Positions 1-64,000 of a stretch of DNA of 64,000 nt are shown one piece after another (within the stretch, counting starts at the first letter, position 1; each line of letters starts with the position of its first letter). The DNA lies in the NCBI RefSeq assembly GCF_002095475.1, contig NZ_MLFR01000003.1, positions 124,001-188,000 of the forward strand, read 5' to 3'. Both the position numbers and the translations under genes were made by a program. The notes under the pieces were generated by a model. That model was not told where the DNA came from. It was given only the letters and a program-made list of their open reading frames with translations, and made no database searches. The DNA comes from Pantoea rwandensis (GTDB lineage: Bacteria; Pseudomonadota; Gammaproteobacteria; Enterobacterales; Enterobacteriaceae).

Positions 1-289
1 AGGTATGGATATCGAGTGGCGGTTTGCCCAGCTCGGCGCTTTCTGCCAGACGCTGGCGTAAATCGACCTGTAGCGGGTGATCATACAGCACGATTTCCTG
101 CGCTTGCGCGATCACGGCGGCAAAGCGCAAATAATCGCCGAGCGGGTTCTTCGCTGCCAGCTCACGCAAACGTGCCGCACGGCGGCTGTATAAATTTTTC
201 AGCCGAGGGAAAAGCAACGGCGGAATCTGTGCCGCCGTGTTTTTTTCGCCTTTCTCCAGCTGGTCCTGCGGGATGATGCGAATACTCAT
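1..289 (-). CDS. fdhE: FdhE, formate dehydrogenase accessory protein (partial)
   Basis: Only the N-terminal 96 codons are in the window; the gene runs off the left edge. The translation begins [18 protein letters not shown] and continues through a [15 protein letters not shown] stretch typical of FdhE, a cytoplasmic metal-binding protein needed to assemble respiratory formate dehydrogenases. The start ATG shares one base with the fdoI stop (TGATG), implying translational coupling as the last gene of the fdoGHI operon. Identity rests on this N-terminal similarity and on the conserved operon position. Confidence 0.85.
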
Positions 290-930
290 CAGGGACGTTT
301 TTCCTGTTGTGTTTGGCGTTGGCGCTGCTCGCGATACCAGCGTGGGTGATGTTTCTTCGCCCACGCAGCCGGAACCCAGCCCTCAACCATGGCGGTAATG
401 GTGCCTTTAACCCACAGGGCCGCGTAGATATGCACCATAATCACCACGATCAGTGCCACAGCTGAGACCGAATGCACCACCAGAGCGGCGCGAATCAGCG
501 GAATGGCAAAGGCACCCGCGAAGTAAGGACGCCAAATGATAATCCCGCTCACCAGCAGCATGACTAAGCTGATGATAGCAGCCCAGAACACACACTTCTG
601 CCCGAAGTTGTATTTGCCGGTATCACCCACCTCTTCATTACGGACGATTTTGTGGATGTTTTTCGCCCACACCAGGTCATCACGCGTGATCAGATTATGC
701 TTCCAATAACGCAGGAACATGATGATAAACGCGGCGAACATCACCACACCGACAAAAGGATGCAGGATACGCGCCAGTTGTGGTGTGCCGAGAATGTGCA
801 TCAGCCAGTTAAACGACGGAAAGAAGAAACCCAGCCCACTCAGGGCCGCCAGAACAAAACAGAACGCCACAATCCAGTGATTGATGCGTTCCGGTGCGCT
901 GTAGCGCACCAGACGATCGCGCTTTTTCAT
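289..930 (-). CDS. fdoI: Formate dehydrogenase-O, cytochrome b556 (gamma) subunit
   Basis: A 213-residue integral membrane cytochrome b that passes electrons from the FdoH iron-sulfur subunit to quinone. The start [19 protein letters not shown] is followed by four hydrophobic segments (roughly residues 18-38, 53-72, 113-133 and 150-172). Histidines placed for heme b ligation are visible, including the one in the ARILHPFVG segment and the one in [11 protein letters not shown]. It overlaps the fdoH stop by four bases (ATGA), and its own stop overlaps fdhE. Length and sequence closely match E. coli FdoI (211 residues). Confidence 0.95.
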
Positions 931-1826
931 TCTTCGCTCTCCTCTTTGTCGTGCAGGTTGTCTTCCTCATCTTCCACTCGGTTCGGGCCAACGCCGACAT
1001 AGTGGAACACCGAGGCGGCGAAGGTGGCGGCAAAACCGATCGCCGCCAGCGGTTTCCAGATGCCTTTCCAGAAAGTGACCGCCGGGCTGATACTCGGGTT
1101 CTCCGGCAAACCGTGATACAGCTGCGGTTTGTTGGCATGGTGCAGCACATATATGACATGTGTGCCGCCCACGCCTTCAGGATCGTACAAACCCGCATTG
1201 TCATAGCCGCGCGTATTCAACTCCGCCACGCGTTCTGCCGCCAGCGCCTGCATATCGGTTTTGCTGCCGAAATGGATGGCGCCGGTTGGGCAGGTTTTCA
1301 CGCACGCCGGTTCCTGACCCACATTGACACGATCGACGCATAACGTGCATTTATACACGCGGTTGTCGTCTTTATTCAGTCGCGGTACGTCAAACGGACA
1401 GCCCGCAATGCAGTAGCCGCAGCCAATGCATTGCTCGGACTGAAAATCGACGATGCCGTTGGCGTACTGAATAATCGCGCCTTCTGAAGGACAGGCTTTC
1501 AGGCAGCCGGGATCGGCACAGTGCATGCAGCCGTCTTTGCGGATCAGCCACTCTAACTTGCCGTTCTCTTCCACTTCTGAGAAGCGCATCACCGTCCAGG
1601 ATTTGGCTGTCAGATCCGCTGGATTGTCATACACCCCGACGTTATGACCGATCTCATCGCGAATGTCGTTCCACTCCGAACACGCCACCTGACAGGCTTT
1701 GCAGCCGATACAGGTGGTGACGTCGATCAGCTTAGCCACTTCCTGCTGATGATTACGCGCCTGCGGGGCAGGCGTGAAACCATTGGTGGCGGAGCGGCGG
1801 ATAATATCTTGTGATTGATAAGCCAT
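927..1826 (-). CDS. fdoH: Formate dehydrogenase-O, iron-sulfur (beta) subunit
   Basis: A 299-residue electron-transfer subunit between FdoG and FdoI. Four clusters of four cysteines, the ligands of four [4Fe-4S] centres, are visible: [11 protein letters not shown] near residue 38, [14 protein letters not shown] near 100, [12 protein letters not shown] near 133, and the paired CTLC / CVKTC segments near 160-180. A C-terminal hydrophobic helix ([20 protein letters not shown]) anchors it on the periplasmic side of the membrane, as in E. coli FdnH/FdoH. It lies ten bases downstream of fdoG and overlaps fdoI by four, so it is clearly cotranscribed. Confidence 0.95.
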
Positions 1827-1836
1827 CTACGTACTC

Positions 1837-4800
1837 CTACACCTTCTCAACGTTAACCAGGAACGCCTTAAACTCAGGCGTTTGCGTGTTAGCATCACCG
1901 ACAAACGGCGTCAGGGTATTGGCGATAAAGCCTTTTTTCGCCACACCTTGATAGCCCCAGTGAATCGGAATGCCGATGGTATCGATGACTTTGCCATCGA
2001 CATTCAGCGAGCGGATGCGTTTGGTAACTACCGCTTTGGCTTTGATAAAGCCGCGATTGGAGCTCACTTTCACCGTGTCGCCCTGCGTGATGCCCAGCTT
2101 GTTGGCCAGCTTCTCGCCAATCTCCACAAACTGTTCCGGCTGCGCGATAGCGTTGAGCAACGCGTGTTTGGTCCAGTAATGGAAATGTTCGGTAAGACGA
2201 TAGGTGGTACCGACATATGGGAACTGCTCCGCTTTGCCCATCGCCGCCAGATCGTCCTTGAACACGCGTGCTGCCGGGTTGGAGATCACGTTCGGGTGCA
2301 ATGGATTGGTGCCGAGCGGCGTTTCAAACGGCTCGTAGTGTTCCGGGAACGGTCCTTCGGCCATTTTGTCGAGCGCAAACAGGCGGCCAAGGCCTTCTGG
2401 CTGCATGATAAATGGCCCCACATTGCTGCCTGGCGCGGCGGTGCTGTAGTCCGGAATATCCATGCCGGCCCACTTGCTGCCATCCCACTTGAGGATTTGC
2501 CGTTTTGGATCCCACGGATTGCCCTGCGGGTCGGCCGAGGCGCGGTTATAGAGAATGCGGCGGTTGAGCGGCCAAGCCCAACTCCAGTTCAGTGTGTTAC
2601 CCAGCCCGCTCGGATCGGTATTGTCACGCCGCGCCATCTGGTTGCCGTCTGGCGTCCAGCTTCCGGCGAAAATCCAGCAGCCGCTACTGGTGCTGCCATC
2701 ATCTTTCAGCTGCGCAAAACTGCTGATCTGTTGGCCTTTTTTCACCAGAAGCGTGCCTTTGTCATCGAACACATCCGCCAGCGCTTTGCCGTTGCTCTCC
2801 ATCGCCACTTCTTCTGAGGCCGGATTGTCTGGCGTCAGATAGTTCCAGGTCATATTCAGCACCTGTTCCGGCAAGGCTCCGCCCTCGCTGGCGTACATTT
2901 TGCGCAAACGGCTGTAGATGCCAGAGAGGATTTCACCGTCATTCAGCGCTTCGCCCGGCGCATCCTGACCTTTCCAGTGCCATTGCAGCCAGCGTCCTGA
3001 GTTGACGATGGAACCGTTCTCCTCCGCGAAGCAGGTGGAGGGCAAGCGGAATACTTCAGTCTGAATTTTCGCCGGATCAACATCGTTAAACTCGCCGTGG
3101 TTTTGCCAGAAGGTCGAGGTTTCGGTATTGAGCGGGTCGATGGTGACCAGGAACTTCAGCTTCGACAGCGAATCGACCACTTTACGTTTGTTCGGGAACG
3201 ACGCTACCGGGTTAAAGCCCTGGCACAAGTAGCCGTTTACTTTGCCCTGCGACATCATCTCGAAGTACTGCAAGACGTCGTAACCTTTGTCCCACTTCGG
3301 CAGCCAGTCAAAGCCCCAGCTGTTCTCGGCCTGCGCTTTGTCGCCGTAGAAAGCCTTCATCATGCTGACGAAGAATTTCGGGTAATTGCTCCAGTAATTC
3401 ACCTGGCCGGGCAGGGTGGCTTTCGGCGTGTTGGCGGTGAGATAGGTTTGAAGATCGGTCTGCTTCTCCGACGGCAGGTTCATGTAACCGGTCAGGCTTT
3501 GCGACAGCAGGCCAAGATCGGTCAATCCCTGAATGTTGGAGTGACCACGCAAGGCGTTAACGCCGCCGCCGGCCATGCCCATGTTGCCAAGCAGCAGCTG
3601 GATCATCGCCATGGTGCGAATGTTCTGCGCGCCTACTGAGTGCTGTGTCCAGCCGAGTGCATACAGGAACGAGGTGGTGCGATCGCGGGCGCTGGTTTCC
3701 CCCAGCAGCTCACACACATGCAGGAAGTCATCTTTCGGTGTACCGCAGATGCGCTCAACCATCTCCGGTGTATAGCGGCTGACGTGCTGTTTCAGCAGGT
3801 TCCACACGCAGCGAGGATGTTGCAGGCTGTCATCGCGCTTGGCAAAGCCGTCATCGCCCAGCTCGTAGTTCCAGCTGGTTTTGTCGTATTTACGATTTTC
3901 TTCGTCGTAGCCGCTGAACAGGCCATCTTCAAAATGATAATCCTCACGCACGATCAGGCTGGCGTTGGTGTACGCCTGCACATATTCATGCTGGATTTTG
4001 TCATTTTGCATCAGCCACAGCAGTACGCCCGACAGGAAAGCGATGTCGGTGCCGGAACGAATCGGCGTATAAAAGTCTGCCACCGATGCCGTACGCGTAA
4101 AGCGCGGATCGATAACAATCAATTTGGCTTTGTTGTGAATCTTGGCTTCCATCGCCCAGCGGAATCCCACAGGATGCGCTTCAGCGGCGTTGCCACCCAT
4201 CACAACGATCAGATTGGCATTACGGATGTCGACCCAGTGGTTGGTCATCGCACCGCGACCAAATGTTGGAGCAAGACTTGCTACCGTTGGTCCGTGTCAA
4301 ACGCGAGCCTGGTTGTCGACCGCTAACATGCCGAGCGATCGGGTAAATTTCTGGGTTAAGTAGCCAGTTTCATTGCTAGAGGCTGAAGCACACAGCATGC
4401 CGGTGCTCAGCCAGCGGTTAACGGTCACGCCTGCAGCATTTTGCGCGATAAAGTTGGCATCGCGGTCGGCCTTCATTAATTTGGCGATGCGATCAAACGC
4501 ATCATCCCAACTGATGCGCTGCCATTTATCCGAACCTGGCGCGCGGTATTCCGGGTATTTCAGACGGCTGTCGCTATGGATAAAATCAAGCAAGCCCGCA
4601 CCTTTCGGGCACAATGCACCACGGCTCACCGGATGGTCCGGGTCGCCTTCAATATGGAAAATAGTCTCTTTGGCGTTTCTCGCGCCATCGCCAAGGCTGT
4701 ACATTAATAAGCCACAGCCCACTGAGCAGTAAGTGCAGGTGTTACGGGTTTCGCGGGCACGCAGCAGTTTGTACTGTCGTGTTTCCGCCAACGCCACTTC

Positions 4801-4884
4801 CGGCGCGAAGCCGAGCAGTGCTGCCGTTGTTCCTGCCATACCGCCAGCACAAACCTTGAAGAATTTTCTTCGGCTGACGTTCAT
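1837..4884 (-). CDS. fdoG: Formate dehydrogenase-O, selenocysteine-containing catalytic subunit
   Basis: A 1015-residue molybdopterin enzyme that oxidises formate in the periplasm. The reading frame contains an in-frame TGA at 4299-4297, which should be read as selenocysteine 196: the residues before it (LAVDNQARV) and after it (HGPTVASLAPTFGRGAMTNHW) are the conserved FdoG/FdnG active-site sequence. The N terminus carries a twin-arginine signal (VSRRKFFKVCAGG) ending near ALA-E. The [4Fe-4S] site CTYCSVGCG ... CPKG follows at about residues 50-95. The start at 4884 is preceded by AAAGGA; an upstream ATG at 4902 lacks this support. The gene heads the fdoGHI-fdhE operon. Function requires the SelA/B/C/D machinery encoded elsewhere. 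Confidence 0.96.
4257..4296 (-). promoter_or_regulatory. SECIS element for fdoG selenocysteine insertion
   Basis: Immediately 3' of the in-frame TGA the mRNA can fold into a hairpin. A lower stem pairs GACCAA with TTGGTC, and an upper stem pairs GGAGCAAG-like GG(U)AGCAAG with CUUGCUCC around a short GU-containing apex. This is the arrangement and spacing known for SelB-binding SECIS hairpins of E. coli fdhF and fdnG. The fold was read by eye, not computed. Confidence 0.75.
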
Positions 4885-5025
4885 GGAATATCCTTTCGAC
4901 ATGGCTACACATTTTTATTTTTGCTGAGAGTGGGATCGAGGCTCACAATGACCCAACTAACAGTGAGAGAATAGCAGCGAAATAATACCACTGCATTTGT
5001 GGGGTTGTTGGTTGAGGCGAGCAAA

Positions 5026-5850
5026 GTGAAAGTAAAAGCACAAGAAAGTCACCAGAGTGTGAGTGAGATCAAAGGCGCAGTGCAGGCGCAGGTCAGACAA
5101 CGACGCGACATCACCTTGGCTGAAACCGATTGGTTGGCGGAGGAGGTGCCCATCGCGCTGGTGTACAACGGTATTTCTCATGTGGTGATGATGGCGACGC
5201 CCAATGATTTGGAGGCGTTTGCGCTCGGTTTTTCGCTCTCAGAGGGCATCATTGATAAGCCAGAAGAGATTTTCGGCATGGATGTGGTGCCGGGCTGCAA
5301 CGGCATTGAAGTGCAGATCGAACTCTCAAGCCGCCGTTTTATGGCACTGAAAGAGCAGCGCCGCGCGATGGCGGGGCGCACCGGTTGTGGCGTGTGCGGC
5401 GTAGAACAGCTCGACCAAATCGGTAAACCGCTGCAGCCTCTGCCGTTTACCCAAACCTTTGATCTGGCCAATCTGGATGTAGGCCTGGCACAACTGCGCG
5501 ATTATCAGCCCATCGGCAATCTCACCGGTTGCACGCACGCGGCGGCCTGGATGTCGCCACAGGGGGAATTGCAGGGGGGCTGTGAAGATGTGGGTCGCCA
5601 TGTGGCACTGGATAAACTGTTGGGTCATCGTAGCCAGCAACCTTGGCAGCAGGGCGCGGTGCTGGTCTCCAGCCGTGCCAGCTATGAAATGGTGCAGAAG
5701 TCAGCGATGTGCGGCGTGGAGATTTTATTTGCGGTATCCGCTGCGACCCAGCTCGCAGTTGAAGTCGCTGAGCGTTGTAATTTAACGCTGATAGGGTTTA
5801 GTAAGCCGGGACGCGCCACGGTTTACAGTCATCCGCAGCGCCTGGTTTAA
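5026..5850 (+). CDS. fdhD: FdhD, sulfur carrier protein for formate dehydrogenase
   Basis: FdhD moves sulfur from IscS to the molybdenum cofactor and is essential for formate dehydrogenase activity. The diagnostic GRTGCGVCG motif with the catalytic cysteine pair is present at about residues 120-128, with conserved [22 protein letters not shown] and [14 protein letters not shown] segments. A GTG at 5026 with GAGG eight bases upstream is the best-supported start. The same frame is open back to a GTG at 4999, which lacks a ribosome-binding site, so the N terminus is uncertain. It is divergent from fdoG, whose product it serves. Confidence 0.93.
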
Positions 5851-5882
5851 CGAATCAGCACTAAGCACAAGGATGTGACGCA

Positions 5883-7226
5883 ATGCGACAATCTCATCGT
5901 ATTGAAAGCCTGAGCTTGAAAGGCATCGGTGTTTTTGAACATACCCACTTTGATTTTCCACCGCCTGAAAGCGCTGAGCGTGATACTGAAAAAGCAGAAA
6001 TCCATATTTTTACCGGCCCCAATGGATGTGGCAAAAGCACGGTATTGTATGCGTTAGCGGCAATATTTGACTCTCGAACTCTTGACCCATTAATAAAAAA
6101 TAGGTTTGTGAGTGACAGCAGCTGCGTAGGATTTAACTTTGCTTCAGCCAACGGGGTTTACACTCTGGGAGAACAGCGTGAAAAAGACGGTGAATACGCG
6201 TTAATCTCAAGTGATGGGGGGTTGAGATATTATGGTGATGGAAAGTTTAAAACCTTAACGGAATGCTACTCATGTCACTATGATAAATTCGCCAGATTCA
6301 ATAAAAACCCATTTACCTTTGCTGCCTTTGCCTATTCAGGCAGTCGAAGTCTTCAAGGGCAGTTTAGAGTCAATGCTATCGTTGATATTAACGATTCACC
6401 CTTTGATAAAGCCTTGTCATTTGAAAGCACCTGTCGGGCATCATTGCTGGCACAATGGATTGCCAATAACATTACCAAGGCTGCCTTATCGAAGCTGGAT
6501 AACTCAGCTGAAGAAGTAAAATATTACCAATTTGCATTACACAAGATAGCCGATTTTATCTTCGAAATTTGTGAAATTTCCATTGAGTTTAAGCTGCATC
6601 GCAATCCTTTAGCGGTGGCATTCCTACTGGATGGTTGCGAGATATCATTCGATTCGCTACCAGAAGGATTAAAATCCATTATTCACTGGGTATCAGATCT
6701 GGCTTTACGACTGGAGGATATTCCCTTCATTGAAGAGCGAGAGATTTTTTCCCAACCGATTATCCTTTTCCTGGACGAAGTGGATATTCATCTGCACCCA
6801 AAATGGCAGCGCCGGATATTACCCGCGATACAAAAGTTACTGCCAAATGCGCAAGTGTTTGTCTCTACTCATTCCCCCTTTGTTGTAGGCTCACTAGAAG
6901 ATGCCTGGGTGTATCGACTGCCTGATCCTCAGCGCCATATTCTGCGTGATGCTTCGGTGCCTGAAGAGATTGTCCCCACTGAATCGGGAGCAGGAAAAAG
7001 CATTCAGCTGATTCTGGAAGAGGTGTTTGATGTGGGTGAACGTTTTGACGTTGAGACCGAAAAATTACTGGCGTCATTTAAGCTTGCACGTAATGACTAT
7101 TTACAAAACCCCGCAGATGATACCGCGCTAATGTCATTAGCGGACAGGCTACGCGCTCGTGGTGAAGAGTTAGAGATAATTATTGAAATGGAGTTGCGGC
7201 AGATCGCACGTCGTTTAAGCAAATAA
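5883..7226 (+). CDS. ptuA: AAA/ABC-type ATPase, probable Septu PtuA
   Basis: A 447-residue SMC/RecF-like ATPase. Walker A GPNGCGKST lies at residues 45-53, a signature-like SLPEGLKS at about 258-265, Walker B IILFLDEV with the catalytic D-E pair at 298-299, and the H-loop STHSP with H330. There is no Toprim domain after the ATPase, which argues against an OLD nuclease. The next gene encodes an HNH nuclease, and an ATPase plus HNH pair of these sizes is the composition of the Septu anti-phage system (PtuA-PtuB). The gene starts 32 bases after fdhD with AAGGA before the ATG, so it may be read from the fdhD transcript. Base composition is visibly more A/T-rich than the flanking housekeeping genes. 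The family assignment is inference from motifs and synteny. Confidence 0.75.
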   Translation: MRQSHRIESLSLKGIGVFEHTHFDFPPPESAERDTEKAEIHIFTGPNGCGKSTVLYALAAIFDSRTLDPLIKNRFVSDSSCVGFNFASANGVYTLGEQREKDGEYALISSDGGLRYYGDGKFKTLTECYSCHYDKFARFNKNPFTFAAFAYSGSRSLQGQFRVNAIVDINDSPFDKALSFESTCRASLLAQWIANNITKAALSKLDNSAEEVKYYQFALHKIADFIFEICEISIEFKLHRNPLAVAFLLDGCEISFDSLPEGLKSIIHWVSDLALRLEDIPFIEEREIFSQPIILFLDEVDIHLHPKWQRRILPAIQKLLPNAQVFVSTHSPFVVGSLEDAWVYRLPDPQRHILRDASVPEEIVPTESGAGKSIQLILEEVFDVGERFDVETEKLLASFKLARNDYLQNPADDTALMSLADRLRARGEELEIIIEMELRQIARRLSK

Positions 7227-7238
7227 GAGGAACATGGA

Positions 7239-7823
7239 ATGTTCAAAATAAAACGCGGATCGTGGCCGTGCTGCCTGGAAGTGCATCAACAAGATTGGAC
7301 AGCACGTTATATTGTTGCGCGTAGTCACAATCCTGCGGCACGATTTCGCTGGTTTTCTGACGGTTGTTATCATGCGGTGCGCAAGGCTTTGTTAGAGATG
7401 ACGCAGCATCATTGTGCATTTTGTGATGGATTTATTGGCAGTGAAAGCCGTGAAACGCTGGAGCATTTCAAGCCCAAAAGTCAGTTCCCTGAATCTGCAT
7501 TTGATTGGGAAAACTTATTTCCCTGCTGTGATATGTGCCAAAGCCAGAAGCGTGAGAAGTATCATTCAGCATTAATTAAACCCGATCGGCCCGACTACGA
7601 TTTTGACGACTACTTCATCTGTAATTTCGATAATGGAGAAGTGGCAGTAGCGCCCGATCGTTCAGCCAATAATCAGCAAGCTGCCGCGATAACGCTGGAA
7701 ATTTACGGTTTAAACTTGCCCATGCGTAAGAAAGAGCGTCTACGTCAACTGCGTATCTGGCATGTGATGGGCAACAGTGCTGAACTCAACGAATTCGCTT
7801 ATCGCTATTTTATGAACTGTTAA
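7239..7823 (+). CDS. ptuB: HNH endonuclease, probable Septu PtuB
   Basis: A 194-residue HNH nuclease. A zinc knuckle is formed by C59-x2-C62 (CAFC) and C97-x2-C100 (CDMC). The beta-beta-alpha metal core includes LEHFKPKS (E75, H76), WENLF (N92) and the KREKYH segment. This EHFKPK...WENLFPCC layout is typical of defence-associated PtuB/RetHNH-like nucleases. It follows ptuA by 12 bases with an AGAGG ribosome-binding site, so the two are co-expressed. Its last bases overlap the stop of the convergent deoR-family gene. In Septu the ATPase and the HNH subunit form one complex that degrades nucleic acid on phage infection; here that is inference from family membership. Confidence 0.78.
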   Translation: MFKIKRGSWPCCLEVHQQDWTARYIVARSHNPAARFRWFSDGCYHAVRKALLEMTQHHCAFCDGFIGSESRETLEHFKPKSQFPESAFDWENLFPCCDMCQSQKREKYHSALIKPDRPDYDFDDYFICNFDNGEVAVAPDRSANNQQAAAITLEIYGLNLPMRKKERLRQLRIWHVMGNSAELNEFAYRYFMNC

Positions 7824-8596
7824 ACCACCTGCACCTGCGGCAGCACCTGTTGAAGCGCGGCTAATGCGCCCGCTTTTGCCGGTCCACTGTCGCAGATCAG
7901 CAAATCCACTTCGCCAATCGGTGCGTACACCGTGCGGCTAATCACCCCCAGCTTGCTGTGATCCGCCAATAAAAAGGTGCGTGCAGCCTGCTGCACCATG
8001 GCACGAGCAATCGCCGCTTCGTGCGGATGGAAGCTACTGGCACCGTTTTTTGCATCAATGCCCACCGGTGACAGCAATGCCACGTCAGCGCGGTAGCGAT
8101 AAATCTCTCCGACGGTTATCTCACCGCGCGTTTGCTGTGCGCCCGCCATCATCATACCGCCGAGTAAAATCACCTGATTATTCAGCGTTTCATGCTCTTC
8201 CGCGGCGCTCAGTGCCAAAGCTGCCTGCAAACTGTTGGTGATAATGGTGAGACCGGACATGGTGCGCAGTTCTTCAGCCAGCATAGTGGTGGTGGTGCCG
8301 GCATCCAGAAACAGCGTCTGTCCCGGCTGCAAATGCTGTGCGGCCGCCATGGCAATCGCGCGTTTCTCTTTTGCTTGGGCACTACGGCGCACTTGCAGCG
8401 GTGCTTCCGGCTGGCTATCCACCGCGACTAAACCGCCATGCACCCGTCGTGCTAAGCCCTGCGCTTCCAGTTCAATAATGTCACGCCGTGCCGTTTCCCG
8501 CGAAATACCCAATTCCTTGATGATGCGCTCGGTGCTGACTTGATGCTGCGTAGTCAGCAGGGCGCGAATGCGGTGTAAACGGGTTTCCTGCAGCAT
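7820..8596 (-). CDS. DeoR-family transcriptional regulator
   Basis: A 258-residue DeoR-type repressor. The N-terminal winged helix (ILHRIRALL-like start, then VSTERIIKELGISRETARRDIIELEAQGLARRVHGG, about residues 20-56) is followed by the sugar-phosphate-isomerase-like sensor domain with the LDAGTTTTMLAEEL motif near residue 98. It is divergent from a class III aminotransferase gene, and the shared intergenic region contains tandem repeats and a long palindrome. Control of that aminotransferase, and autoregulation, is the likely role. The effector is unknown. Its stop codon overlaps the end of ptuB. Confidence 0.88.
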   Translation of the reverse strand: MLQETRLHRIRALLTTQHQVSTERIIKELGISRETARRDIIELEAQGLARRVHGGLVAVDSQPEAPLQVRRSAQAKEKRAIAMAAAQHLQPGQTLFLDAGTTTTMLAEELRTMSGLTIITNSLQAALALSAAEEHETLNNQVILLGGMMMAGAQQTRGEITVGEIYRYRADVALLSPVGIDAKNGASSFHPHEAAIARAMVQQAARTFLLADHSKLGVISRTVYAPIGEVDLLICDSGPAKAGALAALQQVLPQVQVV

Positions 8597-8658
8597 GACA
8601 TTTCCCTGTAGCGTAATAATCTGGGCCTAAGCTTACCTGAGTGTCATCACGGCGTCAT

Positions 8659-8694
8659 GTGTATTTGGTTGTATTTGTGTATTTGGTTGCATTT
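8659..8694 (+). repeat. Two tandem 18-bp repeats, possible DeoR operator
   Basis: Two head-to-tail copies of GTGTATTTGGTTGNATTT occupy 8659-8676 and 8677-8694 and differ at one base. They lie between the divergent deoR-family and aminotransferase starts, where DeoR-type repressors commonly use repeated operators. Binding is inferred from position only. Confidence 0.5.
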
Positions 8695-8707
8695 GTCGTT
8701 AAAGCAG

Positions 8708-8738
8708 GCATGATGGTGACAACGGTCACACATCATGC
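8708..8738. promoter_or_regulatory. Long palindrome containing a CRP-like site
   Basis: The arms GCATGATGGTGAC and GTCAC-A-CATCATGC form a near-perfect 31-bp dyad. Its centre reads GGTGA-N6-TCACA, close to the CRP consensus TGTGA-N6-TCACA. It sits 30 bases upstream of the aminotransferase start codon. It could be a CRP site, the operator of the adjacent DeoR regulator, or both. Confidence 0.5.
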
Positions 8739-8768
8739 ACCCCTCTTACCTTCGCAACGGGAGTTACC

Positions 8769-10109
8769 ATGGCTACACGTTCCACCATCATGGACACCAA
8801 CAGTTTTCGTGCTGAGCACGCCGACGGTCTGGATGCGGCAACCCGCCAGCTCACAGATAAGCGCAGCAAAGTGTTGGGCGAGTCATATCGCCTGTTTTAT
8901 CGTAAGCCGGTGCATCTGGTGCGCGGTGAAGGGCAGTACCTGTGGGATGCAGCAGGCCATAAATATCTCGATGTGTACAACAACGTGGCGAGTATTGGTC
9001 ACTGCCATCCGGCGGTGATTGAAGCGGTGAATCAGCAGATGAAGATGTTGAACACCCACACCCGTTATCTGCACGAACGCATTCTGGATTACACCGAAGA
9101 GTTGCTGGCGACCACGCCAGACGCCATCGATCGTGCCATGTATATGTGCACCGGTTCAGAAGCCAATGATCTGGCGATCCGCGTGGCGCGTGCTTATAGC
9201 GGCGGTACCGGAATTATCGTGTCGCAGGAAGCCTATCACGGCACCAGCGATCTGACGTCTGGCGTCTCTCCGGCATTGGGCAGCGGCCAGCCTCTGGCAG
9301 CGACCACGCGTTTGGTATCACCGCCGGATGCCTATCGCGTTAATGCGCCTGATCTCGGTGAATGGTTTGCCAATGAGATTCAAAAGCAGATCGACGATAT
9401 GAAAGCGCACGGCATCAAGTTTGCTGGCTTCCTCGCGGATTCGATCTTCTCTTCGGACGGTGTGTTACCTAATCCACGGGGCTTCCTACAGAAGGCGGTG
9501 GATGTGGTGCACGCCAACGGCGGTATTTTTATTGCTGATGAAGTGCAGCCAGGCTTTGGTCGTACCGGTGATGCGTTCTGGGGCTTTGCGCGTCATGGCG
9601 TAGTGCCGGATGTGATTACCACCGGTAAACCCATGGGTAACGGCATTCCTGTTTCGGGCCTGCTGGCGAAGAGTGATGTGCTGGCCGCCTTTAGTGATGA
9701 TATCCCTTACTTCAATACCTTTGGTGGCAACCCGGTGGCGATGGCCGCAGCTCAAGCGGTGTTGACGGTAATTAAAGAAGAAGGTTTGCAAGAGCATAGC
9801 CGTGTCGTGGGTGCCAAGCTGCTCACCGAATTGCAGAAATTGATGGATCGCCATGACAGTATTGGCGATGTGCGTGGCGCAGGCTTGTTTATCGGCTTCG
9901 AGTTGGTGCAGGACCGTGCGAGCAAAACGCCAGACAAAGCGCTGGCACTGGACCTCACTGAGAAGCTGCGCGATCACCGCGTGTTGACATCAGTGGCCGG
10001 GCCGTATGGCAACGTTCTGAAACTGCGTCCTCCGTTGGCGTTCCAGGAAGCGGACATCGACTGGCTGGTGGGCGCATTGGACAAATCATTGACCGAATTG
10101 GGTCGCTAA
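8769..10109 (+). CDS. Class III PLP-dependent aminotransferase
   Basis: A 446-residue fold-type I aminotransferase of the class III (omega) group. Conserved features are the TGSEANDLAIR phosphate-binding loop near residue 128, the PLP-ring aspartate D257 in IADEVQPGFGRTG, and the Schiff-base lysine K287 in TTGKPMGNG. The overall sequence resembles the AGXT2/ethanolamine-phosphate phospho-lyase branch often annotated as 'aspartate aminotransferase family'. The substrate cannot be read from sequence. The start ATG has GGGAG six bases upstream. It is transcribed alone, divergently from the DeoR regulator, which suggests inducible catabolism of an amino compound. Confidence 0.88.
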   Translation: MATRSTIMDTNSFRAEHADGLDAATRQLTDKRSKVLGESYRLFYRKPVHLVRGEGQYLWDAAGHKYLDVYNNVASIGHCHPAVIEAVNQQMKMLNTHTRYLHERILDYTEELLATTPDAIDRAMYMCTGSEANDLAIRVARAYSGGTGIIVSQEAYHGTSDLTSGVSPALGSGQPLAATTRLVSPPDAYRVNAPDLGEWFANEIQKQIDDMKAHGIKFAGFLADSIFSSDGVLPNPRGFLQKAVDVVHANGGIFIADEVQPGFGRTGDAFWGFARHGVVPDVITTGKPMGNGIPVSGLLAKSDVLAAFSDDIPYFNTFGGNPVAMAAAQAVLTVIKEEGLQEHSRVVGAKLLTELQKLMDRHDSIGDVRGAGLFIGFELVQDRASKTPDKALALDLTEKLRDHRVLTSVAGPYGNVLKLRPPLAFQEADIDWLVGALDKSLTELGR

Positions 10110-10147
10110 AGTACCCCGGTCGCCTCAAGCGTTTTCAGGATGTTGAA

Positions 10148-10173
10148 CCGGGTCGCCATCAATGGCGACCCGG
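10148..10173. other. Strong GC-rich hairpin after the aminotransferase gene
   Basis: CCGGGTCGCCAT and ATGGCGACCCGG form a perfect 12-bp stem with a two-base spacer, 39 bases after the aminotransferase stop. No T-tract follows, so it may be a processing or stabilising hairpin, or a Rho-assisted end, rather than a classical intrinsic terminator. Confidence 0.5.
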
Positions 10174-10275
10174 CACACATAAGATGTCACCCTGCGTGCG
10201 GTGCTTTTCCCAGATTCATCAAATCCTTATCATTACTAAGGCATTGATAACCCTTTTCCCGATCATGATTTTAAC

Positions 10276-10281
10276 TATAAT
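10276..10281 (+). promoter_or_regulatory. Probable sodA -10 element
   Basis: A perfect TATAAT lies 66 bases upstream of the sodA start codon. The matching -35 position (about 10253-10258) is a poor hexamer, which suits an activator-dependent promoter; E. coli sodA is SoxS/Fur-controlled. An inverted CCTTA...TAAGG near 10224-10241 could be part of an operator, but no clear Fur box was found. Confidence 0.45.
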
Positions 10282-10347
10282 GATCCGACTGCTTACGCGG
10301 CACACTGCTAATGTGATGCTGCAAAACACTAAATGGAGAGGAAGAAC

Positions 10348-10965
10348 ATGAGTTATTCACTGCCATCCCTGCCTTACGCGTACGACGCACTGGAACCACA
10401 CTTCGACAAGCAGACGATGGAAATCCATCACTCTAAACACCACCAGGCTTACGTTAACAACGCTAACGCAGCGCTGGAAGGTACTGAATTCGCAAACCTG
10501 CCGGTTGAAGAACTGATTGCTAAACTGGATCAGCTGCCAGCAGACAAAAAAGGCCCACTGCGTAACAACGCAGGCGGCCACGCTAACCATAGCTTCTTCT
10601 GGAAAGGCCTGAAACTGGGTACCTCCCTGCAGGGCGAACTGAAAGCGGCTATCGAAAAAGATTTCGGTAGCGTTGAAGCTTTCCAGGCTGAGTTTGAGAA
10701 AGCTGCTACCACCCGTTTCGGTTCAGGCTGGGCGTGGCTGGTGAAAAAAGGCGACAAACTGGCTGTGGTTTCAACCGCTAACCAGGATAGCCCGCTGATG
10801 GGTGAAGCGATTTCTGGCGCATCTGGTGAGCCAATCATCGGTCTGGATGTGTGGGAACACGCTTACTACCTGAAGTATCAGAACAAACGTCCTGATTACA
10901 TCAAAGCGTTCTGGAACGTGGTGAACTGGGACGAAGCAGCTGCACGCTTCGCTGCTGCTAAGTAA
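10348..10965 (+). CDS. sodA: Manganese superoxide dismutase
   Basis: A cytoplasmic enzyme converting superoxide to peroxide and oxygen. The 205-residue product begins [20 protein letters not shown] and carries the metal ligands H27, H81, D167 and H171 (DVWEHAYY), with the manganese-type [10 protein letters not shown] segment. The ATG at 10348, preceded by GGAGAGGA, was chosen over the in-frame ATG at 10333. The length matches E. coli SodA (206). It is monocistronic, ending in a good intrinsic terminator. Confidence 0.97.
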
Positions 10966-10990
10966 GTTCAGGTACTAACCAACGTATTCA

Positions 10991-11018
10991 ACCGGTGAAC
11001 GTGTTTCGCCGGTTTTTT
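10991..11018 (+). terminator. Intrinsic terminator of sodA
   Basis: ACCGGTGAA pairs with TTCGCCGGT (nine pairs, one G-U) around a short loop, followed by TTTTTT. It lies 26 bases after the sodA stop. Confidence 0.85.
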
Positions 11019-11030
11019 CTTTACGATTTC

Positions 11031-11047
11031 TAAACACTTCTTAAACC
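11031..11047 (-). promoter_or_regulatory. Consensus PhoP box
   Basis: Read on the minus strand the sequence is GGTTTA-AGAAG-TGTTTA, an exact match to the PhoP direct-repeat consensus (T/G)GTTTA-N5-(T/G)GTTTA. It lies 109 bases upstream of the VirK/YbjX gene, in inverted orientation. VirK and YbjX family genes are PhoP-regulated in Salmonella, so site and target agree. Confidence 0.7.
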
Positions 11048-11155
11048 ACTTCGATATTACCTCTGCTGACAATACCGTTACGGCCGTTATTAACTTGTCG
11101 TTGATAATTTGGGGCATACAGTAGCCGCAGTTGATCACACGAAAGTAAAATAATT

Positions 11156-12142
11156 ATGTCTACTATCACTACCCCTGTGACGAATAAAGATTCGTCGGCT
11201 TCACTGTTTTTGCCGTTAATTAGCGGAAAAGTCAGGACTGATAAATTGTGGGACAGCAAAATGTTCCGCCTTAAATTTGCTTTAAGGTCTTTCATTTTTC
11301 CGGTTACGACTTTTAATTACCTCAATGAGTTAGCAAAACTGCCATTTTTACCGCAGTTGCTGAAAATGCAGGGGTTGCTGCCCGCAAAACCTCATCGTCC
11401 TTATCTACGCGCAGGCTTCAGCGTGGTGCAACGTGCAGAGGCACTCCTTGACCATTACACACTGATGGATCAACTGGATAATGCCAAATTGCGCCAGTTA
11501 CTGCTGAGTCCAGTGTTAAATGTGATTGCCGCATTTAACGGAAAGAACGATGAGGCGTTTGCCATTAATTGCTGTCCTGGTCATTTTGATCGTGAAGGCG
11601 AAATAACCCTGACGCTGCATTATCAAACAATGAATATTGCTTCGCTCTCCTTTTCCATTATTCAGGAAAAGGGCAAGCGCACATTATTGATTGGTGGATT
11701 GCAGGGGCCACGTAAACACATTTCTAATGATGTGATTCGTGATGCGACCAAGGCCGCGCACGGTGTCTTCCCGAAACGTCTGTTGATGGAAGCAGTGTTT
11801 ATTCTGGCAGAGCAGTGCGGTGTGCAAGCGATCAGCGCGGTGGGGGACACCACACATGTCTTCCGTAGCCTGCGTTATCGCCACAGCAAGGGTGATAAGT
11901 TCTTTGCCAGCTACAGCGAGTTTTGGCTGTCATTGGGGGGAACCGCGGGTGAGGATGGGATGTTTATGTTGCCACTCTGTATGGAACGCAAAAATCTTGA
12001 AGAGATTGCCAGCAAGAAACGCGCAGAGTATCGGCGTCGTTATGCGTTGCTGGATACCCTAAACGCACAGGTACTTCAGGCCGCAGGCATCGAACCGATA
12101 GTCGCAATCAACGGTGAACGCGACGTATCACACGCCGCGTAA
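11156..12142 (+). CDS. VirK/YbjX family protein (DUF535)
   Basis: A 328-residue member of the DUF535 family, which includes Shigella VirK and Salmonella/E. coli YbjX. Family landmarks are the RPYLRAGFSVVQRAEALLDHY segment, HYQTMNIASLSFS, the LIGGLQGP motif and the AISAVGDTTHVFRSLRYRHSKGDKFFASYSEFW block near the C terminus. Relatives are linked to resistance to antimicrobial peptides and virulence, but the biochemical activity is unknown. No signal peptide is evident. The ribosome-binding site before 11156 is weak (GAAAG). A perfect PhoP box upstream suggests low-Mg2+/antimicrobial-peptide control. The gene ends seven bases from the convergent yibL. Confidence 0.88.
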   Translation: MSTITTPVTNKDSSASLFLPLISGKVRTDKLWDSKMFRLKFALRSFIFPVTTFNYLNELAKLPFLPQLLKMQGLLPAKPHRPYLRAGFSVVQRAEALLDHYTLMDQLDNAKLRQLLLSPVLNVIAAFNGKNDEAFAINCCPGHFDREGEITLTLHYQTMNIASLSFSIIQEKGKRTLLIGGLQGPRKHISNDVIRDATKAAHGVFPKRLLMEAVFILAEQCGVQAISAVGDTTHVFRSLRYRHSKGDKFFASYSEFWLSLGGTAGEDGMFMLPLCMERKNLEEIASKKRAEYRRRYALLDTLNAQVLQAAGIEPIVAINGERDVSHAA

Positions 12143-12149
12143 AGGCTTA

Positions 12150-12512
12150 TCAGAACGGCTGCTTCGCATAGCCGGTCATCACCTTCAAACCCATCTCACG
12201 TCCGAGCGCGGTCATTGGATGCACCACCACCAAGCCGCGCACGCTCTTCTTAAATGCGCCCATGTTGGCTTGTTCTTTCTTGGTGATCTCACGGCTGAAG
12301 CCAAGCTTCTGCAACTGTTGCGCTTCTTTGCTCAGCTTTTCAACGCGCACGCCACGTAGGCGTTCAATTTCCAGCACCAACTTCTCTTTTTCACGCAGCA
12401 GCTCGCCGAGTTTTTCGGCATCGCCAGATTCCAGCAGCTGGGGTTCTTTGCGATTCAATGCGTCCAGTTGGTCACTGAGCAGTTTGATCTCGGCTTTTTC
12501 TTGTTCTTTCAT
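12150..12512 (-). CDS. yibL: YibL, ribosome-associated protein
   Basis: A 120-residue basic, coiled-coil-rich protein (heptad-like [16 protein letters not shown]) with the family-specific C terminus [38 protein letters not shown]. coli YibL is 120 residues and ribosome-associated, with no defined reaction. The internal ATG at 12512 ([19 protein letters not shown]) matches the E. coli start; the frame continues upstream to a TTG at 12554 without good ribosome-binding support. Position next to mtlR is as in E. coli, except that yibT is absent between them. Confidence 0.9.
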
Positions 12513-12624
12513 CAGGGGAAACTCGTTAAGGAAAACAGGCAAAGGATACATCAAATTGGGGCGAATTTGCAGCAGAGCGGGGATTTGCGATGCTGCAAAG
12601 TGTAAGGAGGCAGTGAACAGCGCC

Positions 12625-13170
12625 TTAAATCGCGGGCTTCTTAAATGCCTGCTTGTGCGAGATACGCGATATCAATTCGGTCAGTGAGAGTACCATCGTG
12701 GAGCGGACCATTTGCAGATAGCGCTGTTGTTGCATACTGCGCAACGCATCATCATCACGGGTGAAATCCGGTTGTGGCGGCCAGGCAACCACGCAATGCA
12801 ATTCACCGAACGGGCCCAGGATCTCATCGTCGGTAAAACGATAATCGTTGGTATCGTGATTTAACTCTTCACGCAGCGCCAGCAATAGCTCGCAATCTTC
12901 GTATTCATGGCGATTAATCACGCCTAAACCATAAATAAGCTTCAGGCGTACTGAGAGTTCACCCAATGGACCATTGCCCAGCAACAGTGGTTCAACCGCA
13001 TATTTCACGGCATAGTCGTCTTTGCGAAAAACCTGTAACACCAGCAGGTTCACCGCTTCGGCGAGTAACTCAACGGCGGCGATCAGGAAGCTTCTCACCG
13101 ATCGACCGGCGTTCAGGCGCTCAAGCACCCGGTTTTCAAAAGCTTGCTTCTCTTCCATTATTGCCTGCAT
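12625..13170 (-). CDS. mtlR: Mannitol operon repressor MtlR
   Basis: A 181-residue all-helical repressor of mannitol uptake genes. Recognisable segments are [67 protein letters not shown] and [17 protein letters not shown]. coli MtlR is 195 residues and has a longer N terminus. It lies 64 bases downstream of mtlD in the mtlADR order. Confidence 0.94.
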
Positions 13171-13234
13171 CGTTCAGATACCGCCGACGGGCACAGAAAA
13201 TGCCGTGCCCGTGTGTGCTATTAAAGGGCGCGCA

Positions 13235-14383
13235 TTATGCCATAGCGTTGTAAGCACTCACCACTGAGGTGACCACTTCGCTATTGGCTTCCAGCCCAGA
13301 GATCTCCGCCAGCGTGTCCTGTGGCCCTTTTTCTGCCAGCAGTGTGGCCAATTCTTGTGCCTGCGGATCGGCTTCGCTGCGATAGTGCATCGCGGCCGCA
13401 ATACCCTGCACCAAATTCGTGTGTGGCAGGTGGTATTCAATGGTTCCCAGCGTGGGCTTGATCAGACGGTCACCCGCGCTCAGTTTACGCAGCGGCTGGC
13501 GGCCCACACGCTCTACATCATCTTTCAGGTACGGATTTTCAAAGCGAGTAAGGATTTTCTGGATGTAAGCAGCATGCTTGTCGGCATCAAAGCCATACCG
13601 TTTGATCAGCACCGCGCCACTCTCCTGCATCGCACCTTGAACCACCGCACGAACTTTCTCATCCAGAATCGCATCACGGATGGTGGCGTGGCCGGCTAGC
13701 TGGCCGAGGTAAGCGGTAATAGCATGACCGGTGTTCAGCGTGAAGAGTTTGCGCTCCACAAACGCCATCAGATTGTCGGTGAGTTCCATGCCGGGAATGT
13801 TCGGCAATGCACCTTTGAACTGGGTTTTATCGACAATCCACTCGCTAAAGGTTTCAACGGTCACTTCCAGCGGATCGCTGCTGCCGGCTTCGGAAGGCGG
13901 CACGATACGATCCACAGCAGAGTCCACGAAGCCAACGTGCTCTTCAACCCATGCGTGATACTGCTCTGGCAGCGCTTTCAGCACATGCTGTTTCAGCTGG
14001 CTGGTGCCGCGCACCATGTTTTCACAAGCAATGATGTTCAGCGGACGGACATTACCGTTATCGCTGCGTTTGGCCAAACCTTTCGCCACACTGCCAGCGA
14101 TGCGCTCCAAAATCTGCGGGCCAACCGCCGTGGTAACGATATCAACCTCAGCAATCAGCGTGACGATATCGTCGCTGGTGCTGTTCACTGCGCTTACGCC
14201 TGTTACGATTTCGACCTTTGCCTGCTCGCCAACTACATGAACCGGATACTCATGACGGGCGTTAAGGGCATCAAGAACCACCTGATTCACATCCGCGAAG
14301 ACCAGTTCGATACCGGCATCAGCCAGCAACTTACCGATAAAACCGCGGCCGATGTTACCTGCTCCAAAATGTAACGCTTTCAT
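13235..14383 (-). CDS. mtlD: Mannitol-1-phosphate 5-dehydrogenase
   Basis: Oxidises mannitol-1-phosphate to fructose-6-phosphate with NAD+. The 382-residue product has the same length as E. coli MtlD. It begins with the dinucleotide-binding loop [17 protein letters not shown] and contains the [20 protein letters not shown] and [17 protein letters not shown] segments of the polyol dehydrogenase family. The start at 14383 was chosen over 14401 because it matches the family N terminus. It lies 93 bases after mtlA, with G/C-rich hairpins between the two. Confidence 0.96.
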
Positions 14384-14408
14384 AAATTTGACCCATATCA
14401 AATGACGA

Positions 14409-14458
14409 AAGGGCGGGCAAATCCGCCCCGGATAAGTGGGACGGGCTTGCCCGCCCCA
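14409..14458 (-). other. mtlA-mtlD intercistronic hairpins
   Basis: Two G/C-rich inverted repeats lie between the genes: GGGGCGG with CCGCCC (14409-14430) and GGGGCGGGC with GCCCGTCCC (14438-14458). No long T-tract follows. They resemble REP-like or mRNA-stabilising hairpins and would favour mtlA over mtlD expression. Confidence 0.45.
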
Positions 14459-14476
14459 GGGAAGTTAAAACGCGAG

Positions 14477-16402
14477 TTACGCTTTAGGTGACAACAATTC
14501 CAGCACTTCCTGCACGCTGGTGGTGTTCGCCAGCTTCTCAATCACGCTGTCATCATCCAGCGCGTTAGTCAGGCTGGTAATCACCTGGATGTGTTCGTTA
14601 TTGCGAGCAGCAATACCGATAACCAGGCGAGCCACGTCATCCGCATCTTCACCAAACAGCACACCCGCTGGATACTGGCAGAACACCACGCCAGTTTTCA
14701 GCACACGATCTTTGGCTTCCACGGTACCGTGTGGAACGGCAATAGACTCACCCAGATAGGTTGGGGTCAGCTTTTCACGCTCCAGCATCGCTTCAACATA
14801 TTCTGGCTGTACGTAACCGCCTTTCACCAACTGCTCACCGGCGAAGCGAATCGCCTGCTCTTTGTTGCTGGCACTCAAGCCGAGGAACACGTTGTCCGCG
14901 CCCAGTTTGAACAGATGTGAACTGCCGTCGTCATAGCTGTCAGCCAAAGTGGTCTGCACGGTTTCACGATGTGCTTCGCTGCGATTTGCCGCCACCAGAC
15001 GCTCGGTCAGGTTGCTGTACAGCGCGCTATCCAGGAAGTTGTTCAGTGAAATGTGCTGAGCCTGTGGCGCCTGACGCATGGCGCGCTCGGTCAGATCGCG
15101 GTGGGTAATCACCAAATCGACGTCACCCGGCAGCGAGTTAATTGCGCTGTTGGTGACTGAGATGTTGCTTAGACCGGCATCCTGCACTTTCTTACGCAGC
15201 ACACCTGCACCCATGGCGCTGGAACCCATACCGGCATCACAGGCCACAATGATTTTACGCACGTGAGTGACGTCAACGCTGTTGGCATCGGCAATAACCG
15301 GAGAACCGGCAACGGCCTGGCCTTTTGACTGTGCTTTCATATCACGCATGCGCTGAGTCGCGGCTTCGATATCATCATCTTCTTTTACTTTGCTGGTTTT
15401 CAGCAGGATAGAAGAGACCACGAAGGAGACAGCAAACGCGGCGACGATGGCAGCGATGTTAGCGAAGTAAGCGCCTTTAGGCGTCATCGCTAATACTGCC
15501 AGGATTGAACCTGGAGAAGCAGGAGACACCAGACCACCGTTCAGTACGGTCAGGGTGAACACGCCTGTCATACCACCGAGGATAACCGCCAACAGCAGAC
15601 GTGGCGCCATCAGTACGTACGGGAAGTAAATTTCGTGGATACCACCAAGGAAGTGGATGATCGCTGCACCGCCAGCAGACTGTTTGGCGCTTCCGCGACC
15701 AAAAATCATGTAGGCAACCAGAACGCCCATACCCGGACCTGGGTTAGCTTCAATCAGGAAGAAGATAGATTTACCGGCTTCGCTGGCCTGCTGGATACCC
15801 AGTGGCGAGAAGATACCGTGGTTGATGGCGTTATTAAGGAACAGGATTTTCGCCGGTTCAACAAAGATAGAGGTCAATGGCAGCAGGTTGTTCTGCACCA
15901 TCAGGTTCACGCCAGCCGCAAGGATGTGTGACAGACCTTCAACCAATGGACCGATGCCGATGAACGCCAGCAGCGCCAACAGCATACCGATGATACCGGC
16001 TGAGAAGTTGTTAACCAGCATCTCGAAGCCGCTTTTGATCTTGCCATCAACCATACGGTCAAAGGTTTTGATCGCCCAGCCACCCAGTGGACCGGCAATC
16101 ATCGCGCCGAGGAACATCGGCATATCCGCACCAACGATCACGCCCATGGTGGTGATTGCACCGACCACGCCGCCACGATCGCCGCCGACCAAGCGACCAC
16201 CGGTGAAACCGATCAACAAGGGCAGCAGGTAAGTGATCATTGGGCCGACAAGCTTCGCCAGCGTTTCGTTTGGAATCCATCCGGTTGGGATGAACAGTGC
16301 TGTGATGATACCCCAGGCGATAAACGCACCGATGTTTGGCATCACCATGTTACTCAGAAAGCGACCAAAGCTTTGGACCTTGACCTTCGCTGATGAGGAC
16401 AT
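14477..16402 (-). CDS. mtlA: PTS mannitol transporter subunit IICBA
   Basis: Imports and phosphorylates mannitol to mannitol-1-phosphate. The 641-residue protein has the C domain with multiple membrane spans (about residues 1-340, including the GGIHEIYFPYVLM loop), the B domain with its phosphocysteine in VACDAGMGSSAMGAG (about residue 388), and the A domain with the phosphohistidine in GESIAVPHGTVEAKDR (about 558). The start MSSSAKVKVQSFGRF at 16402 matches the family. Several CRP sites upstream indicate catabolite control; MtlR gives specific repression. Confidence 0.97.
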   Translation of the reverse strand: MSSSAKVKVQSFGRFLSNMVMPNIGAFIAWGIITALFIPTGWIPNETLAKLVGPMITYLLPLLIGFTGGRLVGGDRGGVVGAITTMGVIVGADMPMFLGAMIAGPLGGWAIKTFDRMVDGKIKSGFEMLVNNFSAGIIGMLLALLAFIGIGPLVEGLSHILAAGVNLMVQNNLLPLTSIFVEPAKILFLNNAINHGIFSPLGIQQASEAGKSIFFLIEANPGPGMGVLVAYMIFGRGSAKQSAGGAAIIHFLGGIHEIYFPYVLMAPRLLLAVILGGMTGVFTLTVLNGGLVSPASPGSILAVLAMTPKGAYFANIAAIVAAFAVSFVVSSILLKTSKVKEDDDIEAATQRMRDMKAQSKGQAVAGSPVIADANSVDVTHVRKIIVACDAGMGSSAMGAGVLRKKVQDAGLSNISVTNSAINSLPGDVDLVITHRDLTERAMRQAPQAQHISLNNFLDSALYSNLTERLVAANRSEAHRETVQTTLADSYDDGSSHLFKLGADNVFLGLSASNKEQAIRFAGEQLVKGGYVQPEYVEAMLEREKLTPTYLGESIAVPHGTVEAKDRVLKTGVVFCQYPAGVLFGEDADDVARLVIGIAARNNEHIQVITSLTNALDDDSVIEKLANTTSVQEVLELLSPKA

Positions 16403-16552
16403 AAACCCACCCCTTATTGAGACGCGCTGCAATAAGAGCGCGGTTGTTTTTGTTAAGACTTTTATTGAGCCGTTCCGGCGCGGGCCGTGGCATCACTGTA
16501 TGCACGCGGACTCTAGCACTAGTTTATTACGCTGCGTAGCATTCGGGTTAAG

Positions 16553-16568
16553 TGTGATGCAGATCACT
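16553..16568. promoter_or_regulatory. CRP site 1 upstream of mtlA
   Basis: TGTGA-TGCAGA-TCACT, one mismatch from the TGTGA-N6-TCACA consensus, about 150 bases upstream of the mtlA start. Confidence 0.75.
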
Positions 16569-16596
16569 ATAAATTGGGGTGATGAGGGGGCTATAA

Positions 16597-16612
16597 GGTG
16601 ATGTTGATCACA
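16597..16612. promoter_or_regulatory. CRP site 2 upstream of mtlA
   Basis: GGTGA-TGTTGA-TCACA, one mismatch from the CRP consensus. Confidence 0.7.
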
Positions 16613-16669
16613 CAATTAGGGTGTAAGAAAAGTACGAAGGCTAATTTTTAAGCAAAACAAGGCGATAAA

Positions 16670-16685
16670 TGTGACTTTAGTCACT
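16670..16685. promoter_or_regulatory. CRP site 3 upstream of mtlA
   Basis: TGTGA-CTTTAG-TCACT, one mismatch from the CRP consensus. Confidence 0.7.
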
Positions 16686-16713
16686 ATTATGGCTGTTCTA
16701 TTTGTTCCATAAG

Positions 16714-16729
16714 TGTGATTTGGATCACA
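16714..16729. promoter_or_regulatory. CRP site 4 upstream of mtlA
   Basis: TGTGA-TTTGGA-TCACA, a perfect match to the CRP half-site consensus. A fifth, degenerate site (one good TCACA half) lies at 16747-16762, giving the five-site array known from E. coli mtlA. Confidence 0.75.
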
Positions 16730-16840
16730 AACAATTTTTGGTTGAAAATGCGCCAGATCACACAACGGTGAGGCAGAAAACCGCTCTGTAAGGAAGTGAC
16801 GAAAAATCTGAAAAAACAGCAGCGATATTAACGGCTGGAG

Positions 16841-16860
16841 GGGCGACCTTGTGGCCGCCC
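16841..16860 (-). terminator. Hairpin downstream of yiaF
   Basis: On the minus strand GGGCGGCC pairs with GGTCGCCC around ACAA, 23 bases after the yiaF stop. No T-run follows, so the terminator role is tentative. Confidence 0.4.
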
Positions 16861-16882
16861 GCGAAGTTGTGAAAGCCTGAAG

Positions 16883-17596
16883 TTACAAACCACCCTGCAC
16901 GGCATTTTGCGCTTGCGTCAGCGCTTGTGCGTTGCTGGAAAGATTGCTCATCAAGGTATTGTACTGCGTGGCCTGTTCTTGGGTCGGGAACTGCACGCCG
17001 CCATCGTTGAAGGTCACGCGGGTACCCTGTGATTGCAGATAGTCACCCGTTTGTACCGCAGTCTGACTCAGCGCTTGCAGCTGTGGCAGAAGCGGAATCA
17101 AGGTGCCAGCAGGTTGCGTGACCACTTTGGCATAGAGGCTGTCATAAACTTTCTTCAGATCGTCTGGCTGCTTGAGTGTGGCTTTGCTGCTGTCAGCCTG
17201 CATCTTCGCGCTCTGAATCTGCTGTGACAGCACACTCAGATTGCCACTTGCCTGGCGCAGGCTGTCGCGACGGGTCAGATAATCTTGAGGCACGCGAATC
17301 GCGGCCAGTTCATCAACCACAGGGCGCATGCCTTGTTCAACCGCTTGATTGGCCTGCTGTGAGAAGCCATACAAAATGGCATAGTCGCTGGCGTAGTTAC
17401 CGAAGGTCTGCTTCTGGTTTTCGCTCAGGCTTGGCAGATGTTCGCCGCTACGCATCGCGGTGTTCTGCAGGAAATCGGTGAAAGCTTTACGCTGATCGCC
17501 TTCCTTATCGCCACAGGCGGTAAGTTGCAGCACAACCAGTGCGCTGATCATAAGCATGCCGGTACGCATCCAGATGCGGGATAATCCTGACGCCAT
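16883..17596 (-). CDS. yiaF: YiaF, DUF3053 lipoprotein
   Basis: A 237-residue predicted lipoprotein. The N-terminal hydrophobic stretch ends in a lipobox-like LTAC (cysteine at about residue 28), followed by GDKEGDQRKAFTDFLQNTAMRSGEHLP, the DUF3053/YiaF signature. The rest is helical (VPQDYLTRRDSLRQASGNLSVLSQQIQSAKMQAD). No enzymatic motif was seen and the function is unknown. It is monocistronic between mtlA and the gamma-glutamyltransferase operon. Confidence 0.85.
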   Translation of the reverse strand: MASGLSRIWMRTGMLMISALVVLQLTACGDKEGDQRKAFTDFLQNTAMRSGEHLPSLSENQKQTFGNYASDYAILYGFSQQANQAVEQGMRPVVDELAAIRVPQDYLTRRDSLRQASGNLSVLSQQIQSAKMQADSSKATLKQPDDLKKVYDSLYAKVVTQPAGTLIPLLPQLQALSQTAVQTGDYLQSQGTRVTFNDGGVQFPTQEQATQYNTLMSNLSSNAQALTQAQNAVQGGL

Positions 17597-17700
17597 GTTG
17601 AACTCCTGTTATGGCTAACTAAATTCGATTCGGTGGGAATGGTCCTAAAGGATAGTGCAATGGCCAGGTGTGTACAACGGGTTGAGGCGGGGCAAACTGT

Positions 17701-17725
17701 GGGAAAAGGCGCACTCTGGTGCGCC
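17701..17725 (-). terminator. Probable terminator of the GGT/peptide-transport operon
   Basis: On the minus strand GGCGCAC pairs with GTGCGCC around CAGA, followed by TTTTCCC. It lies just over 100 bases after the gamma-glutamyltransferase stop. Confidence 0.6.
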
Positions 17726-17832
17726 GGATAAGGGTAATAAAAGAAATGGGCGATTGCGGGCAGCCCTAAAAGCCGCCAGCACCCAGCTGCATCAGCCTGA
17801 TTGCACTGATAAGACGCAGGTGCGGTGGCGAT

Positions 17833-19431
17833 TTAGAACACCAGTGCTTGTCCATCCTTTCGGCTTTCAGTGGCGGCAATGTAGAAGCCCTGCGGGTCAC
17901 GCACAATGGCCTGTGCACCGCCGAAGTTATAGCTCTGCAGCGGATCTTCCACCGTAATCTGGTGACCCATCTCGCGCAGTTTTGCCAGCACATTACGGTC
18001 GATGCCCGGTTCAACCACCACTGCGCGACCTTGCTCAACACGCCAGCGCGGTGCATCTATCGCCGCCTGCGGATTCTGCTTGTGCTGCATGATGCGGAGC
18101 GCCAGCTGCAGATGTCCCTGCGCCTGCATTGGGCCACCCATCACGCCAAACGACATCAATGGCTGTCCCGCCGCATCCAGCGCAAACGCCGGAATAATGG
18201 TGTGGAACGGGCGTTTGCTTCCGGCCACCATATTCGGATGCTGCGGATCGAGTGAGAAGCCGCAGCCGCGGTTCTGCAAGCTGATGCCCGTGCCCGGCAC
18301 CACCACGCCCGACCCGAAGCCCATATAGTTGGACTGAATAAACGAGACCATCATGCCGCTGGCATCGGCGGTGGAGAGGTAAACGGTGCCGCTCTGCTGC
18401 GGGGAGCCGAAGGTAAAATCACCGGCCTGATCGGGATTGATGAGCTGAGCGCGCTGTTTAAGATAGCTGTCGCTGAGCAGCAGCTCCGCCGGGAATTCCA
18501 GATGGTCGTAGTCGGTAACGTAGCGATCCAGATCGACTAACGCCAGCTTCATCGCCTCAATGGATAAGTGTAGCCACGGCACGGAATCCGGCGTGTAGCG
18601 GCCGATGTCCCACTGCTCGAGAATTCCGAGCGCAATTAAGGTGGCAATGCCCTGACCGTTGGGCGGCAGCTCCTGCACCGAACCGTTGGCAAACGGGCGT
18701 GATAGCAGCTCCACCCAGTCGGCACGATGGTTGTTGAGATCGGCCATGCTCAGCGCTGCTCCATGCTGCTCGGCAAACGCCACCATTTTCTCGGCCAGTT
18801 CACCACGATAGAAAGCTTCTCCGTTGGTTTCGGCGATTTTCTGTAACGTCGCGGCCTGCGCCGGATTACGGAAAAGCTCACCGGCACGAGGCGGTCGGCC
18901 GTCTGGCGCAAAACACTCGATATAGCCCGGCTGAGATTTCAGTTTGTTATAACCGCGCTGCCACAGATGGGCTATCAGCGGCGAAACCGGGAAGCCGTCA
19001 CGGGCGTATTCGATGGCCGGTTGTGCCAGCGTGGTCAGCGGCAGCGTGGCGAAGCGCTCGGCCAGCGTGACCCAGGCAGAAACGGCACCCGGCACGGTCA
19101 CCGCTTCCCAACCGATTTCCGGCATGGTGCTCTGTCCGGCAAAGCGTTCGGCATTCCAGCTGGCAGGGGAACGCCCGGAGGCATTTAAGCCGTGCAGTTC
19201 TTTGCCATCCCAGATAATGGCAAACGCATCGCTGCCGATGCCGTTGCCAGTGGGTTCCAGCACGGTGAGTGCCATGGCGCTGGCAATCGCGGCATCTACG
19301 GCATTACCGCCCTGCTGCAACATGCGCATCCCCGCCTGCGCCGCCAGCGGCTGAGACGTGGCGACCGCATTGCGGCCCATCATCGGGGCGCGGTGCGAGG
19401 CATAGCTAACGTTGAAATCCAAATCGCTCAT
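17833..19431 (-). CDS. Gamma-glutamyltransferase family protein
   Basis: A 532-residue Ntn-hydrolase of the YwrD/GGT-like branch. The N terminus (GRNAVATSQPLAAQAGMRMLQQGGNAVDAAIASA) and the nucleophile region SGTVYLSTAD, with T349 as the expected self-cleavage site and catalytic threonine, identify the family. The GVMGGPMQAQGHLQ motif lies near residue 430. No signal peptide is visible, unlike periplasmic E. coli Ggt, so it probably acts in the cytoplasm. It is the last gene of an operon with a peptide-type ABC transporter, suggesting import followed by hydrolysis of a gamma-glutamyl compound such as glutathione. The substrate is inference. Confidence 0.88.
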   Translation of the reverse strand: MSDLDFNVSYASHRAPMMGRNAVATSQPLAAQAGMRMLQQGGNAVDAAIASAMALTVLEPTGNGIGSDAFAIIWDGKELHGLNASGRSPASWNAERFAGQSTMPEIGWEAVTVPGAVSAWVTLAERFATLPLTTLAQPAIEYARDGFPVSPLIAHLWQRGYNKLKSQPGYIECFAPDGRPPRAGELFRNPAQAATLQKIAETNGEAFYRGELAEKMVAFAEQHGAALSMADLNNHRADWVELLSRPFANGSVQELPPNGQGIATLIALGILEQWDIGRYTPDSVPWLHLSIEAMKLALVDLDRYVTDYDHLEFPAELLLSDSYLKQRAQLINPDQAGDFTFGSPQQSGTVYLSTADASGMMVSFIQSNYMGFGSGVVVPGTGISLQNRGCGFSLDPQHPNMVAGSKRPFHTIIPAFALDAAGQPLMSFGVMGGPMQAQGHLQLALRIMQHKQNPQAAIDAPRWRVEQGRAVVVEPGIDRNVLAKLREMGHQITVEDPLQSYNFGGAQAIVRDPQGFYIAATESRKDGQALVF

Positions 19432-19440
19432 AACGGTTCC

Positions 19441-20322
19441 TTAATGTGAGTCATTGCGCGGATCAAGCGCATCGCGCAGTCCGTCACCCAGCAGATTGAA
19501 GCCCTGCACAGTGAGAAAAATCGCCAGCCCAGGGAAAATCGACATCCATGGCGCCTGTTCCAGATAGCCCTTAGCGGTGTTCAGCATCGCGCCCCATGAA
19601 GGTGACGGTGGCTGCTGGCCGAGACCAAGAAATGACAGGCTGGCTTCAGTGATGATGGCTGAAGCAATGGCCAGCGTGGCCTGCACCAGAATCGGTGACA
19701 GCACGTTGGGCAGCACATAACGTAGGATGATCCAGCGGTCCGGCAAACCGATGGCACGTGCGCCGTCGATATACTCTTCATGGCGGATGGCGATCACCTG
19801 GCCGCGCGTCAGACGAGCAAAAATCGGCATGGCGGAAAGCCCAATGGCGATCATCGCATTCGACAAGCTCGGCCCGAGGAAGGCACCCAACGCGATCGCC
19901 AGAATCAGAAACGGGCAGGCGAGCAGCGCTTCAATAAAGCGTGAGATAATGCCATCGCACCAGCCCTGCCAGTAACCGGCAATTAAGCCCAGCGGCACGC
20001 CAATCAAAATGGCAATCATCACGGAGATGCAGCCTGCCAGCAGTGAGGTGCGCGCCCCCCAAATTAGACGCGACAGAATATCGCGGCCCAGCTCGTCGGT
20101 CCCCAACCAGAACAGCGCGGAGGGCGCTTTGCGCACGGCAAGGAAGTTTGCCTTGATCGGATCGGCCGGTGCCAGCCAAGGGGCCAGCAACGCCACGGCT
20201 ACAAACAGCAGCACGATCACTGCGCCGATCAGCGCACTCTTATTACGCAGAAATTTCTTCAGCACCCGGCGGTTGGGCTTTGCAACCGCAGGCACTGCGC
20301 CTGCTGTTAACACCTCGCTCAT
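19441..20322 (-). CDS. Peptide-type ABC transporter permease (DppC/GsiD-like)
   Basis: A 293-residue inner-membrane permease with six predicted spans. The inner-membrane coupling motif is SYIDGARAIGLPDRWIILRYVLPN (EAA loop, about residues 190-213), and the N-terminal FLRNKSALIGAVIVLLFVAVALLAPWLAP is typical of DppC/OppC. It begins two bases after the stop of the partner permease and precedes the gamma-glutamyltransferase. Within the PepT family glutathione (Gsi) and dipeptide carriers are similar, so the substrate is not settled. Confidence 0.9.
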   Translation of the reverse strand: MSEVLTAGAVPAVAKPNRRVLKKFLRNKSALIGAVIVLLFVAVALLAPWLAPADPIKANFLAVRKAPSALFWLGTDELGRDILSRLIWGARTSLLAGCISVMIAILIGVPLGLIAGYWQGWCDGIISRFIEALLACPFLILAIALGAFLGPSLSNAMIAIGLSAMPIFARLTRGQVIAIRHEEYIDGARAIGLPDRWIILRYVLPNVLSPILVQATLAIASAIITEASLSFLGLGQQPPSPSWGAMLNTAKGYLEQAPWMSIFPGLAIFLTVQGFNLLGDGLRDALDPRNDSH

Positions 20323-20324
20323 GG

Positions 20325-21266
20325 TTAGCCTCGCATTTTCGGGTTGATTAACAGATAGAGCACATCTGCCAGCAGGTTCAGCAGCAGGAAGCCGATCGCC
20401 ACCACCAGCACCACGCCCTGTACCACCGCGTAATCACGGTTAAACACCGCATCGACAATCATCTTGCCGAAACCGGGCAGGGTGAAAACCTGCTCGGTTA
20501 ACACCGCACCGCCCAGCAGCTCACCAAACAGCAACGTGGTGAGCGTGACGATCGGCATCAGCGCGTTACGGAAGGCATGCTTCAGCACCACTTTGGGGGC
20601 CAGCAGACCTTTGGCGCGCGCGGTGCGGATGTAATCGGCCTTTAGCACGCTGATCATCGATGCCCGTGTATGGCGCATCAGTGTGGCGGCGAGGCCAGTC
20701 CCCAGCACTAAAGCGGGCAGCAGCAGCGTTTTCAGGTTCTGCGCCACATCTTCACTGATGGGTACAAAGCCGGAGGCCGGTAACCATTGCAGATGCACCG
20801 AAAACAGCAGGATCAGCAGAATGCCCAGCCAGAAATGCGGCACCGATATGCCGGAGAGCGCGACAAAATTGGTGGTGTGATCGACCCAGGTGTCTTTGCG
20901 CACCGCCGCGATAATGCCCATGCTGATGCCAATCCCCAGCGCAATCACCATCGCCAGCAGCGACAGCTCCAGCGTTACCGGCAATTTGCTGGCAATCAGC
21001 GAGGTCACCGGCTCTTTGGTGCGCAGTGACATGCCTAAGTCACCCTTCAGCGCATTGCCGATCCACGAGAAATACTGCGTGGGGATCGGATCATCCAGAT
21101 GGTATTCCGCCCGCAGCTGCGCGATGACCGCTGGATCGCGCTCCTCACCCGCCATCGCCAGCACCGGATCGCCCGGCAGCAGCTTTTGCAGCGCAAACAC
21201 CATGATGCTCACCAGCAGCAGCGTGGGGATCGCCAGCAGTAAGCGTTTAACAATCAGTTCCAGCAT
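20325..21266 (-). CDS. Peptide-type ABC transporter permease (DppB/GsiC-like)
   Basis: A 313-residue permease with an N-terminal span (LLLAIPTLLLVSIMVFAL) followed by the LLPGDPVLAMAGEE motif of DppB/GsiC proteins and an EAA coupling loop DYIRTARAKGLLAPKVVLKHAFRNAL. Two adjacent ATGs occur; the second (21266) has AGGAG at suitable spacing and is preferred. It pairs with the following DppC-like permease. Confidence 0.9.
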   Translation of the reverse strand: MLELIVKRLLLAIPTLLLVSIMVFALQKLLPGDPVLAMAGEERDPAVIAQLRAEYHLDDPIPTQYFSWIGNALKGDLGMSLRTKEPVTSLIASKLPVTLELSLLAMVIALGIGISMGIIAAVRKDTWVDHTTNFVALSGISVPHFWLGILLILLFSVHLQWLPASGFVPISEDVAQNLKTLLLPALVLGTGLAATLMRHTRASMISVLKADYIRTARAKGLLAPKVVLKHAFRNALMPIVTLTTLLFGELLGGAVLTEQVFTLPGFGKMIVDAVFNRDYAVVQGVVLVVAIGFLLLNLLADVLYLLINPKMRG

Positions 21267-21283
21267 CATCGCTCCTCAGCGGT

Positions 21284-22801
21284 TTACTGCGCCATGCTCA
21301 CACCCGCGAGGCGCACCAGACCATCAGGCCAGGCTTTAAAGCCCTGCAGTTTTTTCGTCATGCCAAAGATGCGCGGCTCGAAGTAGAGATAGGCAATCGG
21401 CATATCGGTTTGCAGCTGATTCACAACTTTGGTGTAGAGCGCCTGACGCTGCGCCTGATCGTTGGTGAGGCGTGCGGCGTTCAACCACTCATCAACCTTG
21501 GCATTGCTATAGCGACCGTCGTTGAGCGTGCCTTTGCTATTGATAAACGAATAGATGCTGCCATCGGGATCGGGACGGCCGGACCAGCCGGATAAGCTGA
21601 GCTGGTAATCGCCGCGCTGCTGGCGATCCAGCAAGCTGGCGAACTCACTCATCTGCAAGTTGAGGTTGATGCCCGCTTCACCGACCATCGCCTGAATCAC
21701 CTGGCCGACCTGCTGTGCCGTTGGGTTGTTGGTGACCAGCAGCGTCAGAGTGAGCGGCGTGGTCACACCCGCCGCCTTCAGCAGCGCTTTGGCTTTTTCC
21801 ACATCACGTGTGCCGACTGGCGTGTTGACGTGATAGGCACTGACCGGTGAGAACGCCTGATTGGACGGGGTATACAAGCCTTCAAACGCCACCTGATTCA
21901 GCGCGTCGCGGTCAATCGCCAGCGAGAAAGCTTCACGGACGCGCGGATCTTTCAGCGGGCTGTTGGCGTCTACCTTGCCGTTATTGATGTTGAAGGTGAT
22001 GCCCTGATAACCGAGGCCGGTGACCTTGGCCAGCGCCAGCTTGCTGTCGCCCTCTACGGTTTTCACATCACTTGCCGCCACGCCTTCCGTCAGGTCGAGA
22101 TCGCCTGCGCGCAGGTTGGCGAGTCGCACCGAGGCATCCGGGATCGGCAGGAAAATCACTTTATCGAAGTGATAAGCGCTCTTATTCCAGTAGTTTTCAA
22201 AGCGCGTCAGCACGATACGGTCTTGCTGCACGCGGCTGGCAAACTGATACGGACCAGAACAGACCGGATGAGTGACGAAGTCCGGTTTTTTGGCTGCTTC
22301 CGGGGCCAGCATCGCGCCGGCACGGTCGGTGAGCTGGCTGAGCAGCGCGGCATCGGGCGTTTTCAGGTGGAACTTCACCTGCATTGGCCCGCTGACTTCC
22401 ACGCTATCGATGGAAGAAATTTCACTTTTACGCAGCGAACCCGGCAGCGTTAGCGCGCGCTCAATATTGAATTTCACCGCGTTGGCATCAAACTTTTCGC
22501 CATCCTGGAAGGTCACGCCCTCGCGCAGGTTCATGGTCAGGGTTTTGCCGTCATCGCTCCAGGCCCAATCGGTTGCCAGGCCGGGCACCACTTTCAGGTT
22601 TTCATCCACATCCACCAGGCGGTCGCACATGGCGGCAAACACAAAACGTCCGTAATAGGTGCGCGCCAGATGCGGATCGAGCATGTCCGGGTCGGCACCC
22701 AGGCCAATGCGAATCACGCTTTCCGCCTGACTGTGTGCACTGGCACCAAGCAAGAGCAGGCCGCTTAAGGCCGTGAGTAAGGGTAAACGAGCTTTCTTCA
22801 C
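21284..22801 (-). CDS. Periplasmic solute-binding protein, family 5 (GsiB/DppA-like)
   Basis: A 505-residue extracellular solute-binding protein. It has a signal peptide of about 26 residues (LPLLTALSGLLLLGASAHSQA), then the SBP_bac_5 signature SVIRIGLGADPDMLDPHLARTYYGR and the DARV-like DASVRLANLRAGDLDLTEG. The start codon is GTG, with GGAG eight bases upstream. Clustering with a gamma-glutamyltransferase suggests glutathione or another gamma-glutamyl peptide as ligand; that is inference. Confidence 0.9.
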   Translation of the reverse strand: MKKARLPLLTALSGLLLLGASAHSQAESVIRIGLGADPDMLDPHLARTYYGRFVFAAMCDRLVDVDENLKVVPGLATDWAWSDDGKTLTMNLREGVTFQDGEKFDANAVKFNIERALTLPGSLRKSEISSIDSVEVSGPMQVKFHLKTPDAALLSQLTDRAGAMLAPEAAKKPDFVTHPVCSGPYQFASRVQQDRIVLTRFENYWNKSAYHFDKVIFLPIPDASVRLANLRAGDLDLTEGVAASDVKTVEGDSKLALAKVTGLGYQGITFNINNGKVDANSPLKDPRVREAFSLAIDRDALNQVAFEGLYTPSNQAFSPVSAYHVNTPVGTRDVEKAKALLKAAGVTTPLTLTLLVTNNPTAQQVGQVIQAMVGEAGINLNLQMSEFASLLDRQQRGDYQLSLSGWSGRPDPDGSIYSFINSKGTLNDGRYSNAKVDEWLNAARLTNDQAQRQALYTKVVNQLQTDMPIAYLYFEPRIFGMTKKLQGFKAWPDGLVRLAGVSMAQ

Positions 22802-22819
22802 AGGCGAATCTCCAGAGGG

Positions 22820-23881
22820 TTAGGCTTGTTGCTTGACCGCCTGCTCAAACAGCGCGCGGCGACGTAAAAAGGCGGCAGAAGGCGGTGCGAGGGTAATAAC
22901 GCTACGATCGCGGTTAATTTCCTGCCAGCGATGGCAGGCAATCTGGCGGCCGCCGCTCAGCACTTGGTTAATCGGTTCAAACTGACGGCAATCCGCTGTC
23001 GCCCAAGGGCAGCGGGTGTGAAAACGACAGCCTGCAGGCGGATTGGCAGGATTGGGCAGATCGCCCTGCAGCATCGGAATCTGGCGGCTGACACCGGGTT
23101 GCATCTGCGGCGCGGAGGCGATCAGCGCTTGGGTATAGGGGTGCAGCGGTGCGTCAAAAATCTCGTCCACGGTGGCGACTTCAACTATCTGTCCGAGGTA
23201 CATCACCGCCACGCGATCGCTCATATGGCGAATCACTGCCAGACCGTGTGCCACAATGATCATCGTCAGGCCAAACTGCTGTTTCAGACTCTCCAGCAGA
23301 TTCACCACCTGCGCCTGTACGGAAACGTCTAAGGCGGAAACCGGCTCATCGCCCAGCAGCAATTTGGGTTGGGAGGCGAGGGCGCGGGCGATGCCAATAC
23401 GCTGACGTTGACCGCCGGAGAACTCGTGCGGATAACGCTCGGCCCAGGCGGCCGGTAAACCCACGGTGCGCAGCAACTCCGCCACGCGAACATGGCGTGC
23501 TTCCCGGCTCAGTTTTTCGTGCAGCCACAAGGGCTCGCCGACAATCTGTTGCACCGTCATGCGTGGATTCAGTGAGGCAAAGGGGTCCTGAAAGATGATT
23601 TGCATTTCGCGGCGCAGTTGATTCAGGCGTGCGCCGCTGGCATCGGTAATGCTTTCGCCCTGGTAGAGGACTTCCCCGGCACTGGCCGCCAGCAGGCGTA
23701 GCAGTAAACGGCCGAGGGTTGATTTACCCGACCCCGATTCGCCAACAATCGCCAGCGTTTCACCCGGCATGACCTGCAACGACACGCGATCCACTGCGGT
23801 GACGCCGCGATTGCGCTTAAACAGGCGATTCGGCCCGGCAAAAGTTTTGCTTAAATCGCGGCACTCCAAAATCGGTTTCAT
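22820..23881 (-). CDS. ABC transporter ATPase (DppF/OppF-like)
   Basis: A 353-residue ATPase: Walker [10 protein letters not shown] (about residue 47), signature [17 protein letters not shown], Walker [14 protein letters not shown], and the C-terminal oligo_HPY extension with CRFHTRCPWA cysteines typical of peptide importers. The start at 23881 overlaps the previous ATPase gene by ATGA, so the longer frame back to 24022 is not needed. Unlike GsiA, the two ATPases of this system are separate proteins. Confidence 0.9.
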   Translation of the reverse strand: MKPILECRDLSKTFAGPNRLFKRNRGVTAVDRVSLQVMPGETLAIVGESGSGKSTLGRLLLRLLAASAGEVLYQGESITDASGARLNQLRREMQIIFQDPFASLNPRMTVQQIVGEPLWLHEKLSREARHVRVAELLRTVGLPAAWAERYPHEFSGGQRQRIGIARALASQPKLLLGDEPVSALDVSVQAQVVNLLESLKQQFGLTMIIVAHGLAVIRHMSDRVAVMYLGQIVEVATVDEIFDAPLHPYTQALIASAPQMQPGVSRQIPMLQGDLPNPANPPAGCRFHTRCPWATADCRQFEPINQVLSGGRQIACHRWQEINRDRSVITLAPPSAAFLRRRALFEQAVKQQA

Positions 23882-24873
23882 GCGATTTCCCCCGGCGTGA
23901 CGTGCTGTTCCAGCGGCGCGCGGAAACAGGCGACCTGATGATCGGTAGCCAGCGCACGCAGCGCTGGACGGTGGTGATGACAGCGGAGTTCGGCAAAGGG
24001 GCAACGGTTGGCAAAACGACAACCTGCGGGCATGTTTTCCGGTAACGGAACTTGGCCAGGAATGGTGGCCAGTGCGCCGCTGCGTGCGCTCAGGCTGGGA
24101 ATCGACCCCATCAGACCAATGGTGTACGGATGTTGGGGATCGTTGAAAATCGCTTCCACGCTGCCGGTTTCAACCACCTGACCGGCGTACATCACCGCGA
24201 CGCGCTGCGCGACTTCGGCCACCACGCCCAGGTCGTGGGTGATCATTAATACGGCGGTGCCGGTTTCCTGCTTCAGGGTATTCAGCAGCGCCAAAATCTG
24301 TGCCTGAATGGTGACGTCGAGCGCGGTGGTTGGCTCATCGGCAATCAGCAATTTTGGATTGTTAATCAATGCCATGGCGATCATTACACGCTGGCGCATG
24401 CCACCAGACAGTTGATGCGGATAGGCTTTCAGGCGCATCTCTGGCGCGGGGATTTGCACTTTTTGCAGGATGGCCAGTGCCGCTTCCATCGCCGTGCGGC
24501 GATTAACATGGCGATGGCGCATCACCGCTTCGCTAAGCTGATCGCCGAGGGTAAAGGCCGGGTTGAGCGAGGTCATTGGCTCCTGGAAAATCATCGCCAG
24601 CTGATTGCCGCGCAAACTGGCGTAGTCGCTGGCGCTGAGATCGTGCAGGCTGCGCCCGTCGAACAGCATCTCGCCCTGTAAAATTTCAGCACTGGCGGGT
24701 TGCAGGCCCATCAATGTGAGTGAGGTGATGCTTTTGCCGCAGCCCGATTCCCCAACCAGCGCCAGCGTTTCTCCGGCATGCAGCGTCAGAGAGATGTCGT
24801 CCAATACCGTGACGGGCGAACCGCGAAACTGCACGCGCAGGTTGCGAACGGTAAGCACCGGGTGATCGTTCAT
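23878..24873 (-). CDS. ABC transporter ATPase (DppD/OppD-like)
   Basis: A 331-residue ATPase: Walker [10 protein letters not shown]-loop [12 protein letters not shown], signature [15 protein letters not shown], Walker [15 protein letters not shown] and the H-loop MITHDLG, plus an oligo_HPY cysteine region ([14 protein letters not shown]). It overlaps the GntR regulator by ATGA and the following ATPase by ATGA, so regulator and transporter are translationally coupled. Confidence 0.9.
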
Positions 24874-25592
24874 GGCGTCTCCTCTTGATGGCTGTACAGT
24901 GCTTCAAGCAGCGCCTGTTGCAGCGCCAGTAAGTGTTCGCGCATCGCGGCAGCGGCTTCATGAGGCTGGCGTTGCGCGATGTGATTCACCAAGCGCTGGT
25001 GGTGGTCGTCGTAGTTGTTGAGGCGCGCGGGCGTACGCGCCTGCACGCGCAGATGCTGCCAGCCAGGATCGCGGCGCACGGCATCCACGGCATCGAATAA
25101 CCCCAGCATCAAGCGATTTCCGGCGGCTTCCGCAATGGCACGATGAAAGGCGCTGTCCCACAGTTCGTGCTGGTCGCCATCCTCCGGGGCTGTGATGCCA
25201 TTCATGCGTTCCAGCAGGCGCTTCATCAGTGCAATCTGCTCTTTGCTGGCGCGCAGGGCGGCCAGTCGCGCCAATCCGGGTTCCAGCTGCAAGCGGGCTT
25301 CCATCACCTCCAGCAGGTTCGACTGCTGCGGTAGATCGTGCAGCGCCAGCGGCTGTACCGGTGCCGCCGGGCCAACAAAGGTGCCTTTGCCCTGCTTGCG
25401 CCAGATGCGTCCCTCCTCTTCCAGCACATCAAGCGCGCGACGAATCTCACGGCGTCCGACGCCAAAGCGCTCCGCCAGTTCACGCTCGGTAGGCAACGCG
25501 CGATCGGGCTGCTGCTCGTGTTGCTGGATCAGTTGGCGCAGTTGCTCCAGAGCAGAACTGGAGTTGCGAGCGTTATCTGACGTGTGACTCAT
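24870..25592 (-). CDS. GntR-family regulator, FadR/FCD subfamily
   Basis: A 240-residue repressor. The N-terminal GntR winged helix is RALPTERELAERFGVGRREIRRALDVLEEEGRIWRKQGKGTFVG (about residues 36-80), and the C-terminal all-helical FCD ligand domain includes HELWDSAFHRAIAEAAGNRLM, with histidines suited to metal binding. It is the first gene of the transporter/gamma-glutamyltransferase operon and probably controls it. The leader contains two palindromes. There is no clear ribosome-binding site before the ATG at 25592. Confidence 0.88.
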   Translation of the reverse strand: MSHTSDNARNSSSALEQLRQLIQQHEQQPDRALPTERELAERFGVGRREIRRALDVLEEEGRIWRKQGKGTFVGPAAPVQPLALHDLPQQSNLLEVMEARLQLEPGLARLAALRASKEQIALMKRLLERMNGITAPEDGDQHELWDSAFHRAIAEAAGNRLMLGLFDAVDAVRRDPGWQHLRVQARTPARLNNYDDHHQRLVNHIAQRQPHEAAAAMREHLLALQQALLEALYSHQEETP

Positions 25593-25593
25593 G

Positions 25594-25722
25594 ATTGGTT
25601 CGCCTGTTTAATCATCAGTAAAAGATCGGTAATCCCGGATTAACCAGCACTTTTACTGATGAAAGGCTGAGCAATCGGCTTTCTCAGCTTAGGCAAGAAG
25701 TGAACCAATATTGGATTGGTTC
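25594..25722 (-). promoter_or_regulatory. GntR operon leader with two dyads, possible operators
   Basis: Two structures stand out. A 51-bp imperfect palindrome at 25612-25662 has outer arms TCATCAGTAAAAG and CTTTTACTGATGA and inner arms AATCC/GGATT. A second dyad at 25702-25722 reads GAACCAAT-ATTGG-ATTGGTTC. The half-site ATTGGTTC recurs at 25594-25601, directly before the gntR start. These are candidate operators for the GntR protein. Confidence 0.5.
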
Positions 25723-26000
25723 AAAGATGACAACCACGTGACAGAAATAACCCTTTGAAGAGTAAGTAAAAGTTTTTTCGGGCTTCGTTTAAATCTGAGA
25801 GGTGCATCAATATTCGCCCTGGAATGTGCGCTTCATATTGGTGCGCCCGCGCTGCATGACTGTGCAATGAACAAGAGGGTAAGGAAGCCGTTTAACGAAA
25901 TAGTGTTTAATTTCATTGCGTTGAAAGATTGGCACTTTTTTTGAATGTGTTTAAGCAGATGCAGGAGCGATAGCGGGTAACCGACGTCGCCAGACAATTT
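25723..26000. other. Intergenic region upstream of the guanidine operon
   Basis: No coding potential was recognised. The transcription start of the guanidine operon should lie here. A TGGCAC-N5-TTGAA sequence at 25930-25945 resembles a sigma-54 promoter, but its -12 element has GA instead of GC. No convincing sigma-70 promoter was identified by eye. Confidence 0.4.
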
Positions 26001-26004
26001 GCAA

Positions 26005-26095
26005 TGGGTCACTAGGGTTCCGGTCGAAAGATGCTGGTCCGAGAGTGACCGACCGTCCTCTGACGGTTACACGGCGGGACAAAAGCCCGGGAGGA
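26005..26095 (+). ncRNA. Guanidine-I riboswitch (ykkC class)
   Basis: The conserved blocks of the ykkC/guanidine-I aptamer occur in order: CTAGGGTTCCGG (26013 on), GCTGGTCCGAGAG (26033 on), a variable hairpin GACCGTC...GACGGTTAC, then ACGGCGGGACAAAAGCCCGG ending at 26090. The class binds guanidinium and switches on export or degradation genes. Its 3' strand GGGAGG is shared with a terminator hairpin, so ligand binding should permit readthrough. Downstream genes are exactly those expected of a guanidine operon. Confidence 0.93.
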
Positions 26096-26131
26096 AAGCG
26101 AGATCGTTGCTCGCCGCCTCCTGCTTTTTTT
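26089..26131 (+). terminator. Riboswitch-controlled terminator
   Basis: GGAGG (26090-26094) pairs with CCTCC (26117-26121), and GCGAG (26098-26102) with CTCGC (26110-26114); seven Ts follow at 26125-26131. The 5' strand overlaps the last conserved bases of the guanidine-I aptamer, making the two folds mutually exclusive. Confidence 0.8.
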
Positions 26132-26157
26132 CGCCCGTTAACGCCAGAGGAACCATC

Positions 26158-27216
26158 ATGATCAAAGCCTGCCTTCGCTTGCTGTTGCTTTGCACCGTCG
26201 CACTGTTCAGCGTCAATACGCTGGCCGCCGACAAACCCTCCTTCAAGATCTGCTGGTCCATTTATGCGGGCTGGATGCCATGGGATTACGCCCAACAAAG
26301 CGGCATCGTGAAAAAATGGGCTGACAAATACGGCATTGATATCCAGTTTGTGCAGGTCAATGACTACATCGAGTCGGTGAATCAGTACACCGCGGGTGGC
26401 TTTGACGGCTGCACCATGACCAACATGGATGCGCTGACTATTCCTGCCACCGGCGGCGTGGACAGCACGGCGCTGATTGTTGGCGACTACTCCAATGGCA
26501 ATGACGGCATTCTGCTGAAAGGCAAAGGCAACATTGCCTCGCTCAAAGGCAAGCCGATCAATCTGGTCGAACTCTCCGTCTCTCACTATCTGCTGGCGCG
26601 TGCACTGGAGAAATCCGGCATGAGTGAGAAGGATGTCAAAGTGGTGAACACCGCCGATGCCGATCTGGTGGCAGCGTTTGGCACCTCGGACGTGCACTCT
26701 ATCGTGACCTGGAACCCGCTGTTGGCCGAAGCTGAAAAACAGCCGGACAGCCATTTAATTTTCTCTTCAGCACAAATTCCTGGCGAAATTCTCGATTTGC
26801 TGGTGGTAAATACCGCCACCTTGAAAAAGTATCCGCAGCTGGGCAAGGCGCTGACCGGTGCCTGGTATGAAACCCTGAAAACCATGTCCGGCGCGAGTGA
26901 CAGCGCCAAAGCTGCCCGCACGCAAATGGCGCAGGCTTCCGGCACCGATCTGGCGGGCTTCGATCAGCAGCTGGCCGCCACTCACTTGTTCAGCGATGCC
27001 AAAACCACCCTCGATTTTGTCGACAGCCCGCAGCTGAAAGCCACCATGCAGTTGGTCGCTGAGTTTTCCTTTAAACACGGTTTACTGGGTGAAGCCGCAC
27101 CGAGTGCCGATGTAGTGGGCGTGGAAACACCAGCAGGCAACTGGGGTGATACCGGCAACCTGAAACTGCGCTTCACCGATGAGTTCACCAAACTGGCCGC
27201 CGCTGGCCAGCTGTAA
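26158..27216 (+). CDS. Guanidine operon ABC transporter, substrate-binding protein
   Basis: A 352-residue NitT/TauT-type periplasmic binding protein. The signal peptide is MIKACLRLLLLCTVALFSVNTLA, cleaved before ADKPSFKICW. The mature start KICWSIYAGWMPWDYAQQSGIVKKWADKYG is typical of ykkC-associated 'putative urea' binding proteins. The ATG at 26158 follows AGAGGAA and the riboswitch terminator; the frame is open further upstream through the riboswitch but is not coding there. Being first in a guanidine-I operon with a guanidine carboxylase, it probably binds guanidine; no binding data can be read from sequence. Confidence 0.88.
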   Translation: MIKACLRLLLLCTVALFSVNTLAADKPSFKICWSIYAGWMPWDYAQQSGIVKKWADKYGIDIQFVQVNDYIESVNQYTAGGFDGCTMTNMDALTIPATGGVDSTALIVGDYSNGNDGILLKGKGNIASLKGKPINLVELSVSHYLLARALEKSGMSEKDVKVVNTADADLVAAFGTSDVHSIVTWNPLLAEAEKQPDSHLIFSSAQIPGEILDLLVVNTATLKKYPQLGKALTGAWYETLKTMSGASDSAKAARTQMAQASGTDLAGFDQQLAATHLFSDAKTTLDFVDSPQLKATMQLVAEFSFKHGLLGEAAPSADVVGVETPAGNWGDTGNLKLRFTDEFTKLAAAGQL

Positions 27217-27224
27217 GCGAGACG

Positions 27225-28043
27225 ATGCCGATGCGTAAATTGATCAACTACCAACCGCTGCCGCTCGGTCGCCTGCTGCTTGGCATCCTGCCGCTGCTGG
27301 CGCTGCTGCTGGTCTATCTGTTCGCGTCGGATGCGCGTCTCAGCCTGAACGCCGCAGACAAACTGTTGCCGGGGTTTAACGCCATGGGGGACGCCATCAG
27401 TCGCATGGCGTTTCAGCCCAGCCCACGCACCGGTGAATATCTGCTGTGGACTGACACCGTCGCCAGCTTGATACGTCTGCTCAGCGGCGTAGCAATCAGC
27501 GCACTGTTGGCGCTGGCGATTGGCCTGTTCACCGGCGCGCTGCCGGTGGTCCGCGCGGTATTAGCACCGCTGGTCACAGTGGTGGCGCTCGTGCCGCCGC
27601 TGGCGATTCTGCCCATTCTGTTTATCTGCTTTGGCCTCGGCGAAGTCTCGAAAGTGGTGCTGATTGTCATTGGCATTACCCCGCTGATTGCACGTGATTT
27701 GCAGCTGCAGGTGGAGAAAATCCCGCGCGAGCAGCTGGTGAAAGCGCAGACCTTGGGTGGGCACAGCGCGCAGATTTTGTGGCGCGTGATCTTGCCGCAG
27801 ATGATGCCGCGTCTGCTGGATGCGGTGCGTTTGTCGCTGGCGTCGGCGTGGCTGTTCCTGATTGCTGCTGAAGCGATTGCCGCCACCGAAGGGTTGGGTT
27901 ACCGCATCTTCCTGATGCGTCGTTACCTGGCGATGGACGTCATTTTACCGTACGTGGCGTGGATCGCGCTGCTGGCCTTTATCCTCGACCTGCTGCTGCG
28001 GCTGATTAGCCGTCGCTGCTGGCCGTGGTATCACGCGAAATGA
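27225..28043 (+). CDS. Guanidine operon ABC transporter, permease
   Basis: A 272-residue inner-membrane permease of the NitT/TauT (SsuC/TauC-like) type with six predicted spans and the EAA coupling loop IPREQLVKAQTLGGHSAQILWRVILPQMMPRLLDAVR. An ATG six bases later (27231) is an equally plausible start. It lies eight bases after the binding-protein gene and overlaps no other real gene. Confidence 0.88.
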   Translation: MPMRKLINYQPLPLGRLLLGILPLLALLLVYLFASDARLSLNAADKLLPGFNAMGDAISRMAFQPSPRTGEYLLWTDTVASLIRLLSGVAISALLALAIGLFTGALPVVRAVLAPLVTVVALVPPLAILPILFICFGLGEVSKVVLIVIGITPLIARDLQLQVEKIPREQLVKAQTLGGHSAQILWRVILPQMMPRLLDAVRLSLASAWLFLIAAEAIAATEGLGYRIFLMRRYLAMDVILPYVAWIALLAFILDLLLRLISRRCWPWYHAK

Positions 28044-28057
28044 TTCAGGAGCGAACC

Positions 28058-28819
28058 ATGCCATTACTGCAACTGAAAAACCTCGAAAAACATTACGGCG
28101 ATCAGGTGGTGCTGGAGCGTCTCAACATCAACGTCGAGCAGGGCGAGTTTGTGGCGATTGTCGGGGCGTCCGGCTGTGGCAAAACCACCTTCCTTAACAT
28201 GCTGCTCGGCACCGAATCGCCGACCAAAGGGCAACTTCTGCTGGACGGCGAACCGATTCCCGATGAACCCGATGCTCATCGCGGTGTGGTGTTTCAGCGT
28301 TACTCGGTGTTTCCCCATCTGACGGTGCTCGGCAACGTGATGCTAGCGGAAGAATTCAGCACCGCTCGCTGGCTGGGCCGCGTCTGGGGTAAGAAACGAC
28401 AAGAAATTCGCCAGCGGGCGCAGGCGATGTTGGCACAAGTTGGCCTGGAACATGCGCAGAGTAAGTATCCACACCAGCTCTCGGGCGGCATGCAGCAACG
28501 CCTGGCGCTGGCGCAGGCACTGATGAAGCAGCCGCGCATCCTGTTACTCGACGAACCTTTTGGTGCGCTCGATCCCGGCATCCGCAGTGAAATGCACCAG
28601 CTGATTACTCAACTGTGGCAGCAGCACAACCTGACCATTTTTATGATCACCCACGACCTGAAAGAGGGCTTCAGCCTGGCTTCACGCCTGCTGGTGTTCG
28701 ACAAACTGCGTCATGACCCACATGCGCCGGAAGCTTGGGGCGCCACCATTACTTACGACCTGCCGCTCGACCGCGATCAGCCTGCTGCTGGCCTGCCGTC
28801 TGAGCCGCAAGTGGCTTAA
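28058..28819 (+). CDS. Guanidine operon ABC transporter, ATPase
   Basis: A 253-residue ATPase: Walker A GASGCGKTT (about residues 37-45), Q-loop VVFQRYSVFPHLTV, signature LSGGMQQRLALAQALM, Walker B ILLLDEPFGALDP and H-loop MITHDLKEG. It belongs to the nitrate/taurine importer ATPases. The start at 28058 has AGGAG upstream; the longer frame from 28025 overlaps the permease and is not needed. Confidence 0.9.
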   Translation: MPLLQLKNLEKHYGDQVVLERLNINVEQGEFVAIVGASGCGKTTFLNMLLGTESPTKGQLLLDGEPIPDEPDAHRGVVFQRYSVFPHLTVLGNVMLAEEFSTARWLGRVWGKKRQEIRQRAQAMLAQVGLEHAQSKYPHQLSGGMQQRLALAQALMKQPRILLLDEPFGALDPGIRSEMHQLITQLWQQHNLTIFMITHDLKEGFSLASRLLVFDKLRHDPHAPEAWGATITYDLPLDRDQPAAGLPSEPQVA

Positions 28820-28830
28820 AGGAGAAGAGT

Positions 28831-29538
28831 ATGAATGCCTATCAAACACGTTTGCCAGCAGGGTCGCACTGGTCACTGGTGATGCGCAGCGGAACTGCCC
28901 TGGCGTTAACCGATATCGAAGGGGGGGCCAACGTGGGCCTGTTGTTTTACAACCCCGAAAACCTGCTGGAGCGGTACAACGCACCCGACACCCTGAAATG
29001 CCAGCACACGTTTCGCCTTACGGAAGGCCACTGCTTGTATTCCGATATGGGACGTATTTTCTGCGGTATCGAGCAGGACAGCTTTGGTTGGCACGAAACG
29101 GTGTGTGGCACGCTAAACGCCCAGCAAACTGCCGCCCGTTTTGGCGTCAGTGATTATCAGGAAGCGCGCAATCTGCGCCACCAAAATGGCTATGACAGCT
29201 TCCTGACTGAACTGGCGAAATACGGTCTAGGCCATCGTGATATGGCAGCCTGTCTCAATTTGTTTGCTCAGGTTCGGGCTGATGACAACGGTACGCTACA
29301 ACTCGAAAAGCAGGGTGCACCCGGTGCAAGTGTGCGTCTGCGCTTCGCCATGGACACGCTGGTGATTCTGCACACCTGTCCACATCCCTTGACCACGGCC
29401 AGCGATTATCCGCGTCAGTCCGTGCAGATCGAACTCGATAGCCAGCGCACGCCGCTACCTGAAGTTTGTCTTCAACGCGGTGAAAACCAGCGTGGCCTGC
29501 GCAACAACTCGCTGTATCAGCTGCAAGGAGAAGTGTGA
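28831..29538 (+). CDS. DUF1989 protein, carboxyguanidine deiminase subunit (UAAP1-type)
   Basis: A 235-residue DUF1989 protein, formerly 'urea amidolyase-associated protein 1'. Family marks are ALALTDIEGGANVGLLFYNPENLLERYNAPDTLKCQHTFRLTEGHCLYSDMGR and CGTLNAQQ...NGYDSFLTELAKYGLGHRDMAACLNLF, with cysteines and histidines able to bind metal. Published work on guanidine degradation shows that such DUF1989 pairs (CgdAB) deiminate carboxyguanidine to allophanate. Here the operon places it between transporter and carboxylase. Its stop overlaps the next start (TGATG), which suits a heteromeric enzyme. Confidence 0.85.
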   Translation: MNAYQTRLPAGSHWSLVMRSGTALALTDIEGGANVGLLFYNPENLLERYNAPDTLKCQHTFRLTEGHCLYSDMGRIFCGIEQDSFGWHETVCGTLNAQQTAARFGVSDYQEARNLRHQNGYDSFLTELAKYGLGHRDMAACLNLFAQVRADDNGTLQLEKQGAPGASVRLRFAMDTLVILHTCPHPLTTASDYPRQSVQIELDSQRTPLPEVCLQRGENQRGLRNNSLYQLQGEV

Positions 29539-30173
29539 TGATCAATGAAAGTGTGCTTAATCTTGCCGACGCGCAGTTCCAGCAACAGGTGAACGCCGGT
29601 GATTACTGGCTCCAGCGCATTGAAACAGGCCAGACATTGCGTATTACCGACCTGGAAGGTAATCAGGCGGCAGATACCCTGTTCTTTAATGCCGACGACA
29701 CTGCCGAGCGCTACAGCATGAGCGATACGTTGCGCGGGCAGAAGAACGTTTTTCTCACCGCGGGCAGCGTGCTGCGTTCCAACTTAGATCGCCCGATGTT
29801 GACGCTCACCGCAGATACCTGTGGTCGCCACGATACGCTGGGCGGCGCCTGTTCCTGTGAGAGCAACACCGTGCGCTACGACCTGGAAAAACGCCACATG
29901 CACTCCTGCCGTGACAGCTGGATGCTGGCAGTAGCAGCGAATCCGGCCTTCGGTCTGACGCGGCGCGACATTACCCACAACATCAACTTCTTTATGAATG
30001 TGCCAGTGACGCACGAGGGTGGCTTGACCTTCGCTGACGGGATCTCTGCTCCGGGCAAATATGTCGAGATGGTGGCGGAGATGAATATCCTGGTACTGAT
30101 CTCCAACTGTCCGCAGCTTAATAATCCCTGTAACGGTTACAACCCGACGCCGATCTTAGTCAGCGTGTGGTGA
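29538..30173 (+). CDS. DUF1989 protein, carboxyguanidine deiminase subunit (UAAP2-type)
   Basis: A 211-residue DUF1989 protein, formerly 'urea amidolyase-associated protein 2', the presumed partner of the preceding gene. It shows ITDLEGNQAADTLFFNADDTAERYSMSDTLRGQKNVFLTAGSVLRSNLDRPM, then CGRHDTLGGACSCESNTVRY with clustered cysteines and the C-terminal SNCPQLNNPCNGYNPTPI. The ATG at 29538 shares a base with the preceding stop and was preferred to the GTG three bases earlier. An intergenic gap of 80 bases containing a guanidine-II riboswitch separates it from the carboxylase. Confidence 0.85.
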   Translation: MINESVLNLADAQFQQQVNAGDYWLQRIETGQTLRITDLEGNQAADTLFFNADDTAERYSMSDTLRGQKNVFLTAGSVLRSNLDRPMLTLTADTCGRHDTLGGACSCESNTVRYDLEKRHMHSCRDSWMLAVAANPAFGLTRRDITHNINFFMNVPVTHEGGLTFADGISAPGKYVEMVAEMNILVLISNCPQLNNPCNGYNPTPILVSVW

Positions 30174-30184
30174 ATCTTTGACGC

Positions 30185-30233
30185 AACGGGACGACCCGTT
30201 TTTAGCCGTCATTGTTCATGCAGGACGACCTGC
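30185..30233 (+). ncRNA. Guanidine-II riboswitch (mini-ykkC class)
   Basis: Two short hairpins with identical ACGA tetraloops occur in tandem. The first is AACGGG-ACGA-CCCGTT (30185-30200); the second is GCAGG-ACGA-CCTGC (30220-30233). They share the core GGACGACC and are separated by 19 bases. Two GG-ACGR-CC hairpins in tandem define the mini-ykkC/guanidine-II class, which binds one guanidinium per loop. The second hairpin ends eight bases before the purine-rich ribosome-binding site of the carboxylase gene, so translational control is likely. Confidence 0.88.
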
Positions 30234-30253
30234 CGTAATAAGAGATTTCACCC

Positions 30254-33200
30254 ATGATTGATCGCGTATTGATTGCCAACCGTGGCGCGATTGCCGTGCG
30301 CATTATCCGGACCCTGCAAGCCATGAATATTCGGGCGATTGCGGTCTATGCCGAAGCCGACCGCCACGCGCGCCATGTGCGGCTGGCCGATGAAGCCTGG
30401 TCACTGGGCGAGGGCCAGGTCCGAGATACCTACCTCAACCAGCAAAAAATACTGGAAATTGCCGCGCAGAGTGGGGCGCAGGCTCTGCATCCGGGTTACG
30501 GTTTCCTCAGTGAAAATCCTGAGTTTGTCACGCGCTGTGAAGCGGCTGGCGTGCAGTTCCTCGGCCCGAGTGCCGAGCAGATGGCCGCGTTCGGTTTGAA
30601 ACATCATGCGCGTGCGCTGGCACAGGAAAATCAGGTGCCCCTGTTGCCAGGCAGTGGTTTGCTGACTTCGCTGGACGAAGCACACGTCATGGCGAAACAG
30701 ATTGGCTACCCGGTGATGCTGAAAAGCACCGCCGGTGGTGGCGGTATTGGCATGCAGCGCTGTGATGATGCCAGACAGTTAAATGCGGCGTTTACGCGTG
30801 TTAAACGACTGGCGGGCAATAATTTCGCCGATGATGGTGTATTTTTAGAGAAGTTTATCGCTCGCGCGCGTCACATTGAGGTGCAGATTTTCGGCGATGG
30901 GGCCGGCAATGTGATTGCCCTCGGCGAGCGAGATTGTTCCGCCCAGCGCCGCAACCAGAAAGTGCTGGAAGAAACGCCCGCGCCGGGATTGAGCGATGCG
31001 GTACGTGCCGAGCTACAGGCTACGGCGGTGCGGCTGGCGTGCGCGGTCAACTACCGCAGCGCGGGTACCGTGGAGTATGTCTACGATGATGCCAGCCAGC
31101 AGTTCTGGTTCCTCGAAGTGAACACGCGCTTACAGGTGGAGCACGGCGTAACTGAAATGGTGTACGGCGTGGATTTGGTGCGCTGGATGGTGGAACTGGC
31201 GCAGCAAACGTTGCCGTCGCTGCACACCTTAACGACTGAAGCGCAAGGCCATGCTATTCAGGTGCGCCTGTACGCCGAAGATCCGGCCAAACAGTTCCAA
31301 CCGAGTGCCGGTTTGCTCAGCCACGTACATTTTCCGACGAAGAGTGAAAACGCCACGTTGCGCATCGACAGCAGCGTGGAGACCGGCATGGAGGTGTCGC
31401 CGTTCTACGATCCGATGCTGGCAAAAGTGATTGTGCATGCGGCCAGCCGAGAAGGGGCATTGCACAGCATGGCGCAAGTGCTGGATGCTACCGAGCTGTA
31501 CGGTATCGAAACCAATCTGCTGTGGTTGCGCCATCTCTGTTCGCTGCCAGAAATCCAGCAGGGCCGCATCATCACCGCCACTTTGGGCGGCGTGCAGTGG
31601 CAGCCGCCCACGCTGGATATTCTCAGCGGCGGCACCTTAACTACGGTGCAGGATGCGCCTGGCCGCGTCGGGTATTGGCATGTTGGTGTGCCGCCGTCCG
31701 GCCCGTTTGACAGCCGTGCGTTCCAGTTAGGTAATCGCCTGCTGAATAACGACGCGCAGGCGGCAGGACTGGAAATCACCCTGCGTGGCCCCACGCTGCG
31801 TTTTAACCAGACGTGCAGTTTTGTCATCACCGGGGCACTGATTGCCGCGCAGCTAGATCAGCAGACGCTAACGATGCACCAGATTGTCACCGCACAGGCT
31901 GGGCAAACCCTGACGCTGGGCGATATCAGTGAGGGATGCCGCAGCTATCTGCTGCTGGCAGGGGGCTTGAATACCCCGCGCTATCTCGGCAGCCGGAGTA
32001 CCTTTACGCTGGGTAAATTTGGTGGTCATGCCGGGCGCGCTTTGCGTGCGGGCGACGTGTTGCATCTTGCCGATCCACAGGTGCTGGCAACGGCAGAGTT
32101 GCCTGGCGAGCTGGTGCCGGAACTCAATGGTGAGTGGCAATTACGGGTGATTTACGGTCCGCACGGTGCGCCGACTTTCTTTACCGATGAGGACATCACT
32201 GAATTCTTTGCCGCTGAGTGGCAGGTGCACTACAACTCCAGCCGTACCGGCATTCGCCTGATCGGACCGAAACCGACCTGGGCACGCAGCGACGGCGGCG
32301 AAGCGGGGATGCACCCCTCCAACATTCACGACAATGCTTACGCCTTTGGCACGGTGGATTTTACCGGAGATATGCCGGTTATACTCGGCCCGGACGGCCC
32401 CTCACTCGGTGGATTCGTCTGTCCGGCCACGGTGATCGAAGCCGATCTGTGGAAGCTCGGACAGCTCAAAGCTGGGGATCGTGTGCGCTTCTTGCCGATC
32501 GATCTTAACAGTGCAGATCAACTGGCGCAGGCAGAGCGTGAAGCGATCATCAAACTGCAATCAGCACCGCTTACAGTGAATGCGTCGCTGCCCCTTATTG
32601 ATCCGCTATTGCACCATCAGGTGGCAGAAAATGGCCGTCCATCGCTCAGTGTGCGTGCGGCAGGTGACCGCTTCCTGTTGGTGGAGTACGGCGATTTGAT
32701 GCTGGATATCGCCTTGCGTTTCCGCGTGCACGCGTTAATGCAACAGCTGGAAGCCCATCCGCTGCCGGGTCAGCTGGAATTAACGCCGGGCATTCGTTCG
32801 CTGCAGGTGCACTACGATGCACAGCGCTGTGCAAGAAGTGAGCTGTTGGCGCAAATTTTGCAGATTGATAGAGAGCTGGGCGATCTCAGCGAGGCCGCCG
32901 TGCCATCGCGCACCGTGTGGTTACCGCTCAGTTGGGATGATGCTGCATGCCGTGAGGCCATTACCCGCTACAGCCAGTCTGTGCGCCCTAATGCGCCCTG
33001 GTGCCCCAGCAATATTGAATTTATCCGCCGCATCAATGGCCTTTCCAGCATTGATGAGGTGAAGGAGATCGTGTTCAGCGCCGCTTATCTGGTGATGGGA
33101 TTGGGCGATGTCTATCTCGGTGCTCCCGTGGCAACGCCGCTCGATCCGCGCCATCGACTGGTGACCACTAAGTACAATCCGGCTCGCACCTGGACAGCGG

Positions 33201-33853
33201 AAAACTCGGTGGGCATTGGCGGCGCTTACATGTGTGTATATGGGATGGAAGGGCCGGGCGGCTATCAGTTTGTCGGGCGTACCATGCAGATGTGGAACCG
33301 CGATCGACAAACCGCTGCATTCACTCAGCCGTGGCTGCTGCGCTTCTTTGATCAAATTCGTTTTTATCCGGTTAGCGCCGAGGAATTGCTCACCATTCGC
33401 GAGCGTTTCCCGTGGGGTGACTATCCGCTGCGCAGCGAAGAGGGCGAATTCCGCCTCGCAGATTATCAGGCGATGCTGGTCGAGCAGGCTGAAGATATCG
33501 ACGCCTTCCAGCAGCAACGTCAGCAGGCATTTGACAGTGAGTTGGCGCGCTGGCGCGCTGAAGGGCAATTCACCTTCGACAGCCAGTTACAAGAACAAAG
33601 CGTCGAAGAGATTACGGTGCCTGCAGGGTGTAGCCCGGTAGAGAGCCAGGTGGCGGGCAGCGTGTGGCAATGGTTGGTTGATGAAGGCAGTGAGATTGAA
33701 GCGGGCGCCACGGTAGGCATTCTCGAATCAATGAAGATGGAAATCCCGATCGTGGCGCCAGTCAGTGGAAAAATCCATAGTTTCTATCGGCAGGCGGGGC
33801 AGCAAGTGCAGGCGGGTCAGTTACTTATGGTGATCGATCCTTCTGCGACATAA
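30254..33853 (+). CDS. Biotin-dependent guanidine carboxylase (urea carboxylase family)
   Basis: A 1199-residue multidomain enzyme that carboxylates guanidine (or urea) using ATP and bicarbonate. Residues about 1-450 form a biotin carboxylase (HPGYGFLSENPEF, ATP-grasp loop KSTAGGGGIGMQ, NTRLQVEH). Residues about 455-800 are an AHS2/KipA-like domain (LSGGTLTTVQDAPGRVGYW), about 810-1010 an AHS1/KipI-like domain, and the C terminus a biotinyl domain with biotin-lysine K1161 in ESMKME. The family was long called urea carboxylase. Its guanidine-responsive riboswitches and DUF1989 partners point to guanidine as the real substrate. No allophanate hydrolase gene follows. Confidence 0.92.
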   Translation: MIDRVLIANRGAIAVRIIRTLQAMNIRAIAVYAEADRHARHVRLADEAWSLGEGQVRDTYLNQQKILEIAAQSGAQALHPGYGFLSENPEFVTRCEAAGVQFLGPSAEQMAAFGLKHHARALAQENQVPLLPGSGLLTSLDEAHVMAKQIGYPVMLKSTAGGGGIGMQRCDDARQLNAAFTRVKRLAGNNFADDGVFLEKFIARARHIEVQIFGDGAGNVIALGERDCSAQRRNQKVLEETPAPGLSDAVRAELQATAVRLACAVNYRSAGTVEYVYDDASQQFWFLEVNTRLQVEHGVTEMVYGVDLVRWMVELAQQTLPSLHTLTTEAQGHAIQVRLYAEDPAKQFQPSAGLLSHVHFPTKSENATLRIDSSVETGMEVSPFYDPMLAKVIVHAASREGALHSMAQVLDATELYGIETNLLWLRHLCSLPEIQQGRIITATLGGVQWQPPTLDILSGGTLTTVQDAPGRVGYWHVGVPPSGPFDSRAFQLGNRLLNNDAQAAGLEITLRGPTLRFNQTCSFVITGALIAAQLDQQTLTMHQIVTAQAGQTLTLGDISEGCRSYLLLAGGLNTPRYLGSRSTFTLGKFGGHAGRALRAGDVLHLADPQVLATAELPGELVPELNGEWQLRVIYGPHGAPTFFTDEDITEFFAAEWQVHYNSSRTGIRLIGPKPTWARSDGGEAGMHPSNIHDNAYAFGTVDFTGDMPVILGPDGPSLGGFVCPATVIEADLWKLGQLKAGDRVRFLPIDLNSADQLAQAEREAIIKLQSAPLTVNASLPLIDPLLHHQVAENGRPSLSVRAAGDRFLLVEYGDLMLDIALRFRVHALMQQLEAHPLPGQLELTPGIRSLQVHYDAQRCARSELLAQILQIDRELGDLSEAAVPSRTVWLPLSWDDAACREAITRYSQSVRPNAPWCPSNIEFIRRINGLSSIDEVKEIVFSAAYLVMGLGDVYLGAPVATPLDPRHRLVTTKYNPARTWTAENSVGIGGAYMCVYGMEGPGGYQFVGRTMQMWNRDRQTAAFTQPWLLRFFDQIRFYPVSAEELLTIRERFPWGDYPLRSEEGEFRLADYQAMLVEQAEDIDAFQQQRQQAFDSELARWRAEGQFTFDSQLQEQSVEEITVPAGCSPVESQVAGSVWQWLVDEGSEIEAGATVGILESMKMEIPIVAPVSGKIHSFYRQAGQQVQAGQLLMVIDPSAT

Positions 33854-34101
33854 GTAAGAACAAAATATAATCAGTAATCAGGCAGCAAAGCCGGGGATCT
33901 GACCCATACTAAGAGTCCCGGTTAATTGTTGCATTGCTCTGACATCTTTTCGCAGTGTGCAACAGGCTGTGTCCCGTAACGGTTTGATAAAAATAAAACT
34001 AAACCGCTGCGGGATGCAGCCTGATATGGCCGGTTTCAGCGCCCGGTGGCGCTTACCTCTCTACTTTCACGTGCTTCATAGTGAGTTTTAAGGAGTTCTC
34101 T
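33854..34101. other. Gap between the guanidine operon and yiaG
   Basis: No gene is seen. A possible hairpin (CCGGGGA ... TCCCGG, about 33892-33921) could end the guanidine operon, though without a strong T-run. The rest should hold the yiaG promoter. No toxin gene precedes yiaG. Confidence 0.4.
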
Positions 34102-34398
34102 ATGGATATAAAAGATCCAATGGTCGAGTTGCTCAGTAGCCTTGAGCAGATTGTTTTGACACGTGATGCACAGACTTCCGTATCAGAAATATCGCTCAAT
34201 CAGGTTTCAGTTCCCGAGCCGCAGCGTTTACGCGAAATGACCGGCATGCAGGTGGATGAATTCGCCCGCGTGATGGGGGTGAGCGTTTCATCTGTAAAAA
34301 GCTGGGAGGCGCAACGTACGCGCCCATCCGCTACGGCACGTAAACTGATGAAGTTGTTGCAAGCAAACCCGTATCTGGGGCGGCAACTGCTAGAGTAA
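34102..34398 (+). CDS. yiaG: YiaG, HTH transcriptional regulator
   Basis: A 98-residue DNA-binding protein. The N terminus MDIKDPMVELLSSLEQIV matches E. coli YiaG. The helix-turn-helix MQVDEFARVMGVSVSSVKSWEAQRTRPSATARKLMKLLQANP (about residues 54-95) is of the XRE/HigA2 type. AAGGAG precedes the ATG at 34102; the upstream in-frame ATG at 34081 is less likely. The targets of YiaG are not established. Confidence 0.87.
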   Translation: MDIKDPMVELLSSLEQIVLTRDAQTSVSEISLNQVSVPEPQRLREMTGMQVDEFARVMGVSVSSVKSWEAQRTRPSATARKLMKLLQANPYLGRQLLE

Positions 34399-34418
34399 GA
34401 TCGATTATCGGCTCTCTG

Positions 34419-34443
34419 ACCCGCCTGCACGGCGGGTTTTTTT
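34419..34443 (+). terminator. Intrinsic terminator of yiaG
   Basis: ACCCGCC pairs with GGCGGGT around TGCAC, followed by a run of Ts. It abuts the end of the convergent HD-domain gene. Confidence 0.85.
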
Positions 34444-35039
34444 CAACTCAACCCACCGTATTTCGCTGCCTGTTTCACAAACCAACTCTCCGGTACGCTG
34501 TGTGGCGGCTGCGCCAGTTGCCCAATACCGTGCTGAATAATCTGCTCGGCTTGAGTCCACAATTGCTTATCACCTTCATTTAACAGCTGAATCTGAATCT
34601 GTTTTTCCACCAGGTAGATACGGGCAAAGTGCGGATCAAATTGCACGATGGCGCGGGTATTATCGATAATGTCCGCCAGTTTGATGGTTTGCGCTTCGGG
34701 TGAGGCTTCAGCGGTGTGCCGGAAGTGCGCCAGTTTGCGCGCGGCGCGGTTCTTCGCGTCAGGCTGGGCACTGTCAGTGAGCATATCGACCAGTTGGGCG
34801 ACACGTAAGCCAAAGTGACTTTCAATATCCTGTAACGTACTCGGTGTATCTTCTACCGTGTCATGCAGCCAGGCGGCGGCAATCATCTGTTCATCATCGC
34901 TGACGCTGCGCACCAGTTCGGCCACTGCCGCCGGGTGCACAATGTAAGGCTCATCAGTGTATTTGCGACGCTGGCCTGCGGCGGCATGTGCCTGTGTGGC
35001 ATAACGGCGCGCTTGCTCTTCCAGTGAATCACGCATCAT
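34443..35039 (-). CDS. Small HD-domain hydrolase, SpoT/MESH1-like
   Basis: A 198-residue protein with a stand-alone HD domain of the RelA/SpoT hydrolase type. Expected metal and catalytic residues are H35 ([12 protein letters not shown]), H59-D60 with E63-D64 in [12 protein letters not shown], and D123/N127 in LADIIDNTR. There is no synthetase or TGS/ACT domain. By family it may hydrolyse (p)ppGpp or another nucleotide pyrophosphate. Two adjacent ATGs (35039 and 35036) follow AGGAG; either could be used. It is divergent from ohrR. Confidence 0.82.
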
Positions 35040-35073
35040 TCATTCTCCTGAAGAAAAGTCGCTTGCAATTATC

Positions 35074-35083
35074 TAGCGCGCTA
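35074..35083. promoter_or_regulatory. Candidate OhrR operator before ohrR
   Basis: The perfect palindrome TAGCGCGCTA lies 16 bases before the ohrR start. A nearly identical TAGCGCGCGA occurs at 35627-35636 before ohr. A shared site in both promoters fits OhrR autoregulation plus control of ohr. Confidence 0.5.
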
Positions 35084-35098
35084 TCTATATTCAATCAC

Positions 35099-35563
35099 AT
35101 GAACAGTAATCAAGATGACAAAAAAGTGCAGCAGGCGCCACTCCAGTTAGATCAGCAGCTGTGTTTCGCGCTGTATTCGGCAAATCTTGCGATGCATAAA
35201 GTCTATCGCCAGCTTTTAGCTCAGCTGGAAATTACGTATCCACAATATCTGGTGATGTTAGTGTTGTGGCAGCAGGACGATGTCACGGTCTCGGAAATCG
35301 GCGAACAGTTGTTTCTCGATTCCGCCACATTGACGCCCTTGCTGAAACGTTTAGAGAGTGCGGGTTTGTTACGCCGTCAACGTTCTCGTCAGGATGAGCG
35401 TCAAGTCGTTGTTACGTTAACGGATGAAGGGCGAGCGTTGCGTGAAAAAGCGCAGACGATTCCTGAAGCTGTGCAGTGTGCCACGGCCTGCGACGACGAC
35501 ACCATGGCTGTGCTGAAAAGCCAGTTGGACGGTCTGCGCGCCAATCTCAATCGGGCCAAGTAA
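35099..35563 (+). CDS. ohrR: OhrR, MarR-family organic peroxide sensor
   Basis: A 154-residue MarR-type repressor. The reactive cysteine expected of OhrR is C22 in [22 protein letters not shown]. The winged helix is [51 protein letters not shown]. The gene directly precedes ohr. The ATG at 35099 gives the family-typical N terminus, but no ribosome-binding site is visible, so it could be translated from a very short leader. Two further cysteines (C144-type AVQCATAC) near the C terminus suggest the two-cysteine class. Confidence 0.9.
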
Positions 35564-35626
35564 AGCATTAAGGGTGTCGCGCAAGCGGCATCCTGGATAT
35601 CAAAGTAAATACTGCGCATAATTACA

Positions 35627-35636
35627 TAGCGCGCGA
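35627..35636. promoter_or_regulatory. Candidate OhrR operator before ohr
   Basis: TAGCGCGCGA resembles the palindrome before ohrR (TAGCGCGCTA), embedded in A/T-rich sequence 27 bases upstream of the ohr start codon. Confidence 0.5.
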
Positions 35637-35663
35637 TTATATAGCGAATAAGGTGAGGTTATC

Positions 35664-36092
35664 ATGTCTTTAGAAAAAGTTGTTTATACCGCAAAAGCCA
35701 AAGCCACTGGCGGCCGTGATGGTCGTGCCACTTCTTCTGACAACGTACTGGACGTGAAGCTGGGCGTACCCAAAGAGATGGGCGGCGCAGGCGGCGAAGT
35801 GACTAACCCAGAGCAGCTTTTTGCGGCGGGTTACTCAGCCTGTTTCCTTGGTGCGATGAAGTTCGTTGCGGGCCGCGACAAAATCACCATGCCAAAAGAT
35901 GCGTGGATTGAGGGTGAAGTCGGTATTGGTCCTATCCCAACTGGTTTTGGTATTGAAGCCAAGTTGAATATTCACCTGCCAGCGATGGATGCGGCAGAAG
36001 CGCAGAAGTTGGTGGATGCGGCACACATTGTTTGCCCTTACTCTAATGCTACACGCGGTAATATTGATGTGACACTGAACATCATCAGCTAA
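35664..36092 (+). CDS. ohr: Ohr, organic hydroperoxide reductase
   Basis: A 142-residue thiol peroxidase of the Ohr/OsmC family that reduces organic hydroperoxides. The catalytic cysteine C60 (AAGYSACF), the resolving cysteine C124 (AHIVCPYSNATRGN) and the conserved R18 are present. AAGGTGAGG precedes the ATG. It is controlled most likely by the upstream OhrR through the TAGCGCGC site. A terminator follows. Confidence 0.94.
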   Translation: MSLEKVVYTAKAKATGGRDGRATSSDNVLDVKLGVPKEMGGAGGEVTNPEQLFAAGYSACFLGAMKFVAGRDKITMPKDAWIEGEVGIGPIPTGFGIEAKLNIHLPAMDAAEAQKLVDAAHIVCPYSNATRGNIDVTLNIIS

Positions 36093-36111
36093 TGTCGCTG
36101 TGATGATAAAA

Positions 36112-36134
36112 GGGGCTCCAGCAGGAGCCCTTTG
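36112..36134 (+). terminator. Intrinsic terminator of ohr
   Basis: GGGCTCC pairs with GGAGCCC around AGCA, followed by a short T-rich tail, 20 bases after the ohr stop. Confidence 0.75.
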
Positions 36135-36349
36135 TCATTTAATGGGGTCGGAACAACAATATTCTGGTCTTACCATTGGTTAAATGTTCTACTGCTGCGC
36201 TGCATGCACCCTCATTGCCGTTCCGGTTCAGATTCGTCCCGTTCCTGCTAGTTGCCTGCGCTTTTCTCTCTCACGGACGAACTCTATTGACTTTAGATAG
36301 TCACATTTAAGGTTGGTTTATTGACACCGGGTCAGGAATGAATAAGTAA

Positions 36350-38041
36350 ATGAATTATATTAAGAGTTTAACGCAGCAAAAGCTGTCGCTGTTGCTTGCG
36401 TTGTATCTCGGCATCTTATTGAATTTGCCGATTTTTTATCGCCGTTTTGACGGCTTCTTAACGAAATCTACCCTCTCTAACTGGCTCTCTGCGGTGGCAG
36501 AAGTGACAGCGGCAGTCCTGCTGACCTTCTTCCTGATGCGATTGTTGTCGTTAGGTGGGAAGTGGATTTATCGCATCCTTGCCACTCTCACCGTTGTGAT
36601 TTCGGTCGCTGCTGCTTATTACATGGCCTTCTTTAATGTGGTGATCGGCTACGGCATCGTCGCGTCGGTGATGACCACTGACGTTGATCTCTCTAAAGAA
36701 GTCGTGGGTATGCGTTTCGTGATGTGGATGGTGCTGGTCAGCGCACTGCCGTTGCTGATGATTTGGCGCAATAACCTTAGCCAGACTTTGATTGAGCAAT
36801 TGAGAACACCGGGCCAGCGCCTGAAGCCTGCATTGATTATGCTGCTGAGTGTGGCGCTGGTGTGGCTGCCGATTCGCTACTTTGACAAGCTGCAAAAGGT
36901 GAATGAAGAGATCACCAATATCGACCTGCCGAGCTACGGCGGGGTGGTGGCACATTCGTATCTCCCTTCCAACTGGATCGCGGCGCTAGGGCTGTTTGCT
37001 TGGACCAAAGTTGACGAAGAGGTGGATGGCGCGGAGCTGTTGGATCCGGCGAAGAAGTTCACCTACGTAGCGCCAGCGGGCATCGATGACACTTATGTGG
37101 TGTTTGTGATTGGTGAAACCACACGCTGGGATCATATGGGCCTGCTGGGCTATGACCGTGATACCACGCCGAAGCTGTCTAAAGAGAAGAACCTGGTGGC
37201 GTTCCGTGGTGAATCTTGCGATACCGCCACCAAGCTGTCACTGCGCTGCATGTTTGTGCGCGAAGGCGGCACCATGGATACTCCAGGGCGCACGCTGAAA
37301 GAGCAGAACGTTTTTGCGGTGATGAAAGAGCTGGGCTTCACCTCTGAGCTGTTCGCCATGCAGAGTGAAGTGTGGTTCTACGATAATGCCGATGTGAATA
37401 ACTTCTCGTTCCGTGAGCAGATTGGTTCTGAGAAGCGTAACCAAGGCAAAGCGGTCGATGACATGCTGCTGGTGCCAGAACTGCAAGCTTCGCTGCAACG
37501 TTTCCCGAAAGGTAAGCATTTGGTGGTACTGCACACCAAAGGCTCGCATTACCTTTATTCTCAGCGTTATCCGCGCAGCTTCGCGCGTTATCAGCCTGAG
37601 TGTATGGGCGTGGATGAGACCTGTAGTAAAGCGCAATTGATTAACGCTTATGACAACTCGATTCTGTATGTCGATACCATGTTGGATAGCGTGCTCGATC
37701 AATTGCGTGATAAGAAGGCAATTGTCTTCTATGCCTCTGACCATGGTGAGTCCATCAGCGAGAACATGCATTTGCATGGTACGCCGCGCGAGATGGCGCC
37801 ACCGGAGCAGTTCCGCGTGCCGATGATGGTGTGGGCTTCTGATAAGTATCTGGAGGATCCGACCAATCGCAGCAACTTCGAACGTTTGCAAGCGCAGCAG
37901 CGCGTGGGTAAAACCCATCGCCACGTTGAGCTGTTCGATACCATTTTAGGCTGCCTGGGCTACAGTTCGCCGGATGGCGGGATTAAAGCGGCAAATAACT
38001 GGTGTCAGGCACCTGCGGCGACGCCAGCCAAAACGTTGTAA
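36350..38041 (+). CDS. eptB: Kdo2-lipid A phosphoethanolamine 7''-transferase
   Basis: A 563-residue inner-membrane enzyme that adds phosphoethanolamine to the outer Kdo of lipopolysaccharide. Five N-terminal membrane helices (about residues 10-210) precede a periplasmic sulfatase-fold domain. Its features are VFVIGETTRWDHMG, the nucleophile threonine in CDTATKLSLRCMF, and metal ligands in FYASDHGESI and HLHGTPREMAPPEQFRVPMMVW. The sequence follows E. coli EptB (563 residues) throughout. Its position next to tRNA-Pro and dppA is as in E. coli. Confidence 0.95.
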   Translation: MNYIKSLTQQKLSLLLALYLGILLNLPIFYRRFDGFLTKSTLSNWLSAVAEVTAAVLLTFFLMRLLSLGGKWIYRILATLTVVISVAAAYYMAFFNVVIGYGIVASVMTTDVDLSKEVVGMRFVMWMVLVSALPLLMIWRNNLSQTLIEQLRTPGQRLKPALIMLLSVALVWLPIRYFDKLQKVNEEITNIDLPSYGGVVAHSYLPSNWIAALGLFAWTKVDEEVDGAELLDPAKKFTYVAPAGIDDTYVVFVIGETTRWDHMGLLGYDRDTTPKLSKEKNLVAFRGESCDTATKLSLRCMFVREGGTMDTPGRTLKEQNVFAVMKELGFTSELFAMQSEVWFYDNADVNNFSFREQIGSEKRNQGKAVDDMLLVPELQASLQRFPKGKHLVVLHTKGSHYLYSQRYPRSFARYQPECMGVDETCSKAQLINAYDNSILYVDTMLDSVLDQLRDKKAIVFYASDHGESISENMHLHGTPREMAPPEQFRVPMMVWASDKYLEDPTNRSNFERLQAQQRVGKTHRHVELFDTILGCLGYSSPDGGIKAANNWCQAPAATPAKTL

Positions 38042-38061
38042 GTGTTTTCTGGAACGCATTG

Positions 38062-38092
38062 AGCGGCAGGGCTTTTTGCTCTGCTGCTTGCT
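38062..38092 (+). terminator. Probable terminator of eptB
   Basis: AGCGGCAGGGC can pair over 11 positions (two G-U) with GCTCTGCTGCT around TTTTT; a short T-containing tail follows. Confidence 0.5.
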
Positions 38093-38166
38093 TTCCAGGC
38101 GATCGGGTAGATTTTACGGAAAAGGGATTGACGCTCCCAAGGGGGAGCAGTAATATTCGCCCCCAT

Positions 38167-38243
38167 CGGCGAGTAGCGCAGCTTGGTAGCGCAACTGGTT
38201 TGGGACCAGTGGGTCGGAGGTTCGAATCCTCTCTCGCCGACCA
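38167..38243 (+). tRNA. tRNA-Pro (anticodon UGG)
   Basis: A complete 77-base cloverleaf with encoded CCA. The acceptor stem is CGGCGAG/CTCGCCG, the D-arm contains AGCGCAGCTTGGTAGCGC, and the anticodon stem is ACTGG/CCAGT with loop TTTGGGA, giving anticodon TGG. The T-loop is GTTCGAATC. The sequence is the proM type. E. coli carries a CGG-anticodon proline tRNA (proK) at the corresponding dpp locus. Confidence 0.97.
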
Positions 38244-38288
38244 TATTTGAAGAAACCTGCTTGAAAAAGCAGGTTTTTTTTCGTCTGT
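38225..38288 (+). repeat. 64-bp direct repeat, copy 1 (tRNA-Pro 3' end plus terminator)
   Basis: This segment holds the last 19 bases of tRNA-Pro, a short spacer and the whole terminator. It is repeated without change 165 bases downstream. Confidence 0.9.
38254..38281 (+). terminator. Intrinsic terminator of tRNA-Pro
   Basis: AACCTGCTT pairs with AAGCAGGTT around GAAA, followed by six Ts. An identical copy occurs at 38419-38446. Confidence 0.88.
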
Positions 38289-38389
38289 AGTTTAAGAGGA
38301 TGAGAACCTCCGAAGGAGGTTTGAGCCGAGCGCAGCGAGACAACGTTGCTTTAGCAACGGCCCGCAGGGCGCTTCTCGTAGAGAAGCGT

Positions 38390-38453
38390 AATCCTCTCTC
38401 GCCGACCATATTTGAAGAAACCTGCTTGAAAAAGCAGGTTTTTTTTCGTCTGT
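38390..38453 (+). repeat. 64-bp direct repeat, copy 2 (tRNA-Pro remnant)
   Basis: An exact second copy of the tRNA-Pro 3' end (through CCA) and its terminator, without the rest of the tRNA. The roughly 100 bases between copies contain several small hairpins (AACCTCC/GGAGGTT, CGTTGC/GCAACG, CTTCTC/GAGAAG). This may be a collapsed tandem tRNA copy or an integration scar at a tRNA 3' end. Confidence 0.88.
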
Positions 38454-38537
38454 CGATCGCGGAACGGGTGCTGTCGGGGTGATATTCGATCCTGTGCGTG
38501 CTTTCAAAAGCTAAACCGTTGCAGCCAGGATGAAATA

Positions 38538-38624
38538 CGGGGCCGCTGCGTAAAGTCGCTGTCTCGTCCCTGATCGCTCGGCACACGCCATCCCTGGCGT
38601 GTGACGCTTTACTCCGCGGCCCCG
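38538..38624. repeat. Nested palindromic element
   Basis: Outer arms CGGGGCCGC (38538-38546) and GCGGCCCCG (38616-38624) enclose TAAAG/CTTTA arms and an inner perfect hairpin CACACGCCA-TCCC-TGGCGTGTG (38582-38603). CTGTGCGTGCT flanks it on both sides (about 38492 and 38646). It is non-coding and of unknown function. Confidence 0.65.
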
Positions 38625-38659
38625 CATTCCCTCCTTCGTTTGGTTCTGTGCGTGCTGCT

Positions 38660-39348
38660 TTTCAAAACAGCGGCACCATTGCTGATGAGCGATCGAGCCC
38701 CCTTCCCTGAGTAGCGCACCATTTAAAAAGCGATGCTGTTTACACCTAACCTTATAATTCACCCATTCCATCCGACAAATCACATTTACCCATCATTATT
38801 CCCACTTTATCGACTCCACCCCACACCCAATCAACCCTGCAAGCTTAATTCGCGACACATTCTTCTTATGACCGCTTTTTGCTTTTTGCTGATTTCTTAT
38901 GCCATTACACCAGCATATTTCGCTGCCTGAACGTCATAACGCACGGGGAATCGTTCAGATAATCGACATTTACCAACAAGTTTTGTGTGTTTTTTAGCGG
39001 TGATAATCACTGTCATTTAGCTACATAGCCAGATAATCACGCGGCATTGAGCGCTTTATCACCTTTTTTAATTTTGGCTCAGCGCAATAACCCTGTTTTT
39101 TATCGTTGCTTGCACTTACTCACACTCTGTGTAAATAACCCCACCTTGTATTGACGTTCTTTGCAACTGTTGACAAATTGATGCGTCAATAAGGTGTAGA
39201 GACGGCGTTGCTTTACCGGTTCCACGGCGTAAGCGCAGCACATAATAACCGCTCACATTTTGGTCACCTTTAAATGACCTGCCCGAACCGCATAAAAAAA
39301 TCAGAGGTCGGGCGACGCACACAACATCACATCACAATGGAGCAAAAC
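38660..39348 (+). other. dppA upstream region and leader
   Basis: About 690 bases of largely A/T-rich sequence with no credible gene. It should contain the dppA promoter. Just before the dppA ribosome-binding site (GGAG at 39339) lies a CA-rich stretch, CACACAACATCACATCAC (39318-39335), of the kind the GcvB small RNA pairs with in dppA of other enterobacteria; that role is inferred. Confidence 0.45.
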
Positions 39349-40958
39349 ATGATCAACTCCCTGGCTAAATCCAGGATGCTGAAGGTCGGTCTAAGCCTGA
39401 TTGCTTTGACCGTTGCCGCGGGTGTCCAGGCGAAAACCCTCGTATATTGTTCAGAAGGTTCGCCGGAAGGCTTCAACCCACAGCTCTTCACATCGGGTAC
39501 CACCTACGATGCCAGCTCCGTACCGATCTACAACCGTTTGGTTGAGTTCAAAACCGGTACCACTGAGCTGCAGCCGGGTCTGGCAGAAAAATGGGACGTC
39601 AGCGCGGACGGTAAAACCTATACCTTCCACCTGCGTAAAGGCGTGAAGTGGCAAACCACCAAAGACTTCAAGCCAACCCGTGAATTCAACGCCGACGATG
39701 TCGTGTTCTCCTTCGAGCGTCAGCTCGACAAAAACAACAAGTACCACGGTGTTTCTGGCGGCAGCTACGAATACTTCGAAGGCATGGATATGCCTAAACT
39801 GATCTCGAAAATCGAGAAAGTTGACGACAACACCGTACGCTTCACCCTGACTCGTCCAGAAGCGCCATTCATTGCTGACCTCGGCATGGACTTCGCTTCA
39901 ATCCTGTCAAAAGAGTATGCCGACAACATGCTGAAAGCCGGCACGCCAGAGAAGCTGGACCTCAATCCAGTGGGCACCGGTCCATTCGTGCTGCAGCAAT
40001 ACCAGAAAGACTCGCGCATTTTGTATAAAGCGAACCCAGACTTCTGGGGCACCAAACCGAAGATTGATCGTCTGGTGTTCTCCATCACGCCTGATGCCTC
40101 AGTGCGTTACGCCAAAATGCAGAAAGGTGAGTGCCAGGTCATGCCGTATCCAAACCCGGCTGACATCGCGAGCATGAAGAAAGATGACAAAATTAACCTG
40201 ATGGAACAGCCTGGTCTGAACGTCGGTTACCTGTCATTCAACACCGAGAAAAAACCGCTGGATAACGTGAAAGTGCGTCAGGCACTGACCATGGCGGTGA
40301 ACAAACAAGCCATCATCGACGCTGTTTATCAGGGCGCTGGCCAGGCCGCGAAAAACCTGATCCCACCCACCATGTGGGGCTACAACGACGATGTGAAAGA
40401 TTACGCTTACGATCCTGCCAAGGCGAAAGAACTGCTGAAAGAAGCCGCATGCCGGATGGCTTCTCAATCGACCTGTGGGCGATGCCAGTACAGCGTCCTT
40501 ACAACCCGAATGCCCGTCGTATGGCGGAAATGGTTCAGGCTGACTGGGCGAAAATTGGTGTTAAAGCCAAGATCGTGACCTTCGAGTGGGGCGAGTATCT
40601 GAAACGCGCCAAAGCGGGTGAGCATCAGACCGTCATGATGGGTTGGACCGGCGATAATGGGGATCCGGATAACTTCTTCGCGACCCTGTTCAGCTGCGCA
40701 GCGGCAAAAGACGGTTCTAACTACTCACGTTGGTGCTACAAGCCGTTTGAAGATCTGATTCAGCCAGCACGTGCAGAAGCCGATCACAACAAACGTATTG
40801 AGCTCTACAAACAAGCTCAGGTTGTGATGCATGACCAAGCGCCAGCGCTGATCATTGCTCACTCAACCGTTTATGAGCCAGTGAGTAAGAAAGTTTCAGG
40901 TTATGTGGTTGATCCATTAGGTAAACATCACTTCGAAAACGTCGATATCCAAGAATAA
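39349..40958 (+). pseudogene. dppA: DppA, dipeptide-binding protein (single-base frameshift)
   Basis: Periplasmic dipeptide/heme-binding protein of the Dpp importer. The signal peptide is about 28 residues (KVGLSLIALTVAAGVQA), the mature start is KTLVYCSEGSPEGFNPQ, and the SBP_bac_5 fold is intact to codon ~366. There the frame breaks: GAAGCCGCATGCCG near 40447 lacks one G relative to the expected GCC-GGC-ATG-CCG. The remaining 170 residues (DGFSIDLWAMPVQRPYNPNARRM onward) continue in the next frame to 40958. Restoring one base gives 536 residues; E. coli DppA has 535. Because four other genes nearby show the same one-base loss, a sequencing error is more likely than a dead gene. Start 39349 follows GGAG. 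Confidence 0.9.
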
Positions 40959-40979
40959 CCTTTCGGATTATCGCGGTTA

Positions 40980-41022
40980 GGGTCAGCGCTGCTGACCCTC
41001 GGGCGGCCTCTTCGCCGCCCGA
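40980..41022 (+). other. Two adjacent hairpins after dppA
   Basis: GGGTCAGC-GCT-GCTGACCC (40980-40998) is followed at once by TCGGGCGGC...GCCGCCCGA (40999-41022). A T-run occurs only from about 41032. These may stabilise dppA mRNA and reduce readthrough into dppB, giving the usual excess of binding protein. Confidence 0.6.
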
Positions 41023-41051
41023 ACTCCGCACTTTTTTTCCGGCTTAATTCT

Positions 41052-41177
41052 TATATACCCTAAATAATTCACGCTGCAGCAAGGCGGCAAGTTTGTGAGT
41101 CACCTGGAGCTTACTCAAGTAAGTGACTGGGGCGAGCAAATGAAGCCAACGCCGATGCAGCATGAAGTATGACGGGG
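41052..41177. repeat. ERIC (IRU) intergenic repeat
   Basis: About 126 bases matching the enterobacterial repetitive intergenic consensus. It opens with TATACCCTAAATAATTCA, contains GCAAGGCGGCAAG and the hallmark AAGTAAGTGACTGGGGCGAG, and closes with GCATGAAGTATGACGGG; the ends are inverted repeats. It lies inside the dpp operon, between dppA and dppB, and would be transcribed as a long hairpin. Confidence 0.88.
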
Positions 41178-41282
41178 ATTTTGAAGCGCTTCTTGCGTCG
41201 CGATCGACTTTGTCGGCTGCGTGTTGTGAGCAATGTAGTCCCTGGCGGCAACGCCACGGGAAAATGACTGAGAACCCGGCTT

Positions 41283-42302
41283 ATGCTGCAATTCATATTC
41301 CGACGTCTGGGCCTTGTCATCCCAACGTTTATCGGTATTACCTTACTGACCTTTGCGTTTGTCCATTTGATCCCCGGCGACCCGGTGCTGATCATGGCGG
41401 GCGAGCGCGGTATCTCTCCTGAACGTCATGCCCAGCTGATGGCCCAGTTTGGCCTCGACCAGCCAATGTGGAAACAGTACATCACCTACATCAATGGTGT
41501 GCTGCACGGCGACCTCGGCATCTCGCTGAAAAGCCGTATTCCGGTCTGGGATGAGTTCGTACCCCGTTTTAAAGCCACGCTGGAACTCGGTATCTGCGCG
41601 ATGATCTTCGCCATCGCCGTGGGCATCCCAGTGGGCGTGCTGGCTGCGGTGAAGCGCGGCTCGGTGTTCGATCACACGGCGGTGGGTATCTCGCTGACCG
41701 GTTACTCAATGCCGATTTTCTGGTGGGGCATCATGCTGATCATGCTGGTATCGGTGCAACTCAACCTCACGCCGGTTTCCGGGCGCATTAGCGACATCAT
41801 CTTCCTTGACGACAGCCATCCGCTGACCGGCTTTATGCTGATTGATACGCTGATCTGGGGCGAGCCGGGCGACTTCAAAGATGCGGTGATGCACATGATT
41901 TTGCCCGCCATCGTGCTTGGCACCATTCCACTGGCGGTGATCGTGCGTATGACGCGCTCCTCAATGCTGGAAGTGCTGGGTGAAGACTACATCCGCACCG
42001 CGCGCGCCAAAGGCTTAACGCGCATGCGCGTGATTGTGGTCCATGCCCTGCGCAACGCCATGTTGCCGGTCGTCACCGTTATCGGTCTACAGGTTGGCAC
42101 CTTGTTGGCTGGTGCAATTCTGACCGAAACCATCTTCTCGTGGCCGGGACTTGGTCGCTGGCTGATCGAAGCGCTACAACGCCGTGACTATCCGGTGGTG
42201 CAGGGCGGCGTGCTGCTGGTGGCGATTCTGATCATCGTGGTCAACCTGCTGGTTGATCTGTTGTACGGCGTGGTCAATCCGCGCATTCGACATAAGAAAT
42301 AA
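41283..42302 (+). CDS. dppB: Dipeptide ABC transporter permease DppB
   Basis: A 339-residue inner-membrane permease, the same length as E. coli DppB. It begins MLQFIFRRLGLVIPTFIGITLLTFAFVHLIPGDPV and carries the EAA coupling loop DYIRTARAKGLTRMRVIVVHALRNAML and the C terminus LYGVVNPRIRHKK. No strong ribosome-binding site precedes the ATG. The gene lies 324 bases after dppA, with hairpins and an ERIC element between. Confidence 0.96.
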   Translation: MLQFIFRRLGLVIPTFIGITLLTFAFVHLIPGDPVLIMAGERGISPERHAQLMAQFGLDQPMWKQYITYINGVLHGDLGISLKSRIPVWDEFVPRFKATLELGICAMIFAIAVGIPVGVLAAVKRGSVFDHTAVGISLTGYSMPIFWWGIMLIMLVSVQLNLTPVSGRISDIIFLDDSHPLTGFMLIDTLIWGEPGDFKDAVMHMILPAIVLGTIPLAVIVRMTRSSMLEVLGEDYIRTARAKGLTRMRVIVVHALRNAMLPVVTVIGLQVGTLLAGAILTETIFSWPGLGRWLIEALQRRDYPVVQGGVLLVAILIIVVNLLVDLLYGVVNPRIRHKK

Positions 42303-42311
42303 GGGGGAATC

Positions 42312-43214
42312 ATGTCTGCTGTTGATCCCGCAAGCGTAACTGCTGCACCTAAGCCGATGACCCCTATTCAGGAATTCTGGCACTATTTCAAACGTAATAA
42401 AGGCGCGGTGATTGGCCTGTTTTACATCATTCTGATGCTGTTAATTGCGCTGTTCGCCAACTTACTGGCACCGCATGCGCCGGCTGAACAGTTCCGTGAT
42501 GCGCTGCTGCATCCGCCTGTGTGGCAGGACGGCGGTAGCTGGAAGTTTATTCTCGGCACCGATGACGTCGGCCGTGATGTGCTGTCGCGCTTAATGTACG
42601 GCGCACGACTGTCGCTGCTGGTCGGCTGCATGGTAGTGGTACTGTCGCTGATCCTCGGCGTGGTATTTGGTCTGATGGCTGGTTACCTCGGTGGTGTGGT
42701 GGATGCCGTGATCATGCGCTTGGTCGATATCATGCTGGCGCTGCCAAGTCTGCTGTTAGCGTTGGTGCTGGTGGCCATCTTCGGCCCGTCGATTGTGAAT
42801 GCCTCGCTGGCGATTACCTTTGTTGCGCTACCACACTACATCCGTTTAACCCGTGCAGCGGTGCTGGTGGAAGTGAACCGTGATTACGTCACCGCATCGA
42901 GCGTGGCGGGAGCCGGTACGCTGCGCCAGATGTTCGTCAATATTCTGCCTAACTGCCTGGCACCGCTGATCGTGCAGGCATCACTAGGTTTCTCCAACGC
43001 CATTCTTGATATGGCGGCGTTGGGCTTTCTCGGTATGGGGGCGCAACCGCCAACGCCGGAGTGGGGCACCATGCTCTCCGACGTGTTGCAGTATGCGCAA
43101 AGTGCCTGGTGGGTGGTCACCTTCCCTGGAGTGACCATTCTGCTGACGGTTCTGGCATTCAACCTCATGGGCGATGGTTTGCGTGATGCACTCGACCCGA
43201 AACTCAAGCAGTAA
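42312..43214 (+). CDS. dppC: Dipeptide ABC transporter permease DppC
   Basis: A 300-residue permease, partner of DppB. The N-terminal FWHYFKRNKGAVIGLFYIILMLLIALFANLLAPHAP, the DVGRDVLSRLMYGARLSL motif and the EAA-type loop NRDYVTASSVAGAGTLRQMFVNILPN are typical. It lies nine bases after dppB. Confidence 0.96.
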   Translation: MSAVDPASVTAAPKPMTPIQEFWHYFKRNKGAVIGLFYIILMLLIALFANLLAPHAPAEQFRDALLHPPVWQDGGSWKFILGTDDVGRDVLSRLMYGARLSLLVGCMVVVLSLILGVVFGLMAGYLGGVVDAVIMRLVDIMLALPSLLLALVLVAIFGPSIVNASLAITFVALPHYIRLTRAAVLVEVNRDYVTASSVAGAGTLRQMFVNILPNCLAPLIVQASLGFSNAILDMAALGFLGMGAQPPTPEWGTMLSDVLQYAQSAWWVVTFPGVTILLTVLAFNLMGDGLRDALDPKLKQ

Positions 43215-43226
43215 AGAGGCACCGAG

Positions 43227-44213
43227 ATGGCACTATTAAATGTAGAAAAACTGTCGGTGCACTTCGGCGACGAAAAAACACCGTTCCGAGCAGTAGACCG
43301 CATCAGTTACCAGGTTGAACAAGGCCAGGTGGTGGGCATTGTCGGTGAATCCGGCTCCGGTAAATCGGTCAGCTCGCTGGCGATTATGGGGCTAATTGAT
43401 TATCCCGGCCGTGTGATGGCGGAAAAGCTGGAATTTAACCAGCGCGATTTGCAGAAGATCTCAGAAAAAGAGCGCCGCCAACTGGTGGGCGCAGAAGTGG
43501 CGATGATCTTCCAGGACCCGATGACCAGCCTCAACCCATGCTACACCGTGGGCTTCCAGATTATGGAAGCGCTGAAGGTGCATCAGGGTGGCAGCAAAAG
43601 CACGCGCCGTCAGCGTGCTATCGATCTGCTAGACCAGGTGGGTATTCCCGATCCGGCATCGCGTCTTGATGTCTATCCGCATCAGCTGTCGGGCGGTATG
43701 AGCCAGCGTGTGATGATCGCAATGGCCATTGCCTGCAAACCTAAGCTGTTAATTGCTGATGAACCGACGACAGCCCTGGATGTGACCATTCAGGCGCAGA
43801 TTATCGAGCTACTGCTGGATTTGCAGAAGCAAGAAAACATGGCATTGATCCTGATTACGCACGATCTGGCGCTGGTGGCCGAAGCGGCACAGCACATCAT
43901 CGTGATGTACGCCGGTCAGGTAGTGGAAACCGGCAAGGCGGTGGATATCTTCAAAGCGCCTCGTCATCCCTATACCCAAGCCATGCTGCGTGCACTACCT
44001 GAGTTTGCGGCAGATAAAGCACGGTTAGCTTCGCTGCCAGGCGTGGTACCGGGCAAGTATGACCGCCCAACGGGTTGTCTGCTCAACCCGCGCTGTCCGT
44101 ATGTCACTGAACGCTGCCGCCGCGAAGAACCTGAACTGCGCGACATTCCGGGCCGCCAGTCTAAATGCCATTTCCCACTGGATGATGCCGGGAGACCGAC
44201 TTATGAGTCTTGA
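43227..44213 (+). CDS. dppD: Dipeptide ABC transporter ATPase DppD
   Basis: A 328-residue ATPase: Walker A GESGSGKS (about residue 37), Q-loop [12 protein letters not shown], signature [15 protein letters not shown], Walker [16 protein letters not shown]-loop LITHDLA, and an oligo_HPY region with a cysteine group ([14 protein letters not shown]) seen in Dpp/Opp ATPases. It overlaps dppF by 11 bases. Confidence 0.96.
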
Positions 44214-45213
44214 TAACACTAAGCAGGATTACCTGCTGCAGGCGATTGACCTGAAAAAACACTACCCGGTAAAGAAAGGGCTGTTTGGCCAAGAGCGCCT
44301 GGTCAAAGCACTGGATGGCGTCTCATTCAACCTCGAACGCGGCAAAACGTTGGCGGTGGTGGGGGAGTCCGGCTGTGGTAAATCCACTTTGGGCCGCCTG
44401 TTAACCATGATTGAAACGCCAACCGAAGGCCAGCTGTATTGGCACGGCCAGGACCTGCTGAAGCACGATCCACAGGCGCAAAAACTGCGTCGTCAGAAAA
44501 TTCAGATTGTGTTCCAGAACCCGTATGGCTCACTCAATCCACGCAAAAAAATCAGCCAGATTCTCGAAGAACCGCTGGTGATCAACACCTCGTTGACCAA
44601 AGCAGAACGCCGGGAAAAAACCCTGGAAATGATGGCGAAGGTCGGCTTGAAAACCGAGCACTACGATCGCTATCCGCATATGTTCTCCGGTGGCCAGCGT
44701 CAGCGTATTGCGATTGCGCGCGGTTTGATGCTCGATCCTGACGTGCTGATTGCCGATGAGCCCGTATCGGCGTTGGACGTTTCCGTGCGTGCTCAGGTAC
44801 TGAACCTGATGATGGATTTGCAGCAGGACTTGGGTTTGTCGTATGTGTTCATTTCCCACGACCTGTCTGTGGTAGAGCATATTGCCGACGAAGTGATGGT
44901 GATGTATCTCGGCCGCTGTGTGGAGCGGGGCAGTAAAGAGGCGATTTTCAGCAATCCGCGCCATCCTTACACGCAGGCATTATTATCAGCGACACCGCGT
45001 CTTAATCCTGATGAACGCCGTGAACGTATCAAACTCACCGGTGAGTTGCCTAGCCCGCTTAATCCGCCGCCGGGCTGTGCTTTTAACGCGCGCTGTCGTC
45101 GCCGGTTTGGCACCTGCGTGCAGTTACAGCCCAAACTCAAGCAGTATGGTGAGCAACAAATTGCCTGCTTTGCGGTTGATCAGGATGAGAACCAGCCGGT
45201 TGGCACGCCCTAA
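44203..45213 (+). CDS. dppF: Dipeptide ABC transporter ATPase DppF
   Basis: A 336-residue ATPase paired with DppD: Walker [11 protein letters not shown]-loop [15 protein letters not shown], signature [16 protein letters not shown], Walker [14 protein letters not shown], and C-terminal [14 protein letters not shown]. The start [26 protein letters not shown] at 44203 matches E. coli; the longer frame from 44059 lies inside dppD. It is the last gene of the operon. Confidence 0.96.
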
Positions 45214-45232
45214 ATTACCGCCAAAAATGATT

Positions 45233-45260
45233 AAAGACTCCTTCGGGAGTCTTTTTTTTT
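45233..45260 (+). terminator. Intrinsic terminator of the dpp operon
   Basis: AAAGACTCC pairs with GGAGTCTTT around a UUCG tetraloop, followed by a run of Ts, 20 bases after the dppF stop. Confidence 0.92.
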
Positions 45261-45686
45261 ACTTCAATACACTTCAGTAAAATTAAAGGCTGACCTGTTT
45301 CACAGAAAAGGGGTTTGAAATGTATTACGCCGCTGAATCTGTTATTGATTGGTCCTGATAAAGATATAATTTGTTAAGGCAAATTCCGAATAATGTCAGG
45401 GTTGTGTGAGCGTTCTCACATTGGAGTAAAATCTGTAACTTGGCCCACTTTGAATACATATCAGTAGCTTAGGTTAATATCCACTGCGTTATTATTTCAG
45501 TTAATCGATATTAATTAATCCCCGGCCATAAATAACAGCATGTTTTTTGCATCATCAAATTTTCAATCCTTTAGATAAAACTCTTTTGTCGAGTTTGGTG
45601 TTTTAATAATCAGAATTCTCTCACCGTCTTTTAATGTGTGTGCTATATTCCAGGAAAATTCCCTCCCGTTTTTACAGGCTCTGATC
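45261..45686 (+). other. A/T-rich region upstream of the type I bcs operon
   Basis: About 425 bases with no gene recognised. It should contain the promoter of the bcsO-Q-A-B-C-D-Z operon. Many TTAAT/ATTAAT tracts make a curved or H-NS-bound region plausible. No specific operator was identified. Confidence 0.4.
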
Positions 45687-46451
45687 ATGAAGAATTACGA
45701 CGATCTGCAGCGTTTTAAAGAAAAGACCAAAACGCTTGATATCGCTTTTAAGGATATGTCTGGGCAATCGCAGGAAGCGGATCACAGTCAATGGGCGATT
45801 ATCCGCCAATTGGGCACCCATAATGAGCCGGAATTAGGTAGCGGTCAGCGTATTGACCTACCTCAGCCTCAACCTATTCGTGGTGATGAATTTGTGGCGC
45901 CTGCCCAGCCTGCGCCTGCAGCGGTCGCGCCACTCTCTGGCACCACACGCGGTTCGATTCTTGATAGTCTGGCCGCCACCGCGCCAGTCGAATCAACGCC
46001 TGCTGTGCCACCGACGGGGGTTTCTTCGCTATTCCCACCGGCACCCGCGGCTAAGCCAGCACCTTCTGTGATTGCTCAGGCACCGAAAGCGACACACGTT
46101 GAGCGTCAGGCAACCACTTCACTGTTTCCACCGGCGCCCGCCAAACCAGCGGCCGCCAGCGAGCCAGCCCCGGTGACGGCTCCTGTCCCCGTCTCTGCTG
46201 CCCCGGCTGCGCCAGTGTTTGCCGCACCCGCAGAGTCAGCACGTATAGCGCCAGTGCTAGCCGCGCCCGCAGAGTCAGTACGTTCAGCACCTGCGCCAAC
46301 GTTCGCCGCGTCGGCTGAACCGGCGCGACCAGCCGCTACCACACCATCACGCTTTGGTGCGCTGTTCCGCTCACGTCCTGCGGAACCTGCTAATATTTCT
46401 AAAGAAACACCATTAAAACCGCTACTGGAGAAGATTGCGCTATGCCGTTAG
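45687..46451 (+). CDS. bcsO: BcsO, proline-rich cellulose biosynthesis protein
   Basis: A 254-residue protein with a charged N-terminal domain (MKNYDDLQRFKEKTKTLDIAFKDMSGQSQ, WAIIRQLG) followed by a long Pro/Ala-rich tail. The tail has repeats such as SLFPPAPA and VLAAPAESVRSAP (about residues 75-220) and ends in a basic FGALFRSRPAEP segment. This matches BcsO of type I cellulose operons, an accessory protein of uncertain role found with bcsQ and bcsD. It overlaps bcsQ by ten bases. The start at 45687 was preferred to 45636. Low complexity makes exact homology hard to judge. Confidence 0.72.
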   Translation: MKNYDDLQRFKEKTKTLDIAFKDMSGQSQEADHSQWAIIRQLGTHNEPELGSGQRIDLPQPQPIRGDEFVAPAQPAPAAVAPLSGTTRGSILDSLAATAPVESTPAVPPTGVSSLFPPAPAAKPAPSVIAQAPKATHVERQATTSLFPPAPAKPAAASEPAPVTAPVPVSAAPAAPVFAAPAESARIAPVLAAPAESVRSAPAPTFAASAEPARPAATTPSRFGALFRSRPAEPANISKETPLKPLLEKIALCR

Positions 46452-47241
46452 TTTGTGTGTGCTCGCCAAAAGGGGGAGTAGGGAAAACCACTATGGCGGC
46501 CAACCTTGCATGGAGTCTGGCACGTGCCGGCAGCAAGGTGTTGGCAATCGATTTCGATGTCCAGAACGCATTGCGCCTGCATTTTGGGGTACCGCTGCAT
46601 GATGGTCGTGGTTTTGTCGCGCGCTCTGAAGAGCAGGCGGACTGGAGCCAGTCTATCCTCACCACCGGCGGGAATATTTTCGTCATGCCATACGGTGATG
46701 TGACGGAAGAGCAGCGTGAGCGTTTCGAAGAGAACCTGGTAAAAGACCCGCATTTTCTGCGTCGCGGTCTGGACACGGTATTAAATTACCCGGGACTGGT
46801 CATTATTGCCGATTTCCCCCCGGCCCAGGCCCAGCGCTTAAAGCTATGCAGGCATTAGCCGATATGCATTTAGTGGTGATGCTCGCGGATACCGCCTCTG
46901 TTTCTCTGCTGCCGCAAATTGAAAATGACCGGATGATTGGTCAGCCACTAAATAATAAGCGTGGTCATTATTTCGTATTAAACCAGAGTGACAATCGCCG
47001 CAATATTAGCCGTGAGGTCACTGCTTTTATGCAGCAGCGATTGGGCGAGAACTTATTGGGCGTCGTCCACCGTGATGAAAGTGTCGCGGAAGCCAATGCC
47101 TCGCAACAGTCAGTATTTGATTTCAGCCCAGCTTCGGCAGCGGCGTTTGATATCGAACTGGTGGCGAAACGGGTGGCAAATATCTTGGATGTAACCGTGG
47201 GTAACGGTGAAGTTCAGGCGCCTATTCGCAGCCATTATTAA
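46442..47241 (+). pseudogene. bcsQ: BcsQ, MinD/ParA-like cellulose ATPase (single-base frameshift)
   Basis: A ParA/MinD-family ATPase that helps localise the cellulose machinery. The deviant Walker A SPKGGVGKTTMAANLAWSL (about residues 8-26) and the switch region LAIDFDVQNALRL are present. As written the frame ends early after DFPPAQAQRL. Adding one G in the run CCCCCCGGCCC near 46822 restores DFPPGPGPALKAMQALADMHLVVMLADTASVSLLPQIEN and a full 266-residue protein ending at 47241. It lies between bcsO and bcsA. Confidence 0.88.
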
Positions 47242-47296
47242 CAGTCTGGCGTTGCCAGACAGAAATAATAACAACACAGCTTCTTCAGGGTGAATC

Positions 47297-49402
47297 ATGA
47301 GTAAACTCGGGTTTTACCTGCTGCTGCTGGTGCTCGCACCAGTGGCCGCGGTAGTCATCATCACGCCTATGGACAGCCAGAAACAATATATCTTTGGCTT
47401 AATCAGCATCGGGATGATGTTCTTACTGGGCTTCAGCAAAAGCCGCAAAATAACTGTTGTTATGGTTATCCTCTCTGCGCTGATGTCGACCCGATATATC
47501 TGGTGGCGCACCACGGAGACGCTGCAGTTTAATTCTGAGGTTGAAGCCATTCTCGGCATCGGCCTATATCTGGCCGAACTGTATGTCTGGCTGATTCTTA
47601 TTCTTGGCTTCCTGCAGACGACTTGGCCCTTAAAGCGCACCATTGAACCGCTGCCGGAAGATACCAGTCTATGGCCGACGGTCGATATTTACGTACCTTC
47701 CTACAACGAAAGCCTTGATGTGGTTCGTGATACGGTGCTGGCCGCGCAGTGTATTGATTACCCGCGCGACAAGTTAAAGGTCTATTTGCTGGATGACGGT
47801 AAGCGCAGTGAGTTTGCGGTCTTTGCCGCGGATGTTGGCGTGGGCTATATCACGCGTGATGACAACCGCCACGCGAAAGCCGGTAACCTCAACCATGCAA
47901 TGAAAATCACCAAAGGTGAGCTGATTTGTATTTTTGACTGTGACCACGTGGCAACGCGCGCCTTCTTGCAGGCGACAGTGGGTCCTTTCCTGAAAGATCC
48001 CAAGCTGGCACTGCTGCAGACCCCACACTACTTTTACTCGCCCGATCCGTTTGAGCGTAACCTGCGCGCAGCGCGCAGCATCCCGAACGAAGGTGCACTG
48101 TTCTACGGCCCGGTTCAGCAGGGTAACGATAACTGGAATGCGACCTTCTTCTGCGGTTCCTGTGCGGTGATTCGTCGCAGCGCGCTGGAAGAAATTGGCG
48201 GCTTCGCGACCGAAACCGTGACTGAAGATGCGCATACCGCATTGAAAATGCAGCGTCTGGGCTGGGGTTCCGCGTTCCTGGCGATCCCACTGGCTGCTGG
48301 ACTGGCAACAGAGCGTCTGGGCTTGCACGTGGTTCAGCGTAACCGCTGGGCGCGTGGTATGACGCAGATTTTCCGCGTCGATAACCCGCTGTTTGGCCGA
48401 GGTCTGAAATGGCAGCAGCGTCTGTGCTACCTCAACGCCATGCTGCACTTCCAGTTTGGTCTACCGCGCGTCGCATTCCTGACGGCGCCGCTGGCGTATC
48501 TGTTGTTCAACCTGAACATCATTCATTCGTCGGCGTCGCTGATTTTTGCCTACGTATTGCCACATCTGGTGATGTCGCTCTACGTCAACTCGCGCATGAA
48601 CGGCAAGTTCCGTTACACCTTCTGGGGAGAAATCTACGAAACCGTCATGTGCTTCCACCTCGTTATTCCCACGCTGTTAACCATGCTGGCGCCTAAGCGC
48701 GGTAAATTTAACGTAACGGATAAAGGGGGCTTGCTGGATCAGGGCTTCTTCGATTTCCACATTGTACGTCCGCATGTGATTGTCGCGGTGCTGCTGACGA
48801 TTGGTATCGTGGCGGGTGTAGTGCGTGCTGTCGCGCATGACTACTTTGGCGTGGATCCTTACGTTATCGCCCTCAACGTAGGTTGGGCGGTGTTCAGCCT
48901 GATCATTCTGATGGCCGCGATTGCTGTGGCACGTGAAACTAAGCAGGTGCGTAAAACCATCCGTATCGAAGTGCAGATTCCCGCGGTGATCCATTACGCC
49001 AGCGGCATCTCTTCACGCACCCAAACCAGCGACCTGTCGATGGGGGGCGCGCAACTGGATGCACCGGATAATCGCCATGAGCACGATGAAATTGAAGAGA
49101 TCGATCTGCTGTTGAAATCGGGGGCTATCACCATCCCTGTCAGCAAAATCTCCGGTGATGATGAGAGTATCCGCCTGCGCTTTGGCGATATGCCGCTGGC
49201 ACGCCGCCGTGAACTGGTGCGCGTTGTGCTGGCACGTGCGGACGCGTGGATTCAGCCGGAATACAAGCAGGACAACCCGCTGGTTTCATTGGGCACCATT
49301 ATTCGCACCGTATTTGAGCTGTTCTGGCTGACCTGGAAAGATCGCCGTGAGAAGCGTAAGCGTAACAAGCAGGCCGCCGTAAATGAGGACAGCGCAGCAT
49401 GA
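47297..49402 (+). CDS. bcsA: Cellulose synthase catalytic subunit (type I operon)
   Basis: A 701-residue membrane glycosyltransferase (GT2) that polymerises UDP-glucose into cellulose and exports the chain. Catalytic motifs are DDG (166-168), DCD (214-216), TED (309-311) and QRNRW (347-351). Membrane helices flank the GT domain. A C-terminal PilZ domain with R552-KTI-R556 and D579-LSMGG binds cyclic di-GMP, so activity should be c-di-GMP dependent. E. coli BcsA is longer (about 870 residues) through an N-terminal extension lacking here. It overlaps bcsB by ATGA. Confidence 0.95.
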   Translation: MSKLGFYLLLLVLAPVAAVVIITPMDSQKQYIFGLISIGMMFLLGFSKSRKITVVMVILSALMSTRYIWWRTTETLQFNSEVEAILGIGLYLAELYVWLILILGFLQTTWPLKRTIEPLPEDTSLWPTVDIYVPSYNESLDVVRDTVLAAQCIDYPRDKLKVYLLDDGKRSEFAVFAADVGVGYITRDDNRHAKAGNLNHAMKITKGELICIFDCDHVATRAFLQATVGPFLKDPKLALLQTPHYFYSPDPFERNLRAARSIPNEGALFYGPVQQGNDNWNATFFCGSCAVIRRSALEEIGGFATETVTEDAHTALKMQRLGWGSAFLAIPLAAGLATERLGLHVVQRNRWARGMTQIFRVDNPLFGRGLKWQQRLCYLNAMLHFQFGLPRVAFLTAPLAYLLFNLNIIHSSASLIFAYVLPHLVMSLYVNSRMNGKFRYTFWGEIYETVMCFHLVIPTLLTMLAPKRGKFNVTDKGGLLDQGFFDFHIVRPHVIVAVLLTIGIVAGVVRAVAHDYFGVDPYVIALNVGWAVFSLIILMAAIAVARETKQVRKTIRIEVQIPAVIHYASGISSRTQTSDLSMGGAQLDAPDNRHEHDEIEEIDLLLKSGAITIPVSKISGDDESIRLRFGDMPLARRRELVRVVLARADAWIQPEYKQDNPLVSLGTIIRTVFELFWLTWKDRREKRKRNKQAAVNEDSAA

Positions 49403-51924
49403 AAAATTTGACGCAAACGTTGCTGGCAAGCTCGCTGGCAACGGCGCTGATGCTCGCCCCTGCTTGGGCAGAAACGCCAGCGGTCACGCAGGATAGCTCC
49501 GCGCTGTCCAACGTGCCGCCACCGCAAGGTATTCAAAGCGAAGCCGATACCCAGCTGCAACAAGCCGCCGGAGCCACGCCTTATGCGCCTGTGGAAAATG
49601 CGCCCGCCGCCGCCCCTGCTGCGACGGATGCACCCGCTGTAACGGATACACCTGCTGTGACCGATGCCCCAGCTGGGATGGATGCCCCCGCACCTGAGAT
49701 GGTGTTGCCGACGGTAGCTCCCGCGGCACCGGTTGCGATGCCTGCGGCCAGTGCGATGCTGAACCAGCCGGTCAGCAGCACGATTTCAGTGGCGCAAATG
49801 GGTCAGCCTCAGGGGATAACCCTGACCGGCGGCCAGTTGCAATCCGGTATTGTCTTCACGTTGCCCAGTGATGAAGTGATCACCAACGCGCACCTCAATC
49901 TGTCGCTGCGCGTCTCAGCAGCGCTGGCGGCGCGCAACACCTCACTGCAACTGATGCTGAACGGTCAGCCGTTAGGAACGTTGCCGTTAGGTTCGAGTGA
50001 CAGCGATGTCAGCGACTATCAGCTGGATATTCCCGCAGCGATGGTGGTGTCGAGCAACAACCTGAGTTTCAAAATCAACGATGCAGACAAACTGCTGTGT
50101 GAGAAAGAGAGCGCACAGCAGTATCAGGTCTCCATCCTGCCGAAAACCACGCTGAGCCTTGAAGGCCAGCAGCTGAATATCGGCACCAGCCTGCGCAACT
50201 TCCCGCGTCCCTTTATGGATGCACAGCGCATGACACCCGCCAGCGTAACCTTTGGTTTTGCTGCCAACGTTGCGCCTGACAGTGTGAGCGCAGCGGCGTT
50301 AGTGGCATCCTGGATGGGTATTCAGTCTGACTATCGTGGCATCCGTTTCCCGGTGGTACGTGGCGACTTGCCTGAGCATAACGGCATTCTGGTCGGCCAT
50401 CCGGGCGACAAAATTGGCAGTGTCACCCTACCTGCCACCAACGGCCCACTGCTACAGGTGATCGACAACCCGAACAACCCAGTTTACAAGCTGCTATTGG
50501 TCGTCGGTGCTGATGATGCGCAGTTACGTCAGGCGGCGAACCGTTTGACCACCCAGCCGCTGGCGACCGATGCCAGTAGCCTCAACGTGCAGCCACAGCA
50601 GATTGGCACGCGTAAGCCTTACGACGCACCGCGCTGGATTAATACCAGCCGTCCAGTCCGTCTGAGTGAACTGCTGCGTAAAGATCAGAGCCTGACCACC
50701 ACTGGTATCTGGCACGATGCACTGAGCGTGAACTTCCGCGCCGCGCCGGATCTGTTTATGTGGGATGGCGACACCATTCCTGTGGAGCTGCACTATCGCT
50801 TCCCGTCAGAGAGCTGGATTGATGAGAACAACTCGTTCCTTAACGTGATGATCAACGGCAATTTCTTGCGCAACCTGACGGTGAACAAAGTCGGTCTGCT
50901 GGAGAGTGCCTGGCATCGTTTGGGGGGGGACGCACGTCAGGAACACTACACCCTGAAGCTGGAGCCGTATCTGATTTACGGTGACAACCAGCTGGCGCTC
51001 TATTTCAACATCAAGCCGAAAGCGGATGCGCCTTGCGGTGTGCTGCTGAACAACAACATCAAGAGCCGCATTGAAGATGATTCGTGGATCGATCTGAGCC
51101 ACACACGTCACTTCACCATGCTGCCCAACCTGTCCTATTTCGTTGGTGCGTCGTTCCCGTTCTCGCGTCTGGCAGACTTCTCGCAGACCACCTTGCTGCT
51201 GCCGGAAAAACCAACGGATGCCGAGATCTCGACGCTGCTGGATATGTCTTCACGTGCGGGTAATGCCACGGGCGTGCCCCTGGTGCAGAACCAGGTGCTG
51301 TTTGGCCTGCCGAATGGTGGCACCAATCTGACGCGTCTGCAGCAAAGCGATTTGCTGGCGGTGAGCACCACGCAGAACAGTGAGTTCAATCAGCAGATGT
51401 TGGCCAACACGCCGTATGAAACCAGCGGCAACACGCTGGGGGTGAAAGATCCTACTACGTGGGACAAGCTGCGTGGCTGGCTGACCGGTGACTGGTATCG
51501 CCAGCAACTGGATGCCGATCGCTACTTCTCCTCCAATGAAGCGTGGCGTGGTTTTGTCAGTTACCGCTCGCCATGGAATGCGGATCGTTTAGTCGTTATG
51601 ACCGTCGCAACCAGCGATCAGCAACTGTTGCGTCTGCATGAAGACCTGAATTCGCCGCGCATCAACGCAGGTATTCGCGGTGATACCGCCATCATCACTG
51701 ATGAGAACGGTATTCGTAGCTTCCGCGTGGGACCGCAATTCCCGAGCGGGGAAATGCCGTGGTACATGATGGTGGTGTGGTATGCCAACCAGCACTCCGT
51801 GCTGATGGCGCTGGCGGCACTGCTGCTTTCCGCGCTGGTCGGTGGTAGCGCTTGGGCGATGTTGAAACGTCATGCATGGCGACGTCTCAACCCGAAGGCT
51901 GATAGCAAGTCCGGCAAGAAGTAA
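49399..51924 (+). CDS. bcsB: Cellulose synthase regulatory subunit BcsB (type I operon)
   Basis: An 841-residue periplasmic protein, anchored by one C-terminal helix (HSVLMALAALLLSALVGGSAWAML), that guides the glucan chain. It has a signal peptide (LLASSLATALMLAPAWA) and then a Pro/Ala/Thr-rich stretch with short VTDTPA/VTDAPA repeats (residues about 60-125). The BcsB fold follows (SGIVFTLPSDEVITNAHLNLSLRVSAAL, RPFMDAQRMTPASVTFGF). The low-complexity linker is longer than in the second BcsB of this window. It lies in one operon with bcsA and bcsC. Confidence 0.93.
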   Translation: MKNLTQTLLASSLATALMLAPAWAETPAVTQDSSALSNVPPPQGIQSEADTQLQQAAGATPYAPVENAPAAAPAATDAPAVTDTPAVTDAPAGMDAPAPEMVLPTVAPAAPVAMPAASAMLNQPVSSTISVAQMGQPQGITLTGGQLQSGIVFTLPSDEVITNAHLNLSLRVSAALAARNTSLQLMLNGQPLGTLPLGSSDSDVSDYQLDIPAAMVVSSNNLSFKINDADKLLCEKESAQQYQVSILPKTTLSLEGQQLNIGTSLRNFPRPFMDAQRMTPASVTFGFAANVAPDSVSAAALVASWMGIQSDYRGIRFPVVRGDLPEHNGILVGHPGDKIGSVTLPATNGPLLQVIDNPNNPVYKLLLVVGADDAQLRQAANRLTTQPLATDASSLNVQPQQIGTRKPYDAPRWINTSRPVRLSELLRKDQSLTTTGIWHDALSVNFRAAPDLFMWDGDTIPVELHYRFPSESWIDENNSFLNVMINGNFLRNLTVNKVGLLESAWHRLGGDARQEHYTLKLEPYLIYGDNQLALYFNIKPKADAPCGVLLNNNIKSRIEDDSWIDLSHTRHFTMLPNLSYFVGASFPFSRLADFSQTTLLLPEKPTDAEISTLLDMSSRAGNATGVPLVQNQVLFGLPNGGTNLTRLQQSDLLAVSTTQNSEFNQQMLANTPYETSGNTLGVKDPTTWDKLRGWLTGDWYRQQLDADRYFSSNEAWRGFVSYRSPWNADRLVVMTVATSDQQLLRLHEDLNSPRINAGIRGDTAIITDENGIRSFRVGPQFPSGEMPWYMMVVWYANQHSVLMALAALLLSALVGGSAWAMLKRHAWRRLNPKADSKSGKK

Positions 51925-51935
51925 GGATAAAAACA

Positions 51936-54900
51936 ATGAAAAAAATCTGTTAAGTGCCGGTATTCGCCATGCTCTGATTTTGGGTGGGGCGCTGACGCTC
52001 TCTCAGCCGCTGTTGGCGGCAGAGAGCACCAATCCTGCGTTACAAGCGCTGTTCGATCAGGCGGCTTACTGGCATCAGAAAGCGCATGACGATTTAGCCA
52101 AATCTTCGCTGCAAAAAGTGTTGATGGTGGAGCCGAACAACACTCAGGCTCTCTATCTGCTGGCGCTCTATTCCCAGCAGAGTGGCAGCACGGCGGAAGC
52201 GGCACAGTGGCGCGCGCGTCTCAGCGCGGCCTCGCCGAACGATCCGCACCTCAGCGAATTGGATAATGCACGTCAGTTGCAAACCATCCCGCAGGCGCAG
52301 CTGTCTCTGGCGCGCCAGCAGGCACGCAGCGGCAATATCGCGGCTTCGCTGCAAACCTGGCGCAATACCTTTAACGGCAATGAGCCACCACCGAGCGTGG
52401 CGGCTGAGTACTATCTGACGATGGCGGGTGACCGTTCCCTGCTGCCGCAGGCGGTTGAAGCGTTGCGTCAATTCTCTGCCGATCATCCGCAGGATACTGG
52501 CGCAAAACTGGCGCTGGGTAAGGCGATGACTTACCAGGAATCAACCCGTCGTCAAGGGATTGATGTGCTGGCAGGGCTGGCGGATGGCAACAAAGAAGCC
52601 GACCGTTCATTGCGTCAGGCGCTGCTGTGGCTCGGTCCACAAGCGTCCGATGCTTCGCTGTATCAAACCTGGCAACAGCGTCATCCGCAAGATAATGCGG
52701 TGATGGATTACTACCGCAAAAATGTCGGCGGTGCTGAGAAGGGCGCGGGCTTTACGGCGCTTAACAGTGGTGATGTCAGCAACGCGCAGAACAACTTTGA
52801 GAAAGTGCTGCAAGCTAACCCGCAGGATGCGGATGCCTTGGCCGGTATGGGCTATGTGGCACAGCGAGCCGGGCGTTACGCCGAAGCCGCCGATTACCTG
52901 ACGCGCGCCGCGCAAATGGGCGGCGATCAGAGCGAAGCTCGCCAGAAACAGGCGTCTGATGCACGCTTCTATGCCCAGTTGGCGACCGCGCAGCAGGCAC
53001 TGAAAAACGGTGATAGCGCACAGGCACTTTCACTGAGTGAGCCACTGACTCAGGCGGAGGGCGAGAAAGGCGTTTCAGCCAAGCTGTTCCGTGCTGATGT
53101 GCAGCGCCGCAGTAATCAGCTGGACCAAGCGGAGCAGAGCTATCGCTCTATCCTGCAGAGCGATCCTAATAACCGCAACGCTAAAGAAGGGCTGTTCTAC
53201 GTACTGCGTCAGCAGAACCGGAGCGCCGAGGCGAATACATTGCTGGCCTCTCTGCCGGACAGTGTGCGTCAAAGTGTGGCCCCGCGCGGTAACAGCACCG
53301 ACCCGATTCGTGCTCAGGCGAAGCGCGAGCTAGCGGCAGGTAACAACAGTGCGGCGATTGCCACCCTGAACAGTGGAATTCAGCGCTATCCCAACGATGG
53401 TTGGCTGCGTCTGGACCTTGCGCGTATTTACCGTGCGCAGGGTGACAACATGATGGCCGCTAATATCATGCAGCCATCAATGCGCACCGGGGCGAGCACC
53501 GCTGAACTCTATGCGGGTGCCTTGAACGCCAGCGAAAGTGGTGCCTGGCAGCAGGCGAGTCTGCTGCTGTCGCGCATTCCTAACGGCAGTAAAAGCAGCG
53601 ATATGCGCGAACTGGCGCAGCGTGTGAACTTCAACCTGCAAATGACCACTGCCGATCAATATCTGGCGCAGGGTTCGAATGCCGCTGCGGCCAACACCCT
53701 ACGGGCGCTGGCGGCTTCACCCCCATCAAATCCTGTGGATGCGGGTAACCTGGCCCAGAAGCTGGCGAAAGCGGGCGATCTCACCACGGCGGTTTCTGTG
53801 GTGCGCAGCAATATGCAACGTGGCATTCAGGGCAACGCCGGTGATTACGCGGCGCAGGTCGCGGTGCTTAATCAGGCGGGTCTGAATAGCGAAGCGCAGA
53901 GCTTCCTTAGCAGCCCAGAGTTGCAGTCACGCAGTACGCCAACGCAGTTGGCAGGGATTCGCAACGGCTACGTGATCAACGAAGTGGATCGTCTGCGTGA
54001 GCAGAAACAGTATGCCGCCGCTTATGACAAGCTGGTGGGGGCACTGCAGCACGATCCGCAGAACCGTGATTTGATGTTTGCGATGGCGCGACTGTATCAG
54101 TCCGGCAAAATGAACAAAGAAGCGGGTGTGGTTTACGACTACCTGATGACACAGGATACGCCGACACAAGATGCGCGTACCGGGGCCATCAACGTGGCGC
54201 TGGCCAATAGCGATGTGAACAAAGCGAACACATTAACGCGTGGCCTGAATAGCGAGCAGTCACCGGATCGTCAACTGCTGTTGGCGCGCGTGGCAGAAGC
54301 CAATGGTGAGCACGCGCAAGCCATGAGCTATCTACGCAGTGCGCGTGGGCAGCTGATTGGCCTGCAAGGCGCGACCAATGGTAGCACCCCAAGTGTGGGG
54401 GGGCTGGCATTGGCAGACAATCCGTTTATCAATCGCGGCAGTTCGCCAGTCGGGCGTTCACCGTCCGCTTATGGTGCCGTGATGCCTTGGCAAAATTCGC
54501 CGGATGTGACCAGCAGCGCGTCAGGTGCAACGCTGGCCAGCAACACCCCAGCCATTCAGCAGAGCCAGACGTTACGTCAGATCGACAATATGATGGATGA
54601 TCTGCAAGAAAAAACCGGTTCATGGGCGATTGGCGGCGTGCAGATTCGTGGACGAGATGGTGAGTCTGGCTTGAGTAAGCTAACCGAAGCGAAAGCACCA
54701 CTGACATGGTCAACTTCGCCATTTGGTGACTCTCGCTTTGAATTCACCGTGACGCCGGTTTCACTCAGCGCGGGGTCAGCGAGTGGCGATTCATGGCGAC
54801 GCTTTGGTAGCAATGCTGTGTCGAATGCCGTGCAAAACATGGTCACTACTATCAACAATGAAGGTAATGCCACGACAACCAGCACGACTCTCCAGAATTT

Positions 54901-55936
54901 ACTGACAAAGTATGGTGCCACGACTACCGATTTGGCAGGGATCACCTTTGATGACCTTAATCCTCTGACGTCAACCGGTGCGAGCAACCTTAACTGGCTA
55001 AACACCCATCAGGATGTGAAGAATTATTTGATCGCCTCTTCGCTGAAACCGAGTCTGACTCAAGCGGGATCTAACTCGACTGATTCACAGAATGCTTCTG
55101 GCGTTGAGCTGAGCATGGCGCTGAAGGGCGACAATTATAAAATTGATTTGGGCAGCACGCCTTTAGGCCAGGATCTCAGTACGCTGGTTGGCGGTGTTCA
55201 GTGGGCGCCGAAGCTGACAGATTATTTGACCCTGATCTTGACGGGTGAACGCCGAGCAGTAACAGACAGCTTGCTTTCTTATGTGGGTGTTAAAGATTCA
55301 CTGACAGGAGAAACATGGGGTCGTGTGACGAAGAACGGCGGTAATGCGTTACTGAGCTATGACAATGGCGATGCAGGTTTCTATGCGGGTGCTGGTGCGT
55401 ACAGTTACTTGGGTAACAACGTTGCCAGCAATAAAAGTCTGCAAGCGAATGCGGGGGCTTATATTCGACCGCTTCACTCCGAAGATCGTGAGTTGAAAGC
55501 CGGCATGAGTGTCTCCTGGATGGACTTCTCCAAAAACCTTAGCTACTACAGCTATGGTCAGGGCGGATATTTCAGCCCCCAGGATTATGCATCTATTTCG
55601 TTCCCGGTTGATTACACCCGCAAATATGATGATTTGAGTCTGAAAGTCGGTGGCTCAGTGGGTTATCAATCTTACAGTCAGGATAAGAGTGCTTACTTCC
55701 CTAACAATCCTGATTTGCAGGCCTTCATGAATGAGATGGTGACCGACGGTTTTGCTAAAGAAGCTTATTACAGTGGTGGAAGCAAAAACGGTATTGGTTA
55801 CAACGTACATGCCGGTGCAGATTACAAAATTAACAAAGATGTCATCGTGGGCGGCCAGTTAGGCTACGACACCTTTGGCGATTACAACGAAAGCACAGCG
55901 AATCTGTACTTACGTTACATGTTCGGAGACAACTAA
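51936..55936 (+). CDS. bcsC: Cellulose synthase outer-membrane subunit BcsC (type I operon; start frameshifted)
   Basis: A cellulose exporter of about 1333 residues: periplasmic TPR repeats (about 40-850) followed by a C-terminal outer-membrane barrel (BcsC_C, from about TLVGGVQWAPKLTDYL to YLRYMFGDN). The natural start is ATG 51936 after AAGGA, but the seven-A run at 51939-51945 sends it to a stop after four more codons. One additional A restores MKKNLLSAGIRHALILGGALTLSQPLLAAES, a typical signal peptide. The body of the gene is open. Before the barrel lies a Ser/Thr/Asn-rich stretch of about 110 residues, longer than in the second BcsC. The stop shares one base with bcsD. Confidence 0.9.
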
Positions 55937-56382
55937 TGAGTGAGCAAGTAACCGCGCGTATCAGTCATCCGCATCAGCCTGGCTGGTTCGATTTGGTCAG
56001 CGTAATGATTGAAAGCATGCTGAATAACGCTGGTGAGGAAGCGGAAGGTTTTCTCATCGACGTGGGCGCATCGCTGGCGGCACGCTATCCTTTAGCGGAA
56101 GCACGCACCGTGCAGGATCTGGAGCGCGAAATGAATCTGCAACTGGCGCGCTTCAACTGGGGCTTTGCCCAACTGCAGCCGCAGGAGAACGCTATTCTGA
56201 TTCAGCATCACGCGCTGCCGCAGGGCGATACGAATGTGGATGCTGAACGCTGGCAGTTGGCGTTGAGTGCCATACTGTCGGGTGTGTATGCACAATGGTT
56301 GCAGGCACAAGGCGGCAGTGCTGCCGTACCGGTCACATTTGAGAAACTTGACGGCGGTACGCTGCATTATCGATATCAATAG
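55936..56382 (+). CDS. bcsD: BcsD, cellulose crystallisation subunit
   Basis: A 148-residue homologue of Komagataeibacter (Acetobacter) CesD/BcsD, a periplasmic octameric ring that guides cellulose chains in type I systems. Typical segments are PGWFDLVSVMIESMLNNAGEEAEGFLIDVGASLAARYPL, LEREMNLQLARFNWGF and WQLALSAILSGVYAQWLQAQGG. It is the marker gene of type I bcs operons. Start and bcsC stop share one base (TAATG), and bcsZ follows nine bases later. Confidence 0.88.
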   Translation: MSEQVTARISHPHQPGWFDLVSVMIESMLNNAGEEAEGFLIDVGASLAARYPLAEARTVQDLEREMNLQLARFNWGFAQLQPQENAILIQHHALPQGDTNVDAERWQLALSAILSGVYAQWLQAQGGSAAVPVTFEKLDGGTLHYRYQ

Positions 56383-56391
56383 GATGCTGTG

Positions 56392-57395
56392 ATGAGAGTG
56401 ATGCGGTTCTGGCGTCAATGGATGCTGTGTTTCATGGTGATATTTTTTAGCGCGCAGGCGGCCGCAGACGGTTGGAGTACTTTTAAAGGCCGTTTTATGA
56501 GCAGCGATGGTCGTATCAGTGATACGGCCAACAACAATGTCAGCCATACCGAAGGCCAAGGTTACGGCATGTTATTGGCGGTGGCCAATGATGACCGCAC
56601 CACTTTCGATCTGCTTTGGAAGTGGACGCGTACGCACTTGCGTAATCCGCAGAATGACCTGTTCTACTGGCGCTACACACCGGGTGCTTCTGACCCGATT
56701 GCCGACAAGAATAATGCATCAGATGGTGATGTGCTGATTGCGTGGGCCCTGCAACGCGCAGGGCAGAAGTGGGGCGGTGATTATCAATCCACTTCAGATC
56801 GTATTCAGCGAGCCATCGTTAAGCAAAACGTGATCACCTTTGGCGGCCATACGGTGATGTTGCCTGGCGCGCAGGGCTTTAACAAAAACAGCTATGTGGT
56901 GCTGAATCCTTCCTACTTCTTGTTTGCGGCATGGCAGGAGTTTGCCGATCGCAGCCATCTGCGTGTGTGGAACGAACTGATTGATAACGGGATGGATCTA
57001 CTGGGCGACATGCACTTTGGTAAAACGGGTCTGCCGCTGGATTGGGTCGCACTGAACGCCGATGGTTCCGTTGCCCCCGCCGTGGGGTATTCAAACCGTT
57101 TCAGCTATGACGCCATTCGTATCCCGCTCAATATCTGGTGGTACGATCCACAAAGTTTGCGTCTGGTGCCGTTCCAGCGCGTCTGGCAGGGCTATGGCCG
57201 TCAGACCACACCCGCTTGGTTTGATGTGTTGGGGAATACGCCAGCGCCGTATAATTTAGACGGTGGCCTGCTGGCGATTCGCGATTTAGCGCTGAATCAA
57301 ACCGGCTATCTCAACGACCAGTTAGCGCCGAATCAGACTACTTCTCTGCTAGTTTGCAGCTGCTGACGTGGCTGGCGTATCAGGAAAAGCGTTAA
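56392..57395 (+). CDS. bcsZ: BcsZ, endo-1,4-beta-glucanase (3' frameshift)
   Basis: A GH8-family periplasmic cellulase needed for normal cellulose output. It has a signal peptide ([20 protein letters not shown]), [26 protein letters not shown] with the catalytic glutamate, [15 protein letters not shown], and a C-terminal [14 protein letters not shown]. As written the frame stops at 57366 after [11 protein letters not shown]. One additional G near 57336 gives [21 protein letters not shown] and a stop at 57395, for 334 residues. The start ATG at 56392 follows AGGA. Confidence 0.88.
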
Positions 57396-57407
57396 AAAAC
57401 TGAACGT

Positions 57408-57597
57408 CGCGCGATGAATCGCGCCGCTACGGTTTAGCACTATCTTTTACTTAAAAGCGATAAATCACGTAGCTCCCGTTTGACGTTTAAGACGGGAGCT
57501 ACCCTAAGATGAGACACCCTGAAGCAGGGCAATTCATCGCGCATCTGGAAGCGGCTTGGGTGCAGAAGGGCATTGGCGTGATAAATCACGCGGCTAC
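57408..57597. repeat. Palindromic repeat cluster between the convergent bcs operons
   Basis: Three related units, GAT(G/A)AATC(G/A)CGnnGCTaC, occur at 57413, 57459 and 57580, and an inverted GCGCGATGAAT/ATTCATCGCGC pair joins 57409-57419 to 57532-57542. Inside, GTAGCTCCCGT (57469-57479) pairs with ACGGGAGCTAC (57492-57502). The cluster is non-coding and may act as a bidirectional end for the two operons. Confidence 0.6.
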
Positions 57598-57615
57598 AGA
57601 TGATGTGCTATTCGG

Positions 57616-60600
57616 TTATTTAAAATTCGCATATGGCTCAAGCGGTTGTGGTGGCATATCCATATCGCCGTTCCAGCCGCCCATTGAATAGCGCATATAA
57701 ATCAGGCCATGGCTGGGGGTGTAATCCTTCGCCTGTTGAATATCCATCGCCAGTCCTACCGACCAGTGTGGCGTGAGACGCCGCTCCACCAGCGCTTGCA
57801 GGGTATAACCGAAGCCGTTGCCAGAACTGCTGTCAGAAGTGGGGTTGGAAGCCAGTGTAAATCCAGGATTGACCGGATAACGTTGCTGGCCGTCAGTTTG
57901 CGATTGTGACCAGGAAACCGACCCCCCGAGATCAAACGACCAGTTTTCGGTGCGCTGCCGATAGGTGACTGGAACGGATAGCGAGAAATACTGCTGCGGA
58001 CTGTAATAGCCACCCTGGCCGAAGGTGTAATCGCTGAGGTCTTTTTGGTAGTGCCACAGCATACTATTGAGGCCCACCGTCGCACGGCGATTGTCCTCGT
58101 TGATGAGCTTGTAGTAGTAACCGGCCATAAGACGTTCACGGCTGTTATCCGCAACATTTTCACCCGTAATTTGATGAGCGCTGATATCCGCCCACACGCC
58201 ATTCGCGCCGCCTTGATCATAACTCAACCCAACCGAGCCACCGGTTGCCACCACGCCGCCCCAGGTTTTTCCGCCGTTGGTGGCGGGATCGCGCGCGCCG
58301 GCATAGGCCAGCAGCGAGCTGGAGATCGGCCGACGGGAGGCGGTGAAGGTCACGCCAAGATCCTGAACATCGGTTTTCCAGCTTAAGCCACCCACCCAGT
58401 TGGTGACTTCAAAGCCAAGTGGGGTGGTGCCAATGTCTCCTGACCAGCGATCGTTATGCCAACCCACGCCAATCGCGGTGCCTTCGTCTCGCTGTTTGAA
58501 ATCACGGCTACACCCCCCCGAATTATCGTCGTTGCAACTGCCGAAACGTTCGCTGTGGCTGCCATTGCTGGTCGAGAAGGTGCCCGCCGAGACCAATACA
58601 TGATCAACGCGCACAAAGCTGCGCCCGTCTGCCAGCGGCGTTTCGGCCTGCATCATGGTGGTGTGTGCAGTGAAATCAGACGTGCCGCCGTTACCCTTGT
58701 CACGCGAGTAATCCTGTTCCAGCGTGAAGGTGGTGTCCTGCTGACGATAGAGATCGGCCGCATCGCTGCGCAGGCTGCGTTTCAGCCAGTCATCACTGGC
58801 GTTGTTACGCGTCAGACGGGTATAGCTGTCATTATCCTGTGGCGCGTCGGTGCTGATGCCGCTGGCCGCCATCGCCAGGCGATAATCCTGCTGCGCCGCC
58901 TCAGGCTGTTGCTGTTGCGTTTCCAGCCGCGCGGCATCGCGATAAACCAGTGCTTTGCTTTGGGATGGGGCTTCTTTGGCGGCACGCGTTTTTAAATCAT
59001 TGAACAGCTGCTGCGCACGCGCTGTGTCGCCACTGTTTTGCCAGGCCAGCGCCACACGGCGACCGCTGTTGATATTTTGCTGCGCCACGCTTGAGGGTAA
59101 AGCGTGTAACGCCTGGTGTGCTTGGTCGGTGCGTTTCAGGGCGATGAGGGCTTCGATGCGGCCCAGCGCAGCGTCGTTATTGGTGGCATCCTGCTGCAGC
59201 ACACGCTGATAACTCGCCAGCGCAGCTTTCGCGTCGCCGCGCTCAAGCGCCCAGTCTGCCAACGTAATATCACGTCGAGTTGAGGCGGGTTGCTGTTGCA
59301 GCAGCGCCAGCGCAGCGGATTCGTTGCCATCAGCGCGTAGATCGGTGGCGCGAGCGAACACTTTATCCTGTGTTAAACGATCCGCCAGCTCATGCATATT
59401 GCTGTCCCAGCGGGTTTCTGGCAGGCGGTGTAGTGCTGCCAGCGCGGCATCATCCTGATCGCCCGATGAGAGCCACAATGCCCACGCGTAGAGCGCCGCG
59501 GGTTCTTGCGGATGCTGGCGTACCATGGCGTCCATCACCTGCGCGCCCTGAGTTTCTTCGCCACTGCTGCGTAGTGCGCCCGCTAAACGATAGGAGAGCC
59601 AGATGTCATTGGGATTGTCCTGCGCGGCCTGGCGGTATTTCACCACCGCTTGATGCCACTGACCCTGCTGCGCCAGCGCATCCGCTTCAGCCCGCAGGCT
59701 GTCACTGCGCAACGAACGCAACGTATCCGCGAGCGAACGCTGCTGCGCGGCGGGCAATGCATTGATAAACGCCATCGCTCGGGCTGGCGATTGCTGCTGA
59801 TATAGCGCGGCCAGGCGGCGTATAGCGGTGGTGTTGCCACGATCAAGGCGCAGCGCCTGTTGCCAGTACTGCTCCGCTTGCGTGTCATTTTTGCGCGCCT
59901 GAGCGACATCGCCGAGGCCAATCAGTGCCCAGCTGTCACGGTTATCGATGGCCTGCGCACTGCGGTATTGCCGTTCTGCGCCAGCAACATCGCCTTTTTT
60001 TAGCGCGTCATCACCCTGGTTGATCGCCAACCAGTAGCGGTTGGTCTGCAGCAGTGACTGCCACTTGCCAATCTGGGTGCTGGCTTGCCCAGCCTGAATA
60101 GCTTTCTGCAACCAACTGATGGCTTGCGCGCGATTGTTGGCACGCGCCTGCGCCTGGCCCATAGCCCCCATCAACTCAGCATCATTGGGATTGGCTTTAA
60201 GCGCGGCGGCCAGTGCGGCAATCGCATTCGCGCCGCCGCCAGCATCGACCAGTGCCAGACCCCGCATACGCTCGCGATAGGCCGGATCGGCTAACAGCTT
60301 TTGCTGCCGTGCCAGCTCTTCTTCACCACGCTGTTGTGCATCACCTGATGTAAACACCTGCAGATATTGCTTCAGGCTGGCCACGCTGGCATCGCTGACC
60401 GGCTGATTGTGGATCTGTTGCAACCACAGCTCGGAAGCGGCCTCACGCCCACCATCACGGTTGGCGAGTTGACGCAGCTGCGTTAAGGCTTCGGCAGGTT
60501 GGTTATTATCAAACGCCATGCGCGCCAGCTGCAGCTCAACGCCGATATTGCCGGGATAGCGCTGCTCCAGTCCCTGCAACTGACGATAGGCGCTTTGCTG

Positions 60601-61092
60601 CTGGCCCGGTAAACGTGCGACCAGACGCCAGTACTCCAGTTCGGTGTTCACATCGGGGAACACGCCGTGGAACAGGGCATCCCAGGCAGTTTTGGCTTCT
60701 TCTGTGCGCCCCGCTGTCGCCAGCAAGCGCGCTTGCTGCAACTGTTGTCGCCCTTCTGCGCTCATCAAACGCAAACCGGTTTCGGATTCACGGGTGGCGA
60801 TATCGTTCGGTGCCACGCGTTTCAGTTCATCCAGTAGCTTTTGCGCTTTGGCCTGATCGCCCTGACGCAGTGCCATGCGGATCTGTACCGCCAGCACCTG
60901 GGGATTGTCAGGATCGATTTTCTCCAGACGATAAAGCGACTGCTGTACCAAATCATACTTGTTGGTGGATTCACCGGTGCGAATCTGCATTAACAGCCAG
61001 GCGACCGGAGAAACCTGCGGGCCATCGGCTGCCACGCCGGGGCCCGCAAGGATGCTAGCAATCAGCAGCCCGAGCGGCAGTTTATTCATCAT
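57616..61092 (-). CDS. bcsC: Cellulose synthase outer-membrane subunit BcsC (second operon)
   Basis: An 1158-residue E. coli-like BcsC. It has a signal peptide (LPLGLLIASILAGPGVAA-DGP), then about 18 TPR repeats (to about residue 790), then the BcsC_C barrel (GFEVTNWVGGLSWKTDVQDLGVTFTASRRPISSSLLAYAGARDP to YMRYSMGGW). It is intact. A second ATG (61089) is an alternative start. It overlaps the restored end of the upstream bcsB by about 11 bases. No bcsZ lies between this bcsB and bcsC, unlike in E. coli. Confidence 0.93.
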   Translation of the reverse strand: MMNKLPLGLLIASILAGPGVAADGPQVSPVAWLLMQIRTGESTNKYDLVQQSLYRLEKIDPDNPQVLAVQIRMALRQGDQAKAQKLLDELKRVAPNDIATRESETGLRLMSAEGRQQLQQARLLATAGRTEEAKTAWDALFHGVFPDVNTELEYWRLVARLPGQQQSAYRQLQGLEQRYPGNIGVELQLARMAFDNNQPAEALTQLRQLANRDGGREAASELWLQQIHNQPVSDASVASLKQYLQVFTSGDAQQRGEEELARQQKLLADPAYRERMRGLALVDAGGGANAIAALAAALKANPNDAELMGAMGQAQARANNRAQAISWLQKAIQAGQASTQIGKWQSLLQTNRYWLAINQGDDALKKGDVAGAERQYRSAQAIDNRDSWALIGLGDVAQARKNDTQAEQYWQQALRLDRGNTTAIRRLAALYQQQSPARAMAFINALPAAQQRSLADTLRSLRSDSLRAEADALAQQGQWHQAVVKYRQAAQDNPNDIWLSYRLAGALRSSGEETQGAQVMDAMVRQHPQEPAALYAWALWLSSGDQDDAALAALHRLPETRWDSNMHELADRLTQDKVFARATDLRADGNESAALALLQQQPASTRRDITLADWALERGDAKAALASYQRVLQQDATNNDAALGRIEALIALKRTDQAHQALHALPSSVAQQNINSGRRVALAWQNSGDTARAQQLFNDLKTRAAKEAPSQSKALVYRDAARLETQQQQPEAAQQDYRLAMAASGISTDAPQDNDSYTRLTRNNASDDWLKRSLRSDAADLYRQQDTTFTLEQDYSRDKGNGGTSDFTAHTTMMQAETPLADGRSFVRVDHVLVSAGTFSTSNGSHSERFGSCNDDNSGGCSRDFKQRDEGTAIGVGWHNDRWSGDIGTTPLGFEVTNWVGGLSWKTDVQDLGVTFTASRRPISSSLLAYAGARDPATNGGKTWGGVVATGGSVGLSYDQGGANGVWADISAHQITGENVADNSRERLMAGYYYKLINEDNRRATVGLNSMLWHYQKDLSDYTFGQGGYYSPQQYFSLSVPVTYRQRTENWSFDLGGSVSWSQSQTDGQQRYPVNPGFTLASNPTSDSSSGNGFGYTLQALVERRLTPHWSVGLAMDIQQAKDYTPSHGLIYMRYSMGGWNGDMDMPPQPLEPYANFK

Positions 61093-63381
61093 CTTCCAGC
61101 TCGGCCAAGCGGCGACGGCTGACCATCCGCATCAGGCGCCATGCCATCAACGCAAACAGCACCACCACGATGACTGCACAAATCGCCAGCCATACCGGAT
61201 GTGTCGCCAGCAGGTTCCACAGACGTTCCCACCACGCAGATGGCCCACGAAGTAGGTATCACCGACGCGAACGCTGGTGACGCCTGATTCACGCACAATG
61301 GTGGCAGAACCGAATATTGCAGCACGTTTGCCGCTGTCGAGCAGGGCATTGTTGAGCAGGTCCCAGCCACGCGGGCTGTCAGCCAGCAGGGCAACCACGC
61401 TCCGCTGGTCATTAAACGGAGACTGGAACCCCACAATGGCGCCCATTGGACCGCGTGAACTGATCTCCGTCTGACTTTCGACTTGGCGGTCACTGGCAGA
61501 AACCGGTACGTTTTGCGCCGTGATCGGACGCGATGGCATGTTAATCCAGCTGCGTGCCGCCTCGACTAGCGCATTGATCTTTTTGTCATCCTGCAGATCC
61601 TGCGGGATGCTGCCGATCATCAGCACGTCAGCATCGGTGGTTTTGGCTTTGTTCCAGTCATCACTCATTTGCACGCGCAGTGCCGGATAGCCGGTCTGTG
61701 CGCCGATGGCCCCCAGCGCATTCAGCATGGTGCTCACTTCGCCGTTGTCGGGCTTCGGCTGCACTAACACCAGTGTCTGCGCCAGATCGGCATAGCGGCT
61801 GTAAGGGAAGCCGGCATTGGCATAAGCGTTCAGCGACGGCATCTCGATGTAATGGCGATAGCCAGAGAAATCGATGCTGGAGTTATCGTCGATGACTACA
61901 TGGTGGCCGACAGCGGTAACGGTCTCACAGCGACCATCAGCCGTGCCGCCAATAAAGGTGTTGGCGTAGTCAAAATTGAAACGCAGTTGGTTCACCACAC
62001 CGAGACGCAGTGCAGGAATCGTTAACTGGCGACTACTGTCCTGCAAGCCTTGCAGCAAGGGGATATGCATAATCTGCTGTCCGGCGGTATCTTTCGGCGT
62101 CAGCGGATAATCTTGCATGAACTGATTATTCAGATGCACTGCCAGGCGCGAACCGTCCTGCTGTATCGGTGAGGTGTAGCGGTAGATCAGATCCATATCG
62201 ATGCCGCGCGCGCGCACCAGGAACAGGTCAGGCGGCAGGTTCAGGGTCAGGCTGATAGGGTTAGGTTGTAGGCCATCAGCTTGTAGCTGGTTCTGATACT
62301 GCGTCAATTCAGCAAAGGTGGTGCGACGATCGGTGCGCACCCAGTTTGGGGCATCATAGGCCTGGCGGGGTTCCAGCAATTTCACGCTGTCGATGGTTGA
62401 GGAGTCACCGCGCAACAGCAGTTCGCCCTGCGCGATACCCTCTACCGCCGTCAGCAGGTCGTTATCATCGCGGCCCAAAACCAGCAGCATTTTTTCATAC
62501 GGGTTATCGGGCTGGCTCACCATCATCACCGTCGGTTTCTCCACCGGTGGCAGGTCTTTCAGGAAGTCTGGACGATGATCGTTGGTGGCGAACACCACCG
62601 CATGTTGCTCTTTAGGAAGCTGATTATAGAGCACCGGGAACGACTGACCACGCCATTGCGCTTTGCTGCCGAACCAGGACGCGAGCATACCTGCGGCACG
62701 CTGCTGCACCAAGTTTGGCGGGGTGCTAAAGACCATGGGCAATTGCAGTGGGCGGCTGTCACGCGCATCAAAGAAGGGTTCTGGGAAATGCGAAAGATCA
62801 TTCTTCAGCGGCAGTTTTTGCAGCGTCAGATCGAGTTTGCTCTCTTTACCGATATCCATCCAGATGGTGCTGTTGGCGGGGTTTTCACACACGTTAGCAT
62901 AGTGCCCAACCAGCTCCAGGCGCACGCGGTTGAAGTCGCCAATGAAGCGCGGATCGATAGCCAGCTGGGTTTGATTCTCTTTGCCGAGTTGGTCCGCCGT
63001 GACCGTGACCAGCCCAACCAGTTCGTCGTTGAGATAGACCTTGAGCTGCGACAGCATGGGGATCAGCGCCGGTGAAGGGCGGTAATTGAGCGTTAACAAA
63101 GCGCGCGTGACCACTTCATCACTGCGCACCCCAAACTCAATCTGGCTGGTGGGTTCTGTCCCGCGCAGCGTCATACTGCCCGGCGGTGGCGCGACCTGGT
63201 TGAACAGCAACTGGCTGTCACGTAGCGGCGCATTGGCATCTAACGGTTGACTGACCACCGGCAACGGCGTCTGTGCGGCGGCGCGAGGTGCTTCGGGCGC
63301 AGTAGGTTGCGGTGCAGCAGCCTGCGCCAGCGTTGCAGTACCCAATAGCAGGGCGGTGAACCAGCTCAGTTTTCTCGTCAT
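61082..63381 (-). CDS. bcsB: Cellulose synthase regulatory subunit BcsB (second operon; 3' frameshift)
   Basis: An E. coli-type BcsB: signal peptide (SWFTALLLGTATLAQA-AAPQ), then SQIEFGVRSDEVVTRALLTLNYRPSPALIP and periplasmic carbohydrate-binding and flavodoxin-like repeats. As written the frame shifts after VGDTYFVG at about 61242-61246 and ends at 61147 (744 residues), losing the membrane anchor. One additional G/C there restores PSAWWERLWNLLATHPVWLAICAV and a C-terminal transmembrane helix, ending at 61082 for 766 residues. The restored stop overlaps the bcsC start. Confidence 0.9.
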
Positions 63382-63396
63382 GGTTATATCATCAAC

Positions 63397-64000
63397 TTAG
63401 GTGAAATCGGTTTTGATTGCCGCAGGTGCGCGGCTAATGCCCTGTGGCAGCAGTGAAGCCAGCCAGCTCACCAGCATCGTCAGGGTACGGAAAATACGGC
63501 GTAGCGGGGCAGGGCCATACTCCGCCAGGCGCAGATAGCCTTTAAATCCCAGAACCATGATGTCGGCCAGACTCTGTACCGGTTTGTCTTCCGGGAAGCC
63601 GTCCTGCCAGAGCGCCCAGGTATCGGCACGGGCGAAGGTGCACTGGATAAATTCGATATGCTGGCGCGTGGAAAGCTGATGCAGGCGAATCCCTGCACGG
63701 CGACCAAACACACGCTGTACCTGGCAAGGGAAGCTGAACTCTTGCTGACCACGGCGCAGTAAAAGCCAGACGGGTTCATCTTCCTTTAACGCATCGGCTT
63801 CGCGTAGCTCAACGCCAACCCCGCCGTCGGAGTAGTCACGTAACGTGCAGGGCACCATGTGGCCATCCTGACGTGCGATGGCCGCCGGCATGGCGATCTC
63901 CACGCGATGGGCTTCTCGAATCTGGCGCGCCTCTACGGAGACCGCCACTGCGCCACCCAGAATAATCATGTTGTAAGCCACCCATACCAGGCTCACCCAG
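63397..64000 (-). CDS. bcsA: Cellulose synthase catalytic subunit BcsA (second operon, partial)
   Basis: Only the C-terminal ~200 residues are in the window. They contain the last membrane helix region (MSLVWVAYNMIILGGAVAVSVEARQ) and the c-di-GMP-binding PilZ domain with REAHR (RxxxR) and DYSDGG (D/NxSxxG), then the basic tail. The sequence is nearer E. coli BcsA (RRSHRVEMTMPAAIAR) than is the type I copy at 47.3 kb. It lies 15 bases upstream of bcsB. Confidence 0.92.
   Translation of the reverse strand, partial: WVSLVWVAYNMIILGGAVAVSVEARQIREAHRVEIAMPAAIARQDGHMVPCTLRDYSDGGVGVELREADALKEDEPVWLLLRRGQQEFSFPCQVQRVFGRRAGIRLHQLSTRQHIEFIQCTFARADTWALWQDGFPEDKPVQSLADIMVLGFKGYLRLAEYGPAPLRRIFRTLTMLVSWLASLLPQGISRAPAAIKTDFT

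Follow-up and report, generated by a model that had tools for sequence, protein, structure and literature searches.

Two guanidine riboswitches of different classes, Guanidine-I (ykkC) and Guanidine-II (mini-ykkC), are found around a single set of guanidine genes in a 64,000-nucleotide stretch of the Pantoea rwandensis genome (the window). This raises the questions of whether such a pairing is unusual and how expression of the large carboxylase encoded there may depend on both elements. The explanation developed below, to which we give a probability of about 85% as a whole, is that the locus is a guanidine-assimilation operon, drawing nitrogen from guanidine, and an ordinary example of an already published arrangement.

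Riboswitch elements and gene content of the operon

A search with Rfam 15, carried out at curated thresholds over the entire window and on both strands, has revealed the two classes in series on the same strand (Table 1), in agreement with the first-pass annotation made from the sequence. The gene order and coordinates given there are likewise right, with the importer genes, cgdA and cgdB lying between the two elements and the carboxylase gene following Guanidine-II.

Table 1. Features of the guanidine locus (positions within the window).
Feature	Position	Strand	Evidence
NtrC-like dyad 1, CGCTTCATATTGGTGCG, weak match	25829-25845		10/14 consensus positions, 101 nt before sigma-54 site
NtrC-like dyad 2, CGCTGCATGACTGTGCA, weak match	25850-25866		9/14, 21 nt from dyad 1
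Sigma-54 (-24/-12) promoter-like site, TGGCAC-N5-TTGAA	25930-25945	+	10/11 consensus points, 71 nt before aptamer
Guanidine-I (ykkC) aptamer	26001-26095	+	RF00442, 81.8 bits (threshold 63), E 5e-13
Intrinsic terminator, 5' arm within aptamer 3' end	26088-26131	+	Predicted fold -22 kcal/mol, then CTTTTTTTC; predicted outer stem 26088-26094/26117-26123
ABC transporter substrate-binding protein, guanidine importer	26158-27216	+	TIGR03427, 530.1 bits (cut-off 333.9)
ABC transporter permease	27225-28043	+	Top family PRK10160, 138.2 bits, under its cut-off of 342
ABC transporter ATP-binding protein	28058-28819	+	Many ABC ATPase models, none shown above cut-off
cgdA-like (UAAP1), carboxyguanidine deiminase subunit	28831-29538	+	TIGR03425, 280.1 bits (cut-off 205.95)
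cgdB-like (UAAP2), carboxyguanidine deiminase subunit	29535-30173	+	TIGR03424, 323.0 bits (cut-off 284.7)
P1 hairpin with basal extension TGACG (30179-30183)/CGTCA (30207-30211)	30179-30211	+	Extension outside Rfam model
Guanidine-II (mini-ykkC)	30183-30233	+	RF01068, 33.1 bits (threshold 32), E 0.0077; P1 loop 30191-30194, P2 loop 30225-30228
Weak Shine-Dalgarno sequence, AAGAGA	30240-30245	+	Predicted paired with cgdB end
Guanidine-type carboxylase gdnC/gca, 1199 aa, Asp702	30254-33853	+	TIGR02712, 1793.2 bits (cut-off 1303.85)

The Guanidine-I aptamer leading the operon scored above its threshold, and the terminator claimed to overlap it was also recovered by prediction: it shares positions 26088-26095 with the aptamer 3' end, it has a stem followed by a U-tract, and it cannot form together with the 3' side of the aptamer. 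This overlap supports the reading of Guanidine-I as a switch of transcriptional readthrough. A terminator with a clear U-tract was missing in 29 of 88 Guanidine-I leaders when our own pattern was applied, which counts against the explanation.

The Guanidine-II score is only 1.1 bits above its threshold and marginal when taken alone, as might be expected if the match were a chance pair of GG-ACGA-CC hairpins lacking any function. This is offset by the conservation of position and hairpins in relatives, since the pair is found in the same place in all 49 fetched loci of the family outside the genus, its loops and closing pairs are invariant across leaders while stems and flanks vary, and the same element binds guanidine in Vreelandella boliviensis, as described in the available text of PMC12508155. 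A chance origin is thus extremely improbable, and the tandem hairpin annotated inside the operon before the carboxylase gene is retained. Both loops carry ACGA in the window; ACGA or ACGG occupies both in 96 of 101 distinct two-hairpin leaders, and the other five have ACGT or ACGC in one loop. The basal extension of P1 covaries in the window's lineage (25 of 27 distinct sequences, partner-permutation test, the related sequences not being independent). RNAalifold applied to 35 leaders of lineage A and 30 of lineage B recovered P1 and P2 only, and neither a P0 flank helix nor the P1 extension. A further sub-threshold Guanidine-II match (G000:C8, 18.3 bits), located where an unrelated gene begins, was taken as chance.

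The carboxylase matches TIGR02712 across residues 3-1194, the domain architecture of urea and guanidine carboxylases. Its Asp702 aligns to the Asn in GAINFTGD of 3va7, a position that we take to be the N1330 meant by the 2025 review discussed below. Asp was present at this selectivity position in 79 of 80 named loci, the pattern not being found in the remaining one. According to the accessible part of that review, guanidine carboxylases carry Asp there instead of Asn (PMC12186494). The NCBIfam names (urea carboxylase and putative urea ABC transporter) would fit an operon for urea rather than guanidine, a hardly credible assignment given the Asp residue and the two guanidine riboswitches; moreover, a carboxylase paralogue with Asn, beside allophanate hydrolase and lacking a riboswitch, is encoded elsewhere in the same genome. 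The operon itself contains no allophanate hydrolase gene, which sits unlinked on another contig and is also preceded by a sigma-54 promoter motif.

A published and widely kept arrangement

The first-pass annotation had presented both classes in series on one transcript as a notable architecture. This claim of novelty fails because PMC12508155 describes and in part tests the same architecture, which PMC12186494 also lists. As far as the available portions of these sources go, ligand binding was measured in 2025 for both elements of the V. boliviensis operon (KD 44 and 93 uM for guanidine), whose proteins rise on guanidine (PMC12508155), and the 2025 review reports the dual-riboswitch architecture in Raoultella, Erwinia and Klebsiella (PMC12186494). 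In the V. boliviensis operon, as in that of the window, Guanidine-I occupies the 5' leader, ABC importer genes and cgdA/cgdB are present, and Guanidine-II separates cgdB from the carboxylase gene. The V. boliviensis operon also carries mgdH, mgdL and atzF, whereas the window operon is devoid of allophanate hydrolase. Likewise, the operons of the review have importer and deaminase genes under Guanidine-I and the carboxylase gene directly 3' under Guanidine-II, although allophanate hydrolase is placed inside them and not, as in the window genome, on another contig.

The survey of relatives, proposed earlier as a check, showed that the pairing is kept. Guanidine-I was above cut-off in 34 of 61 genomes of the genus, all 34 also having a Guanidine-II match, and the distance between both elements was 4.1-4.4 kb in 33 of them and 35.8 kb in the other one. 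The same genes and the hairpin pair before the carboxylase gene were present in 49/49 family loci outside the genus, these being the loci fetched downstream of a Guanidine-I match, some of them below the Rfam cut-off and recognised by a lenient pattern. This comparison makes the dual-riboswitch pairing a stable, widely kept design and no oddity.

Candidate sigma-54 promoter and extent of the transcript

A sigma-54 motif precedes Guanidine-I in 88 of 105 regions, compared with 9 of 4032 control windows, and the position of the site is conserved in relatives. The GG and GC elements ten bases apart (-24/-12) are both found in 91 of the 105 regions of relatives; in the window, the -24 GG is present and the -12 element is off consensus (GA, not GC). 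The first-pass annotation was silent on this site (25930-25945), as it was on the missing allophanate hydrolase gene. No paper linking sigma-54 to guanidine riboswitches was found in the open-licence literature searched, and the part of the PMC12508155 text available contains no mention of sigma-54, RpoN or NtrC. The motif before Guanidine-I is apparently new and suggests, at the level of sequence, a third control layer that responds to nitrogen status.

NtrC would be the activator of this site. Dyad 1 is not significant alone, because shuffled sequences reach 10/14 in 10% of cases; clade relatives (L049-L055 and L057-L062) have similar dyads at -100 to -102. Of 115 regions, a set in which some genomes were fetched twice with different lengths, 49 have a best dyad that exceeds shuffles at p <= 0.01, and the window is not among them. 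Locus L215 of Burkholderia cenocepacia also combines a guanidine-type carboxylase (GAVDFTGD) with Guanidine-I and a sigma-54 motif 49-54 nt upstream; unlike the window, it has two divergent Guanidine-I elements, each with its motif, and no Guanidine-II above threshold. Related urea-carboxylase genes drop in an ntrC mutant of B. cenocepacia H111, according to the available text of PMC5491218, and the comparison with this species rests on L215, a conspecific record.

The promoter data also bear on whether the two elements are really in series, since Guanidine-II and the carboxylase gene could be transcribed separately from a promoter of their own. In one genome (G020), Guanidine-I is parted from the remaining operon by a phage-like insertion of some 31 kb with the carboxylase gene still in place, which would be in keeping with such a promoter. 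Against it, the search for an independent promoter in 8.6 kb revealed one weak sigma-70-type site, below the 3.9 expected by chance, and a sigma-54 motif occurs upstream of Guanidine-II in only 1 of 99 regions. A separate transcript is therefore very unlikely. A single transcript carrying both elements is likely, judging from the close packing of the genes, the scarcity of sigma-70-type sites and the presence of the sigma-54 motif before Guanidine-I and only rarely before Guanidine-II.

Guanidine-II and expression of the carboxylase gene

Two-level control had been proposed, with transcriptional readthrough for the whole operon and separate translational gating of the carboxylase. The first part fits the overlapping terminator; the second is putative. 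The Guanidine-II class is described as gating translation in the available texts of PMC9561414 and PMC12508155. In Pseudomonas aeruginosa, where Guanidine-II also has two GG-ACGA-CC hairpins and controls a transporter gene, a proposed P0 flank helix masks the Shine-Dalgarno sequence (PMC9561414, available part); in the window the element is intra-operonic, with its 5' arm reaching into cgdB and a basal extension of P1. The window leader is predicted to hide its Shine-Dalgarno sequence (0.89 paired vs 0.56, sd 0.20, in shuffles). This masking showed no excess over 98 leaders (mean 0.565 vs 0.595 shuffled, the real value being higher in only 39). Of 126 distinct leaders, 101 had two hairpins by the strict pattern, and three of these were dropped for want of a Shine-Dalgarno duplex. 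Conserved masking as a general mechanism is consequently unsupported.

Guanidine-II might instead work via mRNA stability, Rho-dependent termination or translational coupling between cgdB and the carboxylase gene, which would agree with the absence of excess masking, with the cgdB stop codon lying within the predicted helix in the window, and with the remark in the available text of PMC12508155 on a possible link between mRNA level and translation. In lineage B and other leaders, partner permutation also showed either no P0 pairing or the opposite trend, the 5' flank of lineage B pairing with the start region worse than permuted partners do (-8.00 vs -9.63 kcal/mol). In contrast, flank pairing is partner-specific by sequence in lineage A (-12.92 vs -11.15 kcal/mol permuted, 0/2000 permutations), with p 0.041 over 14 hand-made clusters, a few of which drive the signal. 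Furthermore, guanidine raises ribosome-dependent cleavage of the P. aeruginosa element, which becomes locked in the on state when its proposed P0 helix is mutated (PMC9561414, available part). We consider these other routes unlikely, and action of Guanidine-II at translation initiation is most likely. Loci with Guanidine-II have weaker Shine-Dalgarno sequences (mean -3.7, n=56) than those lacking the element (-5.5, n=14; p 0.003), a difference that may reflect kinship because the loci without Guanidine-II are mostly from Nitrosomonas.

In the mechanism proposed, transcription would start probably at the sigma-54 promoter, active under nitrogen scarcity, and the nascent RNA would fold into the Guanidine-I aptamer. 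Guanidine binding would block the terminator that shares the aptamer 3' end and allow readthrough into the importer genes, cgdA, cgdB and the carboxylase gene, before which the Guanidine-II hairpin pair would act as a second guanidine sensor. Allophanate, the end product of the operon enzymes, would be split by allophanate hydrolase from the separate sigma-54 operon. We consider it probable that this represents a conserved three-input switch, in which nitrogen shortage (via sigma-54/NtrC) allows initiation, Guanidine-I elongation and Guanidine-II carboxylase translation, and in which the last enzyme, allophanate hydrolase, which the operon lacks in this genus, would be produced in coordination by a distinct sigma-54 operon that also serves urea use.

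PMC12508155 (available text) regards joint control by two guanidine riboswitches that differ in specificity as an interesting topic for later work, and sigma-54 adds a testable upper layer, without mention in the guanidine papers examined. One allophanate hydrolase encoded in a separate operon can serve both guanidine and urea utilisation. If the sigma-54 layer is right, guanidine use would be gated by nitrogen status, a gating that assays of single riboswitches on plasmid promoters would miss, and if the three-input switch is true, the ATP-consuming carboxylase would be made only under nitrogen shortage and when guanidine is detected at each of two consecutive checks.

Conservation of the riboswitch pair and its published precedent

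An Rfam covariance search has confirmed both riboswitch classes proposed by the first-pass annotation, each over its threshold, and no third guanidine element was found by Rfam in the 64,000-nt window. In the whole P. rwandensis genome, one Guanidine-I and one Guanidine-II exceeded the cut-off, both at this operon, whose permease and ATPase matched general ABC models only, with scores under cut-off. Since the Guanidine-II score was marginal, the reality of this element rests on conservation.

Features of the operon and other RNA elements, by position in the window
Feature	Position	Strand	Basis or remark
SECIS_3, bacterial selenocysteine insertion element	4244-4302	-	Rfam, 83.4 bits
Sigma-54-like site TGGCAC-N5-TTGAA (predicted)	25930-25945		71 nt before aptamer
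Guanidine-I	26001-26095	+	Rfam, 81.8 bits (threshold 63)
Terminator stem (predicted)	26088-26094 / 26117-26123		Then CTTTTTTTC; 5' arm uses aptamer 3' end
Substrate-binding protein gene			TIGR03427 over cut-off (NCBIfam)
cgdA (UAAP1)			TIGR03425 over cut-off (NCBIfam)
cgdB (UAAP2)			TIGR03424 over cut-off (NCBIfam)
P1 basal helix	30179-30211		Beyond Rfam model; one-sided bulge
Guanidine-II	30183-30233	+	Rfam, 33.1 bits (threshold 32), marginal
Carboxylase gene	30254-33853	+	TIGR02712 over cut-off (NCBIfam)
RtT RNA after tRNA gene	38167-38408	+	Rfam

When 61 genomes of the genus were searched for both families, Guanidine-I was over cut-off in 34 and Guanidine-II in 36. All 34 Guanidine-I genomes also had a Guanidine-II match, at a distance of 4.1-4.4 kb in 33 and of 35.8 kb in genome G020. 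Among 343 genomes of the family, Guanidine-I was over cut-off in 52 and Guanidine-II in 166, and all 49 regions fetched downstream of Guanidine-I outside the genus contained the full set of six genes, with a pair of hairpins ahead of the carboxylase gene. The loci fall into two lineages, with carboxylase identity about 71-97% in lineage A, the window's own kind, and mostly 58-60% in lineage B.

An insertion of about 31 kb in G020 (G020:C34:166500-205500; loci L150, L151), called phage-like by eye from tail and transposase-like genes, interrupts the substrate-binding protein gene; it parts Guanidine-I from the remaining operon and is a natural polarity test. Guanidine-II without Guanidine-I was found in three genus genomes (G026, G060 and G011, the last below cut-off), and in G026 and G060 it is followed by a 104-aa gene resembling by eye a small multidrug-resistance exporter. 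Two Guanidine-II matches are present in G060 (L153, L213); judged by eye, each precedes a small exporter-like gene and has a LysE-like gene upstream.

Out of at least 590 carboxylase loci in named records, 80 were retained. Of these, 64 extended at least 6 kb upstream; a strict pattern detected the full pair in 36 of them, only Guanidine-II in 15, only Guanidine-I in 4 and neither complete in 9. Its Guanidine-I part was too strict, as Rfam recovered this element in three of six pattern-negative loci (L076, L094, L097); in a fourth of the six, L104, the Rfam match lies only downstream on the other strand. In six further loci, Rfam placed both classes over threshold in five and Guanidine-I only in L070. 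Carriers include Enterobacterales, Alcanivorax-like, Saccharophagus, Gallionella and Sideroxydans records; among named loci, Guanidine-II hairpins were absent from several Nitrosomonas records and Thiothrix. In Nitrosomonas carboxylase loci without the hairpins (L091, L094, L096, L099, L108, L109 and similar), the Shine-Dalgarno sequence near the start is mostly stronger and of the AAGGA type. In Pantoea ananatis and P. anthophila, relatives of the operon's carboxylase are carried by plasmids of 280-455 kb (PLSDB records H1, H4-H10).

The novelty initially claimed for the two-class architecture was not sustained. According to passages of PMC12508155, Vreelandella boliviensis has this arrangement, 'like in several other bacteria', with a measured KD of 44 uM for Guanidine-I and, for Guanidine-II, of 93 uM (guanidine) and 83 uM (methylguanidine); transcriptional and translational action is proposed there for the elements, and guanidine strongly raises the proteins of the operon. 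Three enterobacteria with this arrangement are given in an excerpt of PMC12186494 (the review). As both papers describe it, the architecture is not new, and the window adds a further example of it. According to an excerpt of a 2022 tandem-riboswitch review, tandem arrangements of guanidine classes were not seen (PMC9481103); its definition of tandem may not extend to elements separated by 4 kb.

Leader folds and levels of control

The Guanidine-I leader folded better than shuffles (z -3.21, 1/200). A terminator was recognized by pattern in 59 of 88 distinct Guanidine-I leaders, 56 of these starting inside the aptamer, and the U-tract was weak or absent in the other 29.

In the window Guanidine-II leader (z -2.66 versus shuffles, 4/200), the end of cgdB including its stop codon is predicted to pair with the Shine-Dalgarno region and start codon, and predicted Shine-Dalgarno pairing was 0.89, compared with 0.56 (sd 0.20) when the flanks were shuffled; for L063-L065, which are near relatives, it was only 0.26-0.29. 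Over 98 leaders, no excess of this pairing was observed (mean 0.565 versus 0.595 in the control; above control in 39/98). Flank pairing was partner-specific in lineage A (p 0.041 by cluster), and this was not seen outside that lineage. The two-level control previously suggested was half supported: the overlapping terminator fits transcriptional readthrough; translational gating by the window element would follow from its riboswitch class, and the comparison does not show it.

The basal helix of hairpin P1 covaries in lineage A, where 25 of 27 distinct sequences scored at least 13 (mean with permuted partners, 36%) and the real mean was reached in 0/500 permutations. In 5 of 101 two-hairpin leaders (L102, L103, L122 and L171 among them), ACGT or ACGC replaces ACGA/ACGG in one hairpin, and ligand specificity may differ in these rare loops.

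Carboxylase type and distant allophanate hydrolase

Asp702 of the window carboxylase, within GTVDFTGD, aligns with Asn in the yeast urea carboxylase 3va7, in a column that we take to be the selectivity position meant by the review. Asp was found there in 79 of 80 named loci, the pattern not being found in the remaining one; Asn occupies this position in the paralogue that the same genome carries on contig C4. Asp is described as the mark of guanidine carboxylases and Asn as that of urea carboxylases in an excerpt of PMC12186494.

No allophanate hydrolase gene was found within the 64,000-nt window. The only one over cut-off in the genome is directly upstream of the Asn-type carboxylase on C4, with an exact sigma-54 motif shortly 5' of its first in-frame ATG and no riboswitch detected by Rfam in the 15-kb stretch. 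The gene is present in 55 of 61 genus genomes, including all 34 with Guanidine-I, where it lies on a different contig or more than 550 kb distant, and a sigma-54 motif is upstream of it in 29 of the 30 loci fetched from those 55 genomes. In named records it follows the carboxylase in 44 of 80 loci and in none of the 16 of lineage A, for which 2.4-10 kb after the carboxylase was covered.

Sigma-54 motif upstream of Guanidine-I

Scoring of 105 distinct 150-nt regions preceding Guanidine-I (maximum 11 points) has revealed a sigma-54 motif with at least 10 points in 88 and at least 9 in 100, the regions under 9 being L098, L105, L116, L125 and L142. A score of 10 was reached by 9 of 4032 control windows within operons and by 1 of 99 regions upstream of Guanidine-II. 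The site is mostly 53-75 nt from the aptamer. Two points count against the sigma-54 reading: the -12 GC is replaced by GA in the window and its clade, and within the window alone sigma-54-type sites were no rarer than chance (9 versus 7.56 expected, one mismatch allowed). There, the predicted site alone matched exactly, and the pattern had been widened to admit it. NtrC-like dyads were found upstream (p <= 0.01) in 49 of 115 regions, some counted twice, and were weak in the window.

In a B. cenocepacia ntrC mutant under nitrogen limitation, urea carboxylase expression was lost (-6.0), and related transporter and aminomethyltransferase genes were also down, with no value given in the passages of PMC5491218 concerned. 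A B. cenocepacia record (L215:5719-6407) contains two divergent back-to-back Guanidine-I elements, each preceded by a sigma-54-like motif, at 54 nt in one case and 49 nt in the other; Guanidine-II was not found in this record. A sigma-54 regulon survey includes COG3665 genes, 59% of them named urea carboxylase (excerpt of PMC12316311), and a search of open-licence literature turned up no paper that connects sigma-54 with guanidine riboswitches. The conserved sigma-54 layer, as a predicted promoter, would be the part worth following.
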